Position numbers and translations under genes: made by a program. From assembly GCA_027036775.1 (NCBI GenBank), contig JALWDS010000031.1, forward strand, positions 1-64,000: a stretch of DNA of 64,000 nt. Direction: 5' to 3'. Numbering within the stretch: position 1 is the stretch's first letter; the number at the start of each line of letters is the position of its first letter. The notes under the pieces are model-generated. The model had not been told where the DNA came from, searched no databases, and saw nothing but the letters and a program-made list of their open reading frames with translations. Source of the stretch: Archaeoglobaceae archaeon. GTDB taxonomy: Archaea; Halobacteriota; Archaeoglobi; Archaeoglobales; Archaeoglobaceae. Below are positions 1 to 64,000 of this stretch, in pieces.

Positions 1-1126
1 AAAAAGCCATCGCTATTCTGTGATCTCCGTAAGAGTCAACTACACCCCCCTTAACCTCACCGCCTTCAATTTCCAGTCCATCTCTCCTCTTTTCAACTTT
101 GACTCCCAGAGCCTTGAGGTTTCTGTAGGTGGTCTCTATTCTGTCGGTTTCCTTGTATCTCAGGTGTTCAGCGTTGTATATGACCATCCTTCCCTTGGCA
201 ACCGCTCCCAACACTGCAAGAGTTGGAACCAGATCGGGTATGTCCTTCGCATCTACATCTATCCCCTCAAGCTCCGACTTTTCTGCAATCAGAACTCCCT
301 TCTCTTTATTCCATTTAACATTTCCGCCCATCTCCCTAACTATGTCAACTATCGCCCTGTCACCCTGCTTGGACTCGTAAAGACCCTCTACAACTACTTT
401 GCCAGCCAGAACTCCTGCGGATATTAGATAACTCGCTGAAGAGAAGTCCGCAGGAACTTTAAACTCTCTCAGGTTGTATTCCTGATTTCCCTCTATGTAA
501 AAGACGTTTTCCTCTCTCTCAATCCTTATCCCGCTCTCTTCGAGAACGTGAAGGGTTACGTCTATGTATGGCTTAGATTTGACGTCCAAAACCTTTACGG
601 TTGAGTTGAACCTCGCGAGGGGGAGGGAAAAGAGAAGGGAAGATACGAACTGTGAGCTCATAGCCCTTATTTCGACTTCTCCACCCTTAAGCAAACCTCC
701 TATTACTAAAGGAGCGGAGTAGTCCATGAAACCTCTGATCCTCGCTCCCAACTCGTTTAAAGCTTTTACGAGTTCCAGATTCGGTCTCCTCCTTATCGAC
801 TCGTCCCCGTCTATAACCGAAATTCCCTTAGACAGCGTTAGTATTCCCGTAAACAGCCTCAAGGTCGTTCCGGAGTTTGCGACGTAGTAGTAGCCCGAGT
901 TTATCTCTCTGCAACCGAAGAACTCGAAGCTGTCCCTCCTGTGGTATCTCGCACCCATCTTTTTGCAACACCTCAAAGTTGCCAAGGTATCTTCAGCTAT
1001 CAACGCGTTGTAAACCTTGGATTTCCTTGAGAGAGATGATGATAGGAACGCTCTGTGAGTGTAACTTTTCGAGGGTGGTGGAGTTGCCCTTCCGTTCACC
1101 TCACTCCTCTTAATCACAACGTCCAC
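1..1126 (-). CDS. aroA: 3-phosphoshikimate 1-carboxyvinyltransferase (EPSP synthase), partial at window edge
   Basis: Minus-strand reading from GTG at 1126 gives VDVVIKRSEVNGRATPPPSKSYTHRAFLSSSLS..., the EPSP synthase N-terminal PPSKSxTHRAF motif; runs off the left edge, so it is absent from the ORF track. Confidence 0.88.
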   Translation of the reverse strand, partial: MDVVIKRSEVNGRATPPPSKSYTHRAFLSSSLSRKSKVYNALIAEDTLATLRCCKKMGARYHRRDSFEFFGCREINSGYYYVANSGTTLRLFTGILTLSKGISVIDGDESIRRRPNLELVKALNELGARIRGFMDYSAPLVIGGLLKGGEVEIRAMSSQFVSSLLFSLPLARFNSTVKVLDVKSKPYIDVTLHVLEESGIRIEREENVFYIEGNQEYNLREFKVPADFSSASYLISAGVLAGKVVVEGLYESKQGDRAIVDIVREMGGNVKWNKEKGVLIAEKSELEGIDVDAKDIPDLVPTLAVLGAVAKGRMVIYNAEHLRYKETDRIETTYRNLKALGVKVEKRRDGLEIEGGEVKGGVVDSYGDHRIAMAF

Positions 1127-1173
1127 AGACAATCGAGAGTAACGTTATATATTAATCTGTCGTAACGAATTCG

Positions 1174-2088
1174 ATGTTCAAGAAGTTTAGGGGGGCACTG
1201 GTGGGGTTTGCGGTAGGAGACGCTTTGGGAATGCCCGTTGAAGGTTTAAGTAGGGAGGAGATTTTAAGGCTCTTCGGAAGGGTTGAGGATTTTTTGGATT
1301 CTCCTTTGGGCGACCTCAAGGCTGGGGAGTGGACGGACGACACTGAACAGATGTTAACTCTGGCGGAATCGATTTTGAGTAAGAGATACCTCGATCCCTC
1401 CGATTTGGCTAAGAGGTTACTCAACTTGAAGAGCGGTAGGTTGGGATGGACTACGAGAAACGCCCTGATTAGGATAAAGAGCGGTGCACACTGGTTCGAT
1501 TCTGGAGTTTATTCCGACACGTGCGGTTCCGCTTTGAGAGTTTTACCGATAGGACTGGTTTACTCATTCAGCTTGGATTTGGTTGAGAAGTATGCCATGA
1601 TATCCTCAAGTGTCACTCACAAGGGGCCTTCAGCGGTAGGTGCGATAGCCTACGCCCTATCGGTATCGTGCGTTTTGAACGAATACTGTTACGACGAGAT
1701 GGTCAAAGAGGTGGTGGAGAGGGTTGGGAGATACGATAACCTTTTGGCGGACAAGATAGAACTCGCATACGATTTAGCTGGAGAGGATGTTGACATCGTG
1801 ATCGATAAGATTGGCAACTCCGTTTCGATTTACGACGCGATTCCTCTATCCCTAAACTCCTTCTTCTCCTGCAAGACCTTTAGGGATTGTGCCATAAGGT
1901 CCGTGAATGCGGGTGGAGATGCGGATTCCATCACCGCTTTGGCCTGCGGTTTAAAGGGTTGCGAGTTGGGGATAGATGAGATACCTCAGGACTGGATTGA
2001 AAGGCTTAAGGATTGTGATTACATAATGAGCGTCGCGGACAGGCTTTACGATCTGAGGTTGATACTCGAATTCGGTGACGGGTTATGA
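1174..2088 (+). CDS. ADP-ribosylglycohydrolase family protein
   Basis: GALVGFAVGDALGMPVE, WTDDTEQ and NAGGDADSITA motifs. Confidence 0.88.
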   Translation: MFKKFRGALVGFAVGDALGMPVEGLSREEILRLFGRVEDFLDSPLGDLKAGEWTDDTEQMLTLAESILSKRYLDPSDLAKRLLNLKSGRLGWTTRNALIRIKSGAHWFDSGVYSDTCGSALRVLPIGLVYSFSLDLVEKYAMISSSVTHKGPSAVGAIAYALSVSCVLNEYCYDEMVKEVVERVGRYDNLLADKIELAYDLAGEDVDIVIDKIGNSVSIYDAIPLSLNSFFSCKTFRDCAIRSVNAGGDADSITALACGLKGCELGIDEIPQDWIERLKDCDYIMSVADRLYDLRLILEFGDGL

Positions 2089-2894
2089 GGTTTGGAACCG
2101 CCGGAGTTCCAAATTCGTCCAAGGACAGATCGACGATAGGAGGTATAAAGACGATAAGGGAGTTGGGATTGGATGCAATGGAGGTCCAGTTCGTTAGAGG
2201 GGTTAAGATGGGTTTAGAGGTGGCGGAACAGGTTAGGGAGGTTGCGGAGAACTTGGGGGTTTACCTTTCCGTTCACGCACCGTATTACATAAACTTCAAC
2301 GCTGATGGGAATAAGTTGAAGGCTAGCGTTGAAAGGCTCAGAAAGACTATAGAGATCGGTGGAGTGTTCGCCAAAGATGTGGTCTTTCATCCCGGTTACT
2401 ATCTAAAACGTTCGAAGGAAGGCACCTACTCAAGGATAAGGAACAACCTAAAACCCCTGGTTAATTTCGCCTTTGAGAGGGGAGTTATGCTAAGGCCCGA
2501 AACTACTGGAAAACCCACACAGTTCGGAGATTTAGATGAAACTCTGAAACTCTGTCAAGAACTGGAGATACTTCCTTGCATAGACTTCGCACACGTCCAC
2601 GCGAGGTATAGGGCCTACAACAGCTACGATGAGTTCTGCGAGATTCTTGAGAAGGTCGAAAGTTACCTCGGCTCGGAAGCTTTGAAAAGATTCCACGCAC
2701 ACGTCAGTGGAATAGAATACGGTTTGAAGGGAGAGAAGAGACATCTCAACTTGAACCAGTCCGACTTTAACTACAGGGAGCTTTTGAAGGCTTTGAAGGA
2801 TTTCAACGTCGATGGTGTGATAATAGTTGAAAGTCCAAACTTGGAGGAAGACGCCTTGATGTTGAAGAGGTTGTATGCGGGGGGAGGGATTTGA
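2085..2894 (+). CDS. Endonuclease IV-like TIM-barrel protein (AP endonuclease family 2)
   Basis: SVHAPYYINF, FHPGYY, PETTGK, CIDFAHVHAR and VESP motifs; 4-nt overlap with upstream ORF. Confidence 0.75.
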   Translation: MRFGTAGVPNSSKDRSTIGGIKTIRELGLDAMEVQFVRGVKMGLEVAEQVREVAENLGVYLSVHAPYYINFNADGNKLKASVERLRKTIEIGGVFAKDVVFHPGYYLKRSKEGTYSRIRNNLKPLVNFAFERGVMLRPETTGKPTQFGDLDETLKLCQELEILPCIDFAHVHARYRAYNSYDEFCEILEKVESYLGSEALKRFHAHVSGIEYGLKGEKRHLNLNQSDFNYRELLKALKDFNVDGVIIVESPNLEEDALMLKRLYAGGGI

Positions 2895-2960
2895 ACCCTC
2901 GAACCCCTACGGGACGGGACCCTAAATCCCGCGCCTTTGACCTGACTCGGCAACCCCCGC
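2876..2960 (-). tRNA. tRNA-Leu (anticodon UAG)
   Basis: Minus strand GCGGGGGTTGCCGAGTCAGGTCAAAGGCGCGGGATTTAGGGTCCCGTCCCGTAGGGGTTCGAGGGTTCAAATCCCTCCCCCCGCA: acceptor pairing, anticodon loop TTTAGGG, long variable arm, GGTTCAAATCC T arm. Confidence 0.95.
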
Positions 2961-2986
2961 TCAAGCTTTTTTTAATAACGCTTATT

Positions 2987-4240
2987 TTAACACTTTCGCA
3001 TCAACCTCTTGGCTTTACCCTCGAACCTCTCAAGCGTTCCGTAAGGTAACGCCTTTAGAATTGGTTTGAATCCCAAGAACTCCTTGATATCCCTTGCGAT
3101 CTTTTGGATCAAACTTTCATCGCCCTCGAACTCTATCGAAACCTTGTCGTCCAAAACTATCCTATACTGAGTTATTCCGTAACCCGCCAAAATCTCTTCA
3201 ACATCCGCGGGATAGAACTTAACACCCCTGTATATTATCATGTCGTCAGTTCTCCCCCTTATTCTCTTCAACGTCATGTGCTCAATTCCACAATCGCAAG
3301 GCTCCCTACTGACCACAGCCGAAACCTCCCCGCTTCTATACCTTATCAACGGCATGGCCTCCCTGTTCAAAGCGGTGTAAACTACCTCCCCCTCCTCCCC
3401 ATCATCCAAAACCTCTCCAGTTTCTGGATCGATCACCTCAACCACGTAGTTGTCCTCCCACATGTGAAGTCCGTTTCTCTCCGGACACTCAAATCCCACA
3501 GTCCCCACACCGCCCATTTCCGTTAAACCGGGGATGTCATACGTTTTAACGTCGAACTCGTTTTCGATTATCCTCCTCATCTCGTCGCTCCAAGGTTCCG
3601 CACCTAAGAGCATCTTCTCCAGCTCCAGCTCCTTCAAATCGATACCCATTTCGTTCGCAACTTCGATCAACCTCAACGGGTAGCTTGCGGTTGAACATAG
3701 AACGGTCGTTCCGAAGTCTCTCATAAATCTAAGCTGATTTCTCGTGTTGCCCGGTCCTATGGGTATTATAAAAGCGTTTATAGCGTCAGCTGCGAAGTGA
3801 AAACCGAATCCTCCGTTCCACAACCCAAAGGCGGGAGTTATTTGAATTACGTCCTTCGACGTTATCCCAGCTATGTAAAACGCCCTCAAAACCATCTCCT
3901 TCCACTGTTCAACGTCCCTCCTCGTGTAGGGAACTATGACTGGTTGTCCGGTAGTTCCTCCGCTCATCTGAATTCTAACGACCTTTTCCTTTGGAACGCA
4001 GATTATCTTGAGGGGGTAAGCTTCTCTAAGTTCCTGCTTGGTCGTAAAGGGAATTTTGGATATGTCCTCAACGTTTCTGATTTTGTCAACATCGACTCCA
4101 GCGGATTTGAACTTCCTCCTGTAAAAGGGGCAGTTTTCGTAAACGTATCTGATTATCCTTCTGAACCTCCTGTTCTTTACTTCGTCTATTCTCTTTCTAC
4201 TCATCTCGACACCCTTCTTGGCCTTGAGGATCGGTCGCAT
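2987..4240 (-). CDS. Phenylacetate-CoA ligase-like AMP-dependent synthetase
   Basis: QMSGGTTGQPVIVPYT, YDIPGLTEMGG, YRSGE and GRTDDMI motifs; start not certain (ORF open to 4318). Confidence 0.82.
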   Translation of the reverse strand: MRPILKAKKGVEMSRKRIDEVKNRRFRRIIRYVYENCPFYRRKFKSAGVDVDKIRNVEDISKIPFTTKQELREAYPLKIICVPKEKVVRIQMSGGTTGQPVIVPYTRRDVEQWKEMVLRAFYIAGITSKDVIQITPAFGLWNGGFGFHFAADAINAFIIPIGPGNTRNQLRFMRDFGTTVLCSTASYPLRLIEVANEMGIDLKELELEKMLLGAEPWSDEMRRIIENEFDVKTYDIPGLTEMGGVGTVGFECPERNGLHMWEDNYVVEVIDPETGEVLDDGEEGEVVYTALNREAMPLIRYRSGEVSAVVSREPCDCGIEHMTLKRIRGRTDDMIIYRGVKFYPADVEEILAGYGITQYRIVLDDKVSIEFEGDESLIQKIARDIKEFLGFKPILKALPYGTLERFEGKAKRLMRKC

Positions 4241-4350
4241 GTTAGACGTTCGATTCCAGATATTTAAGTGTTTCCTATTATACGGGAATAATCGCATGTA
4301 ACGAGAATGGCATTGCAAAGCGTTTTATGTAGTTCTCTTGAAGTTCTCTC

Positions 4351-5490
4351 GTGGCGGAGATACACGTAGTTGGGACTGCACACGTTTTGAAGGAGAGCGT
4401 GGAGGTAGTTGAGAGGGTTATCGAAGATGTCAAGCCGGATGCGGTTGCTGTTGAGCTGTGTCCGAAGAGGCTTCAGGCTTTGATGGGTGAGAGTCCAAAC
4501 GTTTCGCTCTCCGAAATCTTAAAGAGCGGAAACGTTTTCTTGGCTCTTCTTCAGGTAATACTATCTTTCATTCAGAAGAAGATTGGTGAAGAGACGGGAG
4601 TCAAGCCGGGGGAAGAGATGCTTACCGCAATTAGAAAGGCCAGAGAGATAGGGGCGGATGTCATACTCATCGACAGGGATATAGGGATAACTTTCAACAG
4701 GTTGTGGCAAAGGATGAGTCTGTTGGAGAAGTTGAAACTGTTCTGGCACATCTTTAAGGGATTTTTCACCAAGGATGACGTTGAGAACGTCCTAAGTAAC
4801 GTTGACGAACTCGTCGAAGAGTTTAGAAAGGTGAGTCCCAAGGCGAGCGAGGTTTTAATAGACGAGAGAGACGCATACATGGCCTACAACGTTTTGAAGG
4901 CGAGTGAGAGATACGATAGAATCGTTGTTGTTGTCGGAGCGGGACACAAGAGCGGTCTCGAAAGTTACTTGAGAAATCCGAACAAGATTCCGCCAATCGA
5001 AAGTTTGTTGGAGGTTAGAAGGGGGAGGATAAGTGCATCGAAGGTCTTCGGCTTCTTTTTATCCGCACTCGTAGTGTGCTCCTTCGCTTACATCTTAACG
5101 AAGCTTGGGACGGGATTGGCTCTCAAAGCCTTCCTCTACTGGTTTCTGATAAACGGCGTTTTTTCGGCCTTGGGTGCAACCTTGGCCTTGGCTCATCCCC
5201 TGTCCATACTTTCCGCATTTCTCTGTGCTTGGCTAACGTCGATAAACCCGTTGATCGCTGCGGGATGGATTGCGGGATACGTGGAACTGAAGGTTAGAAA
5301 GCCCAAGATCGATGATCTAGTTGAACTAATCAAAGCGGAGAGTTTCAGAGAGCTTTTTAAGAATAAGGCCTTCAGGGTTTTGCTCGTAACAGCATTGACC
5401 AACTTGGGTAGCATGATTGGAACTATTTACGGAGCTTACGTAATACTTAAGATGACTGGAATAGACGTAAGGCATATTTTAATTCCGTAA
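4351..5490 (+). CDS. TraB/PrgY-family membrane protein
   Basis: VVGTAHVLKESVEVVERVIEDVKPDAVAVELC N-terminus and hydrophobic C-terminal half; GTG start. Confidence 0.82.
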   Translation: MAEIHVVGTAHVLKESVEVVERVIEDVKPDAVAVELCPKRLQALMGESPNVSLSEILKSGNVFLALLQVILSFIQKKIGEETGVKPGEEMLTAIRKAREIGADVILIDRDIGITFNRLWQRMSLLEKLKLFWHIFKGFFTKDDVENVLSNVDELVEEFRKVSPKASEVLIDERDAYMAYNVLKASERYDRIVVVVGAGHKSGLESYLRNPNKIPPIESLLEVRRGRISASKVFGFFLSALVVCSFAYILTKLGTGLALKAFLYWFLINGVFSALGATLALAHPLSILSAFLCAWLTSINPLIAAGWIAGYVELKVRKPKIDDLVELIKAESFRELFKNKAFRVLLVTALTNLGSMIGTIYGAYVILKMTGIDVRHILIP

Positions 5491-5501
5491 ACACTCCAAC
5501 C

Positions 5502-5999
5502 ATGTGGCGTAAGATTGCAGAAAAGTTTGAGAAGTATCCCTCTCAGATTGTGGTTGCAAGGGAATTTTTGAGGTTGGGAATATCGGTGAGAGATGGAAAG
5601 GCCTACTGCGACAAAATTGAACTCGTTCCGACGAAAATTGCTGAAGCCTTAGGGGTTGACAGGAAGGTCGTGATTTCCGCAATTCAAAACATAGAGAGCG
5701 ACGAGGAACTGAAAAGGGTTTTCTCTTCACTGAAGCCGGTTGCAAACATAACCGAGGTTGCAAGGATTTTGGGCTTCGGCGTTTTGGAGGTTTACGCGGA
5801 AAGCCACAAGGTGGGTATAGTAGCCGGTATCACATCGATACTCGCAAGGGAGGGTATATCCATAAGGTTCATTTTAGCTGAAGACCCGGAGTTGAGTGTT
5901 GAATCGAAGTTAACGATAGTAACGGACGGTAAAATCCCGGGAAGGTTGGTGGACGAGTTTTTGAAGGTCGACGGCGTGAAGAAGATAGTGATCAGTTAA
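5502..5999 (+). CDS. ACT-domain regulator of amino-acid metabolism (predicted)
   Basis: HTH-like N-terminus plus ACT-like VGIVAGITSILAREGISIRFI. Confidence 0.6.
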   Translation: MWRKIAEKFEKYPSQIVVAREFLRLGISVRDGKAYCDKIELVPTKIAEALGVDRKVVISAIQNIESDEELKRVFSSLKPVANITEVARILGFGVLEVYAESHKVGIVAGITSILAREGISIRFILAEDPELSVESKLTIVTDGKIPGRLVDEFLKVDGVKKIVIS

Positions 6000-6120
6000 T
6001 CTCATTCGTTGCTTGATTGCTCCGTTGAAAGAAGGTCTAATCATGGTGGTTGACCGTTTTCGTTAATACATCTCCATTGACAAGGCAAGATTTATTAACA
6101 TAGTTCTGAACCACATAGAG

Positions 6121-6708
6121 ATGGCATCGTCAATGTACGCTTACATAAGGGAGATGTGGAAGAGACCTTGGGAGGGCATAGTGGGGCAGTTGATGTGGGA
6201 GAGACTACAAAGATGGAGGAGAGAACCGGCTGTCGTAAGAATAGAGAGACCTACGAGGTTGGATAGGGCAAGAGCTCTGGGTTACAAGGCCAAACAGGGG
6301 GTTATAGTCGTAAGGGTTAGAGTTAGGAGGGGTGGAAGGAGAGCTTCAAGACCGAACAAGGGGAGAAAGGTTGGCAACTTGATGGTAAACAGGAAAACAC
6401 CCAAGAAAAATCTGCAGTGGATAGCTGAGGAGAGAGCAAACAGGAAGTATCCTAACTGCGAAGTCCTAAATTCATACTGGGTCGGAGAAGACGGTAGATA
6501 CAAGTGGTTTGAGGTAATTCTGATAGATAGAAGCCATCCTGCGATCTTGAGCGATCCGCAGTTGAGTCAGATTGCCAAACAGAGGGGAAGGGTTTTCAGA
6601 GGACTAACTTCAGCTGGTAGAAGGGCGAGAGGTTTGAGAAGGAAGGGGAAGGGTGCGGAAAAGATCAGACCCTCTTTGAGGGCAAACTTTAGAAAGAAGA
6701 AGGATTGA
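6121..6708 (+). CDS. rpl15e: 50S ribosomal protein L15e
   Basis: [15 protein letters not shown]..., [42 protein letters not shown]. Confidence 0.96.
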
Positions 6709-6764
6709 ACTCCTTTTCTTTTGTTTTGCGTAGCTTTTAAAACTCAAAGGGGACTTCTGATTTC

Positions 6765-7733
6765 ATGGACTTGGAGAGTAGGCTTAAGTTAATCAAAAGA
6801 AACGCCGTAGAGATAGTAACCGAAAAAGAGTTGATCGAACTTTTACAAACAAAGGACAAACCAAGGGCTTACGTCGGTTACGAGCCGAGCGGGGAGATTC
6901 ACTTGGGACACATGATGACAGTCCAAAAACTCATAGATTTGCAAACTGCAGGATTTGAGGTTGTTGTTCTTTTGGCGGATGTTCACGCTTATTTGAACGA
7001 GAAGGGCGACTTCGATGAGATTAGAGAGATTGCGGATTACAACAAGAGGGCTTTCATAGCTTTGGGTTTGGATGAGAGCAAGGCCAAGTTCGTTTTGGGG
7101 AGCGAATACCAACTCGAAAAGGATTACGTTTTGGACGTTTTGAGAATGGCGAGGATAACTACCGTAAACAGGGCAAGGAGGAGTATGGACGAAGTTAGCA
7201 GGAGGAAAGAAGACCCTATGGTCTCTCAGATGATCTATCCCTTGATGCAGGCTTTGGACATAGCCCATCTGGGTGTCGATTTAGCCGTAGGAGGGACGGA
7301 TCAGAGGAAGATACACATGCTTGCAAGGGAAAACCTTCCAAAGCTTGGATACAAAGCTCCAATATGCTTACACACACCCATTATCTTGGGTTTGGATGGG
7401 GAAAAGATGAGTTCCTCAAAGGGTAACTACATATCGGTTAGGGATTCGGAAGAGGATGTTGAGAAGAAGATTTTGAAGGCCTACTGCCCAGCGAGAGAGG
7501 TTGAAAACAATCCTATAATACAGATTGCACTCTATCACATATTTCCAAGGTTTAACGAGCTTAAAGTTGAGAGGGAGGAGAGGTTTGGAGGTGATGTTGT
7601 TTACAAAACACCAGAAGAACTAATTTCAGACTTTAAATCTGGTAATCTTCATCCTTTGGACTTAAAGAGGGCTGTGGCAAGGTATTTAAACAGTATTTTA
7701 AAAGATGTTAGAGTAAAACTCGAAAGGGGGTGA
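6765..7733 (+). CDS. tyrS: Tyrosyl-tRNA synthetase
   Basis: [31 protein letters not shown] and KMSSSKGN motifs. Confidence 0.93.
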
Positions 7734-7737
7734 TAGT

Positions 7738-8025
7738 CTGGAGGAGGAGGTAGTAAGGGTAAGGTTGCCAGATAGGGATAAGGGTGAAATGTTTGGGATA
7801 GTCGTTGCCATGCTTGGTGGAGGACATGTGAAGGTTAAGTGCGAAGACGGAAAGGAGAGGTTGGGTAGGATACCCGGTAAGCTCAGAAAGAGGATATGGA
7901 TTAGAGAAGGTGATGTCGTAATAGTCGTTCCTTGGCAGTTTCAGGATGAGAAGTGCGACATAATTTGGAGATACACGAATCCTCAGGTCGAATGGTTGGA
8001 GAGAAAGGGTTACCTGACGTTCTAA
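7738..8025 (+). CDS. Translation initiation factor aIF-1A, probable CTG start
   Basis: (M)[62 protein letters not shown] is the S1/OB-fold aIF1A; track ORF begins at TTG 7765 but conserved EVVRVRLP starts upstream. Confidence 0.85.
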
Positions 8026-8849
8026 GCGTAAACGTAAACGGAGATTTGGACGATGAGAGTTTGATAAGGAGGGCTGAAAAGTGCGAAGTCGTTTGGGTAG
8101 GTTACAATCCAAACTTCAAAGACCCTTTTAGAGTTGCGGATTTGATTGCAGATCACGTCCGCTTTTTGGGTTTTGGAGTTGTTCCAGTTGATTACGACTG
8201 TTTCAGAATTTTGGAAAATTTTAGAGAGGTTGTAAGAAGGCATAGAGATACCGTTTTCGCTTTGGGAATAGGTGCTGGAAGTTTGAGAGGTAATGAGGGA
8301 TTGAGGAGGGTAACAGATTGCCTAAAATTCTTGAGGAATCGTATTGATCTTTTGTTCTGCGGATGCTCCGGCCCTTTGATTACAAAGATGGCATCCAAGA
8401 TAGCTGATGGTATTCTGTTCAATTACGCACACCCAGACCATCTGAGATGGATCTTGCAGTTCGTTGAGAGGGACATTATCAAAGTTGCCTACGCACCGTC
8501 TCTGATACTTCCGAGCGATTTCGAGAGGGATTTGCTCTTGGCGTGTGCGATCGTGGCTTGCAGTAGTAAATCCTTTGCAAAAGCCTTCGGATACGATAAA
8601 ATTTGTGAAGAACTCTCAAAGATAAATTTCGTTGAAGCTATAAGGGATTACAAGAGGTTTGGAGTCATACCGAGTGCCGTTGAAAAGTATAGGGACGTTT
8701 TAATTGAGAAATTCTCTATTTCAGGTAAATTCGACGAGTTTGTTGAAAGGTTGAGAGAAATCTTGAAGATTTGCGATCACGTGGTTTTGGGTGATCCGTT
8801 TTTTAGGGATTTAAAGCAGATAGAGATGCTAAAATCTCTCGAGATTTGA
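7992..8849 (+). CDS. Uncharacterised protein, possibly a distant luciferase-like/F420 oxidoreductase-type barrel
   Basis: Long ORF overlapping the aIF1A 3' end; [18 protein letters not shown] and [17 protein letters not shown] segments are only weakly LLM-like. Confidence 0.45.
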
Positions 8850-9926
8850 TCTCGGATGTTTAAGCAGTATTCTGAATTCTGTTCTATCGGCCAACGCGTT
8901 CATCAGGGCAATCATAATTGCTCTCATCTCTCTCTTCTTTATCTCCGAATACCTGTGTGCGTGGATTAGTGGGAAGGGGTATCCGTTCACCTCCAGACCG
9001 ACGACCTTGGGCAAAACCCTCTCAACCTCAACGTTCGATTCGAGCAGATACACGTTTCCGTAATCCCTAAACCTTACGTAGCAAGGATGAACCTTCAATT
9101 TAATCAGGTTCTTCAATTCGAGAATCTTTGCAAGCTCTTTAACCCATCCCTCCCTTTTAACGTCGTAGGAGAACTTGAAGTATCCCGATTTCTCAAAGCC
9201 GAAGCGTTCGTTCACCAAGTAATCCACGACGGCCTGATCCGTTATTCTGTAATCGTTCTCCCTAAGAAGTCTGCTTTCGTAAACGTTCTTCGCTATAGAA
9301 ACGACCACCTTTTCGAGCAGTCTGTCGTAGGCGTGGAGATATTCAACAAATTCTAAAGCTATTCTCCTGTCTTCCCTCTCCCTACTCAAAAGGGTCTTCC
9401 TCTGAGTTAGTCCGCTTTTCATGTCCTCCTTTATACCCTCCAACCAATCGTCGAGATCGTTCTTAAAGTCTTGCATAATCCTTACGGTTTTCTCGTCGCT
9501 CAAGTCTATCTCCTCCCTCCACAGCTCCGTTAACTTAGGTTTCTCTATGAGAAAGAGAAGGTTGCTCAAAGAGCCGTCCAAAAGGGGTAATCCGTTGGAG
9601 AATACGCCTATTCTCGCTTCGTTCGTTTGCATGTGCAGTTCGACCCTCTTTTCGACGTGCTTGAAAGGCTCTATCACGGATATGTCGTGCAACTCCAAAA
9701 TTTTATCTCCAACTCCAACGCTCGAAACAGCGTAAACTATTGCACCGCATCTCTTCTCCATACTCCTACTCCCATCTATGCCGTAAACTCTGTAGTCCTC
9801 TGGATTTGGTAACTCCTTCCAGTTAAAGGAAACTTCAACATCCTCTATAGCCCTTCTAACGTTTTCGAGTATGTTTTCAAGCCTCTTAGGAAACTCCCGA
9901 AATAGAGAATCGCTCAGCCTTCTCAT
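8829..9926 (-). CDS. nurA: NurA domain 5'-3' nuclease
   Basis: [26 protein letters not shown] and position directly after rad50. Confidence 0.85.
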
Positions 9927-12510
9927 CGACGACCACTTTAGAAACGTTTCCGTGCATATCGACTCTGATCACCCTGTCGGCAACATCCTTAAGCTCCTCG
10001 TCGTGCGTTACAACTATGACCTGCGGAATCCTCTTCAGGTATCTGTTCATTATCTCAACGAGCTTTCTCCTTCTCTCTTCGTCCAGAAAAGGTGTCGGCT
10101 CGTCCAAGATCAGAATGGGTATCTCCCCCTGAACCATGAACATCGAAAGTGCCAACCTGAACGACAAACCCAAAGCTATCATCTCCCCACCGCTCAAGAA
10201 GTTCAAGTCCTTCTCGACACCCTGATAAACGACCTTAACGTTTACCCTTTCCCTTCTCCCCTCCTCCCTCTTCAAAACTATCCCGGAATACTTCCCCTCC
10301 GTCATCTCCTCAAATATTTCGCTTGCAATCTTTTCAACCTCCTTAAAGGCGTATTCTGTAAGAGAGACCTTGTATCTTCTTATCTTCTCCCTGAACTCCG
10401 TCAACTTCGGTATAACTTCTTTCTTCAACTTTTCCAACCTCCTGCACTTCTCTTTGAACTTCTCAAACCTAACCTCCAAATCGGAAACGCTCGACTCCAA
10501 GGTTTTCACGATCTCCTCCAACCTAACGACGCTCTCCTTTAAAGCTGAATATTCGCTAAGCTTTTTCGTGTATCTCTCGTAGATACCTCTGTAAGCGTCT
10601 TCGTCGTATTCGATTTCTTCGATCTCTCTGACTAGATCCCTTAGAGTGTTTTCAAGCTTCGAGAGTTTTGAAGTGCAATCCTCAATCTCACCTTCGAGAA
10701 CTCTCAAATCTTTCTCTTTTCTTTCCAAATCGTTTTTGACGTTTAAAAGCGCTTTGTATTCGTGGTAATACCTTTCGAGGGACTTTAAACGTTCGTCGTC
10801 AACTTTAACGAGCCTTTCCATTTCGGACTTTACCTCTTCAATTTCCCCCTCTATTCGATTCAACAAATCTTCAAGCTTGTTCCTCTCGGCCACGTCTCTC
10901 TCCAAAACGGAAATCTGACCACGAATTTTTGATATATCCTCCTTAAGCTTGTTGAACTCGTTCCAAGCATCTTCAACCTCTTTAAATCCTTCCAACTCTT
11001 TTCTCAATCCTTCCAACTCTTTGCACTTCTCCAACTCCCTCAGTATCTCGCTTTCCCTTTGAATCATTCCCTCCATCTTGACCCTTTCGGCCTCGTAAGC
11101 CTTGATTTTAGAGTTGATATCTTCGAGAACCCCTTTCAACTCTTCAACCCTTCTGGAATAACCCCTTATCAGATTCTCCCTGTCCTCCTCGCTAAGTGGT
11201 CTTCTGCACGTGGGGCAAACACCTCTAACCGATCTGAGGGAAGATATGGACTCCTTAAGGTTTTCAATCTCATTCTCCACCTTAGCTCTGCTCTGTATCA
11301 GTTCCCTCAGATTCCTGTCTATCTCCTCAAGAACGGATTTAGCCTTTCTTAACTCTTCGTAATCCCTTTTAACCTCCTCAATCGGTCTGCATACCTTTTC
11401 AAGCTCTTTTAGTCTTTCAAGCTTTGCCTTGAGTTCGTTGCGCTTCGAAGCCAAACTTTCAAGCTCTTCTATTCTCTCCTCCATTTTAAACGCGAGACCC
11501 CTCAACTTTCGGAGTTGATCTACCTTCCGCTCCACCTCTTCAAGTCTCTTCAAAACGTCTTCCCTCTTTGATTTCAGGCTTACAAGCTTTTCCCTTAACT
11601 CTCTTTCCTTCTTAACCGTTCTATCGTATTCCTCCCTCAAAGCCAAGTATTCCCTTGCCCTCTCCTCCACCTCCTCGAACCTCTCCAACTTTCCCTTAAG
11701 CTCTTCAACCTCCCTTTTAACTCTCTCCCTCTGATCCCTTAGGGCACTCAGCCTCTCCTCCAACCTTCCAATCTCTCTCTCGACATTCTCCTTTCTCTCC
11801 TTCAAACTGTTGAACCTCTCCCTAAGCTCATCCAACTTTGCCTTTTCACCCTCAATTTCCCTTAGCTCTTTCTCTACTTCCTTCAATCTCTTTAAATTCT
11901 CTTCAAGTTCCCTCCTCTTCAAGTCGAGCTCCCTCTTGGCACTTTCAAGCTTACCTTCAACTTCCCTTTCCGCCTCGACATCCCTCTCAATCCTATCTAC
12001 CTCCCTCTCGAAGTTCCTTATCAGCTTACCCAGATTATCCCAAGCCCTCTCAAAGTCCTCTATTTGGGTTACCCTCTTGATTATCTTCTCCCTACTCTCG
12101 TCATCTCTAACGATGTCCTCTATCTCCCCCTGTCTGACGTAAACAGCGTTCAACCAAACTTGAGATGGAGCGACGTTTATTTCCACCCACTTCCTAACGC
12201 TTTCGTCCCCCTCTATCAACCTGTCGTATCTCATATAAGTTCCGCCGTCGCTCGTCCTGACGATCTCACCCTCCCTCCCCTTAAACGAGAACCTCAACTT
12301 AATCTCGTATCTGTTTGCGGAATCCCTTATCAGTTCCTCCTTTCTAACACCCAGCGGTCTCACACCGTAAAGGGCAACGGTTATCGCATCTAAAATGGAG
12401 GTTTTTCCCGCACCGTTCCTACCTATAATGAGGTTTATACCCCTGCCGAAATCCACCTTCGATCTCTTGTGAGACCTGAAGTTTTCTATCTCTACGCACC
12501 TTATGAACAT
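9886..12510 (-). CDS. rad50: DNA double-strand break repair ATPase Rad50
   Basis: [14 protein letters not shown] Walker A, CPTCRRPL zinc hook, long coiled coils, [17 protein letters not shown] signature, ILDEPT Walker B. Confidence 0.96.
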
Positions 12511-12513
12511 AAG

Positions 12514-13755
12514 TCATCCCCCCAAGAAGTCTAAGAGGGTTCTTTTACCTTTGGGTTTAGTGGGTTTTTCCTCAACTTTGACTTCTTCGGATTTACCCCC
12601 CTCAAACTCGGTTAAAGTTTTGAACTCTCCTATCCCAAACTCCCTCTCGACGTAACCAACGACGACATCCATCAGGCTTTCGAAATCGCACCTCTTCAAA
12701 TACTCCAAGAGGCCGAGTTCGAATTCGTCGAAAACCTCGTTTAACTTTTTGATTTCGATCTTCCTCTCCCTTTGAACCTTCTCGAAGCTTATCCTCAAGC
12801 TCTTAACTCTCCTCTCAACTATGGACCTCAAATCCTCTATGTTCACATTCTCTCCGAAAACTTTCAAAACGAGTATCGATTCTGGACTCAGGAGGTCTTG
12901 TATCTCTCTAACCTTTTCTACCGCTTCCCTCTGATCCTTGGCGAAGACGTTTGCCAATACGAGCTCTCTACTCTCCACTTCAACGAACCTCGGCTTGAAA
13001 CCGTTAACGACGAAAAATCCCTTCCTGCAACCCTCGAAGACCTTCAAGCTCTCGAAGTATTCTATCCTCTTGGAATACTCCCTCGCATCGTATCTCTCGG
13101 GACAACCTGGATAGACGAACCAGGAATCCCCTATCTTCTTCGATATCGGTATGTGTATGTGCCCTAAAGCGTAGTATCTTGCCTTGGGCAAGTCAGCTAC
13201 GGTTACGTAGTCGTCTTTTACTTCGAAATCGACAACCTCCTTAACCGACAGATGCAGGGCCAACACGTCGCAGTCCGGTAGATACCTGTCCTCCATGAGA
13301 AGCCTGAAGTGATGGGAAGACCTGTGGGTATCTCCGAATATCTTCAATCCGTCGAAATCAGCGTAAACCAAGTTGAGCTCCCCTAAGGGTTTGGACTTTA
13401 AGAACTCGTTTTTCCGAAACCTCCTTCTCAAACCGAGCTTGAACAAAAGCCCCAACGATTCGAGCAGGTCGTATATCGATAGATCCTTTATAGTTTTGTC
13501 GTGATTTCCCTCCACTGCAAAGACGGGGACGTTTTCCCTCTTCAGAATCGTTAAGATGTCTATGGCCTGCTTTATCGTTTTTGGGTTTGGATTGCTTTTG
13601 TGGAAGACGTCACCGCACATGAGAACGAAATCCACGTTTTCTTTGACTGCCGTCTCCACCGCACTCCTGAAAGACCTCGCGAAGTCCTCCGCTCTAAAAG
13701 GTTGGTGATACTGCTCGTATCCCAGATGCGCATCCGCCATGTGTGCGAATTTCAC
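12514..13755 (-). CDS. mre11: DNA double-strand break repair nuclease Mre11
   Basis: FAHMADAHLGYEQY, CGDVFHKSNP, VEGNHD and GHIHIP phosphoesterase motifs. Confidence 0.95.
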   Translation of the reverse strand: MKFAHMADAHLGYEQYHQPFRAEDFARSFRSAVETAVKENVDFVLMCGDVFHKSNPNPKTIKQAIDILTILKRENVPVFAVEGNHDKTIKDLSIYDLLESLGLLFKLGLRRRFRKNEFLKSKPLGELNLVYADFDGLKIFGDTHRSSHHFRLLMEDRYLPDCDVLALHLSVKEVVDFEVKDDYVTVADLPKARYYALGHIHIPISKKIGDSWFVYPGCPERYDAREYSKRIEYFESLKVFEGCRKGFFVVNGFKPRFVEVESRELVLANVFAKDQREAVEKVREIQDLLSPESILVLKVFGENVNIEDLRSIVERRVKSLRISFEKVQRERKIEIKKLNEVFDEFELGLLEYLKRCDFESLMDVVVGYVEREFGIGEFKTLTEFEGGKSEEVKVEEKPTKPKGKRTLLDFLGG

Positions 13756-13827
13756 GATGGAAGTTGTTTGATTTGTATAAACGTTTTGCGAGCAAAGTAT
13801 ATATAGGTTTATAAAGCAGTCTAAAAA

Positions 13828-14381
13828 ATGATGAAGAGGGATTTTAAAATTAAAATTGAAAACGTCGTAGCTTCGACGCAGATAGGGGAGAACATAGATT
13901 TGAACAAGATAGCAAGGGAGATACCCGATGCTGATTACAAGCCAAAACAGTTTCCCGGATTGGTTTTGAGGACAAAAGAACCTAAAGCTGCAGCTTTGAT
14001 ATTCAGAAGCGGTAAGGTGGTTTGCACTGGCTCTAAGAGCGTTGAAGATGCGAGAAGGGCGGTAAAGCAGATCGTAAAGATTGTGGGGAGCTTGGGGATT
14101 CCGGTCATAGATGAACCTGAGGTTAGAGTTCAGAACATCGTAGCCTCAGCTGATCTGGGAACCGATCTGAATTTGAATGCCATAGCGATAGGATTGGGTT
14201 TGGAAAACGTCGAATACGAGCCCGAACAGTTTCCCGGTCTGGTTTACAGGCTCAGGGACCCAAGGGTTGTCGTTTTGATATTCGGCTCTGGAAAGATGGT
14301 GGTCACGGGCGGTAAAACACCGGACGATGCGAGGAGGGCTGTCGAAAAAATTGCGGAGGAACTTGAGAGCTTAGGATTGCT

Positions 14382-14385
<4 letters not shown>
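13828..14385 (+). CDS. tbp: TATA-box binding protein
   Basis: Two TBP repeats: [16 protein letters not shown]...QFPGLVLR and [20 protein letters not shown]...QFPGLVYR. Confidence 0.97.
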
Positions 14386-15926
<1,541 letters not shown>

Positions 15927-15936
15927 CTAAGTTGCG

Positions 15937-16458
15937 ATGAGGATGTTGATTTTGATACTGATAACGGCACTTCTCCTTACGGGTTGCTCCCAGAAGGTCG
16001 AAAGGAATCTGGTTGTTAAAAGCGTGTTCGAAAATGGTGGTTACATTCCGAAGAAATACACATGCATGGGCGAGAACGTCAATCCACCCCTCTTCTTTCA
16101 AAACTTAAGTCCCAAAGCTAAGAGCATTGTAGTGATCGTTGAGGACGTTGACGCAAACGGATTTACCCACTGGATAATATACAACGTTCCGCCGATCGAC
16201 AAAATTCCAGAGGGAGTTCCAAAAGGGAAGTTCATAGAAAAACCTTTTAAGGCTATTCAAGGCAAGAACGACTTCGGATTCTACGGCTACGGCGGTCCTT
16301 GTCCACCTTCTGGAGTTCACAGATACTACTTCAGAGTTTACGTCCTCGACAAAACTCTCGAATGGAAGGAGTTCAGCAAGGAGAAACTCATGAAGGCAAT
16401 TGAGGGACACGTGATACAATACGGAGAGCTGATGGGTAAGTTTTCCTTTAAATCATAA
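15937..16458 (+). CDS. YbhB/YbcL (PEBP/RKIP-like) lipoprotein
   Basis: Lipobox LLLTGCSQ; IVEDVDANGFTHWIIYNVP and YGGPCPPSGVHRYYFRVYVLD motifs. Confidence 0.9.
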   Translation: MRMLILILITALLLTGCSQKVERNLVVKSVFENGGYIPKKYTCMGENVNPPLFFQNLSPKAKSIVVIVEDVDANGFTHWIIYNVPPIDKIPEGVPKGKFIEKPFKAIQGKNDFGFYGYGGPCPPSGVHRYYFRVYVLDKTLEWKEFSKEKLMKAIEGHVIQYGELMGKFSFKS

Positions 16459-16510
16459 TTTCAATTTTTATCTATACTGAATTGAGCGAATATACACTAA
16501 AGAAATATCC

Positions 16511-17214
16511 TTATCAATCCTAGTATAGTCTGATTTTATCATTTCAAGGCGACTTAAAATATCTTCCGAAAGACTTTCCTTTCAATCCTAGTATAGTCTG
16601 ATTTTATCTTTCGAAGCGGAACGTGATAACTAACGACGGTTACAAGCTTTCAATCCTAGTATAGTCTGATTTTATCTCCTCCTTCTTCCAAGGAGCTGGG
16701 AACTCTATCTCGCTTTCAATCCTAGTATAGTCTGATTTTATCAGCCGTTCAGAACCTTCAAAATTAGTGGCTAATTTTTCTTTCAATCCTAGTATAGTCT
16801 GATTTTATCGCGATAGGAATAATTAAGAAGTATTTGAGGATTTATACTTTCAATCCTAGTATAGTCTGATTTTATCAGCTGTATAACAGTCCTCTCGTGA
16901 TCGCATGTAGGTTCTTTCAATCCTAGTATAGTCTGATTTTATCAACCTACTGAACTCAAGTCGATGCTCAAATATGTCATCTTTCAATCCTAGTATAGTC
17001 TGATTTTATCCATTGTATATGTTTTCGTCCCAAAAGCTCTTTGGTAAATCTTTCAATCCTAGTATAGTCTGATTTTATCACAAGCTTGCATGGTCTGCTT
17101 ACGAGTTGGCATTGCTCTTTCAATCCTAGTATAGTCTGATTTTATCTATAATTAACAGCACTCTTATTGTTTCTTATTAAATCCCTTTCAATCCTAGTAT
17201 AGTCTGATTTTATC
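16511..17214 (-). CRISPR. CRISPR array 1: 11 repeats of 30 nt, 10 spacers of 36-39 nt
   Basis: Repeat on minus strand GATAAAATCAGACTATACTAGGATTGAAAG; copies at 16511 (degenerate end), 16579, 16647, 16713, 16780, 16847, 16914, 16981, 17050, 17117, 17185. Confidence 0.98.
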
Positions 17215-17499
17215 TGTGTAGTTATTGAGGAGATTTTTGAATAAAAAGGTTTCGGAGTGTTTTGATTATTTAAATACGATCTGGCAAGTCTGATAATGCA
17301 CTTCATTTATAAAGATGCCAGACTTTTATCCCTCCCTTCTTTTCAAAATTGACGACCCGTCAACCGATTAAATCAAATTTAAAACCCTGTCCCCTTGGCA
17401 ATCCCGAAAAATAATTTCCTCCTACCCCCTTTCCCCCATCCGAGAAAATGTAAATTATATCCCTATACTATCCAAAACCCTTATTTTTTAATGCCAGAC
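17215..17499 (-). promoter_or_regulatory. CRISPR leader 1 (left arm of long inverted repeat)
   Basis: Adjacent to the 5' end of the repeats of array 1; reverse complement nearly identical to 25957-26241. Confidence 0.85.
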
Positions 17500-17539
17500 C
17501 AAACGAAAAGCTTTTCTTTGTCCTTATCAGACATCACAA

Positions 17540-18037
17540 ATGCTTAAAGAGATGTATATCAGGGGAGTTCAGGTAAACTACTACTTCGTTTGCAAGACTA
17601 AACTCTGGCTTTTCAGTCACAACATAGGATTTGAGAACGAAAGCGATCTCGTCAAGCTTGGGAAGATTCTTCACCTTGAGGTTTACGACAGGCTTAGTAA
17701 GGACGTTCGTATAGGCCCCATAGCAATCGATGCCGTTAAGGTTGGAGATACTGTTGAAATAAGGGAGATTAAAAAGTCGGATAAGCTTGAGAAGGCTCAC
17801 GTCTTTCAAACCCTGTATTATCTGTATTACCTCAAAAAGCACGGGATAAGGGCAAAGGCCATTTTGACCTATCCTAAACTCAAGAAAAGTGTTGAGCTCG
17901 AATTGAGTGAGGATGCTGAAAACGAAATCAACGATTTGCTTGAGAGTATTGAGAGTGTAGTTAAAGGTGAGATGCCCAAACCGAGCTACAAGAGTCAATG
18001 CAGGAGATGTGCATACTACGAGTTCTGCTTCTCTTAG
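17540..18037 (+). CDS. cas4: CRISPR-associated exonuclease Cas4
   Basis: [20 protein letters not shown]-terminus, [25 protein letters not shown]-terminal [11 protein letters not shown] cluster. Confidence 0.93.
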
Positions 18038-18045
18038 GTGGTCCT

Positions 18046-18996
18046 ATGAAGAGGAAAAACTTCTACATTTTATCGGACGGTAAGTTGATCAGAAGGGAAA
18101 ACACGCTTTACTTCGAAAACGAGGACGGTAAAAGGCCTATTCCAATAAATTCGATCTACTCAATATACGCTCTGGGTTCCCTAAGCGTAACGTCCAAAGC
18201 TTTATCTCTCTTGGCTAAGGAGGGTGTGTGCATTCACTTCTTCAACAGATACGGATTTTACGAGGGCAGTTTTTACCCGAGAGAAACTCTTATCTCTGGA
18301 GATTTGTTGATCAAACAGGTGGAACACTACTTGGACGAAGAAAAGAGGTTGTATCTCGCAAGATGTTTCGTTGAGGGGGCTTTGAGGAACATGAACAGGG
18401 TTCTCACCCCATACGGTTTGAGCTTGGATTTCGAGTTGGATGATGTTGATAACGTTAGGGAACTGATGGGATTCGAAGCCCTTGCAAGGCAGAGATACTA
18501 CGGCTATCTCGATGAAATTTTGAAGAACTTCGATTTCGGAGTGAGGAGTAAGAGACCGCCGAAGAACGAGATAAACGCAATGATAAGCTTTGGAAACTCC
18601 CTTCTCTACTCAACCGTTCTATCTGAACTGTATCACACACAGCTGAATCCAACCGTGAGCTACTTGCACGAACCCTTTGAAAGGCGTTTCAGTTTGGCCT
18701 TAGATATAGCGGAGATTTTCAAACCGTTCGTAGTAGATAGGCTCGTAATATACCTCGTCAACAAGAGGATAATTAAAGAAGACGACTTCAACAGGGACTT
18801 TAACTGCGTTCTTCTGAACGAAAACGGTTACAAAAAGTTTATCAAAGCTTACAACGAGAAGCTCGAATCCACGATCAAGCACAGGCAGTTGAAGAGGAAT
18901 GTTTCCTATCAACGGCTCATTAGGTTGGAGTGCTACAAGCTGATAAAGCATCTTTTGGGAGTTGAAAAATACAGACCTTTGGTAATCTGGTGGTAG
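18046..18996 (+). CDS. cas1: CRISPR-associated integrase Cas1
   Basis: [94 protein letters not shown]. Confidence 0.96.
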
Positions 18997-18997
18997 T

Positions 18998-19261
18998 ATG
19001 TTCGTTATTTTGGCTTACGATGTAAACGTAGAGAGGGTCAATAAAGTTAAAAAATTTTTAAGAAGATACTTAAACTGGATTCAAAATTCGCTCTTCGAAG
19101 GAGAGATTAGCGAGGCAGACTTGGAGGAGATAAAGGTAGGTCTGAAGAAGATAATAAACGAAAGCGAAGACATGATCGTGATCTACAAGCTCAGAACAGA
19201 TAGGGTTGTAAAGAGGGAGATAATGGGTTTGGATAAGAGCAAGACCGATGAGATAATTTAA
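18998..19261 (+). CDS. cas2: CRISPR-associated endonuclease Cas2
   Basis: FVILAYDVNVERVNKVKKFLRRYLNWIQNSLFEGEIS. Confidence 0.95.
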   Translation: MFVILAYDVNVERVNKVKKFLRRYLNWIQNSLFEGEISEADLEEIKVGLKKIINESEDMIVIYKLRTDRVVKREIMGLDKSKTDEII

Positions 19262-19311
19262 TTGTATGCGTTTATCGGAAGTTTTATCGTTTGCAATACG
19301 GTAATTTTTGT

Positions 19312-19431
19312 ATGCTTGAAAGTAGAAATCTTGCGGAAGCTTTACTTCTAAATGAGAAGCTGAGGAAAAAGTCTAAGATAGATACGACTGAAATCATCAG
19401 AAATTGGATGGACGGTAGAATTCAGTTTTGA
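19312..19431 (+). CDS. Short ORF (39 aa), possible antitoxin fragment
   Basis: ATG...TGA giving MLESRNLAEALLLNEKLRKKSKIDTTEIIRNWMDGRIQF; 3' end overlaps the degenerate hepT tail. Confidence 0.3.
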   Translation: MLESRNLAEALLLNEKLRKKSKIDTTEIIRNWMDGRIQF

Positions 19432-19767
19432 TGTTCTAACTCTCTAAGAACGTTTTCAATTTTAGGTCTTAGCTCTTTAAGGTGTTTTCTTATAACCGTC
19501 CAGACTATACTCAAATCGACCCTCGTGAATAACGATATTTCTAAATCCGCCAATCTTTTTCCATGGTATATCTGGATACTTTGAGCGAAAATCTTCAGGT
19601 ATGTTTTTCAAAGCTTCACCTATTATCTCAAGGTTTCTGATTACCGCATCAACAACTAAATCGTTTTTAACAAAATCGTCAAAATCCATGTCCTTTGTGT
19701 ATTTCTCTATCTTCTCAATGCACTCTAAGATGTCGTAAAGAAACAACCTAACGTCTCTTTTAGACAT
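19422..19767 (-). pseudogene. hepT: HepT-like HEPN toxin (DUF86), frameshifted
   Basis: ORF 19477-19767 gives ...FRNIVIHEGRFEYSLDGYKKTP*; reading the +1 frame after CAC GAG G gives VDLSIVWTVIRKHLKELRPKIENVLRELEHQN*, the expected HEPN C-terminus. Confidence 0.8.
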
Positions 19768-20056
19768 AAACGACTTCCTCTTTTATGTATTTCCAGAGCA
19801 AAGGCTTTCTAACGACTCCACCTTTCGGAACTAGATCTACCTTTATACCTAATATCTTTTCAAGGTATTCTTTGAGATCGACGATCTCCCAGCCGATAGG
19901 CTTTTCGAATTCGACTAAAGTATCTACATCGCTAACTTCTGTCTGCTCGTTTCTCACATAAGAACCGAATATCCCAATTTCTTTGACTCCAAATTTCCTT
20001 TTCAGTTCTTCTTTATGCTCTCCTAGGATTTTCTTAATCCCTTCCAACGTTTTCAT
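19760..20056 (-). CDS. mntA: MntA-like nucleotidyltransferase antitoxin
   Basis: GIFGSYVRNEQTEVSDVDTLVEF (GSx10DxD minimal nucleotidyltransferase motif). Confidence 0.88.
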   Translation of the reverse strand: MKTLEGIKKILGEHKEELKRKFGVKEIGIFGSYVRNEQTEVSDVDTLVEFEKPIGWEIVDLKEYLEKILGIKVDLVPKGGVVRKPLLWKYIKEEVVYV

Positions 20057-20089
20057 AGTTTTAGTATTCGTTTAACAGTTGATAAAATT

Positions 20090-22315
20090 TCAGTATATCA
20101 ATGCATTCTCTTGGCAGATATCTATTTGATCCAAAAACCCTGATAACTTCTCTGTATCAAAATAACCAATCTCATGAGAATATTGAAATCGTGGATTTAG
20201 CAAAACTGGTATATTACCTATTTCACCAATTGAATCTTGATTTAGACTGTCAATTATCCACCATATTGGAACTGGAGTGAAATATTCTTTAATCCTTCGT
20301 AACCTATACTTTTCATCACTATTAAGAATGTCCATTATCGTTGTTCTAAAGCATTTTGGAATTATCAAAGCTGTATTAGTGTCTCTAAACTTTAGGAGTT
20401 TGTTTAATTCATTATCTGTTAAATCGATTGAAAAGAAGTATTTAGTATCGTTTTCCCACTTTTCAATATACCTTTTAATTTCTCCTAATTCATTTTGATC
20501 TAAATCCAGAGGATTTTCTCTAAAACGTTTTATCAAAATTAACTCATTTTTAATCCTATCTTCCAACCGTATTAGTTCGTTAAAAGTTGCTTTGATTTCT
20601 TCCTTTTTGTAGGGATACCTCTTACCTTCGTCAATATCCTTGGGATAAAATATACTAACGTTTACACTCTTTGTGTAGTTTGAGTATCTGTTTACTCTGC
20701 CAAATCTCTGGATTAATGACGGTATTGGAGCTACTTCCGTAAATAAGTAATCAAAAGACACATCGAGACTAACCTCTGCAACTTGTGTAGAAACTAACAC
20801 AAAGCCTTTTGGTAGTCTTGATAGTTCTTCTAAACGAATTTCTTTATCTCTCCTGTCACGATAGGTAAATCGAGAATGTATTAGAATCATTCTCTTGAGA
20901 TTGTATTCGTTTTTCAGTAGTAGATACGTTTTAATAGCCTTTTCAACCGTATTACACAAAACTAAAACGTTACAGTCTTCAGCCTTTTTAACTATTGCTC
21001 TCAACGATTCATCTTCGGTTATGTCTGAGGGTTCAACATTATACAGATACCTTCTTTTCTTCTCATATTCATTGATGAATTCAAATTTTACTAAACTGGT
21101 GTATTCATTAATCAATTTTTCCAAATCGGGATGAGAAGTTGCAGACATGAAAATCGATTTAATATTGTATCCGAAATTTTCATTAAATTTCTTTATAAAG
21201 TTTAGTAAGATATACAATCCATTAATTGGATAGGCATGGAACTCGTCAAATACAAATACAGAATTTCTAAAGTGGAATCTCTTTAAAAAGTATTTACCAA
21301 CATGCAAAAAGCTTAAAATAATCTGATCCAGAGTTGTTATAGTTATTGGACTCATAAATGATTTCGAAATGAACATATCGAAATCAACAACTGATTCGTT
21401 ACCTTCACGAAGTTTTTCAACATCCGCAAAATAATAGTTCTCTTCAACTCTACAGTTGAAAACCTTGCTAAGCGTGTCCTTCATCTTTCTTATTGACGTT
21501 ATAGTTGGCAAAACGTAAATTATATGTCTTGGATTCCTATTTAGGGCAATCGTTAAGGATGCAAAAGTTTTACCCCACCCTGTTGGTGCTGTTAATAACA
21601 CGTCACCTTTTGTATTAGCCATCTTGCAAAAGATTCTCCACCGATTTTGATCGAATTTTAATCCTTTCGACCTTATGTATTCTTTGATATTTGATTCTAT
21701 TTGGCTTTTGCTGAAACTTGCGATCTCTTCGAAGATCACGTTATCTTTTTCAAACATGGCTGAGATAATGTCCGCAGTTTTGAATATACCAAACAAATCT
21801 GCGTAAACGACGTTGAGATTTAAATCATTTAATTTTTCCTGTAATTGCACCAATGCCGAGTAAATCTGTTTTATTATATAATTTGCTTTTTTATTTATTT
21901 CAAACTTTGTTTCTTTTGTAGCTCGTCTTATATATCTCAATATTTCTCGACATTTTGGAGGAGAAGGACAAGTATCTTCTAATTTCAAATGAGAGTGATG
22001 TTTCAAAATTAGATAGAAAAGTATCGGATCAAAGTTCTCAGAGTGATTAAGATACATATACGCTGACAATGCAGAATGTGGTGGATTTTTGTCGTTATCT
22101 ATGCTCCACTTAGGATTTAACTTACCTATGTCATGCCAATCCGCAAGAGCATCGATTATATCCCTAAATTTTAGTAGATCATGTTTTTTAGCCAGTAAAT
22201 ACGATATTTGCTTAATTTCTTCAATATGTTCATAAAGTGGCTTCATTATTCCATTTTTCTTATGGGATGCCTTTGATAGGTTATCTAGTCCTAAAGATGC
22301 AAAATCCATAATCAT
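20090..22315 (-). CDS. cas3: CRISPR-associated Cas3 with N-terminal HD nuclease and helicase domains
   Basis: LADWHDIGKLNPKWS HD motif, TAPTGWGKTFASLTIAL Walker A, VFDEFHAY, STQVAEVSLDVSFD and QRFGRVNR motifs. Confidence 0.93.
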   Translation of the reverse strand: MIMDFASLGLDNLSKASHKKNGIMKPLYEHIEEIKQISYLLAKKHDLLKFRDIIDALADWHDIGKLNPKWSIDNDKNPPHSALSAYMYLNHSENFDPILFYLILKHHSHLKLEDTCPSPPKCREILRYIRRATKETKFEINKKANYIIKQIYSALVQLQEKLNDLNLNVVYADLFGIFKTADIISAMFEKDNVIFEEIASFSKSQIESNIKEYIRSKGLKFDQNRWRIFCKMANTKGDVLLTAPTGWGKTFASLTIALNRNPRHIIYVLPTITSIRKMKDTLSKVFNCRVEENYYFADVEKLREGNESVVDFDMFISKSFMSPITITTLDQIILSFLHVGKYFLKRFHFRNSVFVFDEFHAYPINGLYILLNFIKKFNENFGYNIKSIFMSATSHPDLEKLINEYTSLVKFEFINEYEKKRRYLYNVEPSDITEDESLRAIVKKAEDCNVLVLCNTVEKAIKTYLLLKNEYNLKRMILIHSRFTYRDRRDKEIRLEELSRLPKGFVLVSTQVAEVSLDVSFDYLFTEVAPIPSLIQRFGRVNRYSNYTKSVNVSIFYPKDIDEGKRYPYKKEEIKATFNELIRLEDRIKNELILIKRFRENPLDLDQNELGEIKRYIEKWENDTKYFFSIDLTDNELNKLLKFRDTNTALIIPKCFRTTIMDILNSDEKYRLRRIKEYFTPVPIWWIIDSLNQDSIGEIGNIPVLLNPRFQYSHEIGYFDTEKLSGFLDQIDICQENALIY

Positions 22316-22968
22316 AACCTCAAAAAACAATCGTAAAGTGGGACACCACCGATCACATTAACCTTCTCCTTTAGTTTAAACTTAACGTTTAGTCCCATTA
22401 CGACCGTTTTTGGCAATCCTGTATACACATAAGGCAAATTGTAAACGATACTGTTTTCTGTCATTTCTAAAGAGCCAAAAAGATTTTGCGGTAAGTATGT
22501 ATTTTCGATTTCATCCGTTTCTTCGTATTCGTCATAGAGCTTTGGATTTTCGATATCAAAAAAGATAAAATCGTTAATTCCCGCATAAGGGACGAATTCG
22601 AAATCAAATTCGTTAATTCTTTTATACAATTTGTCAATTGTCTCCTTGTTGCCCCATATAGCGTATCTGTATTTTGGTCTAAACAATATTATTAACTCTT
22701 CTGTTGTTCGTTCTTCCCTACTTCTTTTTAGCTTCAATAATTGTGCGTTTTCTCTACATACTCCTTTAATTTCGAGCAACCTTGCACCAGCTTTAAACTT
22801 AGTTCTTTCTTTAATGTATTCTTCTCGACTTTTTCCAAGAATTGAAAAGAAAAAGCCTATTACTGTAGTTGGTAGAGGTATAAGATAAGATACTCTACTT
22901 TTCATCGTCGTATGAACTCTAAAATGTGCTAAGTCGAAGAGAACATCAACCGTCAATCCCCTTTCCAT
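22312..22968 (-). CDS. cas5: CRISPR-associated protein Cas5
   Basis: HFRVHTTMKSRVSYLIPLPTTVIGFFFSILG N-terminus; position between cas7 and cas3. Confidence 0.85.
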   Translation of the reverse strand: MERGLTVDVLFDLAHFRVHTTMKSRVSYLIPLPTTVIGFFFSILGKSREEYIKERTKFKAGARLLEIKGVCRENAQLLKLKRSREERTTEELIILFRPKYRYAIWGNKETIDKLYKRINEFDFEFVPYAGINDFIFFDIENPKLYDEYEETDEIENTYLPQNLFGSLEMTENSIVYNLPYVYTGLPKTVVMGLNVKFKLKEKVNVIGGVPLYDCFLRL

Positions 22969-23837
22969 TCACCTCTCACCAACCATTTTGCCATCTTTTC
23001 TATATCTTCACTTGGAACAATACCCGACTTTAAGTCATAAACTTCCAATAATTTTTTGCTGTCATCTTTACTTAAATCCGGTTTTGTGAATGTGTTATTA
23101 TCAACATCTATTTTTTTCCAAATTGGATACAGCTTTTCACCACAGTAAACTATTGCAGAAACATGCTCAGCCATTGTAAAGAAATTAGCCCTTCTCGGAT
23201 ACGCCCAACCTTCGTTGAGTAGAATCTCCAATAATGCCTTTACTCTGTTCATTCTTTCATCATCGTCCAACTTATAGCCACCATTGATTCTTTCAAGCTT
23301 TCCATCTTTTATGTATTCATCCCATTTTTTCAGCTGATCGGTTTTTTCACTTTCAGCAAATATACCACATCTTTCAGTAATCACAATTTTCATCAAACCT
23401 ATAAAGTCCGCAACCTCGATTTCAAACGGTGTTGGATTTGCTTCACCCAATTCTCTTGGAAATCTACCTCCAAAATCGATTTGTATTGGTGTGTGTTCAA
23501 TTGCCACGATTGGAGACATCGAAATCGGTGAGACTCTCGCTTTTTGCTGATTTCCTTTAATGTAAAGATACCCAAACAAATCATTATCAACATATTCTAT
23601 AGGATCTCCGCTGTCCGCTAACTTGTTTCCTTCACCAATCCTAAAAGGATCAACTTTAAACCCAAATTCCTTGAGCTTTTCTCTAATTCCCCTTTTCACA
23701 GCTCTGGCAGAAACGAAAGGGTATGTCTCTCCACTTGCTGAAACCAACTTTTTAATTCTAATTCTGTCGCCTTCAACTTCGTTTGCGTTCACATTTCCCG
23801 AAATATGTGTTAAAAGTCCAATAACTATTTTTCTCAT
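22953..23837 (-). CDS. cas7: CRISPR-associated protein Cas7 (Cst2/DevR-like)
   Basis: GLLTHISGNVNANEVEGDRIRIKKLVSASGETYPFVSARAVKRGIRE and SPISMSP. Confidence 0.88.
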   Translation of the reverse strand: MRKIVIGLLTHISGNVNANEVEGDRIRIKKLVSASGETYPFVSARAVKRGIREKLKEFGFKVDPFRIGEGNKLADSGDPIEYVDNDLFGYLYIKGNQQKARVSPISMSPIVAIEHTPIQIDFGGRFPRELGEANPTPFEIEVADFIGLMKIVITERCGIFAESEKTDQLKKWDEYIKDGKLERINGGYKLDDDERMNRVKALLEILLNEGWAYPRRANFFTMAEHVSAIVYCGEKLYPIWKKIDVDNNTFTKPDLSKDDSKKLLEVYDLKSGIVPSEDIEKMAKWLVRGEWKGD

Positions 23838-25165
23838 TGCTTTCCACCTCCCACATAACTATTCCAAAGAATTACAATGAATTCGTTTTTCACTATAAAG
23901 AAATCTCTAATTGGCAGTGTTACAAGGTCTTGAGGAATCGACACTTTAATATCCTCCCTTTCCAACCTTGGCAGATAGGAAACCAGCTTTTCTACAAATG
24001 TTATAGGCGTTTCTTCACTTTTTAAGTCGAGGATTATCCTTTTCAACAAGCTCTTTTGTGTATCTCCTTTGTTAGCTAGCTTTCCAATTTCAAAAGCTAT
24101 AGCTTTCATCTGTTTTCGCAAATTTTCAAGACCACTCATAGCATCACCTCCAAAAAACTTTGATTGGACGTAATCTACGTAGTAGATTTTACTAAAATTA
24201 TAATCTGGTCTTTCCCTTTTAGCTCTAAACTCTAGCGAGATTTTTTCACTTATAGCCTGTGATAACTTTTGAACGTTTAAGTAGCCTTCAATTAGGATTG
24301 AAAAGGCTAAAGATGAGAGTAGCGAGTAATAAGACTCAACTATGTTTTGGTTTTGTAGTCTTGGCGGTTTTAACGACTCCAAAAATATAACGAATTTGAA
24401 TTTTAGATTATCTGTTAAATCATCATCGCTAAAAAATAAATCGTACAATCTTTTAAGGTTTACAATTGGGTGATAGATGGATGTCCATTTATTTCCGCCA
24501 CTGTTATTTAAGATAAGAGTTTCAAAGTTTAAATTTTGGATATTATCACCTCTAAATTTTAAATCCTCCATGATAATACAAAGTAAAAATAAAAGGGTAA
24601 AGTAAGCTGAAGTAGGATATACTGGCAATTCGTAGGAAATATCCCCATCAATATACGTTCTTGTGATTTTGCCAACCTTTAATTTAAAATCGTAAATTCC
24701 TCCAACTTCTCTTAAGCTCCTTATAAGCTTTTCAAGGTCTTTATTCTCACTCCTAATTCCGACGATTGTCCTTTGTTTTAACTTTTTACCCTCAAGTCTA
24801 ATTAAATCAAGATAATAAAAAGACAGTAACCAATTTAGTATTTTTTCCTTAGATTTTTCGCTTACATCCATTTTATAATCAGAGAAATGATAGTTAGGGG
24901 CTTCACTTTTTTGCAAAATTGTTGGAAAATGAGATGAACTTATATCCTTAGTTTCCATTAAATAGTCTAACACAATTTTTGCACAATCCTCTATACAACT
25001 TGCTTCCTTAAAACGTTTAGATATATTTGGTATTGCTCCGGATAAAACAGCATTTAATAATCCATCAAAATCTATTGGTATTTTTCTGTCTTTGCCACTA
25101 TCCTTTTTCCAACCGGCCCAACGAATCCTCTTTAGTATTAACTGCTCTAAACTCTTTCCACTCAT
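23834..25165 (-). CDS. cas8: Divergent Cas8 large subunit
   Basis: Large poorly recognisable ORF between cas6 and cas7, overlapping cas7 by 4 nt; assigned mainly by position. Confidence 0.65.
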   Translation of the reverse strand: MSGKSLEQLILKRIRWAGWKKDSGKDRKIPIDFDGLLNAVLSGAIPNISKRFKEASCIEDCAKIVLDYLMETKDISSSHFPTILQKSEAPNYHFSDYKMDVSEKSKEKILNWLLSFYYLDLIRLEGKKLKQRTIVGIRSENKDLEKLIRSLREVGGIYDFKLKVGKITRTYIDGDISYELPVYPTSAYFTLLFLLCIIMEDLKFRGDNIQNLNFETLILNNSGGNKWTSIYHPIVNLKRLYDLFFSDDDLTDNLKFKFVIFLESLKPPRLQNQNIVESYYSLLSSLAFSILIEGYLNVQKLSQAISEKISLEFRAKRERPDYNFSKIYYVDYVQSKFFGGDAMSGLENLRKQMKAIAFEIGKLANKGDTQKSLLKRIILDLKSEETPITFVEKLVSYLPRLEREDIKVSIPQDLVTLPIRDFFIVKNEFIVILWNSYVGGGKQ

Positions 25166-25189
25166 ATTATTACACCCAACTCGGAAATA

Positions 25190-25897
25190 TCATACCACTT
25201 TCACCATTCCAAATCCCATGCTATTCCTCTCACCAAACCCAGCCTTGTAACCCAACTCAAGCAACTCCTTGCTACCTTCGGCTTTGAAGACCATCTCCAC
25301 GCATCTGTGGTAGGTATTTTTAACTTTAATTCTTTTCGGTTTAACCTTCAGAGGTTTGATGATGAGATCGGTGTTCTCTGGCACTTCTCCACGTAAAGCT
25401 ATATACTTCCTTATCAAGTTCCTTTTTAAGTTTTCGTAAAACTTCGGATCGTTCGGGTAGAGATCGTAGGGCCTGCCATCTTTTACGGTCGTAACGTTTA
25501 TAGGGGAAAGAGTAGCGAACGTTGCTTTATTTTTAATTTCGTGCTCCTTTAAGACTTTAACGCTCGATACAACCAACTCTAAACTCCCTATTTTCACGTT
25601 GGGGTCTTTGAGCAAGCCCTCAACAAAACTCTCCGCTATCTCTGGTTTTGGTGTTGAAAAGTAGAGGTTGACCACATCGCTCTCTATTATCATCTTATCT
25701 CCAACGATCTTAAACTTCCTCCTTGGAACGTCTATCCTGCTGAATGTGAAAAATTTGAATCCGTTGTTAAAGTGCAGACCCAACGAAAGCCAAGGGTCCG
25801 ACAGCTTTATACACCTATACACAAAGCTCGCCACGTAGTAATTGTAGTTAACGTCAATTGTGTTTTCGATCACGTTAAACTCCACCTTGAGTCTCAT
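25190..25897 (-). CDS. cas6: CRISPR-associated endoribonuclease Cas6
   Basis: C-terminal glycine-rich loop GYKAGFGERNSMGFGMVKVV. Confidence 0.92.
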   Translation of the reverse strand: MRLKVEFNVIENTIDVNYNYYVASFVYRCIKLSDPWLSLGLHFNNGFKFFTFSRIDVPRRKFKIVGDKMIIESDVVNLYFSTPKPEIAESFVEGLLKDPNVKIGSLELVVSSVKVLKEHEIKNKATFATLSPINVTTVKDGRPYDLYPNDPKFYENLKRNLIRKYIALRGEVPENTDLIIKPLKVKPKRIKVKNTYHRCVEMVFKAEGSKELLELGYKAGFGERNSMGFGMVKVV

Positions 25898-25956
25898 ATC
25901 TAAACGCTATCCTTTGTAGTAGATAACCCTTGTTGAATTTAGATACCTTTCCGACG

Positions 25957-26241
25957 ATCTGGCGTTTTAAAATAAGGGTTTTGGATAGTATAGGAATATA
26001 ATTTACATTTTCTCGGACGGGGGAATGGAGGTAGGAGGAAATTATCTTTTGGGATAGTCAAGGGGACAGGGTTTTAAATTTGATTTAATCGGTTGACGGG
26101 TCGTCAATTTTGAAAAGAAGGGAGGGATAAAAGTCTGGCATCTTTATAAATGAAGTGCATTATCAGACTTGCCAGATCGTATTTAAACTTCCAAAACACT
26201 CCGAAACCTTTTTATTCAAAAATCTCCTCAACAACTACACA
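25957..26241 (+). promoter_or_regulatory. CRISPR leader 2 (right arm of long inverted repeat)
   Basis: Immediately upstream of array 2; near-identical inverted copy of 17215-17499. Confidence 0.85.
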
Positions 26242-26931
26242 GATAAAATCAGACTATGTTAGGATTGAAAGTCGGTTGGGTGCGGGGGGTAAAAAAACAA
26301 AAAAATGAGATAAAATCAGACTATGTTAGGATTGAAAGCTGATTTGAAAGGTATTTTAAAAGGAGAATTGTATAAGATAAAATCAGACTATGTTAGGATT
26401 GAAAGATAATTGTCAATATACGACACGTGAAGCTCTCCGTTGATAAAATCAGACTATGTTAGGATTGAAAGTATGTTAAACCCAAAGCTTATTAAAAAGA
26501 GTAACAGAGATAAAATCAGACTATGTTAGGATTGAAAGATCAGACGGTAGAGTAAGCTGTTCTATCAGACCACTTGCCAGATAAAATCAGACTATGTTAG
26601 GATTGAAAGTTGAGTATATCCCCTACAACATCGTTAGCCATATCCAGATAAAATCAGACTATGTTAGGATTGAAAGACTGTATGCAAATGTGGGTAATTT
26701 TTGAACGGGCATTGATAAAATCAGACTATGTTAGGATTGAAAGGTGCTCTTGCCAAAGAGCTAAAACTTCCTTTCTTGAGAGATAAAATCAGACTATACT
26801 AGGATTGAAAGAAAATTGACGGCGTTAATAAGATCGCAATACCAGTGATAAAATCAGACTATACTAGGATTGAAAGATACAATCGCCGACTACGATTGTT
26901 AGGTTGTCATGTGATGATAAAATCAGACTAT
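26242..26931 (+). CRISPR. CRISPR array 2: 10 full 30-nt repeats plus one truncated terminal repeat
   Basis: GATAAAATCAGACTATGTTAGGATTGAAAG at 26242, 26309, 26376, 26442, 26509, 26580, 26647, 26714; variant ...TATACTAGG... at 26782 and 26847; truncated GATAAAATCAGACTAT at 26916. Confidence 0.98.
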
Positions 26932-27474
26932 ATTCAAACTTGGGGCTATTCTGTTGGCCAATTCCAAGTCTTCGGGTGTATTCACGTTTAAAGAAAGGAG
27001 GGGATTTTTCAGTTCTAAAAACATCTCACCCTCAAAGCCGACGGCATTCAAACCGACCAATATCCAGCCTTTGTATTTTGGCAAGCTCTCGACTTTCACG
27101 AACTTGGGCACGATCTTCGGGTTTAAGACACCAGTTAAGCTTATCCCCCTAAAGTTTCTTGCTATCTCGTTGATGTCTTCAACCCTAACGAACGGAATAT
27201 CGCACGATAGACTTACAAATTCACCGAACTCCCTTAAGATGAACGTCACGTCTCGAACGTAACCTTCACCAGACGTTTCTATCGTTTCTATGCCTTGTTT
27301 TCTGCAGAATTCCGCCGTTTTGGGTGTGTTTTTGCTGACCGCAACGAAAACGTCCCCCACCTTGACAGCCTTTTCGTAAACCCAGAGTATCATTGGTTTG
27401 TTCCCAACCAAAGCCAACGGCTTTTCAAATCCCATCCTGCTACTCTTCCCACCGGCCATTATCACGATAAACAT
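26923..27474 (-). CDS. cobY: CobY/MobA-like nucleotidyltransferase (probable adenosylcobinamide-phosphate guanylyltransferase)
   Basis: MFIVIMAGGKSSRMGFEKPLALVGNKPMI NTP-transferase signature, LSCDIPFV; start chosen at 27474. Confidence 0.75.
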   Translation of the reverse strand: MFIVIMAGGKSSRMGFEKPLALVGNKPMILWVYEKAVKVGDVFVAVSKNTPKTAEFCRKQGIETIETSGEGYVRDVTFILREFGEFVSLSCDIPFVRVEDINEIARNFRGISLTGVLNPKIVPKFVKVESLPKYKGWILVGLNAVGFEGEMFLELKNPLLSLNVNTPEDLELANRIAPSLNIV

Positions 27475-27581
27475 GTTCGCTAAGATTGTAAGATTATTTA
27501 TAAAACTGTTGCTTGCAAAATCTCGCACTTCAGAGGGGGGTTGGTGGTAGTTTTAAATATCTAAAATCTCTGGACTGGAAT

Positions 27582-27750
27582 GTTTCCGATGACGCCCGTT
27601 AGGGGAAGAGTTAAGCAAACGTTAGCCCATCGGAATAACGAGTTCGATGGGATGGGGCTGTCGTGAGCCAGCCCCTAACTCCCGTATGAAGTCTGCCGTG
27701 AAGGCGGGTGGGACGGGTGAAGCTCCGCACTTCAGTGCGGGGAGTGTCAT
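27582..27750 (+). mobile_element. IS200/IS605-like right-end / omegaRNA-like remnant without intact tnpB
   Basis: GC-rich structured segment in AT-rich flanks: CCCATCG..CGATGGG, GGGGCTG..CAGCCCC, and terminal CTCCGCACTTCAGTGCGGGGAG hairpins; end GAAGCTCCGCACTTCAGTGCGGGGAGTGTCA resembles IS605-type right ends. Confidence 0.55.
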
Positions 27751-27826
27751 AAAGGTGAGGTTCTATCGGTATGATCGCTTCGGAATAATTTTTAAATTTT
27801 TATATAAAATTGCTGTCCATCAACAT

Positions 27827-28363
27827 TTAAAAAGCATCGTAGAGCTTCTCCTTCCTCAAATACTCCCCCCTATCGATCAGATTCTCAACTACAACCCTAT
27901 CTTCATCCACATCCTTGAACCTACTCGCTGGGAACCTGCTTTTACCCAATCCGAGAACGTCTCCCTTCGAGTTGCAGACGAAAACGACATCGTTCTCCTC
28001 AACGTCTTTCGTAACCCTAACGACGGACCTCGCAAATATGTCCCTTCCGTAGAGGAAGAGCATCTCCCCCTTTTCATCGACGTAAACCCTCTTTTTATCC
28101 TTCTTGGCGAGATAGTAGGCTCCTTCAAGTGTGAATCTGAACCTTCTGCTCCCAACTTCCCCGACTTTGATACCCACGCACACGTAGTTCATCTTGAACC
28201 TACCAACGAAGTTCGAGAGTTCCCGAGATAGGGCGTAAGCCTCCCTTCTCCCTTCGGATTCCTTTATGAGAATCTCGTGATCTTCGAGAAAATTTTCAGA
28301 TCCGAAAGCTCTCAAAGCTGAGTTTAAAACCTTCTCCTCCCTCCTCTTTGGCTTTCTAAGCAT
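27827..28363 (-). CDS. NIP7-like protein with C-terminal PUA domain
   Basis: C-terminal VYVDEKGEMLFLYGRDIFARSVVRVTKDVEENDVVFVCNSKGDVLGLGKSRF. Confidence 0.75.
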   Translation of the reverse strand: MLRKPKRREEKVLNSALRAFGSENFLEDHEILIKESEGRREAYALSRELSNFVGRFKMNYVCVGIKVGEVGSRRFRFTLEGAYYLAKKDKKRVYVDEKGEMLFLYGRDIFARSVVRVTKDVEENDVVFVCNSKGDVLGLGKSRFPASRFKDVDEDRVVVENLIDRGEYLRKEKLYDAF

Positions 28364-28731
28364 CTCCTCACCACACTGTAAAGGTCAAATCTCATAAAAG
28401 TCTCAACCGTGTTTATCACAACCTCCCTACCTATCAAATTGAAATCTCCCATACTTTCTGGAAGGACAACCTCTCCGTTTCTCGAGAACTCGTAGCCCTC
28501 CATGTTCGGTTCCAATCCAACTATTAGATAGCTCTTCCTGAAGAAGAACGGTCTCGCCTTCTCACCTAAGAACCTTATCTTGGCGTAGGTTTCGTTTGCA
28601 ATTATAGATGTGTTCGAGTATATAGCATCTATATTTATCCCAACCTCGTTCCTGTCCAATTCGGAGCTGAACCCACCGACCTTGCTAACGTATAGATCGG
28701 TAGCTATTTCCATCGGGTAGTCGAACATCAA
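28324..28731 (-). CDS. Conserved archaeal hypothetical protein
   Basis: Long ORF overlapping the NIP7-like gene in the same operon. Confidence 0.6.
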   Translation of the reverse strand: MMFDYPMEIATDLYVSKVGGFSSELDRNEVGINIDAIYSNTSIIANETYAKIRFLGEKARPFFFRKSYLIVGLEPNMEGYEFSRNGEVVLPESMGDFNLIGREVVINTVETFMRFDLYSVVRRCLESQRGGRRRF

Positions 28732-28773
28732 AATCTATCATGATTTATCATGTATATAACTCTTTTGCTCGGA

Positions 28774-29133
28774 TCAATCGACTATTTCGAGCTCCACTTC
28801 GTTCCCGTTCTTATCGTAGAATGCCCAGCAACCCCATTCGAAGGGATAGCAGACTATTATGTGAACTACACCGTGCTTTGAGAACATCTCCAAGTCCGCT
28901 TTGGAAGGAATGCAGTTTGGTGAGGGATGGCTGTGAACACTTCCGTAAACTTTGTAACCCAACGGAAGCATCTCCATGTGTATTATTGCCAGACTTTCTC
29001 CAGCTTTAAAGGGTAAGAAAACGAGCTCTTCAATTATCCCTTTCCTTCCAGTCAGTAAAGCTACGAACTCGTTTGGGTAACTTTCTTTCGCAACCTCCAA
29101 GGCGAGTTTGAGAACTTCTCTCCTTATCTTCAT
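28774..29133 (-). CDS. JAB1/MPN/Mov34 (JAMM) metalloprotease-like protein
   Basis: GSVHSHPSPNCIPSKADLEMF JAMM motif. Confidence 0.9.
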   Translation of the reverse strand: MKIRREVLKLALEVAKESYPNEFVALLTGRKGIIEELVFLPFKAGESLAIIHMEMLPLGYKVYGSVHSHPSPNCIPSKADLEMFSKHGVVHIIVCYPFEWGCWAFYDKNGNEVELEIVD

Positions 29134-29768
29134 TTTACCAACTCTACCAACACAGCTTCAACCTCGCCAAGCTTGTTCGCAATTGCCCTAACTTCTTCCA
29201 AGCTGAGCTCACCTTTCTTTCCCAATTTCGCTTCTACGAACATCCCCTCGCTCACGTAATCCCCAAACCTCCTCGGAGGGAGATAGGCCACAACTGCGAA
29301 TTCGTTAGGTTTGAACTTCTCCGAATTCGTGACGACGTTCATCTTAAAACCGCAATCGACACCGCAAAGCCAGAGACCGTCTATCTCTTTTCTCCCCGAT
29401 ATCACACCGCTGAAAAACCTTACAGCTTCGTAAATCCTGCTAATCTCACCTCTCTTCATCAAATCTGGAAGGTTCGATATGTATTCAAGCCAGTAATCCG
29501 CAACCCTCCAGTTGAAGTCTTTCTCAGCTTGCTTTATCTGTTCCCTCAACTCCCTTGCACTCTCGACCAACCTCTCAAAGCTTTCGAAGGTCAGAAGGTC
29601 CCTCAGATCCATGTAGGACCACTTCACAACCTGAAGGTCGTTCTCCATTTCTCTGACCTTCCTCAGGATTTCCTTTCTCCTCTGAACCTTTAGGGAGTTG
29701 GATAACCTTTCAAGTTCCTTCAATCCCCTCTCGGCCAACAAAATCCTGAAGTCGTTGGATGTGTCCAT
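29130..29768 (-). CDS. Predicted RNA-binding protein with C-terminal EMAP/tRNA-binding-like domain
   Basis: FAVVAYLPPRRFGDYVSEGMFVEAKLG. Confidence 0.65.
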   Translation of the reverse strand: MDTSNDFRILLAERGLKELERLSNSLKVQRRKEILRKVREMENDLQVVKWSYMDLRDLLTFESFERLVESARELREQIKQAEKDFNWRVADYWLEYISNLPDLMKRGEISRIYEAVRFFSGVISGRKEIDGLWLCGVDCGFKMNVVTNSEKFKPNEFAVVAYLPPRRFGDYVSEGMFVEAKLGKKGELSLEEVRAIANKLGEVEAVLVELVK

Positions 29769-29804
29769 GATCAAAGTTATCAACAAACATTTCACGTTTT
29801 CGAT

Positions 29805-30893
29805 ATGGACGAGTTCAAGAGGAAGGACTTCCCGTATTCGAGAATTCTGAGTTCCATGTGCACTACTCCCCATCCCTTAGCGGTAAAGGCACACGTGAAG
29901 TTCATAACGTCCAACTTGGGCGATCCAGCTCTGTTCAGAGGGGCAAAGGAGCTTGAGGACAGGGTTATAGAGATGCTCGGTAGTTTCATGCACAATCCAA
30001 AGGCGAGGGGATACGTGACGAGCGGTGGAACTGAGGCAAACATCCAAGCTCTGAGGGCGTTCAGAAACTTGAAAAAGCTGGCGAATCCGAACGTGGTTGT
30101 TCCAGAATCCGCACACTTCTCCTTCGACAAGGCGGGGGATATTTTGGGCATAGAGATTAGAAAGGCGAGGCTTGACGAAGATTACAGAGTCGATTTGTCT
30201 GATGTGGAAAGGTTGATAGACGAGAAAACCGTCGGAATTGTGGGGATAGCTGGGACGACTTCCTTAGGTCAGATTGATCCTATAGAGGACCTGTCAAAGC
30301 TCGCTTTGGAGAAAGACGTTTTTCTCCACGTCGATTCCGCTTTCGGAGGCTTCGTCATTCCCTTTCTCTACCCCAAGCTTAAGTTCGACTTCAGGCTTGA
30401 AGGCGTTTGTTCAATAACGATAGACCCGCACAAGATGGGGATGGCCACGATTCCGGCGGGTTGCATCCTCTTTAGGGATGAGAGATTTTTGAAGGCTTTG
30501 GCTGTTAAAACGCCCTACCTTATTACGGAGGAGCAGTTCTCTCTAACTGGAACGAGACCAGCAACGGGCGTGGCGTCAACCTATGCGGTTCTCAAGTATC
30601 TCGGCTTCGAATGGTTGAAGAAGGTCGTTAAAAGGTGTATGGACGTAACCCTCTACCTGGTCGAAGAGATGGAGAGGTTGGGGTTTGAGAGGGTGATCGA
30701 TCCCGTTATGAACGTCGCATGCTTCAAAACCGAGAGGGCAACAGAAATCAGGGACGAGCTTTACAGAAGGGGATGGGCGGTTTCGGTTATAGAGAATCCG
30801 AGGGCCTTGAGGTTTGTCGTAATGCCACACGTCACGTTCAGAGTAATTGACGAGTTCATCTCGACACTCAAGGATGTCCTCAGAAACATTTAA
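29805..30893 (+). CDS. mfnA: L-tyrosine/L-aspartate decarboxylase
   Basis: SGGTEANIQALRAFRN, HVDSAFGGFV, SITIDPHKMGMATIPAG PLP-Lys motif. Confidence 0.92.
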   Translation: MDEFKRKDFPYSRILSSMCTTPHPLAVKAHVKFITSNLGDPALFRGAKELEDRVIEMLGSFMHNPKARGYVTSGGTEANIQALRAFRNLKKLANPNVVVPESAHFSFDKAGDILGIEIRKARLDEDYRVDLSDVERLIDEKTVGIVGIAGTTSLGQIDPIEDLSKLALEKDVFLHVDSAFGGFVIPFLYPKLKFDFRLEGVCSITIDPHKMGMATIPAGCILFRDERFLKALAVKTPYLITEEQFSLTGTRPATGVASTYAVLKYLGFEWLKKVVKRCMDVTLYLVEEMERLGFERVIDPVMNVACFKTERATEIRDELYRRGWAVSVIENPRALRFVVMPHVTFRVIDEFISTLKDVLRNI

Positions 30894-30896
30894 TAC

Positions 30897-31205
30897 TTGC
30901 GAAAACTAAACGTAATCGTGGCGGGATTGAGGAGGTTGGTGTTGGACGTGTTGAAACCCCACGAACCCAGCAACGTTCTTCTGGCGGTCAAGCTGAGCGA
31001 GGTTGAAAACGTTGAAGGTGTGAATCTGATACTCAGGGAGATGGATCAAACTACTGAAACACTTAAGATAACGATCGTCGGAGACAACCTGAACTTCGAA
31101 AAGATAAAGAAGGTTTTGGAGGATTTCGGTGCGGTGATACACAGCGTCGATGAGATAGTCGCTGGTAAGAGGATAGTAGAGAGTGTGAAAACGGAACAGG
31201 ATTGA
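30897..31205 (+). CDS. DUF211 family protein
   Basis: RRLVLDVLKPHEPSNVLLAVKLSEVENVEGVNLILREMDQTTETLKITIVGDNL. Confidence 0.8.
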   Translation: MRKLNVIVAGLRRLVLDVLKPHEPSNVLLAVKLSEVENVEGVNLILREMDQTTETLKITIVGDNLNFEKIKKVLEDFGAVIHSVDEIVAGKRIVESVKTEQD

Positions 31206-31257
31206 TCTTGATAAATGTTAAATAGAGTCACGGTAGGGATTTGAGGGGGTTTAAATC

Positions 31258-31941
31258 ATGTTTGAAAGAGTCTCTACTGGTATTGAAGGTTTGGATAAAA
31301 TGTTGAGGGGTGGTTTGATAAAGAACAGGGCTTATCTCGTTAAAGGAGGTCCTGGAACGGGTAAGACCATTCTTTCCATGCACTTCCTCGTTGAAGGGGC
31401 GAATAGAGGTGAGAGAGTAGTTTACATAACACTCGAAGAAGCGGAATACGAGGTTAGAGAAAACATGGAGGCCCTCGGATTCGACCTGTCTAAGGTTGAA
31501 ATCGTTGACCTCTCTCCGTCAAGCGAAAATCCCATTTTTAAAGGTTTGATAGGGGGTAGGTTGGATGTCGAAACGCTCGAAGCTATGCTCAACGATTTGG
31601 TTGGTAAGGACGTTGATAGGGTTGTTATAGACTCCGTTACGATGCTTAGAGTTGCAAGCGATTCGGAAGTTAATTACAGGTTCAACCTTCTAAGCTTGAT
31701 GAAGGCTTTGAGGGGTTTGAATGCGACGAGTCTGTTGACCTCAGAAATGGAGAGCAAAGTTGAGGACTACCTCGTCAGCGGTGTGATAGAGTTGAGAGTT
31801 ATAGACGTGAAGGGCAAGCCCGTTAGAGGTTTGAGAGTAGTTAAGATGAGGGGTAGCGATTTCGATGAAAACGTAAGGCCATACAAGATAACCAGTGGGG
31901 GTTTGGTCGTCTATCCGGACGTCAGCGTTTTTGAAGTATGA
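31258..31941 (+). CDS. KaiC-like RecA-superfamily ATPase
   Basis: STGIEGLDKMLRGGL, KGGPGTGKTILSMHFL Walker A, VVIDSVTML. Confidence 0.92.
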   Translation: MFERVSTGIEGLDKMLRGGLIKNRAYLVKGGPGTGKTILSMHFLVEGANRGERVVYITLEEAEYEVRENMEALGFDLSKVEIVDLSPSSENPIFKGLIGGRLDVETLEAMLNDLVGKDVDRVVIDSVTMLRVASDSEVNYRFNLLSLMKALRGLNATSLLTSEMESKVEDYLVSGVIELRVIDVKGKPVRGLRVVKMRGSDFDENVRPYKITSGGLVVYPDVSVFEV

Positions 31942-32543
31942 AGCTCGTTTATCCATTAAATGAACTCCTTGAAGACGTTTTAAAGGGAGAACTCGTCATA
32001 GTGGAATACGATTCCGTAGCCCAATTTCCACTACTTCCTTTGGAGTTGGCGAGAGAAAATGACGGAACGATAGTTATCTTCGGAGACAAGCTGAGCGTTA
32101 AGGTTTCCGCCTTAAACGTAAAGAGCTTGAAAAACTTGAAGATCGTCAACGTTTCAAACTATGCTGTGAATTTGGAAGGTATCGAAGTTTTTAACGTTCC
32201 GATAGAAGAGCTTTTGAGTGTGATCTCAAACGTTTACGACCTGTTAAAGAAATTTGCAAGGGATGGAGTTGTAGTTATGGAGGGGCTGGAAGTTCTTACC
32301 CTCTACTTCGATACAAAAAACATATTGAAGAACGTTTCTGGGATTAAGGTAATGCTACCGAATTCGACTATGTTCATATTCTCTAACTACGAGGTTATAG
32401 AGAAGAAGCTTCTGTCCTTTTTGGAGAGTATGGCAACGACAGTCGTCAGATTCAAAGGATTTATGAAGAGGGACTGTATAGATAGATACGGCTACGTCGT
32501 CAAGTCTCTCAAGAGACCGAAAGCAACCGTTAAAAAGCTATGA
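31938..32543 (+). CDS. Hypothetical protein, degenerate KaiC-like
   Basis: 4-nt overlap with KaiC gene; VVVMEGLEVLTLYF resembles a degenerate Walker B strand; no Walker A. Confidence 0.5.
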   Translation: MKLVYPLNELLEDVLKGELVIVEYDSVAQFPLLPLELARENDGTIVIFGDKLSVKVSALNVKSLKNLKIVNVSNYAVNLEGIEVFNVPIEELLSVISNVYDLLKKFARDGVVVMEGLEVLTLYFDTKNILKNVSGIKVMLPNSTMFIFSNYEVIEKKLLSFLESMATTVVRFKGFMKRDCIDRYGYVVKSLKRPKATVKKL

Positions 32544-33139
32544 GATTCGGCGTTAATAAGCTCGACGAACTCGTTGGAGAAATAGTCGTTCCATCGGTAA
32601 TAGTTATAGAGGGATTACAAGACATTCAACTGATCTTGGCAAGGGAATTTTTGAAAAACGTCGTGAAAAAGGGTTACAAGATTTACGCGATAACTTCGGA
32701 GAGGGTGAAGAGATTTTTCGAAGACTTAAAAGCGGAGGTGGTAACTCCAAACGACAGACTGTCCCTTCGCGAACTATTCACACTTTCTTTGGTTGTAAAG
32801 GATATGGAAAACAACGTTGGAGTTATAGACGTTTTGAACCAGATATTCCTAATGCACGAACCTCAAACTGTTTACAACCTCTTTAGAGAGGTATGCAAGA
32901 TAGTTAGAGAGAAGAAGGGTGTAGCTCTAATTACATTGGATAAGAGGGTCTTCGACGAGAAGTCACTGGCAATGCTCGAAATGGAGGCAGACTATGTTGT
33001 AGAGATAGATGAGATCGTTGAAAGATTTAAGGTTGTAAGGGGTATAAGGGTTAAAAAGTCCGCAACAAGACCGCCGAGCGAATTTTACGCCTTAAAGTTG
33101 AGTGAGAGCGGTGTGGAGGTGGGTGATAAACTTGGTTAA
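32540..33139 (+). CDS. Degenerate KaiC-like/RecA-fold protein
   Basis: Starts MRFGVNKLDELVGEIVVPSVIVIEGL, reminiscent of KaiC GIxxLDxLLGG but lacking GxxGxGKT; NNVGVIDVLNQIF Walker B-like. Confidence 0.55.
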   Translation: MRFGVNKLDELVGEIVVPSVIVIEGLQDIQLILAREFLKNVVKKGYKIYAITSERVKRFFEDLKAEVVTPNDRLSLRELFTLSLVVKDMENNVGVIDVLNQIFLMHEPQTVYNLFREVCKIVREKKGVALITLDKRVFDEKSLAMLEMEADYVVEIDEIVERFKVVRGIRVKKSATRPPSEFYALKLSESGVEVGDKLG

Positions 33140-33728
33140 TGCGGATATAGTAACCACGGCAATTACAGTTTACCTCGTATCGGTAGCTTCTTTCGTAATG
33201 CTCTACTTGGCATCTTTCAAGCTTTTCGATGTCGTAAAGCTTTTCAGAGCTAAAGTTTTGATGACCTTAACCTTTTATCTCTCCTCTATCGGTTATCTTA
33301 CGCTTCCCTTCTTTGTATTCTACTACCAAAATCCGATCATACCTCTAATTTTGACTATTCTCGGCTTGGCAATTCCGTTCGTTTCAGTTAGAGTTAGTTT
33401 AAAAAGAATTTTGAGATACGTCCCATTTCTTTTGGCTGTTTACGACATCGTTACTACTCTATGGGCCGTTCAGTCGTTCTTGTTAATATACCTCCTCCAG
33501 ATATACAAGGAGAAGGTTAAGATTGAGAGATTTGGAGAGATTTTAACGCTGTCCCAAATTTTAATAGCCCTAACACAGCCCGTATTCTGCGTAGCTTTCT
33601 ACTCTTTCCGCTACGGTAACCCTAACGAGGTTTTGATCGCCTCCTTTGCACTTATGTGGCTTTCCGTATGGCTTTCAATTCTCTACTCTTCTTCGATACT
33701 TTACGACATCGTCAGGAGGTGGACGTGA
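33132..33728 (+). CDS. Multi-spanning membrane protein
   Basis: Repeated hydrophobic segments; TTG start overlapping the upstream stop. Confidence 0.65.
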   Translation: MVNADIVTTAITVYLVSVASFVMLYLASFKLFDVVKLFRAKVLMTLTFYLSSIGYLTLPFFVFYYQNPIIPLILTILGLAIPFVSVRVSLKRILRYVPFLLAVYDIVTTLWAVQSFLLIYLLQIYKEKVKIERFGEILTLSQILIALTQPVFCVAFYSFRYGNPNEVLIASFALMWLSVWLSILYSSSILYDIVRRWT

Positions 33729-34282
33729 TGATAGCTCAGATAGTTCATGCTGTATCTGGCGTAGTTTTATTCTTCGCAATTTTCCCCTACGTTAGGTTAA
33801 GGGGTTACACTAAATTCTTGACCTTAATATCTTCAGCTTCCTTTCTGATGTGTAGTCTAACGTCTTTTTACGATATAAATCACGAATTGTTGGAACTCTT
33901 CGGTGCAACCCTCTTCTACTTCGTAGTCTGGAATTCAGCAAGGGTGAAGTTTCTAACTTCTGAAGACTACAAACCTCCAATGTTCTCGCCGGTCTTGACC
34001 CTGATCAGTTTCATCTTCGCGTTGAAATTCGTTTCCGTATCCTACGGAATAATAATGGCTAACGCGATTTATTTAATCGCTCATTCAAGAAAGCAAGTTT
34101 ACAGGCTTGCTGGGGATAGCATAGCTCTATACGTAGCATGCACTTTCGTTCTAATTGAGAGTGCACTCGAGTTTCTAAACTATCCGATTGCCTCATACTA
34201 TCTAAAGTTCTCCTACTCCTACATTCTACTTCTAACTCAAATAAGGATTTACAGAGAATTCATGAAACGCCCCATCCCCTGA
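33728..34282 (+). CDS. Multi-spanning membrane protein, similar topology to the preceding one
   Basis: ATG overlaps preceding TGA; several hydrophobic helices. Confidence 0.65.
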   Translation: MIAQIVHAVSGVVLFFAIFPYVRLRGYTKFLTLISSASFLMCSLTSFYDINHELLELFGATLFYFVVWNSARVKFLTSEDYKPPMFSPVLTLISFIFALKFVSVSYGIIMANAIYLIAHSRKQVYRLAGDSIALYVACTFVLIESALEFLNYPIASYYLKFSYSYILLLTQIRIYREFMKRPIP

Positions 34283-35153
34283 ACTCCACGTCCTCGATAG
34301 AGCCGTCTTTCCTGACCAAGTAAACGCCATCACCTTCGATCACCTCACCGATCTCAATGTATTTTGGATTTTTAGATGTAAAAACAAGCTCGTAATCTCC
34401 TCCAGAGTATAAAAATAGTTCTAAGGCTTTTTCGTATTTGACGTAGGGCGTTAAATGGTTGAGGGGAATTTTACTTTCGTAAATCACTATTCCAACCCCG
34501 CTTTTTTTAGCGATCTGATGCAAAGAGATTGCCAAGCTGTCGCTGACGTCCGTCATGGAGTTTGCGAACTTGGCTATTTCCAACCCCTCCTTAACCCTCG
34601 GCTCAGGTTTAAATAGGCTGTTCGGATAGGCTATCTCATCCCTGCTCATTCCACTCATCAACTGCTCCAAGCTCAGCTGGGCTTTGCCCAACAATCCGGT
34701 CAGGCAAACCCTATCCCCAACTTCGGCGTTGGCCCTTGAAACGAACCTTTCAGCCTTGCCGATCGCAAATCCAGAGATGTGAAGCTCTTCTCCAAAGTCC
34801 GTATCCCCTCCAACTATCGCAACTCCGTATCTATCTGCCAAATTCTTCATCCCCCTCAAGATACCTTCGAAATCTTTAATCCACTTCTCGCTCAGAGTTA
34901 TCGTATAGAGGAAGAACATGGGCTTAGCTCCGCAACTCGCAAGATCGCTTAGGTTAACCGCTAAGGACAGATGACCCACCTCCTCAGATTTTATTCCCTT
35001 CGGGAAGTCCGTTTTCTCGTGTAGGCAGTCGGTTGTCAATGCAAGCTTAACTCCCACATCTACCAACGCACAGTCGTCGTCTATCCCAACGAGAACGTCC
35101 TCCCTTTTTACATCCAAAATCTCCTTTGCCAACCTTATCAGGTCGAACTCCAC
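34260..35153 (-). CDS. thiL: Thiamine-monophosphate kinase
   Basis: GIDDDCALVDVGVKLALTTDCLHEKTDFP, LAVNLSDLASCGAKPMFFLYTI, GGDTDFG, SGGDYELVFT. Confidence 0.92.
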   Translation of the reverse strand: MEFDLIRLAKEILDVKREDVLVGIDDDCALVDVGVKLALTTDCLHEKTDFPKGIKSEEVGHLSLAVNLSDLASCGAKPMFFLYTITLSEKWIKDFEGILRGMKNLADRYGVAIVGGDTDFGEELHISGFAIGKAERFVSRANAEVGDRVCLTGLLGKAQLSLEQLMSGMSRDEIAYPNSLFKPEPRVKEGLEIAKFANSMTDVSDSLAISLHQIAKKSGVGIVIYESKIPLNHLTPYVKYEKALELFLYSGGDYELVFTSKNPKYIEIGEVIEGDGVYLVRKDGSIEDVEFRGWGVS

Positions 35154-35189
35154 GTCAACGCTTAAAAACTCACGTTGAAATCGATTTCC

Positions 35190-36449
35190 ATGATCACACC
35201 TTGGGACGTTGAAGGAGCCGTTGACTACGAGAGGTTGATGAGGGAGTTCGGTATAAGACCTTTTTCGGAGATAATAGACGAGATTCCGAATCCTCACCCT
35301 TTGATGCGTAGAGGGGTTGTATTCGGCCATAGGGACTACGATAGAATCGTTAGAGCTATGAAGAGACGTGAGGAATGGGCAGTCATGTCCGGTTTCATGC
35401 CCTCTGGCTTACCTCATTTGGGTCACAAGATGACGATGGACGAGATAGTCTGGCATCAGAAAATGGGGGGAAAGGCGTTTGTCTGCGTTGCGGACATAGA
35501 GGCGAGGTTCGTTAGAGGATTGAATAGAGACAAGTTGAGAAGTTTCGGGGAGCTCTACATCAGGAGCATAGTAGCTTTGGGTCTGAGGCCAAAGAACTGT
35601 CTGATATACTATCAGTCCGCTAACAGACACGTCAAGGATTTGGCCATAGAGCTTTCGTCCGAAACGAACTTCAGCGAACTCAGGGCTGTCTACGGCTTTA
35701 AACCCGAAACTTCTCTAATTAAAATGTTCGTTCCGATGATTCAAGCCGGTGACATACTCCATCCTCAGTTGAAAGACTTCGGAGGATTTAAGCCGGTGGT
35801 CGTTCCAGTTGGGATAGATCAGGACCCCCATTTAAGGCTTACGAGGGATTTGGCTAACAGAATCAGCATCTACTCCTTCGAGGGTATAGAGGGCGGTGTC
35901 AGGGTTAGGAGCAGGAGGGGGAGGGAGTATCTCGAACATTTGAAGACCCTCGAATTCGACTTTAAGGCTTACGAGGAGCACATAGACTTTTTCGGAGATA
36001 GGGAAACAATCGAAAGGGAGATCAGAAAGATAGAGGTCGAGATAGGTGGTTACGCGTTTATACCGCCGTCATCGACGTATCACAAGTTCACCACTGGACT
36101 GAGGGGAGGTAAGATGAGCTCCTCAAAGCCTGAGAGCTACATATCTCTGTTCGACAAGCCAGATGAAGGTGCTAAGAAGGTCATGAAGGCTTTAACCGGT
36201 GGGAGGGTTACGGTCGAGGAGCAGAGGAGGTTTGGAGGAGATCCGGACAAATGCGTGGTTTTCGAGCTATACACCTACCACTTCGCAGATGATAAGACGC
36301 TTGAGGAGGTAAGGAGAGACTGCACGGAAGGAAAACTCCTATGCGGGCGGTGTAAGAGGAACTTGGCAGAGATCGTTAAGGATTTCCTGAGGGACTTTCA
36401 GGAGAGGGCTGATAGCGTTGACCTGAGCGATTACGAAATTTTAGAGTAG
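35190..36449 (+). CDS. trpS: Tryptophanyl-tRNA synthetase
   Basis: SGFMPSGLPHLGHKMTMD, PVGIDQDPHLRLTRD, GGKMSSSKPESYISL. Confidence 0.95.
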   Translation: MITPWDVEGAVDYERLMREFGIRPFSEIIDEIPNPHPLMRRGVVFGHRDYDRIVRAMKRREEWAVMSGFMPSGLPHLGHKMTMDEIVWHQKMGGKAFVCVADIEARFVRGLNRDKLRSFGELYIRSIVALGLRPKNCLIYYQSANRHVKDLAIELSSETNFSELRAVYGFKPETSLIKMFVPMIQAGDILHPQLKDFGGFKPVVVPVGIDQDPHLRLTRDLANRISIYSFEGIEGGVRVRSRRGREYLEHLKTLEFDFKAYEEHIDFFGDRETIEREIRKIEVEIGGYAFIPPSSTYHKFTTGLRGGKMSSSKPESYISLFDKPDEGAKKVMKALTGGRVTVEEQRRFGGDPDKCVVFELYTYHFADDKTLEEVRRDCTEGKLLCGRCKRNLAEIVKDFLRDFQERADSVDLSDYEILE

Positions 36450-37175
36450 TCTGTATTCCCTACAAAGCTCTTCAAAAGCCTTCAAACCTCTTTCACACTT
36501 CGAGTCCATCTCGTGCCTTAAAGCTCTAAAATACGTCCTCAAAAATTCCTCATCCATACCGAACTCCTTCGAAGCGGACCTAACGACATCATCGAAGTTT
36601 TCGTATCCCCATTTGAGGGAACTCATTAAAAGATCGTCGCACTCCCTTGCATCCTTGACTGACGAGGAAATTCCGAAGACCATGGGATAACCGGTCAAAT
36701 CCTTCCACTCCTCTCCCAAGTCGAAGACAACTTTAAACTTTTTCAAAGCTTTCAAGGCTGAATCTCCAATAACCAAGGCACTATCGCAGGTCTTTAAGAT
36801 TTCTTCAGCTTTGGAAAAACCCGTTTGAATAACCTTGCAGTTCAAGTTCCTTTCCCTCAAAATTAACTTCAGTAGGTTTACCGACGTCGTGGTTTCGCAC
36901 GTAACTCCAACCCTCTCCCCAAGTTTACCGTTTCTCGAAACGACCAGAACGCTGTAAACCTTCCCCTTTGAGGCTACGCAAAACCTGTATCTCTTCAACC
37001 TCCGCATGTTCCTTAGGTAGTAAAAGCTTGGAATAGGTGCGTAATCTATAACTCCGGATTCGAGAAGAGTTATCATCTCCTTGGGATTAGCCCTCACAAC
37101 TTCAGCCAACCCCTCCCTCTCGATACGATAGTAGGGGAGGTAGTTGTTTACGTAGTCGAATTTACCTATCTTCAT
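36441..37175 (-). CDS. mqnA: MqnA-like chorismate dehydratase (menaquinone biosynthesis)
   Basis: KIGKFDYVNNYLPYYRIE, SGVIDYAPIPSFYYL, LVIGDSALKA. Confidence 0.75.
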   Translation of the reverse strand: MKIGKFDYVNNYLPYYRIEREGLAEVVRANPKEMITLLESGVIDYAPIPSFYYLRNMRRLKRYRFCVASKGKVYSVLVVSRNGKLGERVGVTCETTTSVNLLKLILRERNLNCKVIQTGFSKAEEILKTCDSALVIGDSALKALKKFKVVFDLGEEWKDLTGYPMVFGISSSVKDARECDDLLMSSLKWGYENFDDVVRSASKEFGMDEEFLRTYFRALRHEMDSKCERGLKAFEELCREYRLL

Positions 37176-37227
37176 CCCATCCCGAACTTTGAAAGTGATT
37201 TTATACCTTTTCAAAACCCCGACTTGA

Positions 37228-38160
37228 ATGAGGGGGATATACTCAAACCTCTACTACCCGACGAGGTGGGTCCCCTTAAGGAGGAGGGGGTTGGGATGGC
37301 AGGAGTGCAACAGGCTTTACGAGGAGCACAGATGCGTTGCGAGCTGTGGACTGGCTTACGATAAGGTTCTGGAGTTGGTTGTCGATTTAAAGGGTTGCAA
37401 CCTCCACTGCAAATACTGCTGGTGCTGGAAGATGAGGTTCATGAGCGAGGACGTGATCAAGGATTCAAAAGAAGTTTTGAGGGACTTGGAGTGCAGGTTT
37501 AGAGTTGTTGAAGAGGACAGGTTAGTTTCTAAAAGGGGTTACAGTGTTGGGGTTATAAGGATTACAGGTAACGAGCCGTCCCTTCAGTGGGATCACGTTA
37601 AGGAGGTTTTAAGGTTGATAGACAGATCGGAGAGGTTGAAGGACTGTAAGGTGATAGTCGAAACGAACGGAGTTCTCTTCGGCAAGGGTTTGGATTTCAG
37701 GGGTTTGGAGGAGCTTGAAGTGGAGATAGACATCGACGTATCGTTTAAAGGTGTGAACTACGATCAGTTCGAGTGGTTAGCAAGCGTTAAGAGGGAGAAC
37801 TTCAGGTATCAGATAGAGGGTTTCGTGAAACTCTTCGATCACTACGAGGGTAGCAACGTCAACGTTAATCCAGTTCTGGGGATAAACCACGCGAAAAACT
37901 ACTGCGTTTGGAAGGGCGGTAAGAGATACGTCATGGACGTCGAGATAGTGGATAGAGAGGGAAGGAAGATGGACTTCTACGACTACTCGGAGGATTTCGA
38001 GAGGGAGGTTCTATCGAGGAAAGAGCTCAGATACGACGAAGCACCCTTTAGGGAATACTTCGGGATAAACAGAGAGAGTGCGAGGCTCGTGGTTGCGGTC
38101 GTTTACAAGGGGAAGAGGTTTTTAAGGGTTTTACCTTCAGAAGTTCCCGATCTCGCATGA
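37228..38160 (+). CDS. Radical SAM protein
   Basis: DLKGCNLHCKYCWCWKMRF CxxxCxxC motif; ITGNEPSLQW. Confidence 0.88.
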   Translation: MRGIYSNLYYPTRWVPLRRRGLGWQECNRLYEEHRCVASCGLAYDKVLELVVDLKGCNLHCKYCWCWKMRFMSEDVIKDSKEVLRDLECRFRVVEEDRLVSKRGYSVGVIRITGNEPSLQWDHVKEVLRLIDRSERLKDCKVIVETNGVLFGKGLDFRGLEELEVEIDIDVSFKGVNYDQFEWLASVKRENFRYQIEGFVKLFDHYEGSNVNVNPVLGINHAKNYCVWKGGKRYVMDVEIVDREGRKMDFYDYSEDFEREVLSRKELRYDEAPFREYFGINRESARLVVAVVYKGKRFLRVLPSEVPDLA

Positions 38161-39272
38161 TTCCCCTCCTCTTTGCAATATTCTCCGCAATGCTCGGATT
38201 GGGTGTAGTAGTTCCTCTACTGCCAATATACGCGAGATACCTCGGAGCAACTACTCTGACCATCGGCCTCATCTATTCGAGCTTTTCAATTGCGAGGACA
38301 ACGTTTACACCCGTAGTAGGGATTCTCTCGGATAGATTCGGCAAGAAGAGATTCATACTCCTCGGACTCTCCATGTATTCCGTCGTATCCGTTCTATACG
38401 TTACCGCCAAGAGTGCAACCGACTTGGTTTACGTAAGGTTCCTTCACGGGATTTGCTCCGCAATGGTGATTCCCTGTGCCATGGCCTACGCGGGTCACGT
38501 TGCCAGAAGGGGTGAGGAGGGGAAAACGATTTCAACCTTCAACTTGGCCTTCCTCAGTGGTATAGGTTCCGGCCCTCTTTTGGGCGGTATGATAAAGGAT
38601 TTGATTGGTATAAAGTTCGCGTTCGTTTTCATGGCTATCTTAACCTCCCTTTCTTTCTTCGTAGTCCTCACATTCGTTCCGAACGTTAAAGACGGTGTTA
38701 AGGTTAGACTTCTCGGTATTCTGAACAGAAAGACCCTATCTCTGATGTTCTTCAGGTTTTCGACAGCTTTGAGGATGTCCGTTTTGATTGCATTTTTGCC
38801 GATACTCTTCCTGAACTTCAGCGGGGTTGAAGTCGGAGCGGTCATTTCCACGATGGTCCTTTCGAACGCGATATCCCAGAAGGTCTTTGCCAAGAAGGTC
38901 GATATGTCCGATAGGGTGAAACTCGCAACTTTTGGAGGTGTCGTGGCGGTAACCCTTTTCCTCCTTCTACCCTTCGTGAGGAGCTTCTACTTGGCCCTGG
39001 TGATCTCTCTGATAATGGGAACGTTCAACGGAATTGCCACCTGCTCAGTCGGTGCCATTGCGGTAAGCTTGGGAAGAATTTACGGGCACGGATCGGTTAT
39101 GGGCCTATACAATACCGCAATGGGAATTGCCATGTTCTTCTCCCCCCTTTTAGCGGGATACGTAGCGGATAAGACGAACTTGACAAACGCTTTCGAATTA
39201 GTCGGCTTTGCGAGTTTGGCGTGCCTATTTATATTCAAGCTCCTAATTCGTTCGGATGAAGTCGGAGTTTGA
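38157..39272 (+). CDS. Major facilitator superfamily transporter
   Basis: GVVVPLLPIYARYLGAT, GILSDRFGKKRFILLGLSMY; about 12 hydrophobic segments. Confidence 0.9.
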   Translation: MIPLLFAIFSAMLGLGVVVPLLPIYARYLGATTLTIGLIYSSFSIARTTFTPVVGILSDRFGKKRFILLGLSMYSVVSVLYVTAKSATDLVYVRFLHGICSAMVIPCAMAYAGHVARRGEEGKTISTFNLAFLSGIGSGPLLGGMIKDLIGIKFAFVFMAILTSLSFFVVLTFVPNVKDGVKVRLLGILNRKTLSLMFFRFSTALRMSVLIAFLPILFLNFSGVEVGAVISTMVLSNAISQKVFAKKVDMSDRVKLATFGGVVAVTLFLLLPFVRSFYLALVISLIMGTFNGIATCSVGAIAVSLGRIYGHGSVMGLYNTAMGIAMFFSPLLAGYVADKTNLTNAFELVGFASLACLFIFKLLIRSDEVGV

Positions 39273-40173
39273 AAGGATCAATCCCAAGTTCGTTGAGAGG
39301 TATGAGAAGATAGACGACTCGAAGGAGTTCTGGGAGTTCATGGCGAGACCTTTAAGGTTCAGCTTCAGAGTCAACACTCTAAAGGCGAGCGTTAAGGATG
39401 TAGTCGAGAGTTTGAGCGATAGGTTTGAAATAGAGCCCGTTCCTTGGTGTAAAGAGGGGTTTTTCTGCGATAGGGAGGTGGGAGGAACGATAGAACATCA
39501 GATAGGTGTTATATTTTCTCAAGAAGCTTCCTCGATGATTCCGGCTGTTGCACTAAATCCGAAGCCCAACATGCTCGTTCTGGACATGTGTGCATCTCCC
39601 GGGGGGAAAACAACTCAGATAGCCCAATACATGCTTAACGAGGGGTGCATAGTTGCGAACGACGTGAAGTTCGACAGGATAAACATACTCGTTTCGAACG
39701 TTCAGAGGTGCGGTGTCACGATTGCAAGGATCACAATGAAGGACGGCAGATTCTTCAAGAGGTTTAGAGACACGTTCGACAGGGTTTTGATAGACGCTCC
39801 GTGCAGTAACGTCGGAATGATAAGAAAGAATTATCGCTACCTAAAGATGTGGTCTCTCAAAGAGGTTTACTCCCTTTCGAGACTCCAGAAGGATCTAATT
39901 TTGGCTGGATATAGGGCCTTAAAGCCCGGTGGTGTTATGGTCTATTCAACCTGCACCCTCGATCCCTTGGAGAACGAGGAAGTCATAGATTACCTGCTGA
40001 GAAACACGGATGCGAGACTCGAAAGGATCGACTTGCCTGTGAAAAGAACGGAACCAATCACGGAGTTCGAAGGTAGGAGGTTCGACGAGGAGGTCAAGAA
40101 GTGTCTGAGAATTCACCCCCAAGACAACGATACCGAGGGCTTCTTCATCGCAAAGATCGTGAAACCGTATTAG
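39256..40173 (+). CDS. NOL1/NOP2/Sun-family tRNA/rRNA cytosine-C5 methyltransferase
   Basis: LDMCASPGGKTTQIAQ, VLIDAPCSNVGMIRKN, YSTCTLDPLENE. Confidence 0.93.
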   Translation: MKSEFERINPKFVERYEKIDDSKEFWEFMARPLRFSFRVNTLKASVKDVVESLSDRFEIEPVPWCKEGFFCDREVGGTIEHQIGVIFSQEASSMIPAVALNPKPNMLVLDMCASPGGKTTQIAQYMLNEGCIVANDVKFDRINILVSNVQRCGVTIARITMKDGRFFKRFRDTFDRVLIDAPCSNVGMIRKNYRYLKMWSLKEVYSLSRLQKDLILAGYRALKPGGVMVYSTCTLDPLENEEVIDYLLRNTDARLERIDLPVKRTEPITEFEGRRFDEEVKKCLRIHPQDNDTEGFFIAKIVKPY

Positions 40174-40207
40174 GAAAAAGTTATATACCACAATTTAAAC
40201 GTTCCTT

Positions 40208-40303
40208 ATGCCCTGCACACTGCTCGACGGAGTGTTCGGATTTGCCCTCGCCCTCTACGTAATATGCTGGATAGCCCTCGTAACTGATAAAAAGGAACAC
40301 TAA
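40208..40303 (+). CDS. Small single-TM protein (31 aa)
   Basis: ATG...TAA giving MPCTLLDGVFGFALALYVICWIALVTDKKEH with an upstream TTATATA element. Confidence 0.5.
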   Translation: MPCTLLDGVFGFALALYVICWIALVTDKKEH

Positions 40304-40305
40304 CC

Positions 40306-41937
40306 TCACATTTTTTCGAGAGCTTCAATACCTAAGAGCTCGAGCCCGTTCCTCAAAACTATCCTTACCGCGTCCACTATAGCCAACCTGTGCATCCTGA
40401 TCTCCCCGCTCTCGTCCAAGACTCTGTGCTCTCTGTAAAACTCGTTGAACCTGTTCGCAAGGTTCAGAAGGTATTCCGCCATGTAGTTCGGTTTCAAATC
40501 CTTAACGACCCTCTCAATTGTGTAGGGGAACTTCGAAAGGTGCATTACCAAGTCCCTCTCAACCTTCGTGCAGAGCTCGGGTTTGAAATCCAAATCGGGC
40601 ATTCCCATTTTAACGGCCTTCCTAAGTATCGAGCAACACCTCGCATGTGCGTATTGAATGTAGCTCGCGGTTTGCCTTTCGAAATCCAAAGCCTTGGTCC
40701 AATCGAAAACCATGGGCTTCTCGGGTGCGACCTTAACGAAGTCGAACCTTATAGCTCCAATGGCAACAGCTTTAGCTATCTCTTCCTTGTTCTCCATCTC
40801 TCTACCCTCAACAATCTTCTTCGCCTCCTCGTAAACCCTCTCTATGAGCTCGTCAGCGGAAACGAACTTCCCCCTCCTCGTGCTCATCGAACCCTCTGGA
40901 AGGGATACGAACTCGAAGAAAACTATCTCTGGTGTTTTCAGATTCAGCATCTCCAAAATCTTACTCAACTGTCTGCCGTAGAGCTTGTGATCCGAACCCA
41001 AGACGTTTACGAACCTCTCGAAGTTCTCGTTCTTCCAAAGGTGGTAGGCCAAATCCCTCGTCACGTATAGGGTCGTTCCGTTTTCCCTCCTCAAAACTAC
41101 GGGCTTCTCGTCCATTTCTATAAACCAAGCCCTCTCCTTCTTTATCAAACCCCTCTCCTCAAGCATCTTCAAAACCCTTTCTACGTAACCGTTCCTCAAA
41201 AATTCGGACTCCCAAACGTATTCGTCGTGACGAACGTTCAACTCCTCCAAAGTTCTCCTAATACCCTCCAAAGCCTTCTCAACGACGAACCTGAAATCCC
41301 TCACAACTTCATCCTTAAAGTTCTCGTATTCGATCATGAGTTTCTCAACCTCCCTCTCAAGTTCCTCGTTTCTCTCAATCTCCTCGTTCGCCCTTACGTA
41401 AGCTTCGACAACGGCGTGATCTGGCTTTTTAGATTCGTCCAAACCGAACATCCTGTATCCCAAAACCGCAATCGCAATCTGCCTACCCATGTCGTTCACG
41501 TAGTAGTGAGTTTTAACGTTAAATCCAGCCTTCCTGAATATCCTTGCAAGCGTGTCCCCTATTATGGCGTTTCTCATGTGTCCCACGTGTAACGGCCCGT
41601 CGGGATTTGCGGAGGTGTGCTCTATTAAAACCTCCCCTCTAAGCCCGAGGTATCCGTAGTTCTCGTCGGTATCTATTATCGTGTTTATCGTGTCCTCCAA
41701 AAACTCCTCGCTCGCAAAAAAGTTTATGTATCCGTTGACCACTTCGATCTTACCCACGTATCCCATCGGCTCAAGCCTCTCAACCAACTCGTTGGCTACG
41801 TCTATTGGGTTTTTTCCCTCCTCCTTTGCAATTTTAAAGGCTATCGTGCATGCCAAATCAGCGTGATCGCTCTCCTTGACAAACCTCTCATCCACGTTCA
41901 AACATCTCATCACGTCCCTCTTGAACAGCTGAAACAT
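40306..41937 (-). CDS. argS: Arginyl-tRNA synthetase
   Basis: EHTSANPDGPLHVGHMRNAIIGDTLARI, SMSTRRGKFV, YIQYAHARCCSI. Confidence 0.95.
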   Translation of the reverse strand: MFQLFKRDVMRCLNVDERFVKESDHADLACTIAFKIAKEEGKNPIDVANELVERLEPMGYVGKIEVVNGYINFFASEEFLEDTINTIIDTDENYGYLGLRGEVLIEHTSANPDGPLHVGHMRNAIIGDTLARIFRKAGFNVKTHYYVNDMGRQIAIAVLGYRMFGLDESKKPDHAVVEAYVRANEEIERNEELEREVEKLMIEYENFKDEVVRDFRFVVEKALEGIRRTLEELNVRHDEYVWESEFLRNGYVERVLKMLEERGLIKKERAWFIEMDEKPVVLRRENGTTLYVTRDLAYHLWKNENFERFVNVLGSDHKLYGRQLSKILEMLNLKTPEIVFFEFVSLPEGSMSTRRGKFVSADELIERVYEEAKKIVEGREMENKEEIAKAVAIGAIRFDFVKVAPEKPMVFDWTKALDFERQTASYIQYAHARCCSILRKAVKMGMPDLDFKPELCTKVERDLVMHLSKFPYTIERVVKDLKPNYMAEYLLNLANRFNEFYREHRVLDESGEIRMHRLAIVDAVRIVLRNGLELLGIEALEKM

Positions 41938-41967
41938 GACGACCATCCGCAATCTTTGTTTATTAAT

Positions 41968-42900
41968 TTAAGTGCACATGTTTATCACGGACTCCGCAAT
42001 GTCCGAGCAGTATCCTGCTATCCTGCTGAGACTGTCGAGGAGTATTCTGAGATTTGCGGACTTGTCTCCAGAAAATTCGAAAACGAGGCTTGAGAATTTC
42101 TCCTCAACCGAGTAGAACCTCTCGACCTCATCTATAACCTTCTCCGCAACTTCCGTGCTCTTCTTTAAGAAGGCCTTGAGGGTCAACTTCAAAACGTCCT
42201 CGAGAGTGTCAACGAGCTCGATCATCTTGGGGATTGGCATCTTCAGCTTTACGAGGCTTTCGGACATCTTGGCACAGTGATCGCCTATCCTCTCCAAAGC
42301 CCTTACTACCGTTCTGAACTCAAGCAAATCCTTCGGATTTTTGTTTATCTCCGATTTCAACAGCCTTAAAGCGAGGAAGTGAAGTCTGTCTATCTCGTTC
42401 TCCCTCATGACTATCGAACTGTATATGTATCCGTCCAAACTCTTCAAAAGTTGCTTGAAATCCGAAATCATCGTTACGCACATCCTACCTATCTTCTCTA
42501 TTATGTGCTCCAAGCTGAACCTGTGATCGACGAAAATCTCTACGACTATCTCCCTACCCAAGTCCTCTATAACCTCTGCACCGACGAGCATGTCAGATGC
42601 GAGTGATATAGCCCTTCTCTGCTCCTCGTTGTAAATCCTAACCCTTATCGTGTCGTATCCGGCTAAGTAGTGGGCCACTATCCTTCTGATCAGAGAATCG
42701 TGTGTAAGACTTTTGGCGTCGATGTTCACAACCCTCTTTGCCCTCTTGATCTCCTTGGCCCTTACCACCAAGTATTCTCCGTAATCCTCGACTGTAACGT
42801 AATCTCCGCTCTTCAAACCGTTGTTTTCAACCCACCTCTTCGGTAACGTTATGACATAGCTGTTTCCTCCGCTCAGGTATATCTTCCTGCTCTCCTTCAT
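41968..42900 (-). CDS. PhoU-domain protein with N-terminal AbrB/SpoVT-like DNA-binding domain
   Basis: KIYLSGGNSYVITLPKRWVENNGLKSGDYVTVEDYG then PhoU-like helices. Confidence 0.85.
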   Translation of the reverse strand: MKESRKIYLSGGNSYVITLPKRWVENNGLKSGDYVTVEDYGEYLVVRAKEIKRAKRVVNIDAKSLTHDSLIRRIVAHYLAGYDTIRVRIYNEEQRRAISLASDMLVGAEVIEDLGREIVVEIFVDHRFSLEHIIEKIGRMCVTMISDFKQLLKSLDGYIYSSIVMRENEIDRLHFLALRLLKSEINKNPKDLLEFRTVVRALERIGDHCAKMSESLVKLKMPIPKMIELVDTLEDVLKLTLKAFLKKSTEVAEKVIDEVERFYSVEEKFSSLVFEFSGDKSANLRILLDSLSRIAGYCSDIAESVINMCT

Positions 42901-42901
42901 G

Positions 42902-43522
42902 CTACTTGATACGTATCCTCCTACCCGTATTCACAAAGATCAGAGCTGAACCTATCTTACCGAGTATGTCTCCTATCCTCTCGAGGTGTCTCGCAATGAG
43001 AACGTTTTCGACGTCGCACTTCTCCTTAAGTCTGTCTATGGCCTTAACGTAGCAATCGTCAACCACGTTGTCTAAGGCTTTGAGCTTCATGAGATCCGCG
43101 TTTTCGTTGTAGGCCTTTCCTATCAATTCGAACATCTTCAGTATTGAGTCTATAGCCTCCTCGTATATTTCGAGAAGCTTCTCGTCGTCGCAGTAGTAGT
43201 ATCCTATTTCCAAAGCCAAATCGGTTATCCTCTCGTATCCCGAGGATATCTTCATCATTCCGACGACGAACCTCAAATCGCTTGCGACGGGTTGAAAGAG
43301 GGCCAAAACTGTAACGCAATCGTAATCGACGTCCGCGTGAATCAAATCCGCCCTCTCCTCCAAATCCTCCAACCTCTTTCTAACCTCGTTGTCACCCTTC
43401 AAACCCCCCACAACTATCTTCATGCACTCCTCGGCTATTTCGTGCAACTCAATAACTCCTTCCTTAATCTTCTCAAGCCTTCTCTCCATCAGCATTCCAA
43501 TCCCCCCTAAATTATACCGCAA
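42902..43522 (-). CDS. phoU: PhoU family phosphate-transport regulator
   Basis: LFQPVASDLRFVVGMMKISSGYERITDLALEI, IARHLERIGDILGKI. Confidence 0.9.
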   Translation of the reverse strand: MRYNLGGIGMLMERRLEKIKEGVIELHEIAEECMKIVVGGLKGDNEVRKRLEDLEERADLIHADVDYDCVTVLALFQPVASDLRFVVGMMKISSGYERITDLALEIGYYYCDDEKLLEIYEEAIDSILKMFELIGKAYNENADLMKLKALDNVVDDCYVKAIDRLKEKCDVENVLIARHLERIGDILGKIGSALIFVNTGRRIRIK

Positions 43523-44214
43523 CTTTCGAGCAGTTTCTCGTCTTCGAGCAACTCCAACCCTCCAACCTTCTCTACACTCTTCTCCATGTTCATGACTACA
43601 ACCTTCTCCGCAAACTTAGGAACTATGTCCAACTCGTGTGTGGCTACTAAAACCGTTCCGTCGTAATCCCTTACAAACTCCAAAATTCTTCTCCTCGTTC
43701 TACCGTCAACGTTTGCCGTAGGTTCGTCCATCAACAGTATCTTGGGTTTCAACATCGTAACGCACGCCAAAACTACCCTCTTCTTTTCTCCCCCGCTCAG
43801 CCTGAAGGGTGGTTTTTCGAGGACATGCTCTATACCGAATAGCCTTGCAAACTCTTCGGCCATCCTTAAAGCTTCTTCGTATGGAATGTCCAATTGAGCA
43901 GGAGTGTATAGGAGCTCGTCTCTGACGGTGGGATTGAAGAGGAAGTCGTCCGGATTCTGAAAAACCACCCCAACGTTCCTCCTCACGAACTCAAAATTTT
44001 CGTCCGCTTTAACTCCGAAAATCTTAACGACACCGCTCGTAGGTTTGAGAATTCCGGAGAGGACGTTTATGAGGGTTGACTTGCCACATCCGTTCGCACC
44101 TATAATTGCAACTCTCTCCCCCACTTTCAAACTCAAACTTACGTTCCTAACTCCTACGGTTTTGTCCGGGTAAACGTAGGAGACGTTTTCAGCCTTCAAA
44201 GCGAACACCACCAT
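43507..44214 (-). CDS. cbiO: Cobalt/nickel ECF-type ABC transporter ATPase
   Basis: [50 protein letters not shown]. Confidence 0.92.
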   Translation of the reverse strand: MVVFALKAENVSYVYPDKTVGVRNVSLSLKVGERVAIIGANGCGKSTLINVLSGILKPTSGVVKIFGVKADENFEFVRRNVGVVFQNPDDFLFNPTVRDELLYTPAQLDIPYEEALRMAEEFARLFGIEHVLEKPPFRLSGGEKKRVVLACVTMLKPKILLMDEPTANVDGRTRRRILEFVRDYDGTVLVATHELDIVPKFAEKVVVMNMEKSVEKVGGLELLEDEKLLESCGII

Positions 44215-44927
44215 ACAAGAACGAACACGACGAGAAGGGTAAATAAAGCTTCTTCGATACCGAACTTGAAGGGTTTCGAGTAGAACTTGATCCTATCTCC
44301 CCTCAAACTCATGGCCCTCTGAACGTTTTCCCCCTTCTCGTAAACCCTTAAGAAGAAGGAACCCAAGATTTTACCACCCTCCTTCCAAATCTCTCTGTAT
44401 CTCATCTTCTTTATCCTCCTGCTCTCCATGGCGATCAAAATCCTCAGGAGTTCGGAGAACATGAGGTGGATGTATCTGTAGGTCAATCCCAAGCTGAAGA
44501 CGAGAATCTCGGGAATTTTAAAAGACCTCATCGCGTATAGGAGTTCGTTGAAGGGTGTCGTTAAAACTATCAACTGCAGGAGAACTATTGCGGTCAAAAC
44601 CCTCAACGTGAACGCAAGGACGTATTCGAATCCTTCGACGAAAGCCAAAGGGAGAACTATTAAGAATGTGAAGAGCGTGAAGAGCCAAACCCTGCTTACC
44701 AAATCCCTAAAGCTCACGTTTGACAACTTAGAAATTATCAGAGAAGAAAACAAAATCGCAAGGATTTTACCTAAATTGAATGTCGTTACGCTCGCGACAA
44801 TCAAAACTATCATTCCTACGAGCTTCACCCTCGTATCGACGCTCTGAAGAAAACCCTTTGGATGGTAATCGTAAGAAAAAAAGTTTTGGAAGTATTCCGT
44901 GGCTGTCTTTATCGTTTTCTCTATCAT
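44196..44927 (-). CDS. cbiQ: CbiQ-like energy-coupling transmembrane protein
   Basis: DTRVKLVGMIVLIVAS..., LGLTYRYIHLMFSELLRILIAMESRR; between cbiM and cbiO. Confidence 0.87.
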   Translation of the reverse strand: MIEKTIKTATEYFQNFFSYDYHPKGFLQSVDTRVKLVGMIVLIVASVTTFNLGKILAILFSSLIISKLSNVSFRDLVSRVWLFTLFTFLIVLPLAFVEGFEYVLAFTLRVLTAIVLLQLIVLTTPFNELLYAMRSFKIPEILVFSLGLTYRYIHLMFSELLRILIAMESRRIKKMRYREIWKEGGKILGSFFLRVYEKGENVQRAMSLRGDRIKFYSKPFKFGIEEALFTLLVVFVLVWWCSL

Positions 44928-45814
44928 CTCGCCACTGCCCTCGTTATTACAGTCGCTATGGCCAAGACGACGATAACTCCTATTGCACCCGATATCAGCG
45001 TTCCGACGTATGGATTTACCCCGGGAATGGTGTAGTCTGGAAGTATCCCCTCCCAGAGCGGATGCTCGGAAACGCCTAAATGTTTTGCAACGTTTTCCAG
45101 AGGCTCGGAGTAGTTTACGAGTTCCGCCAAGTATGCGAAAACTGGTGAGAGAGCTATCAACACTGCCAAGGCTATCCACACCGCCTTTCCAACTCTGACC
45201 TCTTTGGCCTCAAGCAGGTCTGGGCGGGTTGTGGATATGTAGTTGACTATGCTACCGGTTATTACTCCCTCGACTATTCCGAGTAGGGCGTGCCAGATAC
45301 CCATCGTTGGAACGGTAATCGCTACGCTGTAGTGGAAGTACGACGACAACCCTATCTCCAGTCCCGCGAATATGGCACCCAAGGTTATTCCTATCCAGCC
45401 AGCGAGAAATCCCGCAAGGAACATGTTCCTCCTTTCCAAAGCCTTGTAAATGTAGTAGCCGACGAAGACGTCAACTATACCCATGTTCCATATGTTCGCC
45501 CCCAAAGCGGTAATTCCTCCGTCAGCGAAGACCAAGCACTGAACTATCAAAACGCAAGCCATCGCAATGCATCCGGCGTAGGGGCCAAGAAGGATTCCAG
45601 CCAAAGCTCCACCAACGAAGTGGGCTGAAGTTCCTCCGGGTATTGGCCAGTTCAGCATCTGCGCGGCGAATATTGCGGATGCGGTGATTCCTGCCAATGT
45701 CCAGTTTACCTTCTCCCTCCTAACCCTGTATATCGAGTAACCGAGAACGATTGCGGTAAGCAGGTAGAACAGTCCCGCTATGTTCATGTCGAGGTATCCA
45801 TCTGGTATGTGCAT
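44924..45814 (-). CDS. cbiM: CbiM cobalt/nickel permease with fused C-terminal CbiN/PDGLE-like segment
   Basis: MHIPDGYLD N-terminus, GGTSAHFVGGALAGILLGPYAG; extra C-terminal HPLWEGILPDYTIPGVNPYVGTLISGAIGVIVV. Confidence 0.9.
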   Translation of the reverse strand: MHIPDGYLDMNIAGLFYLLTAIVLGYSIYRVRREKVNWTLAGITASAIFAAQMLNWPIPGGTSAHFVGGALAGILLGPYAGCIAMACVLIVQCLVFADGGITALGANIWNMGIVDVFVGYYIYKALERRNMFLAGFLAGWIGITLGAIFAGLEIGLSSYFHYSVAITVPTMGIWHALLGIVEGVITGSIVNYISTTRPDLLEAKEVRVGKAVWIALAVLIALSPVFAYLAELVNYSEPLENVAKHLGVSEHPLWEGILPDYTIPGVNPYVGTLISGAIGVIVVLAIATVITRAVAR

Positions 45815-45860
45815 ACAACTTCGATCATAGAAACATTTATTAATTTTTCGTTTTTAAATA

Positions 45861-46394
45861 TTAAGAAATGTTTTTCGAAAACAATTTCGGAACAACTTTT
45901 GCCAACTTATCCGAAATGTATCCGACCACAAAGGCTATCGCCAAAAGTGACGTTGCCATTAGAGGATTGGTGTAGAGACCTTTGAAGTATGCGAAGGCGA
46001 ACCAGTTTATGAGAACGCATGATACCATGCCCAATCCTCCATTCCAGAATTCCGTCAGAATACCCATAGAAAGGAAGGAGAGGAATCCGAATATTCCGAA
46101 GTAGTAAGGAGAAGTTACTCCATACCAAGGCTCGCTCATGAGTATGAAGGAAACGGTTAGAACGGAAACTACTACTCCGCTCCACCTGCCGAAGACCTCC
46201 CTCGCAAGTGATATCCAGAAGACGTATATCAGACCTCCGAATATCGCCAATCCCAAGCAAGGAGCGTGAATTCCCAAAACCTTCCCGACGCTACCGCTCG
46301 GAACGAAGTAGGAGAGCATGTAACTTAGGAAGGCGATCGAAAATATCCCTACGAGTTTGTAAACTTCACCATGGACATCTCTTGCAGACCTCAT
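45861..46394 (-). CDS. Hypothetical integral membrane protein, possible ECF-type membrane component
   Basis: About six hydrophobic segments; co-directional between radical SAM gene and cbiM. Confidence 0.5.
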   Translation of the reverse strand: MRSARDVHGEVYKLVGIFSIAFLSYMLSYFVPSGSVGKVLGIHAPCLGLAIFGGLIYVFWISLAREVFGRWSGVVVSVLTVSFILMSEPWYGVTSPYYFGIFGFLSFLSMGILTEFWNGGLGMVSCVLINWFAFAYFKGLYTNPLMATSLLAIAFVVGYISDKLAKVVPKLFSKNIS

Positions 46395-47154
46395 TCCCCT
46401 TCATCTCCCTCATGAACATCAGATGCTCCTCAAAACTCAAACTCCTGTAAAACCTTCCCATCTCGTATTGGAAACAGCACGGACTTGCCCTCAAGTCGTA
46501 TCCCAGAAATATGCAGGATAGAACTACCGCACAGGGTCTCGTCTGCTTCGGCGGGGTGTAAACCTTGATTCCGAACTCCTTACCCACCTCTTTGGCAACC
46601 TTGCAGGCCCTCTTGACGTCTTCCTTCGATAGGGGTTTTAACCTTTCGTTGTGCACGTAAAAAAGCTTGTGGAGAACTACATCTATCCCGTTCTCACCGG
46701 CAAACCTCACGATTTCCCTTATATCGTTCAGGTTCCAGGGTAGAATCGTTACGTCTATGAACGTTTCGATTCCCTCGTTTAGACGGACGAACCTCCTTAT
46801 ACTTTCAAAAACCTTCTCCTTACCCTTAACCGTGTATATTCCGAAGGCTATCGAGTCGAGATCGCTCTTCAAAAGTTCGTCCATCCTCTCCTCCAAAAGG
46901 GTTCCGTTTGTAATTAAACTCGTTTTAACCCCCTCTTTACTTGCAACGTTCACCATTTCGAAGAGTTGAGGATGTAGGAAGGGCTCACCCCAACCGTGGA
47001 ACGATACCTCTTTAAACTTGTCGAGGGGGATTTTCGAGAAGTTTTCGAGGGATAGGTATCCCACCTCCCTCGAACTCGTAGCTCTCATGCAGATCGGACA
47101 GCTCTGATTGCAGTCGTTCGTGACCTCCAACTGAAGGATTTTGGGCCTTATCAT
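46366..47154 (-). CDS. Radical SAM protein with C-terminal cysteine-containing tail
   Basis: LQLEVTNDCNQSCPICMRA CxxxCxxC; C-terminal Cys residues (LRASPCCF..., EVCKRCPW). Confidence 0.88.
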   Translation of the reverse strand: MIRPKILQLEVTNDCNQSCPICMRATSSREVGYLSLENFSKIPLDKFKEVSFHGWGEPFLHPQLFEMVNVASKEGVKTSLITNGTLLEERMDELLKSDLDSIAFGIYTVKGKEKVFESIRRFVRLNEGIETFIDVTILPWNLNDIREIVRFAGENGIDVVLHKLFYVHNERLKPLSKEDVKRACKVAKEVGKEFGIKVYTPPKQTRPCAVVLSCIFLGYDLRASPCCFQYEMGRFYRSLSFEEHLMFMREMKGNEVCKRCPW

Positions 47155-47160
47155 AAAAAA

Positions 47161-47307
47161 TTAAAGGGATTTGGCAATTCTTGCAACTCTGTATCCGACG
47201 AAAGCCAAGATCGTAGCTATAGCCAAAATCTGGTTCAACAGCATGCTCGTAGCGAAGCTGAGAGAGCTAACCCCTCCCCCAATCGTTGCGGAAACTGGGG
47301 CACACAT
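47161..47307 (-). CDS. Small membrane protein (48 aa), MCAPVS family copy B
   Basis: MCAPVSATIGGGVSSLSFATSMLLNQILAIATILAFVGYRVARIAKSL; SD-like GAGGGGTGAG upstream. Confidence 0.65.
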   Translation of the reverse strand: MCAPVSATIGGGVSSLSFATSMLLNQILAIATILAFVGYRVARIAKSL

Positions 47308-47308
47308 A

Positions 47309-47446
47309 TTACTCACCCCTCGCAAGTGCTCCCTTCAAAACCAAGGCGATTCCAGAGATTCCGGTTACCAGAGCCAAGACGAGGGCTGGTAGAATCCCTG
47401 CAAGGGACAACGTTGGTGCCATCGACACGGACACTGGGGCACACAT
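47309..47446 (-). CDS. Small membrane protein (45 aa), MCAPVS family copy A
   Basis: MCAPVSVSMAPTLSLAGILPALVLALVTGISGIALVLKGALARGE; TATA-like TTTATATA about 25 nt upstream. Confidence 0.65.
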   Translation of the reverse strand: MCAPVSVSMAPTLSLAGILPALVLALVTGISGIALVLKGALARGE

Positions 47447-47618
47447 AACTTTGAGTTTGCTACATTGTATATAAAATTTGCGGAAGTTTTGGTAATATTT
47501 AGTTACTTTTTAGTATTATTGTAAGAAATGAAATTACTAATAGATTTTTTAGTATTAAAAATCGATGAAATTTTAGGTAAAGTAACTTTAAGTATTAAAA
47601 AAATAAGATAATCTCGCT

Positions 47619-48746
47619 TTATTTGTTACGATATAACTTTCTCTTCAGAACGACTGCCATTGCGATACCAACCACCGCAACTTCTATGGATGTTGGTAGC
47701 TTCTTATTCTCTTTAGTTTCTGCATTTTCCGTTTCTATCAGTCTTAGTTCTACTAAGGGATTAACGCCAGCGGTGTTGAGCTTGTTCAAGGTTTTTGAGT
47801 CAATTTCAAACTCCTTAACCTTACTTACAAACGTCTCTGGTTTGTCCAAGTAGTTCATCATGAACAGATCAAGCTTAAGCCTTGCAAGCCACCAGTGGTA
47901 GGTGTTAAACTTCTTAAAATCACTCCTGTTAACTCCAGCCATCTCACATGCCTTGTTCCAATCGAACGTTAGTATGACAGCCCTTCCTTTTCCTGCACTT
48001 CTGTTCCAAGCTACGTATATTCCGGCGATGTTTTTGTATTCCTTAGGTAGTAGATCGATTTGATCCTCGCTGAGAGCCTTTGCATACATCCGCCTCTTTC
48101 CAACCGTCGAATCAAAGAGAACTTGGAAGCAATCGTCCTTGCACCACGGTGGAACTGCAAGAATTTGATAGTATTCTCCTCTTTTAAGTGGTAGCTCCTT
48201 TTCAAGGAACTTTACGATTAAGTAACCAGAAACCAATCCAGGACATATGTGGTTGTGAAATTCCGCACATCTCAGGAGATCGTAGGGACAACCTTTAGCC
48301 CAGACATTTGCAATCGTTATTATCGAAAACTCGTTACCGTCGAAAACTTTCCTTCTCATCTTTTTATCCCAATCCTCTGGGTTTGACATGAGCCTATTTG
48401 CCTCTATATTCTCCTTAGAAGTCCTGACAATCCTACCGTCTTTAACTTCAACGTACATGCAATCACCAGTTGTCCTGTTGAAGAACGCAAACCAGAGGGG
48501 CTTGTAATACGGGCTGTGCACGAAAACTATGTTTTTGTCAAATTTAACGCCCGATTTTTCGAAAAACTCGTTCATGTAAACTTCGGAACCCTTAGAGTAA
48601 CCCAAGTTCGTCATCACCAGAACATCCGTGTTACCCTTGTAGTAACCGACTTCCTTAGCCTTTTCAAGCACATCATCTATAACACTTGCAGATGCCTGTC
48701 CCATCATTAGTAAGAAAATAAATAATACAAAAACGAACTTCTTCAT
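47619..48746 (-). CDS. Secreted FmdE-domain protein with N-terminal signal and C-terminal hydrophobic anchor
   Basis: MKKFVFVLFIFLLMMGQASA signal, CAEFHNHICPGLVSGYLIVKFLEKEL FmdE-like motif, C-terminal IEVAVVGIAMAVVLKRKLYRNK. Confidence 0.7.
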   Translation of the reverse strand: MKKFVFVLFIFLLMMGQASASVIDDVLEKAKEVGYYKGNTDVLVMTNLGYSKGSEVYMNEFFEKSGVKFDKNIVFVHSPYYKPLWFAFFNRTTGDCMYVEVKDGRIVRTSKENIEANRLMSNPEDWDKKMRRKVFDGNEFSIITIANVWAKGCPYDLLRCAEFHNHICPGLVSGYLIVKFLEKELPLKRGEYYQILAVPPWCKDDCFQVLFDSTVGKRRMYAKALSEDQIDLLPKEYKNIAGIYVAWNRSAGKGRAVILTFDWNKACEMAGVNRSDFKKFNTYHWWLARLKLDLFMMNYLDKPETFVSKVKEFEIDSKTLNKLNTAGVNPLVELRLIETENAETKENKKLPTSIEVAVVGIAMAVVLKRKLYRNK

Positions 48747-48827
48747 AATCTTAATTGCAAATATAGTATAATTATAATTTAAGAATTACTCTATTTTAGG
48801 TAACACCAAAAATAGAATAAAAATAAA

Positions 48828-50177
48828 TCAGTGAGACAGTATCCAAACGACCTTCGGCATCTCTATTTCCTGTTTGTTCTTCAACTTCTCGATCATGTCA
48901 TCGACCAATCCGCCGATGAACTCCTTCCATCCCTTGAGGTTGGGATCGCCGTTCAAATCTTTCCTGAGATTTTCGGCATACTTCAACGCCGAATCGAAGT
49001 CACCCATCTGCGAGTATATGCTCGCAAGAGATAGGTGTGCCAGTATGTAGTAGTTCCTGTGTGCGACCTCCCTCTTCGTCTGTTTCGGATGTTCGACTAT
49101 CCACTTGAGGTCCGATAAAGACTTGTTCAAGTAATCCGTGTTGCTGGTGTATTTGTAGAGCATGTAATACGCTAAGGCCCTCTCATACATAGATGTCGGA
49201 ACTGTTACCGCATCCTCTGGATTCTTCATCGCCTCGTTGCAACTCTTGATATCGTCCATGAGATACTTCACCGCTTTATCCTTGTCTCCCTTTTCGTAGC
49301 TAACCATGGCGAGGATTCTGTATGCCTCACCCAAGTATGCGGACTCTGGGAATCTCTCTATTATCGCCTTGGCATACTGGATCGCTTCATCCTTCTTACC
49401 CAGCAGATATGCGGATATCATTGCGGGAGCCAATCCCAAGTCGGAATCCCATCCATACTTCTTTGCGTGCTCCAGATACTGCTGTGAAACCTTGTAAGCT
49501 GAGTCAACCTTACCAAGCTCAAGCTCAACCCAAGCGAGGTGTTCGTATGCCGTATCTATTCCCGGATCGGGATAGACGTCTATAGCCTTCTTGTAATACT
49601 CCTCAGCCTTCTCGACTTCGGCCATCGCCAAATAAGTCCTCGCCAAGTTCGTGTAGAGAGCGGAAACACCCTCCTTACCCAGGAACTTCTCAACCTCGTT
49701 AACGTGCTTCAGAGCGTAGAGGTAGTGTGGCAGAACGAACTTCTCTCTGTTCACGTAACCGCAGTAGTAGAGAAAGTTTACGTCACCCAAAGCTTGTTCA
49801 GCTATGGCTTTGTATTCTGGGAACTTCTCCTCAAGCTCCTTCAAGTATTTTACCGCCTTTTCATACTTCTCCTGCATCTCGGGATGTCCGGCTTGAGTGA
49901 AGGTTTGTCCCGGCAGTTTGTAGTATCTGTGGAACTGGTCCTCGTTTCCGTAAGCCAAGGCCAAGTCGTAGTAAACTATCGGGTTGTTCGGGTCTATCTC
50001 CATCGCCTTTTTGAAATACTCTACGGCCTTGTCGTAGTCTCCGTTATCCATCGCCTTGACACCCTTCTGAATGTAGTCATACACCAACCTCTCTTTGTTC
50101 CACGTATCGTATGCGTATGCTCCAGATATAGCACAAACTATTAAGAGTATAACTCCAACGGCAATATACTTCTTCAT
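48828..50177 (-). CDS. Secreted or membrane-anchored TPR-repeat protein
   Basis: MKKYIAVGVILLIVCAISGAYA; repeated TPR units e.g. AMDNGDYDKAVEYFKKAMEIDPNNPIVYYDLALAYG. Confidence 0.88.
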   Translation of the reverse strand: MKKYIAVGVILLIVCAISGAYAYDTWNKERLVYDYIQKGVKAMDNGDYDKAVEYFKKAMEIDPNNPIVYYDLALAYGNEDQFHRYYKLPGQTFTQAGHPEMQEKYEKAVKYLKELEEKFPEYKAIAEQALGDVNFLYYCGYVNREKFVLPHYLYALKHVNEVEKFLGKEGVSALYTNLARTYLAMAEVEKAEEYYKKAIDVYPDPGIDTAYEHLAWVELELGKVDSAYKVSQQYLEHAKKYGWDSDLGLAPAMISAYLLGKKDEAIQYAKAIIERFPESAYLGEAYRILAMVSYEKGDKDKAVKYLMDDIKSCNEAMKNPEDAVTVPTSMYERALAYYMLYKYTSNTDYLNKSLSDLKWIVEHPKQTKREVAHRNYYILAHLSLASIYSQMGDFDSALKYAENLRKDLNGDPNLKGWKEFIGGLVDDMIEKLKNKQEIEMPKVVWILSH

Positions 50178-50250
50178 AAGATTTTGGCCATCGATATGAT
50201 ACTTAAACGTTGCGGTAACCGTTAATACTCGAGGTGCGAAGAAGTTGAAG

Positions 50251-51126
50251 ATGGAGGTTGGTCGTTTGAATTTGAAAAATCCCATAATGTTGGCGAGCGG
50301 AATCTTGGGCTCTCACGTCGGATCTCTGAACAGGATAGCGAAACAGGCTGGAGCGGTCGTGACAAAGTCCGTCGGATTGGAGGGGAGGGAGGGATACAAG
50401 AACCCTTGCATAGTCACTTGGGAGTGCGGAATCTTAAATGCGGTTGGTTTGTCTTCGCCTCCAGCTAAGGATTTCGCAAGAGAGCTCAGAAGTTTTAACA
50501 AGACTTGTCCGCTTATAGTGAGTCTGTTCGGATCGAATCCAGAGGAGTTCGTCGAATTGGTTAAGATCTTCGATTTTGCCGACGGATTCGAGTTGAATCT
50601 GAGCTGTCCCCATGCGAAGGGATTGGGTTTGGAAGTAGGTAGGGACTTCGATTTGGTTTACGAGATAATCAGGAAGGTCAAGGGTAAGACAAACAAACCA
50701 GTCTTTGCAAAGGTTTCCGCAAATTTGGATTACGTGGAGTTGGCGAAGGTTTGCGAATCCGCCAAAGCGGATGGAATAGTGGCCATAAACACCGTTAGAG
50801 GAATGGCCATAGACATAGTTAGCAAAAGACCCGTTTTGAGCAACGTGAGCGGTGGTGTCAGTGGGAAGGCTATAAAGCCCATAGCTCTGAAGTGCGTTTG
50901 GGACATCTACGAGGAGGTTAACATTCCAGTGATAGGTTGCGGTGGTATTTCGAACTGGAAAGACGTCGTAGAATTCGCTTTGGCTGGAGCGAAAGCGGTT
51001 CAGGTAGGCTCAGCTTTCTACCACAGCTACGACGTTATAGGTAACATTCTCGAGGGTTTGAACTCCTACTTGAGGATAAACGGTTTGAGATTTGAGGATC
51101 TGGTTGGTCTGGCACATCGACGATAA
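50251..51126 (+). CDS. pyrD: Dihydroorotate dehydrogenase
   Basis: LKNPIMLASGILGSHVGSLNRIAKQAGAVVTKSVGLEGREGY, NLSCPHAKGLG, IAINTVRGM-like motif. Confidence 0.92.
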   Translation: MEVGRLNLKNPIMLASGILGSHVGSLNRIAKQAGAVVTKSVGLEGREGYKNPCIVTWECGILNAVGLSSPPAKDFARELRSFNKTCPLIVSLFGSNPEEFVELVKIFDFADGFELNLSCPHAKGLGLEVGRDFDLVYEIIRKVKGKTNKPVFAKVSANLDYVELAKVCESAKADGIVAINTVRGMAIDIVSKRPVLSNVSGGVSGKAIKPIALKCVWDIYEEVNIPVIGCGGISNWKDVVEFALAGAKAVQVGSAFYHSYDVIGNILEGLNSYLRINGLRFEDLVGLAHRR

Positions 51127-51166
51127 TCGAACAAACCTTTTTAAACAGACGTATCAACTTAAGCCC

Positions 51167-51556
51167 ATGTGCATATTCTGCAAGATCGCGAGAAGGGAGG
51201 AGAGAGCTTACGTAATCTACGAAAACGAAAAAGCTATGGCTTTTCTCGACATAAACCCTCTAAGCAAGGGTCACACTCTCGTGATTCCGAAGGAGCACTA
51301 CGAGAACGTTTTGGAAGTTCCGAGCGATGTTATTAAAGACGTTTTCGAGGCCATCAAGGTTGTCTGCGAAAAGCTCAGGGTTTTCAATCCCGACGGATTC
51401 AACGTGGTTAGCAACGTGGGCAAACAGGCGGGTCAGGTGATAATGCACGCACACATCCACGTTATTCCGAGGTATAGGGATGAGGGTGAAAACCCGATAA
51501 AGTTTGGAAAGCCGATCGAAATAGACTTGGAAGAGGTTTACAAGGCTCTCGTATGA
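51167..51556 (+). CDS. HIT family protein
   Basis: CIFCKIARREERAYVIYENEKAMAFLDINPLSKGHTLVIPK, HAHIHVIPR. Confidence 0.95.
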   Translation: MCIFCKIARREERAYVIYENEKAMAFLDINPLSKGHTLVIPKEHYENVLEVPSDVIKDVFEAIKVVCEKLRVFNPDGFNVVSNVGKQAGQVIMHAHIHVIPRYRDEGENPIKFGKPIEIDLEEVYKALV

Positions 51557-52695
51557 GGGAGATAGTCTTAGGCGTAACTGGAAGCGTATCCGCAATCGAG
51601 TCCTTCAGAATAGCGAGGGAGTTGAAGAGGAGAGGTTTCAGGGTTACCGCCGTTCTAACGGAGAACGCAAAGAGGTTCGTCACCTTGGACTCGATGAGGT
51701 TCGCATGCGACGAGGTGATAACGGATTTCGATAAAGCTTACCACGTCGAAAAGCTTGGATTCAACGGAAGTGCGGATATACTTTTAATAGCACCCTGCAC
51801 CGCAAACACCCTATCTAAGATCGCCAACGGGATAGCGGACACCAACGTGACTCTGATGGCTCTAACTGCTTTGGGTAGCGGTAAGAAAATTCTGATCTCT
51901 CCGGCGATGAATCTGGCGTTGTATAATGCGGTTGAGGACAAGATCGAAGTTCTCAGAGAGATGGGAATCGAGGTAATAGAACCGAGGTTTGAAGGACTGA
52001 AGGCGAAGATGGATGTCGAAAAAATTCTCCTACACGTTGAAAGGGCTTTAGGTGGTAACGAGTTCGAGGGTAAGAGGGTTGTCGTTACCTCCGGCCCCAC
52101 GTTCGAGTTCATCGATCCGATAAGGTTCATAAGCAACAGAAGCTCTGGTAGGATGGGTAACGAGTTGGCTTTGGAGTTCTGGAGGAGAAAGGCCAACGTG
52201 GTTCTAATTTCATCAAAACCAATCGATATGAACTTGCCAAACTTCAAGATAGTTAGGGTTTTATCTGTGAAGGACATGCTCGATGCGGTTTTGAGGGAGA
52301 TGGAAAACTGCGACCTCTTCGTCTGTGCGTCCGCCCCTTCCGATTTCGTGGTTGATAAAATGGATTCGAAAATAAAAACTACCGAAGAGCTTACTTTAAA
52401 GCTCAAACAGGCTCCCAAGATAATAAAGGAGGTAAGGAAGGTTTACGATGGGCACGTAATTGGTTTCAAAGCGGAAACTGGTTTGAGCGACGACGAGCTC
52501 GTTAGGGTTGCAAAGGATAAGATGGAGGAGGACAAACTCGAGATGGTCGTAGCAAACGACGTTAAGGAGAGAGGTATGGGAACTTTAGATACGAGAGTTG
52601 TGGTGGTTACACCAAGAAGGGTTGAGTGGATTTGCGGTTTGAAGAGGGACGTTGCGAGGAGGATCGTGGATATATACGTTGAGGAGTATGGGTGA
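51553..52695 (+). CDS. coaBC: Phosphopantothenoylcysteine decarboxylase / phosphopantothenate-cysteine ligase
   Basis: LGVTGSVSAIESFRIARELKRRG, APCTANTLSKIANGIADT, VTSGPTFEFIDPIRFISNRSSGRMG. Confidence 0.95.
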   Translation: MREIVLGVTGSVSAIESFRIARELKRRGFRVTAVLTENAKRFVTLDSMRFACDEVITDFDKAYHVEKLGFNGSADILLIAPCTANTLSKIANGIADTNVTLMALTALGSGKKILISPAMNLALYNAVEDKIEVLREMGIEVIEPRFEGLKAKMDVEKILLHVERALGGNEFEGKRVVVTSGPTFEFIDPIRFISNRSSGRMGNELALEFWRRKANVVLISSKPIDMNLPNFKIVRVLSVKDMLDAVLREMENCDLFVCASAPSDFVVDKMDSKIKTTEELTLKLKQAPKIIKEVRKVYDGHVIGFKAETGLSDDELVRVAKDKMEEDKLEMVVANDVKERGMGTLDTRVVVVTPRRVEWICGLKRDVARRIVDIYVEEYG

Positions 52696-52747
52696 TCAGA
52701 ATTGGATTCTCTCATCACCGATCAGGCGCGGGCTACGTCATCACGCT
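52694..52747 (-). ncRNA. C/D box small guide RNA
   Basis: Minus strand GTGATGA-CGTAGCCCGCGC-CTGA-TCG-GTGATGA-GAGAATCCAATT-CTGA: C, D', C', D boxes with two 12-nt guides; TATA element about 21 nt upstream. Confidence 0.85.
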
Positions 52748-52764
52748 TTAAGGTGGACTCGAAG

Positions 52765-52781
52765 TATTTATACCTTTTCGG
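52765..52781 (-). promoter_or_regulatory. BRE/TATA promoter for the C/D box sRNA
   Basis: Minus strand CCGAAAAGGTATAAATA, TATAAATA at 52765-52772. Confidence 0.7.
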
Positions 52782-52814
52782 TGGGTTTTTAAGTTGGTTT
52801 AAGCTACGGAGAAC

Positions 52815-53351
52815 ATGCTGAGCGAGAGGGCCCTTAAAGTTGTGAGCGACTTCGTCCTAAGGAAGGTTCCGGAAGGAAAGTTTAAGGTGAGGTTCTCATG
52901 TGCATGCTCAAAAAGGCTCGACGTTAGGAGTTTGGAGGAGCTCGTTGAAATTCTAAACGACGTCTTCGAAAACTTCGGTAACGTCATAGAGGATTGGGAG
53001 GTGGAGATGATAGAACAATGGCTCAAACCCTACGGCGTTGTGATCGAAAAGAAAGAAGGTTACAGGGCGAAGATTTTGAGGAGCGGATACGAGGACAAGG
53101 TAGAAGAGGTTTTTGACTACTACTCGTGCGGGATGAAAGAGGGAGCTTTGATTTTAGCCAAATCCGTTCTCGATTCCATTGCGAGGGATAGGGGTTTCAA
53201 GAACTTCAAGGATTTGCCGAAGGGAAAGCTCAACGACATCTTAAACAAGTTTTACGATCTGCTCGGCGAAGATTTGAGCGAAGAGGAGAAGGTTTTCGTT
53301 CTCAAAACCTTTAAAAACGTAGTTGATCTATGTTCGTCTCCTCAAGCGTAA
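52815..53351 (+). CDS. Hypothetical protein in CoA-biosynthesis neighbourhood
   Basis: Long ORF between coaBC and pantoate kinase, no family recognised. Confidence 0.6.
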   Translation: MLSERALKVVSDFVLRKVPEGKFKVRFSCACSKRLDVRSLEELVEILNDVFENFGNVIEDWEVEMIEQWLKPYGVVIEKKEGYRAKILRSGYEDKVEEVFDYYSCGMKEGALILAKSVLDSIARDRGFKNFKDLPKGKLNDILNKFYDLLGEDLSEEEKVFVLKTFKNVVDLCSSPQA

Positions 53352-54130
53352 CGTGTTTTTTCGCACCGAAGACGGGTAAGCCGGAGAGATCTGGATCGTT
53401 AGGTATTAGCTTTACGATAGAGAAGGGAGTTTTAGTCAGATTGAAGGACGAAGGGATAACGTTCAACGGTAGAGATGTAGAGCTTCCAACGTTGGAATAC
53501 GTGTTGGAGAGGTTCAACTACGAGGGGGGAGTTGAAATACGAAGCGACCTACCTCTGGGTTGCGGTTTCGGTTTGAGCGGTGCGATTGCCCTTGCTACGT
53601 CCCTTGAGCTGAACGACCTTCTCGGACTGAACATGCCCCTCTTCAAGGTTGCGGACATAGCCCACGAGGCTGAAGTTTTAAACGGGACTGGCTTGGGCGA
53701 CGTGACAACCCAGTGTTACGGTGGGTTCGTCGTCAGGTTTTCAACGTCAAAACCTTCCGCATGCAAGGTTGACAGATTCCTCTGGGAGGTAGAAGTAGAC
53801 TTCCTCGTCATGGGTGGTATCAAAACCGAAGATATCGTAAGGGGGAACGTCAAAGAGATCTACGAGATCGGAAGGAAATGTTTAAAGGAATTCCTGAGAA
53901 AACCGTCCCTCGAAAACCTCTTCAGAGTTTCGAAAGATTTTTCCTTAAAAACTGGATTGGCGGACGATGAGGTAATCGACGCCATAGAGGCGGTTGAGAG
54001 TTGTGGGGGTTTGGCGAGCATGATAATGCTTGGAAGGGGGGTTTTCGCATACGGGGGTGAAGTCCTCAAGGAGCTTAGGGGGAGATACTTCAAGTCTAAG
54101 GTTTCGCTGTGCGGTATAAGAAAAACTTAA
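53330..54130 (+). CDS. Pantoate kinase (GHMP family)
   Basis: SDLPLGCGFGLSGAIALATSLELN, GTGLGDVTTQCYGGFVVR. Confidence 0.87.
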   Translation: MFVSSSVTCFFAPKTGKPERSGSLGISFTIEKGVLVRLKDEGITFNGRDVELPTLEYVLERFNYEGGVEIRSDLPLGCGFGLSGAIALATSLELNDLLGLNMPLFKVADIAHEAEVLNGTGLGDVTTQCYGGFVVRFSTSKPSACKVDRFLWEVEVDFLVMGGIKTEDIVRGNVKEIYEIGRKCLKEFLRKPSLENLFRVSKDFSLKTGLADDEVIDAIEAVESCGGLASMIMLGRGVFAYGGEVLKELRGRYFKSKVSLCGIRKT

Positions 54131-54157
54131 TAACGTGTCGAAGAGTATTCGATTCAA

Positions 54158-54724
54158 ATGAGGGTTTTGGAACTCGACGAGAAGGACAGGTTGATAATAA
54201 AGGTCCTTCAGGAGAATCCAAAGGCTTCTCAAACCGAGGTTGCGAAGTTGGTGGGTTTGTCTCAGCCTTCGGTTGGTAGTAGGATAAAGAAGTTGAAGGA
54301 GCTCGGAGTCATAGACAGCTCCTACGGTGTAAATCTCAAGAACTCAAACATGTATGTTCTAAAGGTTGACGTGAAGTGCAGGAATCCAGACGAGATATTG
54401 AAAAAGCTTGAAAGCTGTCCGTTTTTTCTAAACGGTTTCGTAGTCGCTGGGAACAGAAATCTGATAATTTTGCTGATAGGGGAAGATTTGCCAACCCTTG
54501 AGGCAATAGTTGACAGGCACATAAGGATTCTTCCAGACGTTTACGACGTCGATGTCGGTATAATAGTCAGGACTTTGAAGAACACAATAATACCTCTGAA
54601 CGTCGAATTTGAAAGGAGTGATAAGGCCCCCTGCGATTCGAACTGTGGGAAGTGCGAATACTGGGGTAAGATCTGTTTGGGTTGTCCCATAACGGGACAC
54701 TACAGGGGAAAGGTCTTGAGATAA
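54158..54724 (+). CDS. Lrp/AsnC-type regulator with C-terminal Cys-rich (TRASH-like) metal-binding tail
   Basis: LDEKDRLIIKVLQENPKASQTEVAKLVGLSQPSVGSRIKKLKELGVI; CDSNCGKCEYWGKICLGCPITGHYRGK. Confidence 0.85.
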   Translation: MRVLELDEKDRLIIKVLQENPKASQTEVAKLVGLSQPSVGSRIKKLKELGVIDSSYGVNLKNSNMYVLKVDVKCRNPDEILKKLESCPFFLNGFVVAGNRNLIILLIGEDLPTLEAIVDRHIRILPDVYDVDVGIIVRTLKNTIIPLNVEFERSDKAPCDSNCGKCEYWGKICLGCPITGHYRGKVLR

Positions 54725-55290
54725 TGTTGAGCTCGATAAAGGTTAGGACTTCAAAGGTTCTCAACCCCTTAACGGACCTCCTCGCAAGGTTGGGGGTCAA
54801 ACCCAATCATTTAACGCTTCTGGGATTGGTCTTCGGTTTTTCGTGTGCCTACGCCATTTATTTGGGTAAACTTCTCCTTTCTGCGGTTCTATTGATTCTA
54901 AGCGGTTTGATGGACGTTTTAGACGGTGCCTTGGCGAGGAACAGGGGGTTGGTTTCGGACTTTGGAGGGGTTCTCGATTCCGTTTTGGACAGATACGTTG
55001 ACATAGCCATATTCCTCGCACTGGGATTTTACTTGGACTGGTTTTTGGCTGTATTTGCGATGAGCGGAGCTTTGATGGTCAGCTACACGAGGGCGAGAGC
55101 TGAGAAGGTCGTTGAGAGATGCGACGTGGGTATAGCGGAGAGGGGGGAGAGGTTGATCCTGATACTTATCGGACTGTTGTTTCCGTTTTTCTTGAGGTGG
55201 ATTTTGCTCCTCGTGGGAGTTCTATCCCACATAACCGCAATTCATAGAGTTCTATACACATACAAAAAGCTCAAACGTCCAAGTTCTTAA
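54724..55290 (+). CDS. CDP-alcohol phosphatidyltransferase family protein
   Basis: SGLMDVLDGALARNRGLVSDFGGVLDSVLDRYVD (DGx2ARx8Gx3Dx3D). Confidence 0.92.
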   Translation: MLSSIKVRTSKVLNPLTDLLARLGVKPNHLTLLGLVFGFSCAYAIYLGKLLLSAVLLILSGLMDVLDGALARNRGLVSDFGGVLDSVLDRYVDIAIFLALGFYLDWFLAVFAMSGALMVSYTRARAEKVVERCDVGIAERGERLILILIGLLFPFFLRWILLLVGVLSHITAIHRVLYTYKKLKRPSS

Positions 55291-57142
55291 CCTCCCTCGC
55301 ATGGTTTAGTATGAACTCCTTCCTCTCCTCGACGTTCTCCCCCATGAGTATCTTGAACATCCTCTCCGCCATGAAAGCGTCTTCGATAGTAACCCTAACG
55401 AGCTTCCTCGTCTCGGGATTCATGGTGGTTTCCCACAACTGCTCCGGATTCATCTCCCCCAAGCCCTTAAACCTCTGAACCTCCGCCTTCCCCAACTTCC
55501 TCAAAATCTCTTTCAACTCCCCTTCCGAGTAAACGTAGTAAACCCTCTCACCTTTCTTAACTCTGTAAAGGGGAGGAAGTGCCACGTAAACCATTCCGGC
55601 CTCTATCAAAGGTCTCATGTATCTGTAGAAGAATGTCAGGAGTAGAGTTCTTATGTGTGCCCCATCTATATCTGCATCCGTCATTATTATAATTTTTCCG
55701 TATCTAACTTTCGAAACGTCGAAGTCCCTGCCAATGCCACCGCCAATGGCAGAGGCTATTGCCCTTATCTCCTCGTTCTTTAAGGCTCTCAGCATTCCAG
55801 CCTTTTCAACGTTTATGATCTTTCCCCTTATAGGCAAAACAGCCTGAAATCTTCTATCCCTCGCCTGTTTAGCGGAACCTCCAGCACTCTCACCTTCAAC
55901 TATGAAGAGTTCTCTCTCCTTCACGTCCTTTGACGAGCAGTCCGCAAGTTTACCCGGTAGAGATAGTGAAGCTTCAGCCTTCTTCTTAACGAGCTCTCTT
56001 GCCCTTTTCGCCATTTCCCTTGCCTTCATAGCCAAGAGGCACTTCTCTATAATTCTGTTCGCATCCGATGGATGTTCCTCCAACCACTTGAGGAACTCTC
56101 TGTAAACGAGAGACTCGACAACGGTTTTAACCTCGGTGTTAGTAAGCTTTGTTTTGGTTTGCCCTTCGAACTGCGGTTCTGGAACCTTAACGCTTACGAC
56201 AGCTGTCAAACCCTCCCTAATGTCTGAACCGCTTATGGGTTTGAACTTCTTCACGTTCTTCTTACCGTATTCGTTTATAGCCCTCGTCAATCCAGCTCTA
56301 AAACCAGATACGTGCGTTCCTCCCTCTACGGTGTGGATGTTGTTCGCAAAGGCCAGTAGAGTTTCGTAATCTTCGTCGGTGAACTGGAAGGCTATTTCAA
56401 CGCTTATCCCGTTCCTCTCACCGCTTACGTAAACGACATCGGAGATCGTTCTCTTACCCTCATTCAGATACCTTACGAAACCTACGACACCCTCTTCAGA
56501 ATAGAAAACTCTAACTTTACCCGTCCTTTCATCGATGAGAGTTATCTTCAACCCCTTATTTAAAAATGCGAGTTCCTCAAGCCTTTCCGCAACCAAACCG
56601 TAGTCGAACTCCTTAACTTCGAATATCTCGGGATCGGGTTTAAACCTTATCTTAGTTCCAGTTTCTTTGGCTTCACCAACGACCCTTAGAGGTGTAACCG
56701 GCTTGCCTCTCTCGTATCTCTGATAGAAGACCTTACCGTTTCTCTTAACCCAAACCTCAAGCCATTCCGACAGAGCGTTAACGACGGACAGACCCACACC
56801 GTGCAAACCACCGGAAACCTTGTAGGCCTTCTTGCTGAACTTACCTCCAGCGTGCAGTTTGGTCATGACTATCTCCAAAGCAGGTCTTTTAAAAATAGGA
56901 TGTTCTTCAACTGGAATACCCCTCCCGTTGTCTTCGACGCTTGCGGATCCGTCTTTGTGTAGAGTGACTTTTATTTCCGTGCAGTAACCAGCTAAAGCCT
57001 CATCTATGCTGTTGTCAACTATCTCCCAGAGGAGGTGATGGAAACCCCTAACGCCAGTATCTCCCACATACATTCCCGGCCTCTTCCTTACAGCCTGAAT
57101 GTCGTCGAGGACTTCGATAGTCTCTGCCGTGTAGTCCGTCAT
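55271..57142 (-). CDS. gyrB: DNA gyrase subunit B
   Basis: IQAVRKRPGMYVGDTGVRGFHHLLWEIVDNSIDEALAGYC, FIVEGESAGGSAKQARDRRFQAVLPIRGKIINVEKA, QRFKGLGEMNPEQLWETTM. Confidence 0.97.
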   Translation of the reverse strand: MTDYTAETIEVLDDIQAVRKRPGMYVGDTGVRGFHHLLWEIVDNSIDEALAGYCTEIKVTLHKDGSASVEDNGRGIPVEEHPIFKRPALEIVMTKLHAGGKFSKKAYKVSGGLHGVGLSVVNALSEWLEVWVKRNGKVFYQRYERGKPVTPLRVVGEAKETGTKIRFKPDPEIFEVKEFDYGLVAERLEELAFLNKGLKITLIDERTGKVRVFYSEEGVVGFVRYLNEGKRTISDVVYVSGERNGISVEIAFQFTDEDYETLLAFANNIHTVEGGTHVSGFRAGLTRAINEYGKKNVKKFKPISGSDIREGLTAVVSVKVPEPQFEGQTKTKLTNTEVKTVVESLVYREFLKWLEEHPSDANRIIEKCLLAMKAREMAKRARELVKKKAEASLSLPGKLADCSSKDVKERELFIVEGESAGGSAKQARDRRFQAVLPIRGKIINVEKAGMLRALKNEEIRAIASAIGGGIGRDFDVSKVRYGKIIIMTDADIDGAHIRTLLLTFFYRYMRPLIEAGMVYVALPPLYRVKKGERVYYVYSEGELKEILRKLGKAEVQRFKGLGEMNPEQLWETTMNPETRKLVRVTIEDAFMAERMFKILMGENVEERKEFILNHAREVKNLDV

Positions 57143-57413
57143 AACGTTTTGAGTGTTACCGCTGGATTAAAAAATATTTAGTTGAAAATGAGTTATCAAC
57201 GAATTGCTGATGTAAAAAGCAGACATCGTCAGCACTTGCATATCCAGCACAGTTTTTTATCTCTTTTTGCTCAGTTGAAAAATTAAGTGTTCGATAGTAG
57301 GATTGCGATCGTTTATATACTTGGTAAAGCAGTTGGCTAATTTTCAACAGAGCAAGCTCTTTTACTTTAATTTTCAACCAATTTTAGTTTGCTGATTTAA
57401 TAACAGGATCTGA

Positions 57414-57447
57414 TTTGTCATCAATATCAAAAGATTCAAATGACAAA
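57414..57447. promoter_or_regulatory. Inverted repeat operator upstream of ribbon-helix-helix gene
   Basis: TTTGTCAT-N18-ATGACAAA immediately before TTTATATAAC TATA-like element. Confidence 0.5.
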
Positions 57448-57481
57448 AAGGTTTATATAACACATTGTCAACATCTACAAT

Positions 57482-57928
57482 ATGATAAAGTATAAACGGG
57501 TAGAGATTCGAATCTCAGAAGAACTTTACTGGAAATTAGAAGAAGAGCGTGTAAAGGCTAGATGTGAGGATTTAAGCGAGATAGTCGAAAGATTGCTAAG
57601 AAAGGCATTAGATATGAAAGAAACTGCTAAATTAAAAGAAACTGGCGAATTAAATGAAAAGACTATCGACGAGTGTATATCAAAAGTTTTTCCAAATGCC
57701 AGGGGGGAGAAGTACAGGGATCTAAAGAAAGTAGTGTATCTTATGGTTACAAAGGGTGTAAGCAGGAGAGAAGCCGTAAAAATTAGAGCTAAAGAAAAGG
57801 GAGTAGATACGTCAACTGTTCAAGCTAATATAACACGTGGATTTGGTATTGATACTGAAGAATTAGATAGGAGATTAGAGAGAGTTATTGATTGCTTAAA
57901 AGGTAAAGTTGAAACTTTTGAGGGGTGA
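57482..57928 (+). CDS. Ribbon-helix-helix-type DNA-binding protein
   Basis: N-terminal VEIRISEELYWKLEEERVKARCEDLSEIVERLLRKAL; second helical region uncharacterised. Confidence 0.6.
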   Translation: MIKYKRVEIRISEELYWKLEEERVKARCEDLSEIVERLLRKALDMKETAKLKETGELNEKTIDECISKVFPNARGEKYRDLKKVVYLMVTKGVSRREAVKIRAKEKGVDTSTVQANITRGFGIDTEELDRRLERVIDCLKGKVETFEG

Positions 57929-57935
57929 ATATTAA

Positions 57936-58184
57936 ATGGGACGTTACGATCATTTAAAAGTGATAGTGCCTGTAAAAGCAAGAGTTCAGCAGGTTTGCGA
58001 TTGTTGCGGGAAAATTATCCCTGCTGGAACAATTTATTATAGGGAGAAGCTAAAAAATCCATTAATAAAGTATTTTGTTAGGAGATTTTGCCCAGAATGT
58101 TTTTTTGCGAGACACCCAGATCAATATCCTAACCAAATGAAGCTGGATGAGGTAATAGATAGTATGCGTGGGAATCAGAGATGA
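57936..58184 (+). CDS. Small zinc-binding protein
   Basis: VCDCCGKII...RRFCPECFF CxxC pairs. Confidence 0.6.
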   Translation: MGRYDHLKVIVPVKARVQQVCDCCGKIIPAGTIYYREKLKNPLIKYFVRRFCPECFFARHPDQYPNQMKLDEVIDSMRGNQR

Positions 58185-58435
58185 AAGAGAAGAAAAAAGA
58201 GGTTTACGAGAGATTAAAGAGGAATCCGAAGAACGTTAGGTTTACGGAGTTATGTAAAGCTGCTGAACTGTTTGGGTTTAAGTTTAGGGGTGGTAGGGGT
58301 AGTCATGTTGTATACGTTCGGGAAGGAGTTAGGGAGATACTGGTCTTTCAGAATGTGAAAGGCAAAGCTAAGCCGTATCAAGTTAAGCAATTTTTAAAAA
58401 TAATTGAAAAATACAACTTACTTGAGGATGAGTGA
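58181..58435 (+). CDS. HicA-like toxin
   Basis: FRGGRGSHVVYVREGVREILVFQNVKGKAKPYQVKQFLKIIEKY; adjacent to HicB-like ORF. Confidence 0.75.
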   Translation: MKEKKKEVYERLKRNPKNVRFTELCKAAELFGFKFRGGRGSHVVYVREGVREILVFQNVKGKAKPYQVKQFLKIIEKYNLLEDE

Positions 58436-58673
58436 GTTGAAGTATGCGATTGAGATATTCTACAGCGAAGAAGATGAAGGATACATTGCGGTAGTTCCAG
58501 AGTTACCGGGATGCTCCGCATTTGGTGAAACTCCGGAAGAAGCACTAAAAGAGATAAAGATCGCCATCGAGCTTTGGATTGAAGCCGCTAAGAAGGAAGG
58601 TAGAGAAATTCCAAAACCTATGGGTAAGGAGTTGCTCAAGGAAATCCTGAGTAAAATAGAAGTAAAAGCTTAA
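58428..58673 (+). CDS. HicB-like antitoxin
   Basis: YAIEIFYSEEDEGYIAVVPELPGCSAFGETPEEALKEIKIAIELWIEAAKKEGREIPKP. Confidence 0.92.
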   Translation: MSELKYAIEIFYSEEDEGYIAVVPELPGCSAFGETPEEALKEIKIAIELWIEAAKKEGREIPKPMGKELLKEILSKIEVKA

Positions 58674-58799
58674 AACAGTTCAATTGTATTTTTTACGTAA
58701 TGTGGTCACTCAATTGTCCTGCAATATTCCAAAATATGCCAGAATAACTTAGCGCTTTAACGCAGATAGGAGCTAATTCAACAAAGCATACCTGTAAAG

Positions 58800-59279
58800 T
58801 TACAAGATTAACCATTCTTGAGCTGGGTTTACGACCTTTACGTTGTATCTCTTGCCAATCTCCAGAAAGTGTTTATCGAGGGAATAGATTACCTCGACGT
58901 AATTTTTTAGTGGGATAAAGCACAGGAAGTCCCAGATGTGAATACCAGTTTCTTTACTTGCAATAATAGATTCTATTACGTGTTCTGCAAGAATCGGGAC
59001 TTTTATTATGCTATCGTCTTTCATTAAACCATCGGCTATTGCAAAAGCTTCGTTCAACGGTATTTTGTGACCCCTAAAAGCCAAGACGTGAAAGATTTCC
59101 GCTACTTGGTGTAGTGTCATGTATATTCTCAAGTTATCGGACTCCTTCTCAAAGAACTCTCTACAACCTTTATGAATTTTCAAAGCTTTCTCGTAATCCG
59201 ATTTAGACTTAAACTTTTCTCTAACAGGTTTCTTCTTCGCTAAAACCCAGATCTCCGTATCTACAAAAGCCTTAATCAA
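58800..59279 (-). CDS. PIN-domain (VapC-like) toxin
   Basis: FVDTEIWVLA, conserved acidic residues, IHIWDFLCF; pairs with overlapping antitoxin. Confidence 0.75.
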   Translation of the reverse strand: MIKAFVDTEIWVLAKKKPVREKFKSKSDYEKALKIHKGCREFFEKESDNLRIYMTLHQVAEIFHVLAFRGHKIPLNEAFAIADGLMKDDSIIKVPILAEHVIESIIASKETGIHIWDFLCFIPLKNYVEVIYSLDKHFLEIGKRYNVKVVNPAQEWLIL

Positions 59280-59499
59280 TATCCTCCCCTCCGTATTCCC
59301 TTAGATCTTCTGGTCCAGCCCCTTCACACGGCTTCAAAATTAATTCCTTAAGCTTCGATTTCTCCCTCTTCCCCGCAAGATAATTCAAAATCGCATCTAT
59401 AATCGCTTCTTTCACGGTCTTCCCTTCCTCTACTGCCCTCTTCTTTAACTCAGTGTAGAGTTCCTTAGGCAAAACTACGCTCGTCTTTATTTCATTCAT
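59272..59499 (-). CDS. Ribbon-helix-helix antitoxin
   Basis: KTSVVLPKELYTELKKRAVEEGKTVKEAIIDAILNYL; 8-nt overlap with PIN toxin. Confidence 0.75.
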   Translation of the reverse strand: MNEIKTSVVLPKELYTELKKRAVEEGKTVKEAIIDAILNYLAGKREKSKLKELILKPCEGAGPEDLREYGGEDID

Positions 59500-59529
59500 A
59501 TACGCATAACTGTAAAAATGTATTTAAGG

Positions 59530-60288
59530 TTACCCGTAAATCCTCTCCAAATCCTCTCCTCCGTAAAAAACCTCCTGAATCGCGTCGTATATGTCCTCCA
59601 TACCCCTCATGTCAACCGCGGAAACGGGAATTATGGGCCTAAATAATCCAGCGTCCTTAAGCATCAGGAAAAGCTCAAGGCTTAAAGATTTCCTATCTAA
59701 AGCCAAATCGTCGTAAAGCTCCTCGGGATCGCTACTCCATCTCACAACCCTTTCTATCTCTTCATCGCTCAAAACGTCCGCCTTCGACAAAACCAACACC
59801 TGAGGAACGTTCAATCTGAAAACTGCTGAGGAGGCCATGAAAACGAGTGAAACGAATCCAGAGGGCGTTTTCGAAATCACGGGATCGAAGAGGTAAACCG
59901 TAACTCCGTTGCCAAAGCATCTAATTATTATCTCCCCACTGCTCCTAAGGGTGAAGAGTTCCATTTGACCCGGGGTATCCACGAGAACTATGTCCGCATC
60001 GTAGAGTTCTATCTCGTCCTTCAAATCGTCCGCAATCGTTCCAACCAAGTCCGCACCTATTATCTGGGCGCCGTTGGGTCCAACCTTATACTCCTCCATG
60101 ATCTTTTCGAGCGTGAATCTCTCCCTTACGTCCACATCTGGCTCGTATGGCAGTTCTTCAGCCCCGGGATCTAAGTTTACGATTACGTGGCTGATTTTCT
60201 TCGTATCCAAGAAGTCCGAAAAGGCTTTGGTCAGATACGTCTTTCCACTACCAGCTGTTCCAACGAAGTAAACGAAAACCTGATCCAT
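59530..60288 (-). CDS. GPN-loop GTPase
   Basis: GTAGSGKTYLTKAF Walker A, NLDPGAEELPYEPDVDVRE, GPNGAQI. Confidence 0.93.
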   Translation of the reverse strand: MDQVFVYFVGTAGSGKTYLTKAFSDFLDTKKISHVIVNLDPGAEELPYEPDVDVRERFTLEKIMEEYKVGPNGAQIIGADLVGTIADDLKDEIELYDADIVLVDTPGQMELFTLRSSGEIIIRCFGNGVTVYLFDPVISKTPSGFVSLVFMASSAVFRLNVPQVLVLSKADVLSDEEIERVVRWSSDPEELYDDLALDRKSLSLELFLMLKDAGLFRPIIPVSAVDMRGMEDIYDAIQEVFYGGEDLERIYG

Positions 60289-60387
60289 AAGTTGGGTTCG
60301 TGCTCGATTAAAAAATTGTCCTTAACGTATGTAGATTACGTAGATTAATTAGGCAATACATATATTCACCGTTCGATACCGTTCATC

Positions 60388-61458
60388 ATGAAAAGGTTCG
60401 CGGTGTTGGTAGCGCTGGCAATAACGATATCACTCTTGGGCTGTCAGCAGAAACCACAGAAGTCTGAGATCATCATATACGGAAGCGGAGCAACCTTCCC
60501 TTTACCTCAGATTGAGAAGTGGATAGACGATTACGAGAAATTGCACCCGAACGTGAAGATAGAATACGAGGGAAAGGGGAGCGGTGCTGGGCAGAACGAT
60601 TTCGAGAAGGGACTTGTTGACTTTGCTGGAACCGATCCGCCAGTCAGCGAGGATCTGTGGAAGAGGCTTGAGAAGAGGGGACAACCCCTTCAGTTTCCAG
60701 AGATAGTGGGTGCAGTCGTTGTGGTTTACAACGTTCCGGGAGTTGACAACCTCAAGCTCGACGGAGAAACCCTCGCAAAGATATTCATGGGCGATATAGA
60801 GTATTGGGACGATCAAGCTATAAAGGCTTTGAATCCGAATGCAAAACTGCCCCACGAAAAGATAATCGTCGTTCACAGGGCGGATTCGAGCGGAACGACT
60901 CAGATATTCACCACCTACCTCTGCCTCGTCAGTAAGGATTTCGAGAAGAGGGTCGGAAGCGGTAAGATAGTTGACTGGCCTGTCGACAAGATGGGGAGGG
61001 GTTTGGGTGGAAAGGGTAACACGGGTGTAGTCGAAATTTTGAAGAGCACGAAGTATTCCATAGCATACACCGAGTTGGCTTACGCTTTGAGGGAGAACTT
61101 GAAGATGGTCGCTTTAAAGAACAGAGCCGGAAACTTCGTGATGGCAAACGAGACCACCATAAAGTCCGCCGTAAAGGCGGTTAAGGCTAAGATTCCTCCT
61201 CCAGATCAGGGCTACAGGGAGAATTTGAGAGAACTTCTGAACGCTGAGGGGAAAGATTCCTATCCAATAGTCGCTTTCAGCCACATCCTAATATGGAAGA
61301 GCTATCCTAAGGAGAAGGCCAAAGCCATAAGGGACTTCTTCACATGGGTTCTCACCGAAGGACAGAAGAGGGAACACATAGTTGAAGGTTACGTGGGATT
61401 ACCGAAGGAGGTTGCAGAAATCGGTTTGAATGCTGTGAAGAGCATAGAAGAGAAATAA
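60388..61458 (+). CDS. pstS: Phosphate ABC transporter substrate-binding lipoprotein
   Basis: SLLGCQQK lipobox, YGSGATFPLPQIEKWIDDY, HRADSSGTTQIFTTYL. Confidence 0.95.
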   Translation: MKRFAVLVALAITISLLGCQQKPQKSEIIIYGSGATFPLPQIEKWIDDYEKLHPNVKIEYEGKGSGAGQNDFEKGLVDFAGTDPPVSEDLWKRLEKRGQPLQFPEIVGAVVVVYNVPGVDNLKLDGETLAKIFMGDIEYWDDQAIKALNPNAKLPHEKIIVVHRADSSGTTQIFTTYLCLVSKDFEKRVGSGKIVDWPVDKMGRGLGGKGNTGVVEILKSTKYSIAYTELAYALRENLKMVALKNRAGNFVMANETTIKSAVKAVKAKIPPPDQGYRENLRELLNAEGKDSYPIVAFSHILIWKSYPKEKAKAIRDFFTWVLTEGQKREHIVEGYVGLPKEVAEIGLNAVKSIEEK

Positions 61459-61486
61459 TTTTAAGTAGCGTTATTCCCGCTTGGTT

Positions 61487-62389
61487 ATGAAGGACAGGTT
61501 CAAGATTTTTTTACTCCCCGTTTCCTCTATCGTTTTCGGTATATTCCTACTAATGCTCACGGTCTTCCTTATAGCGTCCCTGCCGATATTCGAGAAGGAA
61601 GGTTTATCCATCTACACCACGAACGTTTGGAAGGCCGTAGAGGGTGGGGAGGAATTTTACGGCGTTCTTTCCGCAATATACGGTAGCGTTTACACGTCCG
61701 TTGTAGCCCTGATAATAGCCCTACCGCTATCGATAGGGTTTGCTGTCTTCGTGATAGACTACGTTCCAGCGAAGTTCAAGGAGATTCTGATAATTCTCAC
61801 GGACATAATGGCGGGATTGCCCACCATTCTATACGGAATTTGGGGTGCCTTCGTTTTGGTTCCAATACTCAGAGATTACGTAATGAAACCCCTATACGAT
61901 CACCTCTCCTTCGTTCCCCTCTTCTCCTATCCACCCACCACGGGTTACAGCTACCTCTCCGCTGGAGTTCTCTTAGCTATAATGGTAACACCCTTTGCGA
62001 GTGCGATAATAAGAGAGGCTTACAGGATGATACCCAGGGTTTACAGAGAGGGAGTTTACGCTTTGGGTTTGACGAGATACGAGGCAACCAAGGTTCTCGT
62101 GGGTTACATAAAACCTGCGATAGTTGCCGGAACTTTGTTGGCATTCGGAAGGGCCGTTGGAGAGACCGTTGCGGTTAGCTTGGTTGTGGGCAACACGTTC
62201 AACATTCATCCAAGCCTCTTCGCACCGGGATACACCATATCCTCTCTCATAGCCAACCAGTTCGGGAACGCTTTTATATACAGATACATGCCGTCCGCAC
62301 TCTTCGCCTCCGGATTGGCACTCTTCGTTATAGGACTGATAGTTAACGTCTTGGGCTTGATGGTCTTGAGGAGGTGGAGGTATGCTTAG
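61487..62389 (+). CDS. pstC: Phosphate ABC transporter permease PstC
   Basis: ILTDIMAGLPTILYGIWG, REAYRMIPRVYREGVYALGLTRYEAT, GRAVGETVAV. Confidence 0.94.
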   Translation: MKDRFKIFLLPVSSIVFGIFLLMLTVFLIASLPIFEKEGLSIYTTNVWKAVEGGEEFYGVLSAIYGSVYTSVVALIIALPLSIGFAVFVIDYVPAKFKEILIILTDIMAGLPTILYGIWGAFVLVPILRDYVMKPLYDHLSFVPLFSYPPTTGYSYLSAGVLLAIMVTPFASAIIREAYRMIPRVYREGVYALGLTRYEATKVLVGYIKPAIVAGTLLAFGRAVGETVAVSLVVGNTFNIHPSLFAPGYTISSLIANQFGNAFIYRYMPSALFASGLALFVIGLIVNVLGLMVLRRWRYA

Positions 62390-63218
62390 GAAGATTAAGG
62401 AGAAGCTGTTCCTCCTTGGAATAACTATAGCAACGGTTCTGACGATTCTACCGCTTTTTCACATAATACTCAGCGTCATACTAAACGGATTACCCGTTCT
62501 TCTTGAGAGGGGATTGGCCTTTCTAACAGATACGGTCGCACCACCGGGAGACGGTTTGGGTGGAATAGGGCCAGCGATAGTGGGGACTTTCGTTTTAACG
62601 TTCCTCGCATCTCTGATGGGGCTTCCGATCGCGATACTCACGGGAATTTTCTCTGCGGAATACCCGAACAGCCTGATAGGTAGAGCTACGAAGACCCTTT
62701 TAATGATAATGATGGAGTTCCCCACGATCCTCGTCGGACTATTCGTCATGGACATAATGGTCATACCTATGGGCAGATACTCCGCAGTAGCTGGAGCTTT
62801 GGCTCTGGCGATTGTCATGATGCCCTACGTTGCGGTTTACACCGAACAGGCTCTGAGGGAGATTCCGAGAATTTACAGAGAAGGGGCCTTTGCCTTAGGT
62901 TTGAGCAGGGCAATTGTTGTCTTCAGAATACTAATGGGAATGGCGAGGAAGGGGATTCTAACGGGCGTTCTTATAGGGATTGCCAAGGTTGCGGGTGAAA
63001 CCGCCCCCCTCCTCTTCACCGCTGGAGGTTCATACAGGGTTTACTTCGCAGGACTCGATAGACCCATCGGGGCAATACCCCTACTCATCTACGATCTCGT
63101 TCAACAGCCCTACGAGAACTACCATCAAATCGCTTGGGGTGCATCTCTCGTTTTGATGCTCATATTCTTGGCAATCTTCCTACCCATAAGGCTCAGCATC
63201 AAGGAGGTGAAAATGTGA
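62382..63218 (+). CDS. pstA: Phosphate ABC transporter permease PstA
   Basis: [53 protein letters not shown]. Confidence 0.94.
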
Positions 63219-63967
63219 TAGCAGTAGAGACCGTAAACCTTAGGGTTTGGTATGACAACAAGGAGGTTCTGAAGGGTGTAAGTCTCAAGATTCCAGAGAA
63301 TGTTTGCTTTGCAATCATGGGTCCCTCCGGATGCGGAAAGTCAACGTTTCTTAGAACTTTGAACAGGATAATCGAATTGAACGAGAACGCGAGGGTTGAA
63401 GGTGACGTTCTCCTCTTCGGTAAGAGCGTTTTTAAAATGGACGTTGTGGAGGTTAGGAGGCAGATAGGTATGGTCTTTCAGATTCCCAATCCCTTTCCCC
63501 ACATGAGCATATACGACAACGTCGCCTTGGGTGTTAAGTTCAACAGGCTTGCAAGGTCAAAAAGGGAGCTTGACGAGATAGTCGAATGGGCTTTGAAGAA
63601 GTCCGCTTTATGGGACGAGGTTAAGGACAGGCTCAAGGAGAGAGCTTCAAGTTTGAGCGGAGGACAGATGCAGAGGTTGTGCATAGCGAGGGCTTTAGCT
63701 ATGAAACCCAAAGTCCTTCTGATGGACGAACCTACGGCAAACTTGGATCCTGTGAGTGCGAACAAGATAGAGGAGCTCATAGACGAACTCAAGAGGGAGC
63801 TGACCATAGTAATAGTCACCCACTCACCCGCACAGGCCTCAAGGGTTAGCGATTACGTCGCCTTCCTCTACATGGGCGAGCTCATAGAGGTTGGAAGGAC
63901 GGAGGAGGTCTTCGAGAATCCGAAGAACGAGTTGACCGAACGGTATCTGACTGGGAGGATGGGCTGA
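63215..63967 (+). CDS. pstB: Phosphate ABC transporter ATPase PstB
   Basis: [74 protein letters not shown] start overlaps pstA stop. Confidence 0.96.
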
Positions 63968-64000
63968 TCAGATGAGTCCCGTCGCAGGTTTCGGACTTGA

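Follow-up and report, generated by a model that had tools for sequence, protein, structure and literature searches.

Two CRISPR arrays face outward from a single cas cassette in the draft genome of a member of the Archaeoglobaceae, and the leaders that precede them are nearly identical in inverted orientation. If crossing over between such leaders can flip the cassette, is the pair a switch devoted to that inversion, or are the leaders alike for some other reason? We addressed this by comparing the locus with the rest of its genome, with related genomes and with described systems. The window below means the whole stretch analysed, 64,000 nucleotides in length.

The inverted repeat and the cassette between its arms

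A repeat search of the window delimited the two arms at 17185-17498 and 25958-26271; they are 314 nt long, 94% complementary and separated by 8459 nt. The initial annotation had described leaders at 17215-17499 and 25957-26241 as matching almost base for base in inverted orientation. These coordinates are correct to within one base, and when the first interval is aligned with the reverse complement of the second, identity is unbroken along the whole length and not scattered over short matches. Each arm takes in the 284-nt leader in full, as well as the first CRISPR repeat of its own array, and the arms stop on the outer side at 17498 and 25958. As had also been noticed, the outer ends lie next to the starts of cas operons: cas4 (17540) begins 41 nt past the left arm and cas6 (25897) 60 nt past the right. 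The repeat thus does bound the cas cassette, an 8.46-kb type I-B block. The features are:

15937 to 16458, plus strand: PEBP-like gene at the distal end of array 1; its neighbour in the congener G002 is cofC
16511 to 17214, minus strand: CRISPR array 1, 11 repeats (GATAAAATCAGACTATACTAGGATTGAAAG), the distal one degenerate, and 10 spacers of 36-39 nt
17215 to 17498, minus strand: leader 1 (left arm), 284 nt, one of five copies in the genome
17540 to 18037, plus strand: cas4 (TIGR00372, PF01930, Cas4b)
18046 to 18996, plus strand: cas1, type I-B, HMARI (TIGR03641, E=3e-138)
18998 to 19261, plus strand: cas2 (TIGR01573, Cas2b)
19477 to 20056, minus strand: HepT/MntA-like HEPN-nucleotidyltransferase pair (PF01934, PF01909), between the convergent cas operons
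20090 to 22330, minus strand: cas3, HD-helicase (TIGR01587, Cas3b)
22312 to 22968, minus strand: cas5 (TIGR02592/TIGR02593, Cas5b)
22953 to 23837, minus strand: cas7, Cst2/DevR (TIGR02585)
23834 to 25165, minus strand: cas8b (PADLOC PDLC01589, E=6e-144)
25190 to 25897, minus strand: cas6 (TIGR01877)
25958 to 26241, plus strand: leader 2 (right arm), 284 nt
26242 to 26934, plus strand: CRISPR array 2, 10 full repeats and one truncated terminal repeat, 10 spacers
26923 to 27528, minus strand: MobA-like gene at the distal end of array 2; its neighbour in G002 is cbiZ-cobT

Two convergent operons occupy the space between the arms, cas4-cas1-cas2 on the plus strand and cas3-cas5-cas7-cas8b-cas6 on the minus strand. 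The cas genes were named from family searches; cofC, PEBP, mobA and the other non-cas flanking genes were named from their translations. We assign the system to type I-B because of its effector proteins, in which Cas8b is accompanied by Cas5b, Cas6, a Cas7 of the Cst2/DevR kind and Cas3b. The cas1-cas2-cas4 adaptation module (TIGR03641, TIGR01573, TIGR00372) and the arrays, with repeats of about 30 nt ending in ATTGAAAG, spacers of about 35-41 nt and an adjoining leader, also fit this type. The PADLOC model for cas8b found no match in the 54 other genomes of the family, nor in any other of the 394 genomes of the phylum. Since Cas8b was not found elsewhere in the family, the effector was apparently swapped and the adaptation module retained. 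In a Cas8 scan of genome contigs, the sole relative lay on a contig titled as a Coatesbacteria MAG.

Array 2 contains two types of repeat, the eight leader-proximal ones carrying TATGTTAGG and the two distal ones TATACTAGG. No spacer is common to different arrays among the five that the genome holds. One spacer is a perfect match to a resident virus-like element of the genome, and 17 spacers searched against phage records gave no match.

Five leader copies and a motif triad

When the genome was searched with the left leader, matches were found at both arms on the window's contig (C31), at C2:50754-51027 (C2a), at C1:13429-13707 (C1), at the end of contig C2 and at the start of C34. Since the contig ends that carry the last two overlap by exactly 125 nt, we count those matches as one leader broken by the assembler (C2b), which gives five copies in total. 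Each of the five is followed by an array of about 4 to 11 spacers, the repeat being the same throughout, and the three copies outside the window have no cas gene beside them. The cassette is bounded by inverted repeats as an invertible cassette would be (314 nt, 94%), but these repeats are not specific to it, the leader being dispersed in five copies.

The arms are not each other's closest relatives. Identity to the left arm is 98% for C2b, 96% for C2a, 95% for the right arm and 93% for C1. Left and right differ at 12 of the 110 outer positions and 5 of the 175 inner ones, left and C2b at 4/110 and 4/175, and over the outer 110 nt left-right is among the most divergent pairs, along with right-C2b (12/110). 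The longest identical runs are 129 nt for left-right and likewise 129 nt for C1-C2b, all other pairs sharing at most 79 nt. Gene conversion specific to the two arms was rejected as an explanation, the left arm being closer to C2b than to its partner. A dedicated two-armed element was rejected likewise: there are five leader copies, each with a short array, and it is a dispersed copy that the left arm most resembles. Among pairs of informative sites in the leader copies, 60 of 105 are incompatible with a single tree, which suggests that segments have probably been exchanged among the copies. A PHI-type test of the ordering of these mosaic sites was not significant by itself (P = 0.08), so the case for recombination among leaders is built on site incompatibility together with synteny.

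What do the five leaders have in common? In an alignment of leaders from the family, a short motif recurs in direct orientation at about -284 from the first repeat, again in direct orientation at about -108, with a TTATAAA box right after it, and in inverted orientation at about -70. The copies in the window are:

17491 to 17498, minus strand: copy 1 of leader 1 (TCTGGCAT, -284), reaching the outermost base of the inverted repeat
17280 to 17322, minus strand: copies 2 (TCTGGCAT, -108) and 3 (TGCCAGA, inverted, -72 to -66) of leader 1, around a TATA-like CTTTATAAAT
25958 to 25965, 26134 to 26141 and 26170 to 26176, in leader 2 (plus strand): its three copies, the first reading TCTGGCGT

The outer end of the inverted repeat coincides exactly with the first base of copy 1, and the triad in this way explains where the repeat ends. 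Across the genome, the pattern TCTGGCAT-N(15-40)-TGCCAGA is confined to the five leaders. The motif is TCTGGCA in this genome, and in other genera it is TCGTCCA or begins with TCGCA; the copies tend to agree within a leader and to differ between genera. Copies 1 and 2 are spaced by 176 nt in most leaders. In a wider set found with the core pattern, the leaders of G010, G068, G057b and G070 also fit the triad. Some leaders, those of G015, G054, G040 and G046, match weakly or lack copy 1 (no clear copy 1 was seen in G015, G054 and G040). When motifs were permuted between leaders, the observed agreement was reached in 0 of 5000 permutations, for copy 1 and copy 3 alike, a procedure that overstates independence, the motif classes that are independent numbering only about four to five. 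An exhaustive permutation with one leader per genus (seven genera, themselves not fully independent) gave P = 0.002 for copy 1, 0.0002 for copy 3 and 0.0004 for both, for a motif that was spotted by eye in the alignment before testing and in windows chosen post hoc.

Could the three-motif pattern reflect shared ancestry or low-complexity noise, and not a protein-binding site? The motif is only 7-8 bp long, the leaders are AT-rich, some of them fit badly, and the windows were chosen after looking. Against this, the copies change together between genera while their 176-nt spacing stays constant in most leaders, the opposite motif orientation fits more poorly, and the one-per-genus permutation returned the low values given above for copies 1 and 3, so we regard such an origin as unlikely. 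With three motif copies at fixed places and an array promoter, the leader may be seen as one functional unit of about 284 nt. A trans-acting factor, either an accessory regulator or the adaptation complex, would read the motifs to transcribe the array and to place new spacers. We tentatively propose that the leaders of the family are defined by a triad of a genus-specific recognition motif at fixed spacing, read by a co-evolving factor that would fold about 200 nt of leader to direct integration or array transcription, and that the same leaders may be recombination sites through which array flanks are exchanged chromosome-wide.

Relatives, candidate cas promoters and a probable rearrangement of the chromosome

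The cas loci of relatives were fetched through Cas1 matches in the family, together with stretches past the cassette where contigs allowed. The same convergent cassette is found in several of them, and G058 also carries a HEPN/MNT pair in the same place. In most relatives with legible loci the array adjoins cas4. No array was seen directly beside cas6 in the relatives' stretches inspected, some of which lie on contigs that end shortly after the cassette. With the array confined to the cas4 side in the relatives surveyed, the window's genome has probably gained its cas6-side array. The ancestral layout of the family would have been one array-leader unit beside cas4, with the adaptation and interference operons converging; a second leader-array unit placed beside cas6 would then have brought two leaders face to face.

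The idea that each leader is a bidirectional promoter, serving an array on one side and a cas operon on the other, came with the initial annotation and is weakened by the same comparison. Candidate promoters for the two operons are found outside the repeat, within the 41 nt before cas4 and the 60 nt before cas6:

17504 to 17519, plus strand: candidate cas4 promoter (CGAAAAGCTTTTCTTT), from sequence comparison, similar in relatives
25917 to 25929, minus strand: candidate cas6 promoter (GGGTTATCTACTA), from sequence comparison, similar in relatives

Upstream of cas4, many relatives have a promoter-like GAAAAG-CTTTTAT or a TTATTTAT-like box about 25-40 nt before the start codon. Upstream of cas6, the AAGGGTTATCTACTA of the window resembles the AAGGTTATATAATAG of relatives. 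The promoter-like sequences of the window sit about 20-35 nt from the cas4 and cas6 start codons, and their likeness extends to relatives without a leader beside cas6. Since the candidates lie outside the arms and appear to be conserved in relatives, it is improbable that the leader itself serves as the cas promoter. The short distance from the leaders to cas4 and cas6 does favour a bidirectional role, and motif copy 1, at the outer edge, could influence the cas promoters; with three other leader copies that have no cas gene to drive, and with these promoter-like sequences, we find that role quite improbable.

In the congener G002, neither a cas1 match nor, at the places compared, an array was found. 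Four of its adjacencies are informative: cofC with PEBP, hemB with an aminotransferase (AAT), mobA with cbiZ-cobT, and gatE with DUF1152. In the window's genome the neighbours at the outer ends of leaders are cofC, hemB, cas4, cas6 and the gatE side, and those at the distal ends of arrays are AAT, cbiZ, PEBP, mobA and DUF1152. At gatE-DUF1152 the difference amounts to a simple insertion, and the C1 site matches G002. The other three adjacencies (CofC-PEBP, HemB-AAT and MobA-CbiZ) are broken, and all six of the resulting ends lie beside CRISPR units, forming a closed set; the HemB-side junction crosses a contig break. Synteny breakpoints thus fall at CRISPR loci, as in rearrangements of the Thermotoga type. 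Further breakpoints between the two genomes lie away from CRISPR units, so rearrangement is common in the region. The adjacency of cofC and PEBP was not seen in the genus g9 relatives, in the stretches read, and the short exact strings tried revealed no remnants of repeat or leader motif at the G002 junctions. The most economical interpretation is recombination of CRISPR units with one another and an exchange of their flanks, the closed set of six ends pointing to exchange between dispersed units and not to inversion of the cas block. We infer the direction of change and the mechanism of exchange, as we do the function of the motif.

Is the flank exchange an artefact of assembly at repeated leaders? 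The genome is a 48-contig draft, one contig break falls inside a leader, and the left-right and C1-C2b pairs share 129-nt identical runs. However, no run shared between the C2a leader and another copy exceeds 66 nt, so the CofC-leader-array-AAT join should be resolvable; the left leader can be confused only with the right, and the PEBP and MobA flanks join the same cas cassette either way; and the C1 site agrees with G002. The chance of an artefact is therefore slim in our judgement. The orientation of the cas block is a separate matter: it is not secured by the assembly, because the identical run between the arms (129 nt) exceeds the contig overlap found elsewhere (125 nt), and both orientations could coexist. 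That run, the perfect geometry and the 94% identity are what favour a dedicated inversion switch, in which the cassette would flip and change which array and leader drive which operon. We nevertheless hold such a switch to be very unlikely, given that there are five leader copies of which the arms are not the closest pair, that the gene next to the array in relatives is cas4, and that the operons keep candidate promoters of their own outside the arms, which leaves little to switch. The part of the inversion idea that stands is geometric: crossing over in the arms would flip the cas block and keep the polarity of the arrays. No inverted cassette was seen in any relative surveyed.

The inverted structure is real, and it is ordinary in kind. 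We consider it likely that the two arms are simply two of five copies of one leader family, carrying the motif triad and serving five small arrays that share a single type I-B adaptation module (cas4-cas1-cas2), and that a shared function, together with recombination among all five, keeps them nearly identical. Through such recombination between leaders, dispersed CRISPR units would have traded flanks and the chromosome would have been rearranged. The inverted repeat is recombinogenic in principle, since the leader copies are mosaic and CRISPR units have apparently swapped flanks chromosome-wide, and the cas block could be inverted in the same manner.

Comparison with known systems

Arrays on both sides of a cas cassette, or several near one cas set, have been described before. 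In Sulfolobus islandicus REY15A, CRISPR loci 1 and 2 are drawn with their cas genes (PMC3025118), and in Thermotoga sp. RQ7 a cas6-cas2 cassette is sandwiched between CRISPR loci 3 and 4 (PMC5637354). Unlike these loci, as far as their published descriptions were compared, the leaders here are near-identical over all 284 nt and stand opposite each other across a pair of convergent operons, in a family whose surveyed members have an array only on the cas4 side. In the Thermotogales, large-scale recombination of the chromosome between related genomes has been attributed to CRISPR loci (DeBoy et al. 2006, as cited in PMC5637354 and PMC1790904). Set against that account as cited, the present case comes from an archaeon, and its three breakpoints pair among dispersed CRISPR units as a closed set; the flank exchange would thus be an archaeal case for the idea that CRISPR loci reshape chromosomes.

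The motif triad also has a partial precedent. In the type I-A system of S. islandicus, Csa3a is an accessory factor that acts with Cas1 on a leader-distal motif (-143 to -94), which it binds and whose mutation lowers spacer uptake (PMC9456107). The likeness is that of a motif in the distal leader, far from the integration site; the differences are that here there are three copies (-284, -108 and inverted at about -70), variable between genera, in subtype I-B and not I-A. The IHF-dependent leaders of types I-E and I-F (as described in PMC9456107) likewise have an upstream site set apart from the repeat, which implies DNA bending, but the spacing here, 176 nt between copies, is much longer. In systems without IHF, the way in which the leader end is marked out for the integration of spacers has been described as largely unknown (PMC9456107), and the agreement of motif copies within leaders, with their change between genera, offers a testable handle on the factor involved.

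Spacers matching a resident virus-like element

Spacer 5 of array 1 (window 16877-16913) was found to match, over 37 of 37 positions, a sequence on its own contig (L028:9257-9293, corresponding to C31:85256-85292 of G000, the window's own genome). The target, with GGGA as its 5' flank, lies inside an integrated virus-like element which adjoins tRNA-Val and encodes a D5-type primase and a DnaA-like ATPase. This self-match may be compatible with escape, repression or an inactive system. Partial matches to the same element were found for two spacers from arrays outside the window, C2a_s11 (29/37) and C1_s2 (27/37).

An intein with a LAGLIDADG domain splits a dCMP deaminase gene at L028:5612-7375. 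A 98-codon ORF occupies the place of a spacer between two repeats of the C2-end array (L014:14288-14623, on contig C2), and its matches in Pfam were weak only. Compared by eye, an 81-aa ORF of the virus-like element (L028:14567-14812) resembles it.

Repeat types in array 2

Window 26242-26876, plus strand: array 2 repeats, eight leader-proximal with TATGTTAGG, two distal with TATACTAGG

The change from TATGTTAGG to TATACTAGG, the latter being the array 1 type, is a two-base switch, and an intermediate repeat is absent from array 2.

Related genes in this and other genomes

Window 19477-20056: HEPN/MNT (HepT/MntA-like) pair, lying where the two cas operons converge

With 96 aa, the HEPN protein is short, and its Pfam match ends at position 93 of 120. 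The pair occupies the same place in the relative G058, with 84-88% identity. A second, distant cas1 (27% identity) is present in the window's genome (C44:2103-2999).

The genes cas8b-cas7-cas5-cas3 also occur on a 5.7-kb contig (QMNL01000138.1) whose record title assigns it to a Candidatus Coatesbacteria MAG. This contig was probably mis-binned or transferred; its four genes share 73-84% identity with the window's archaeal system.
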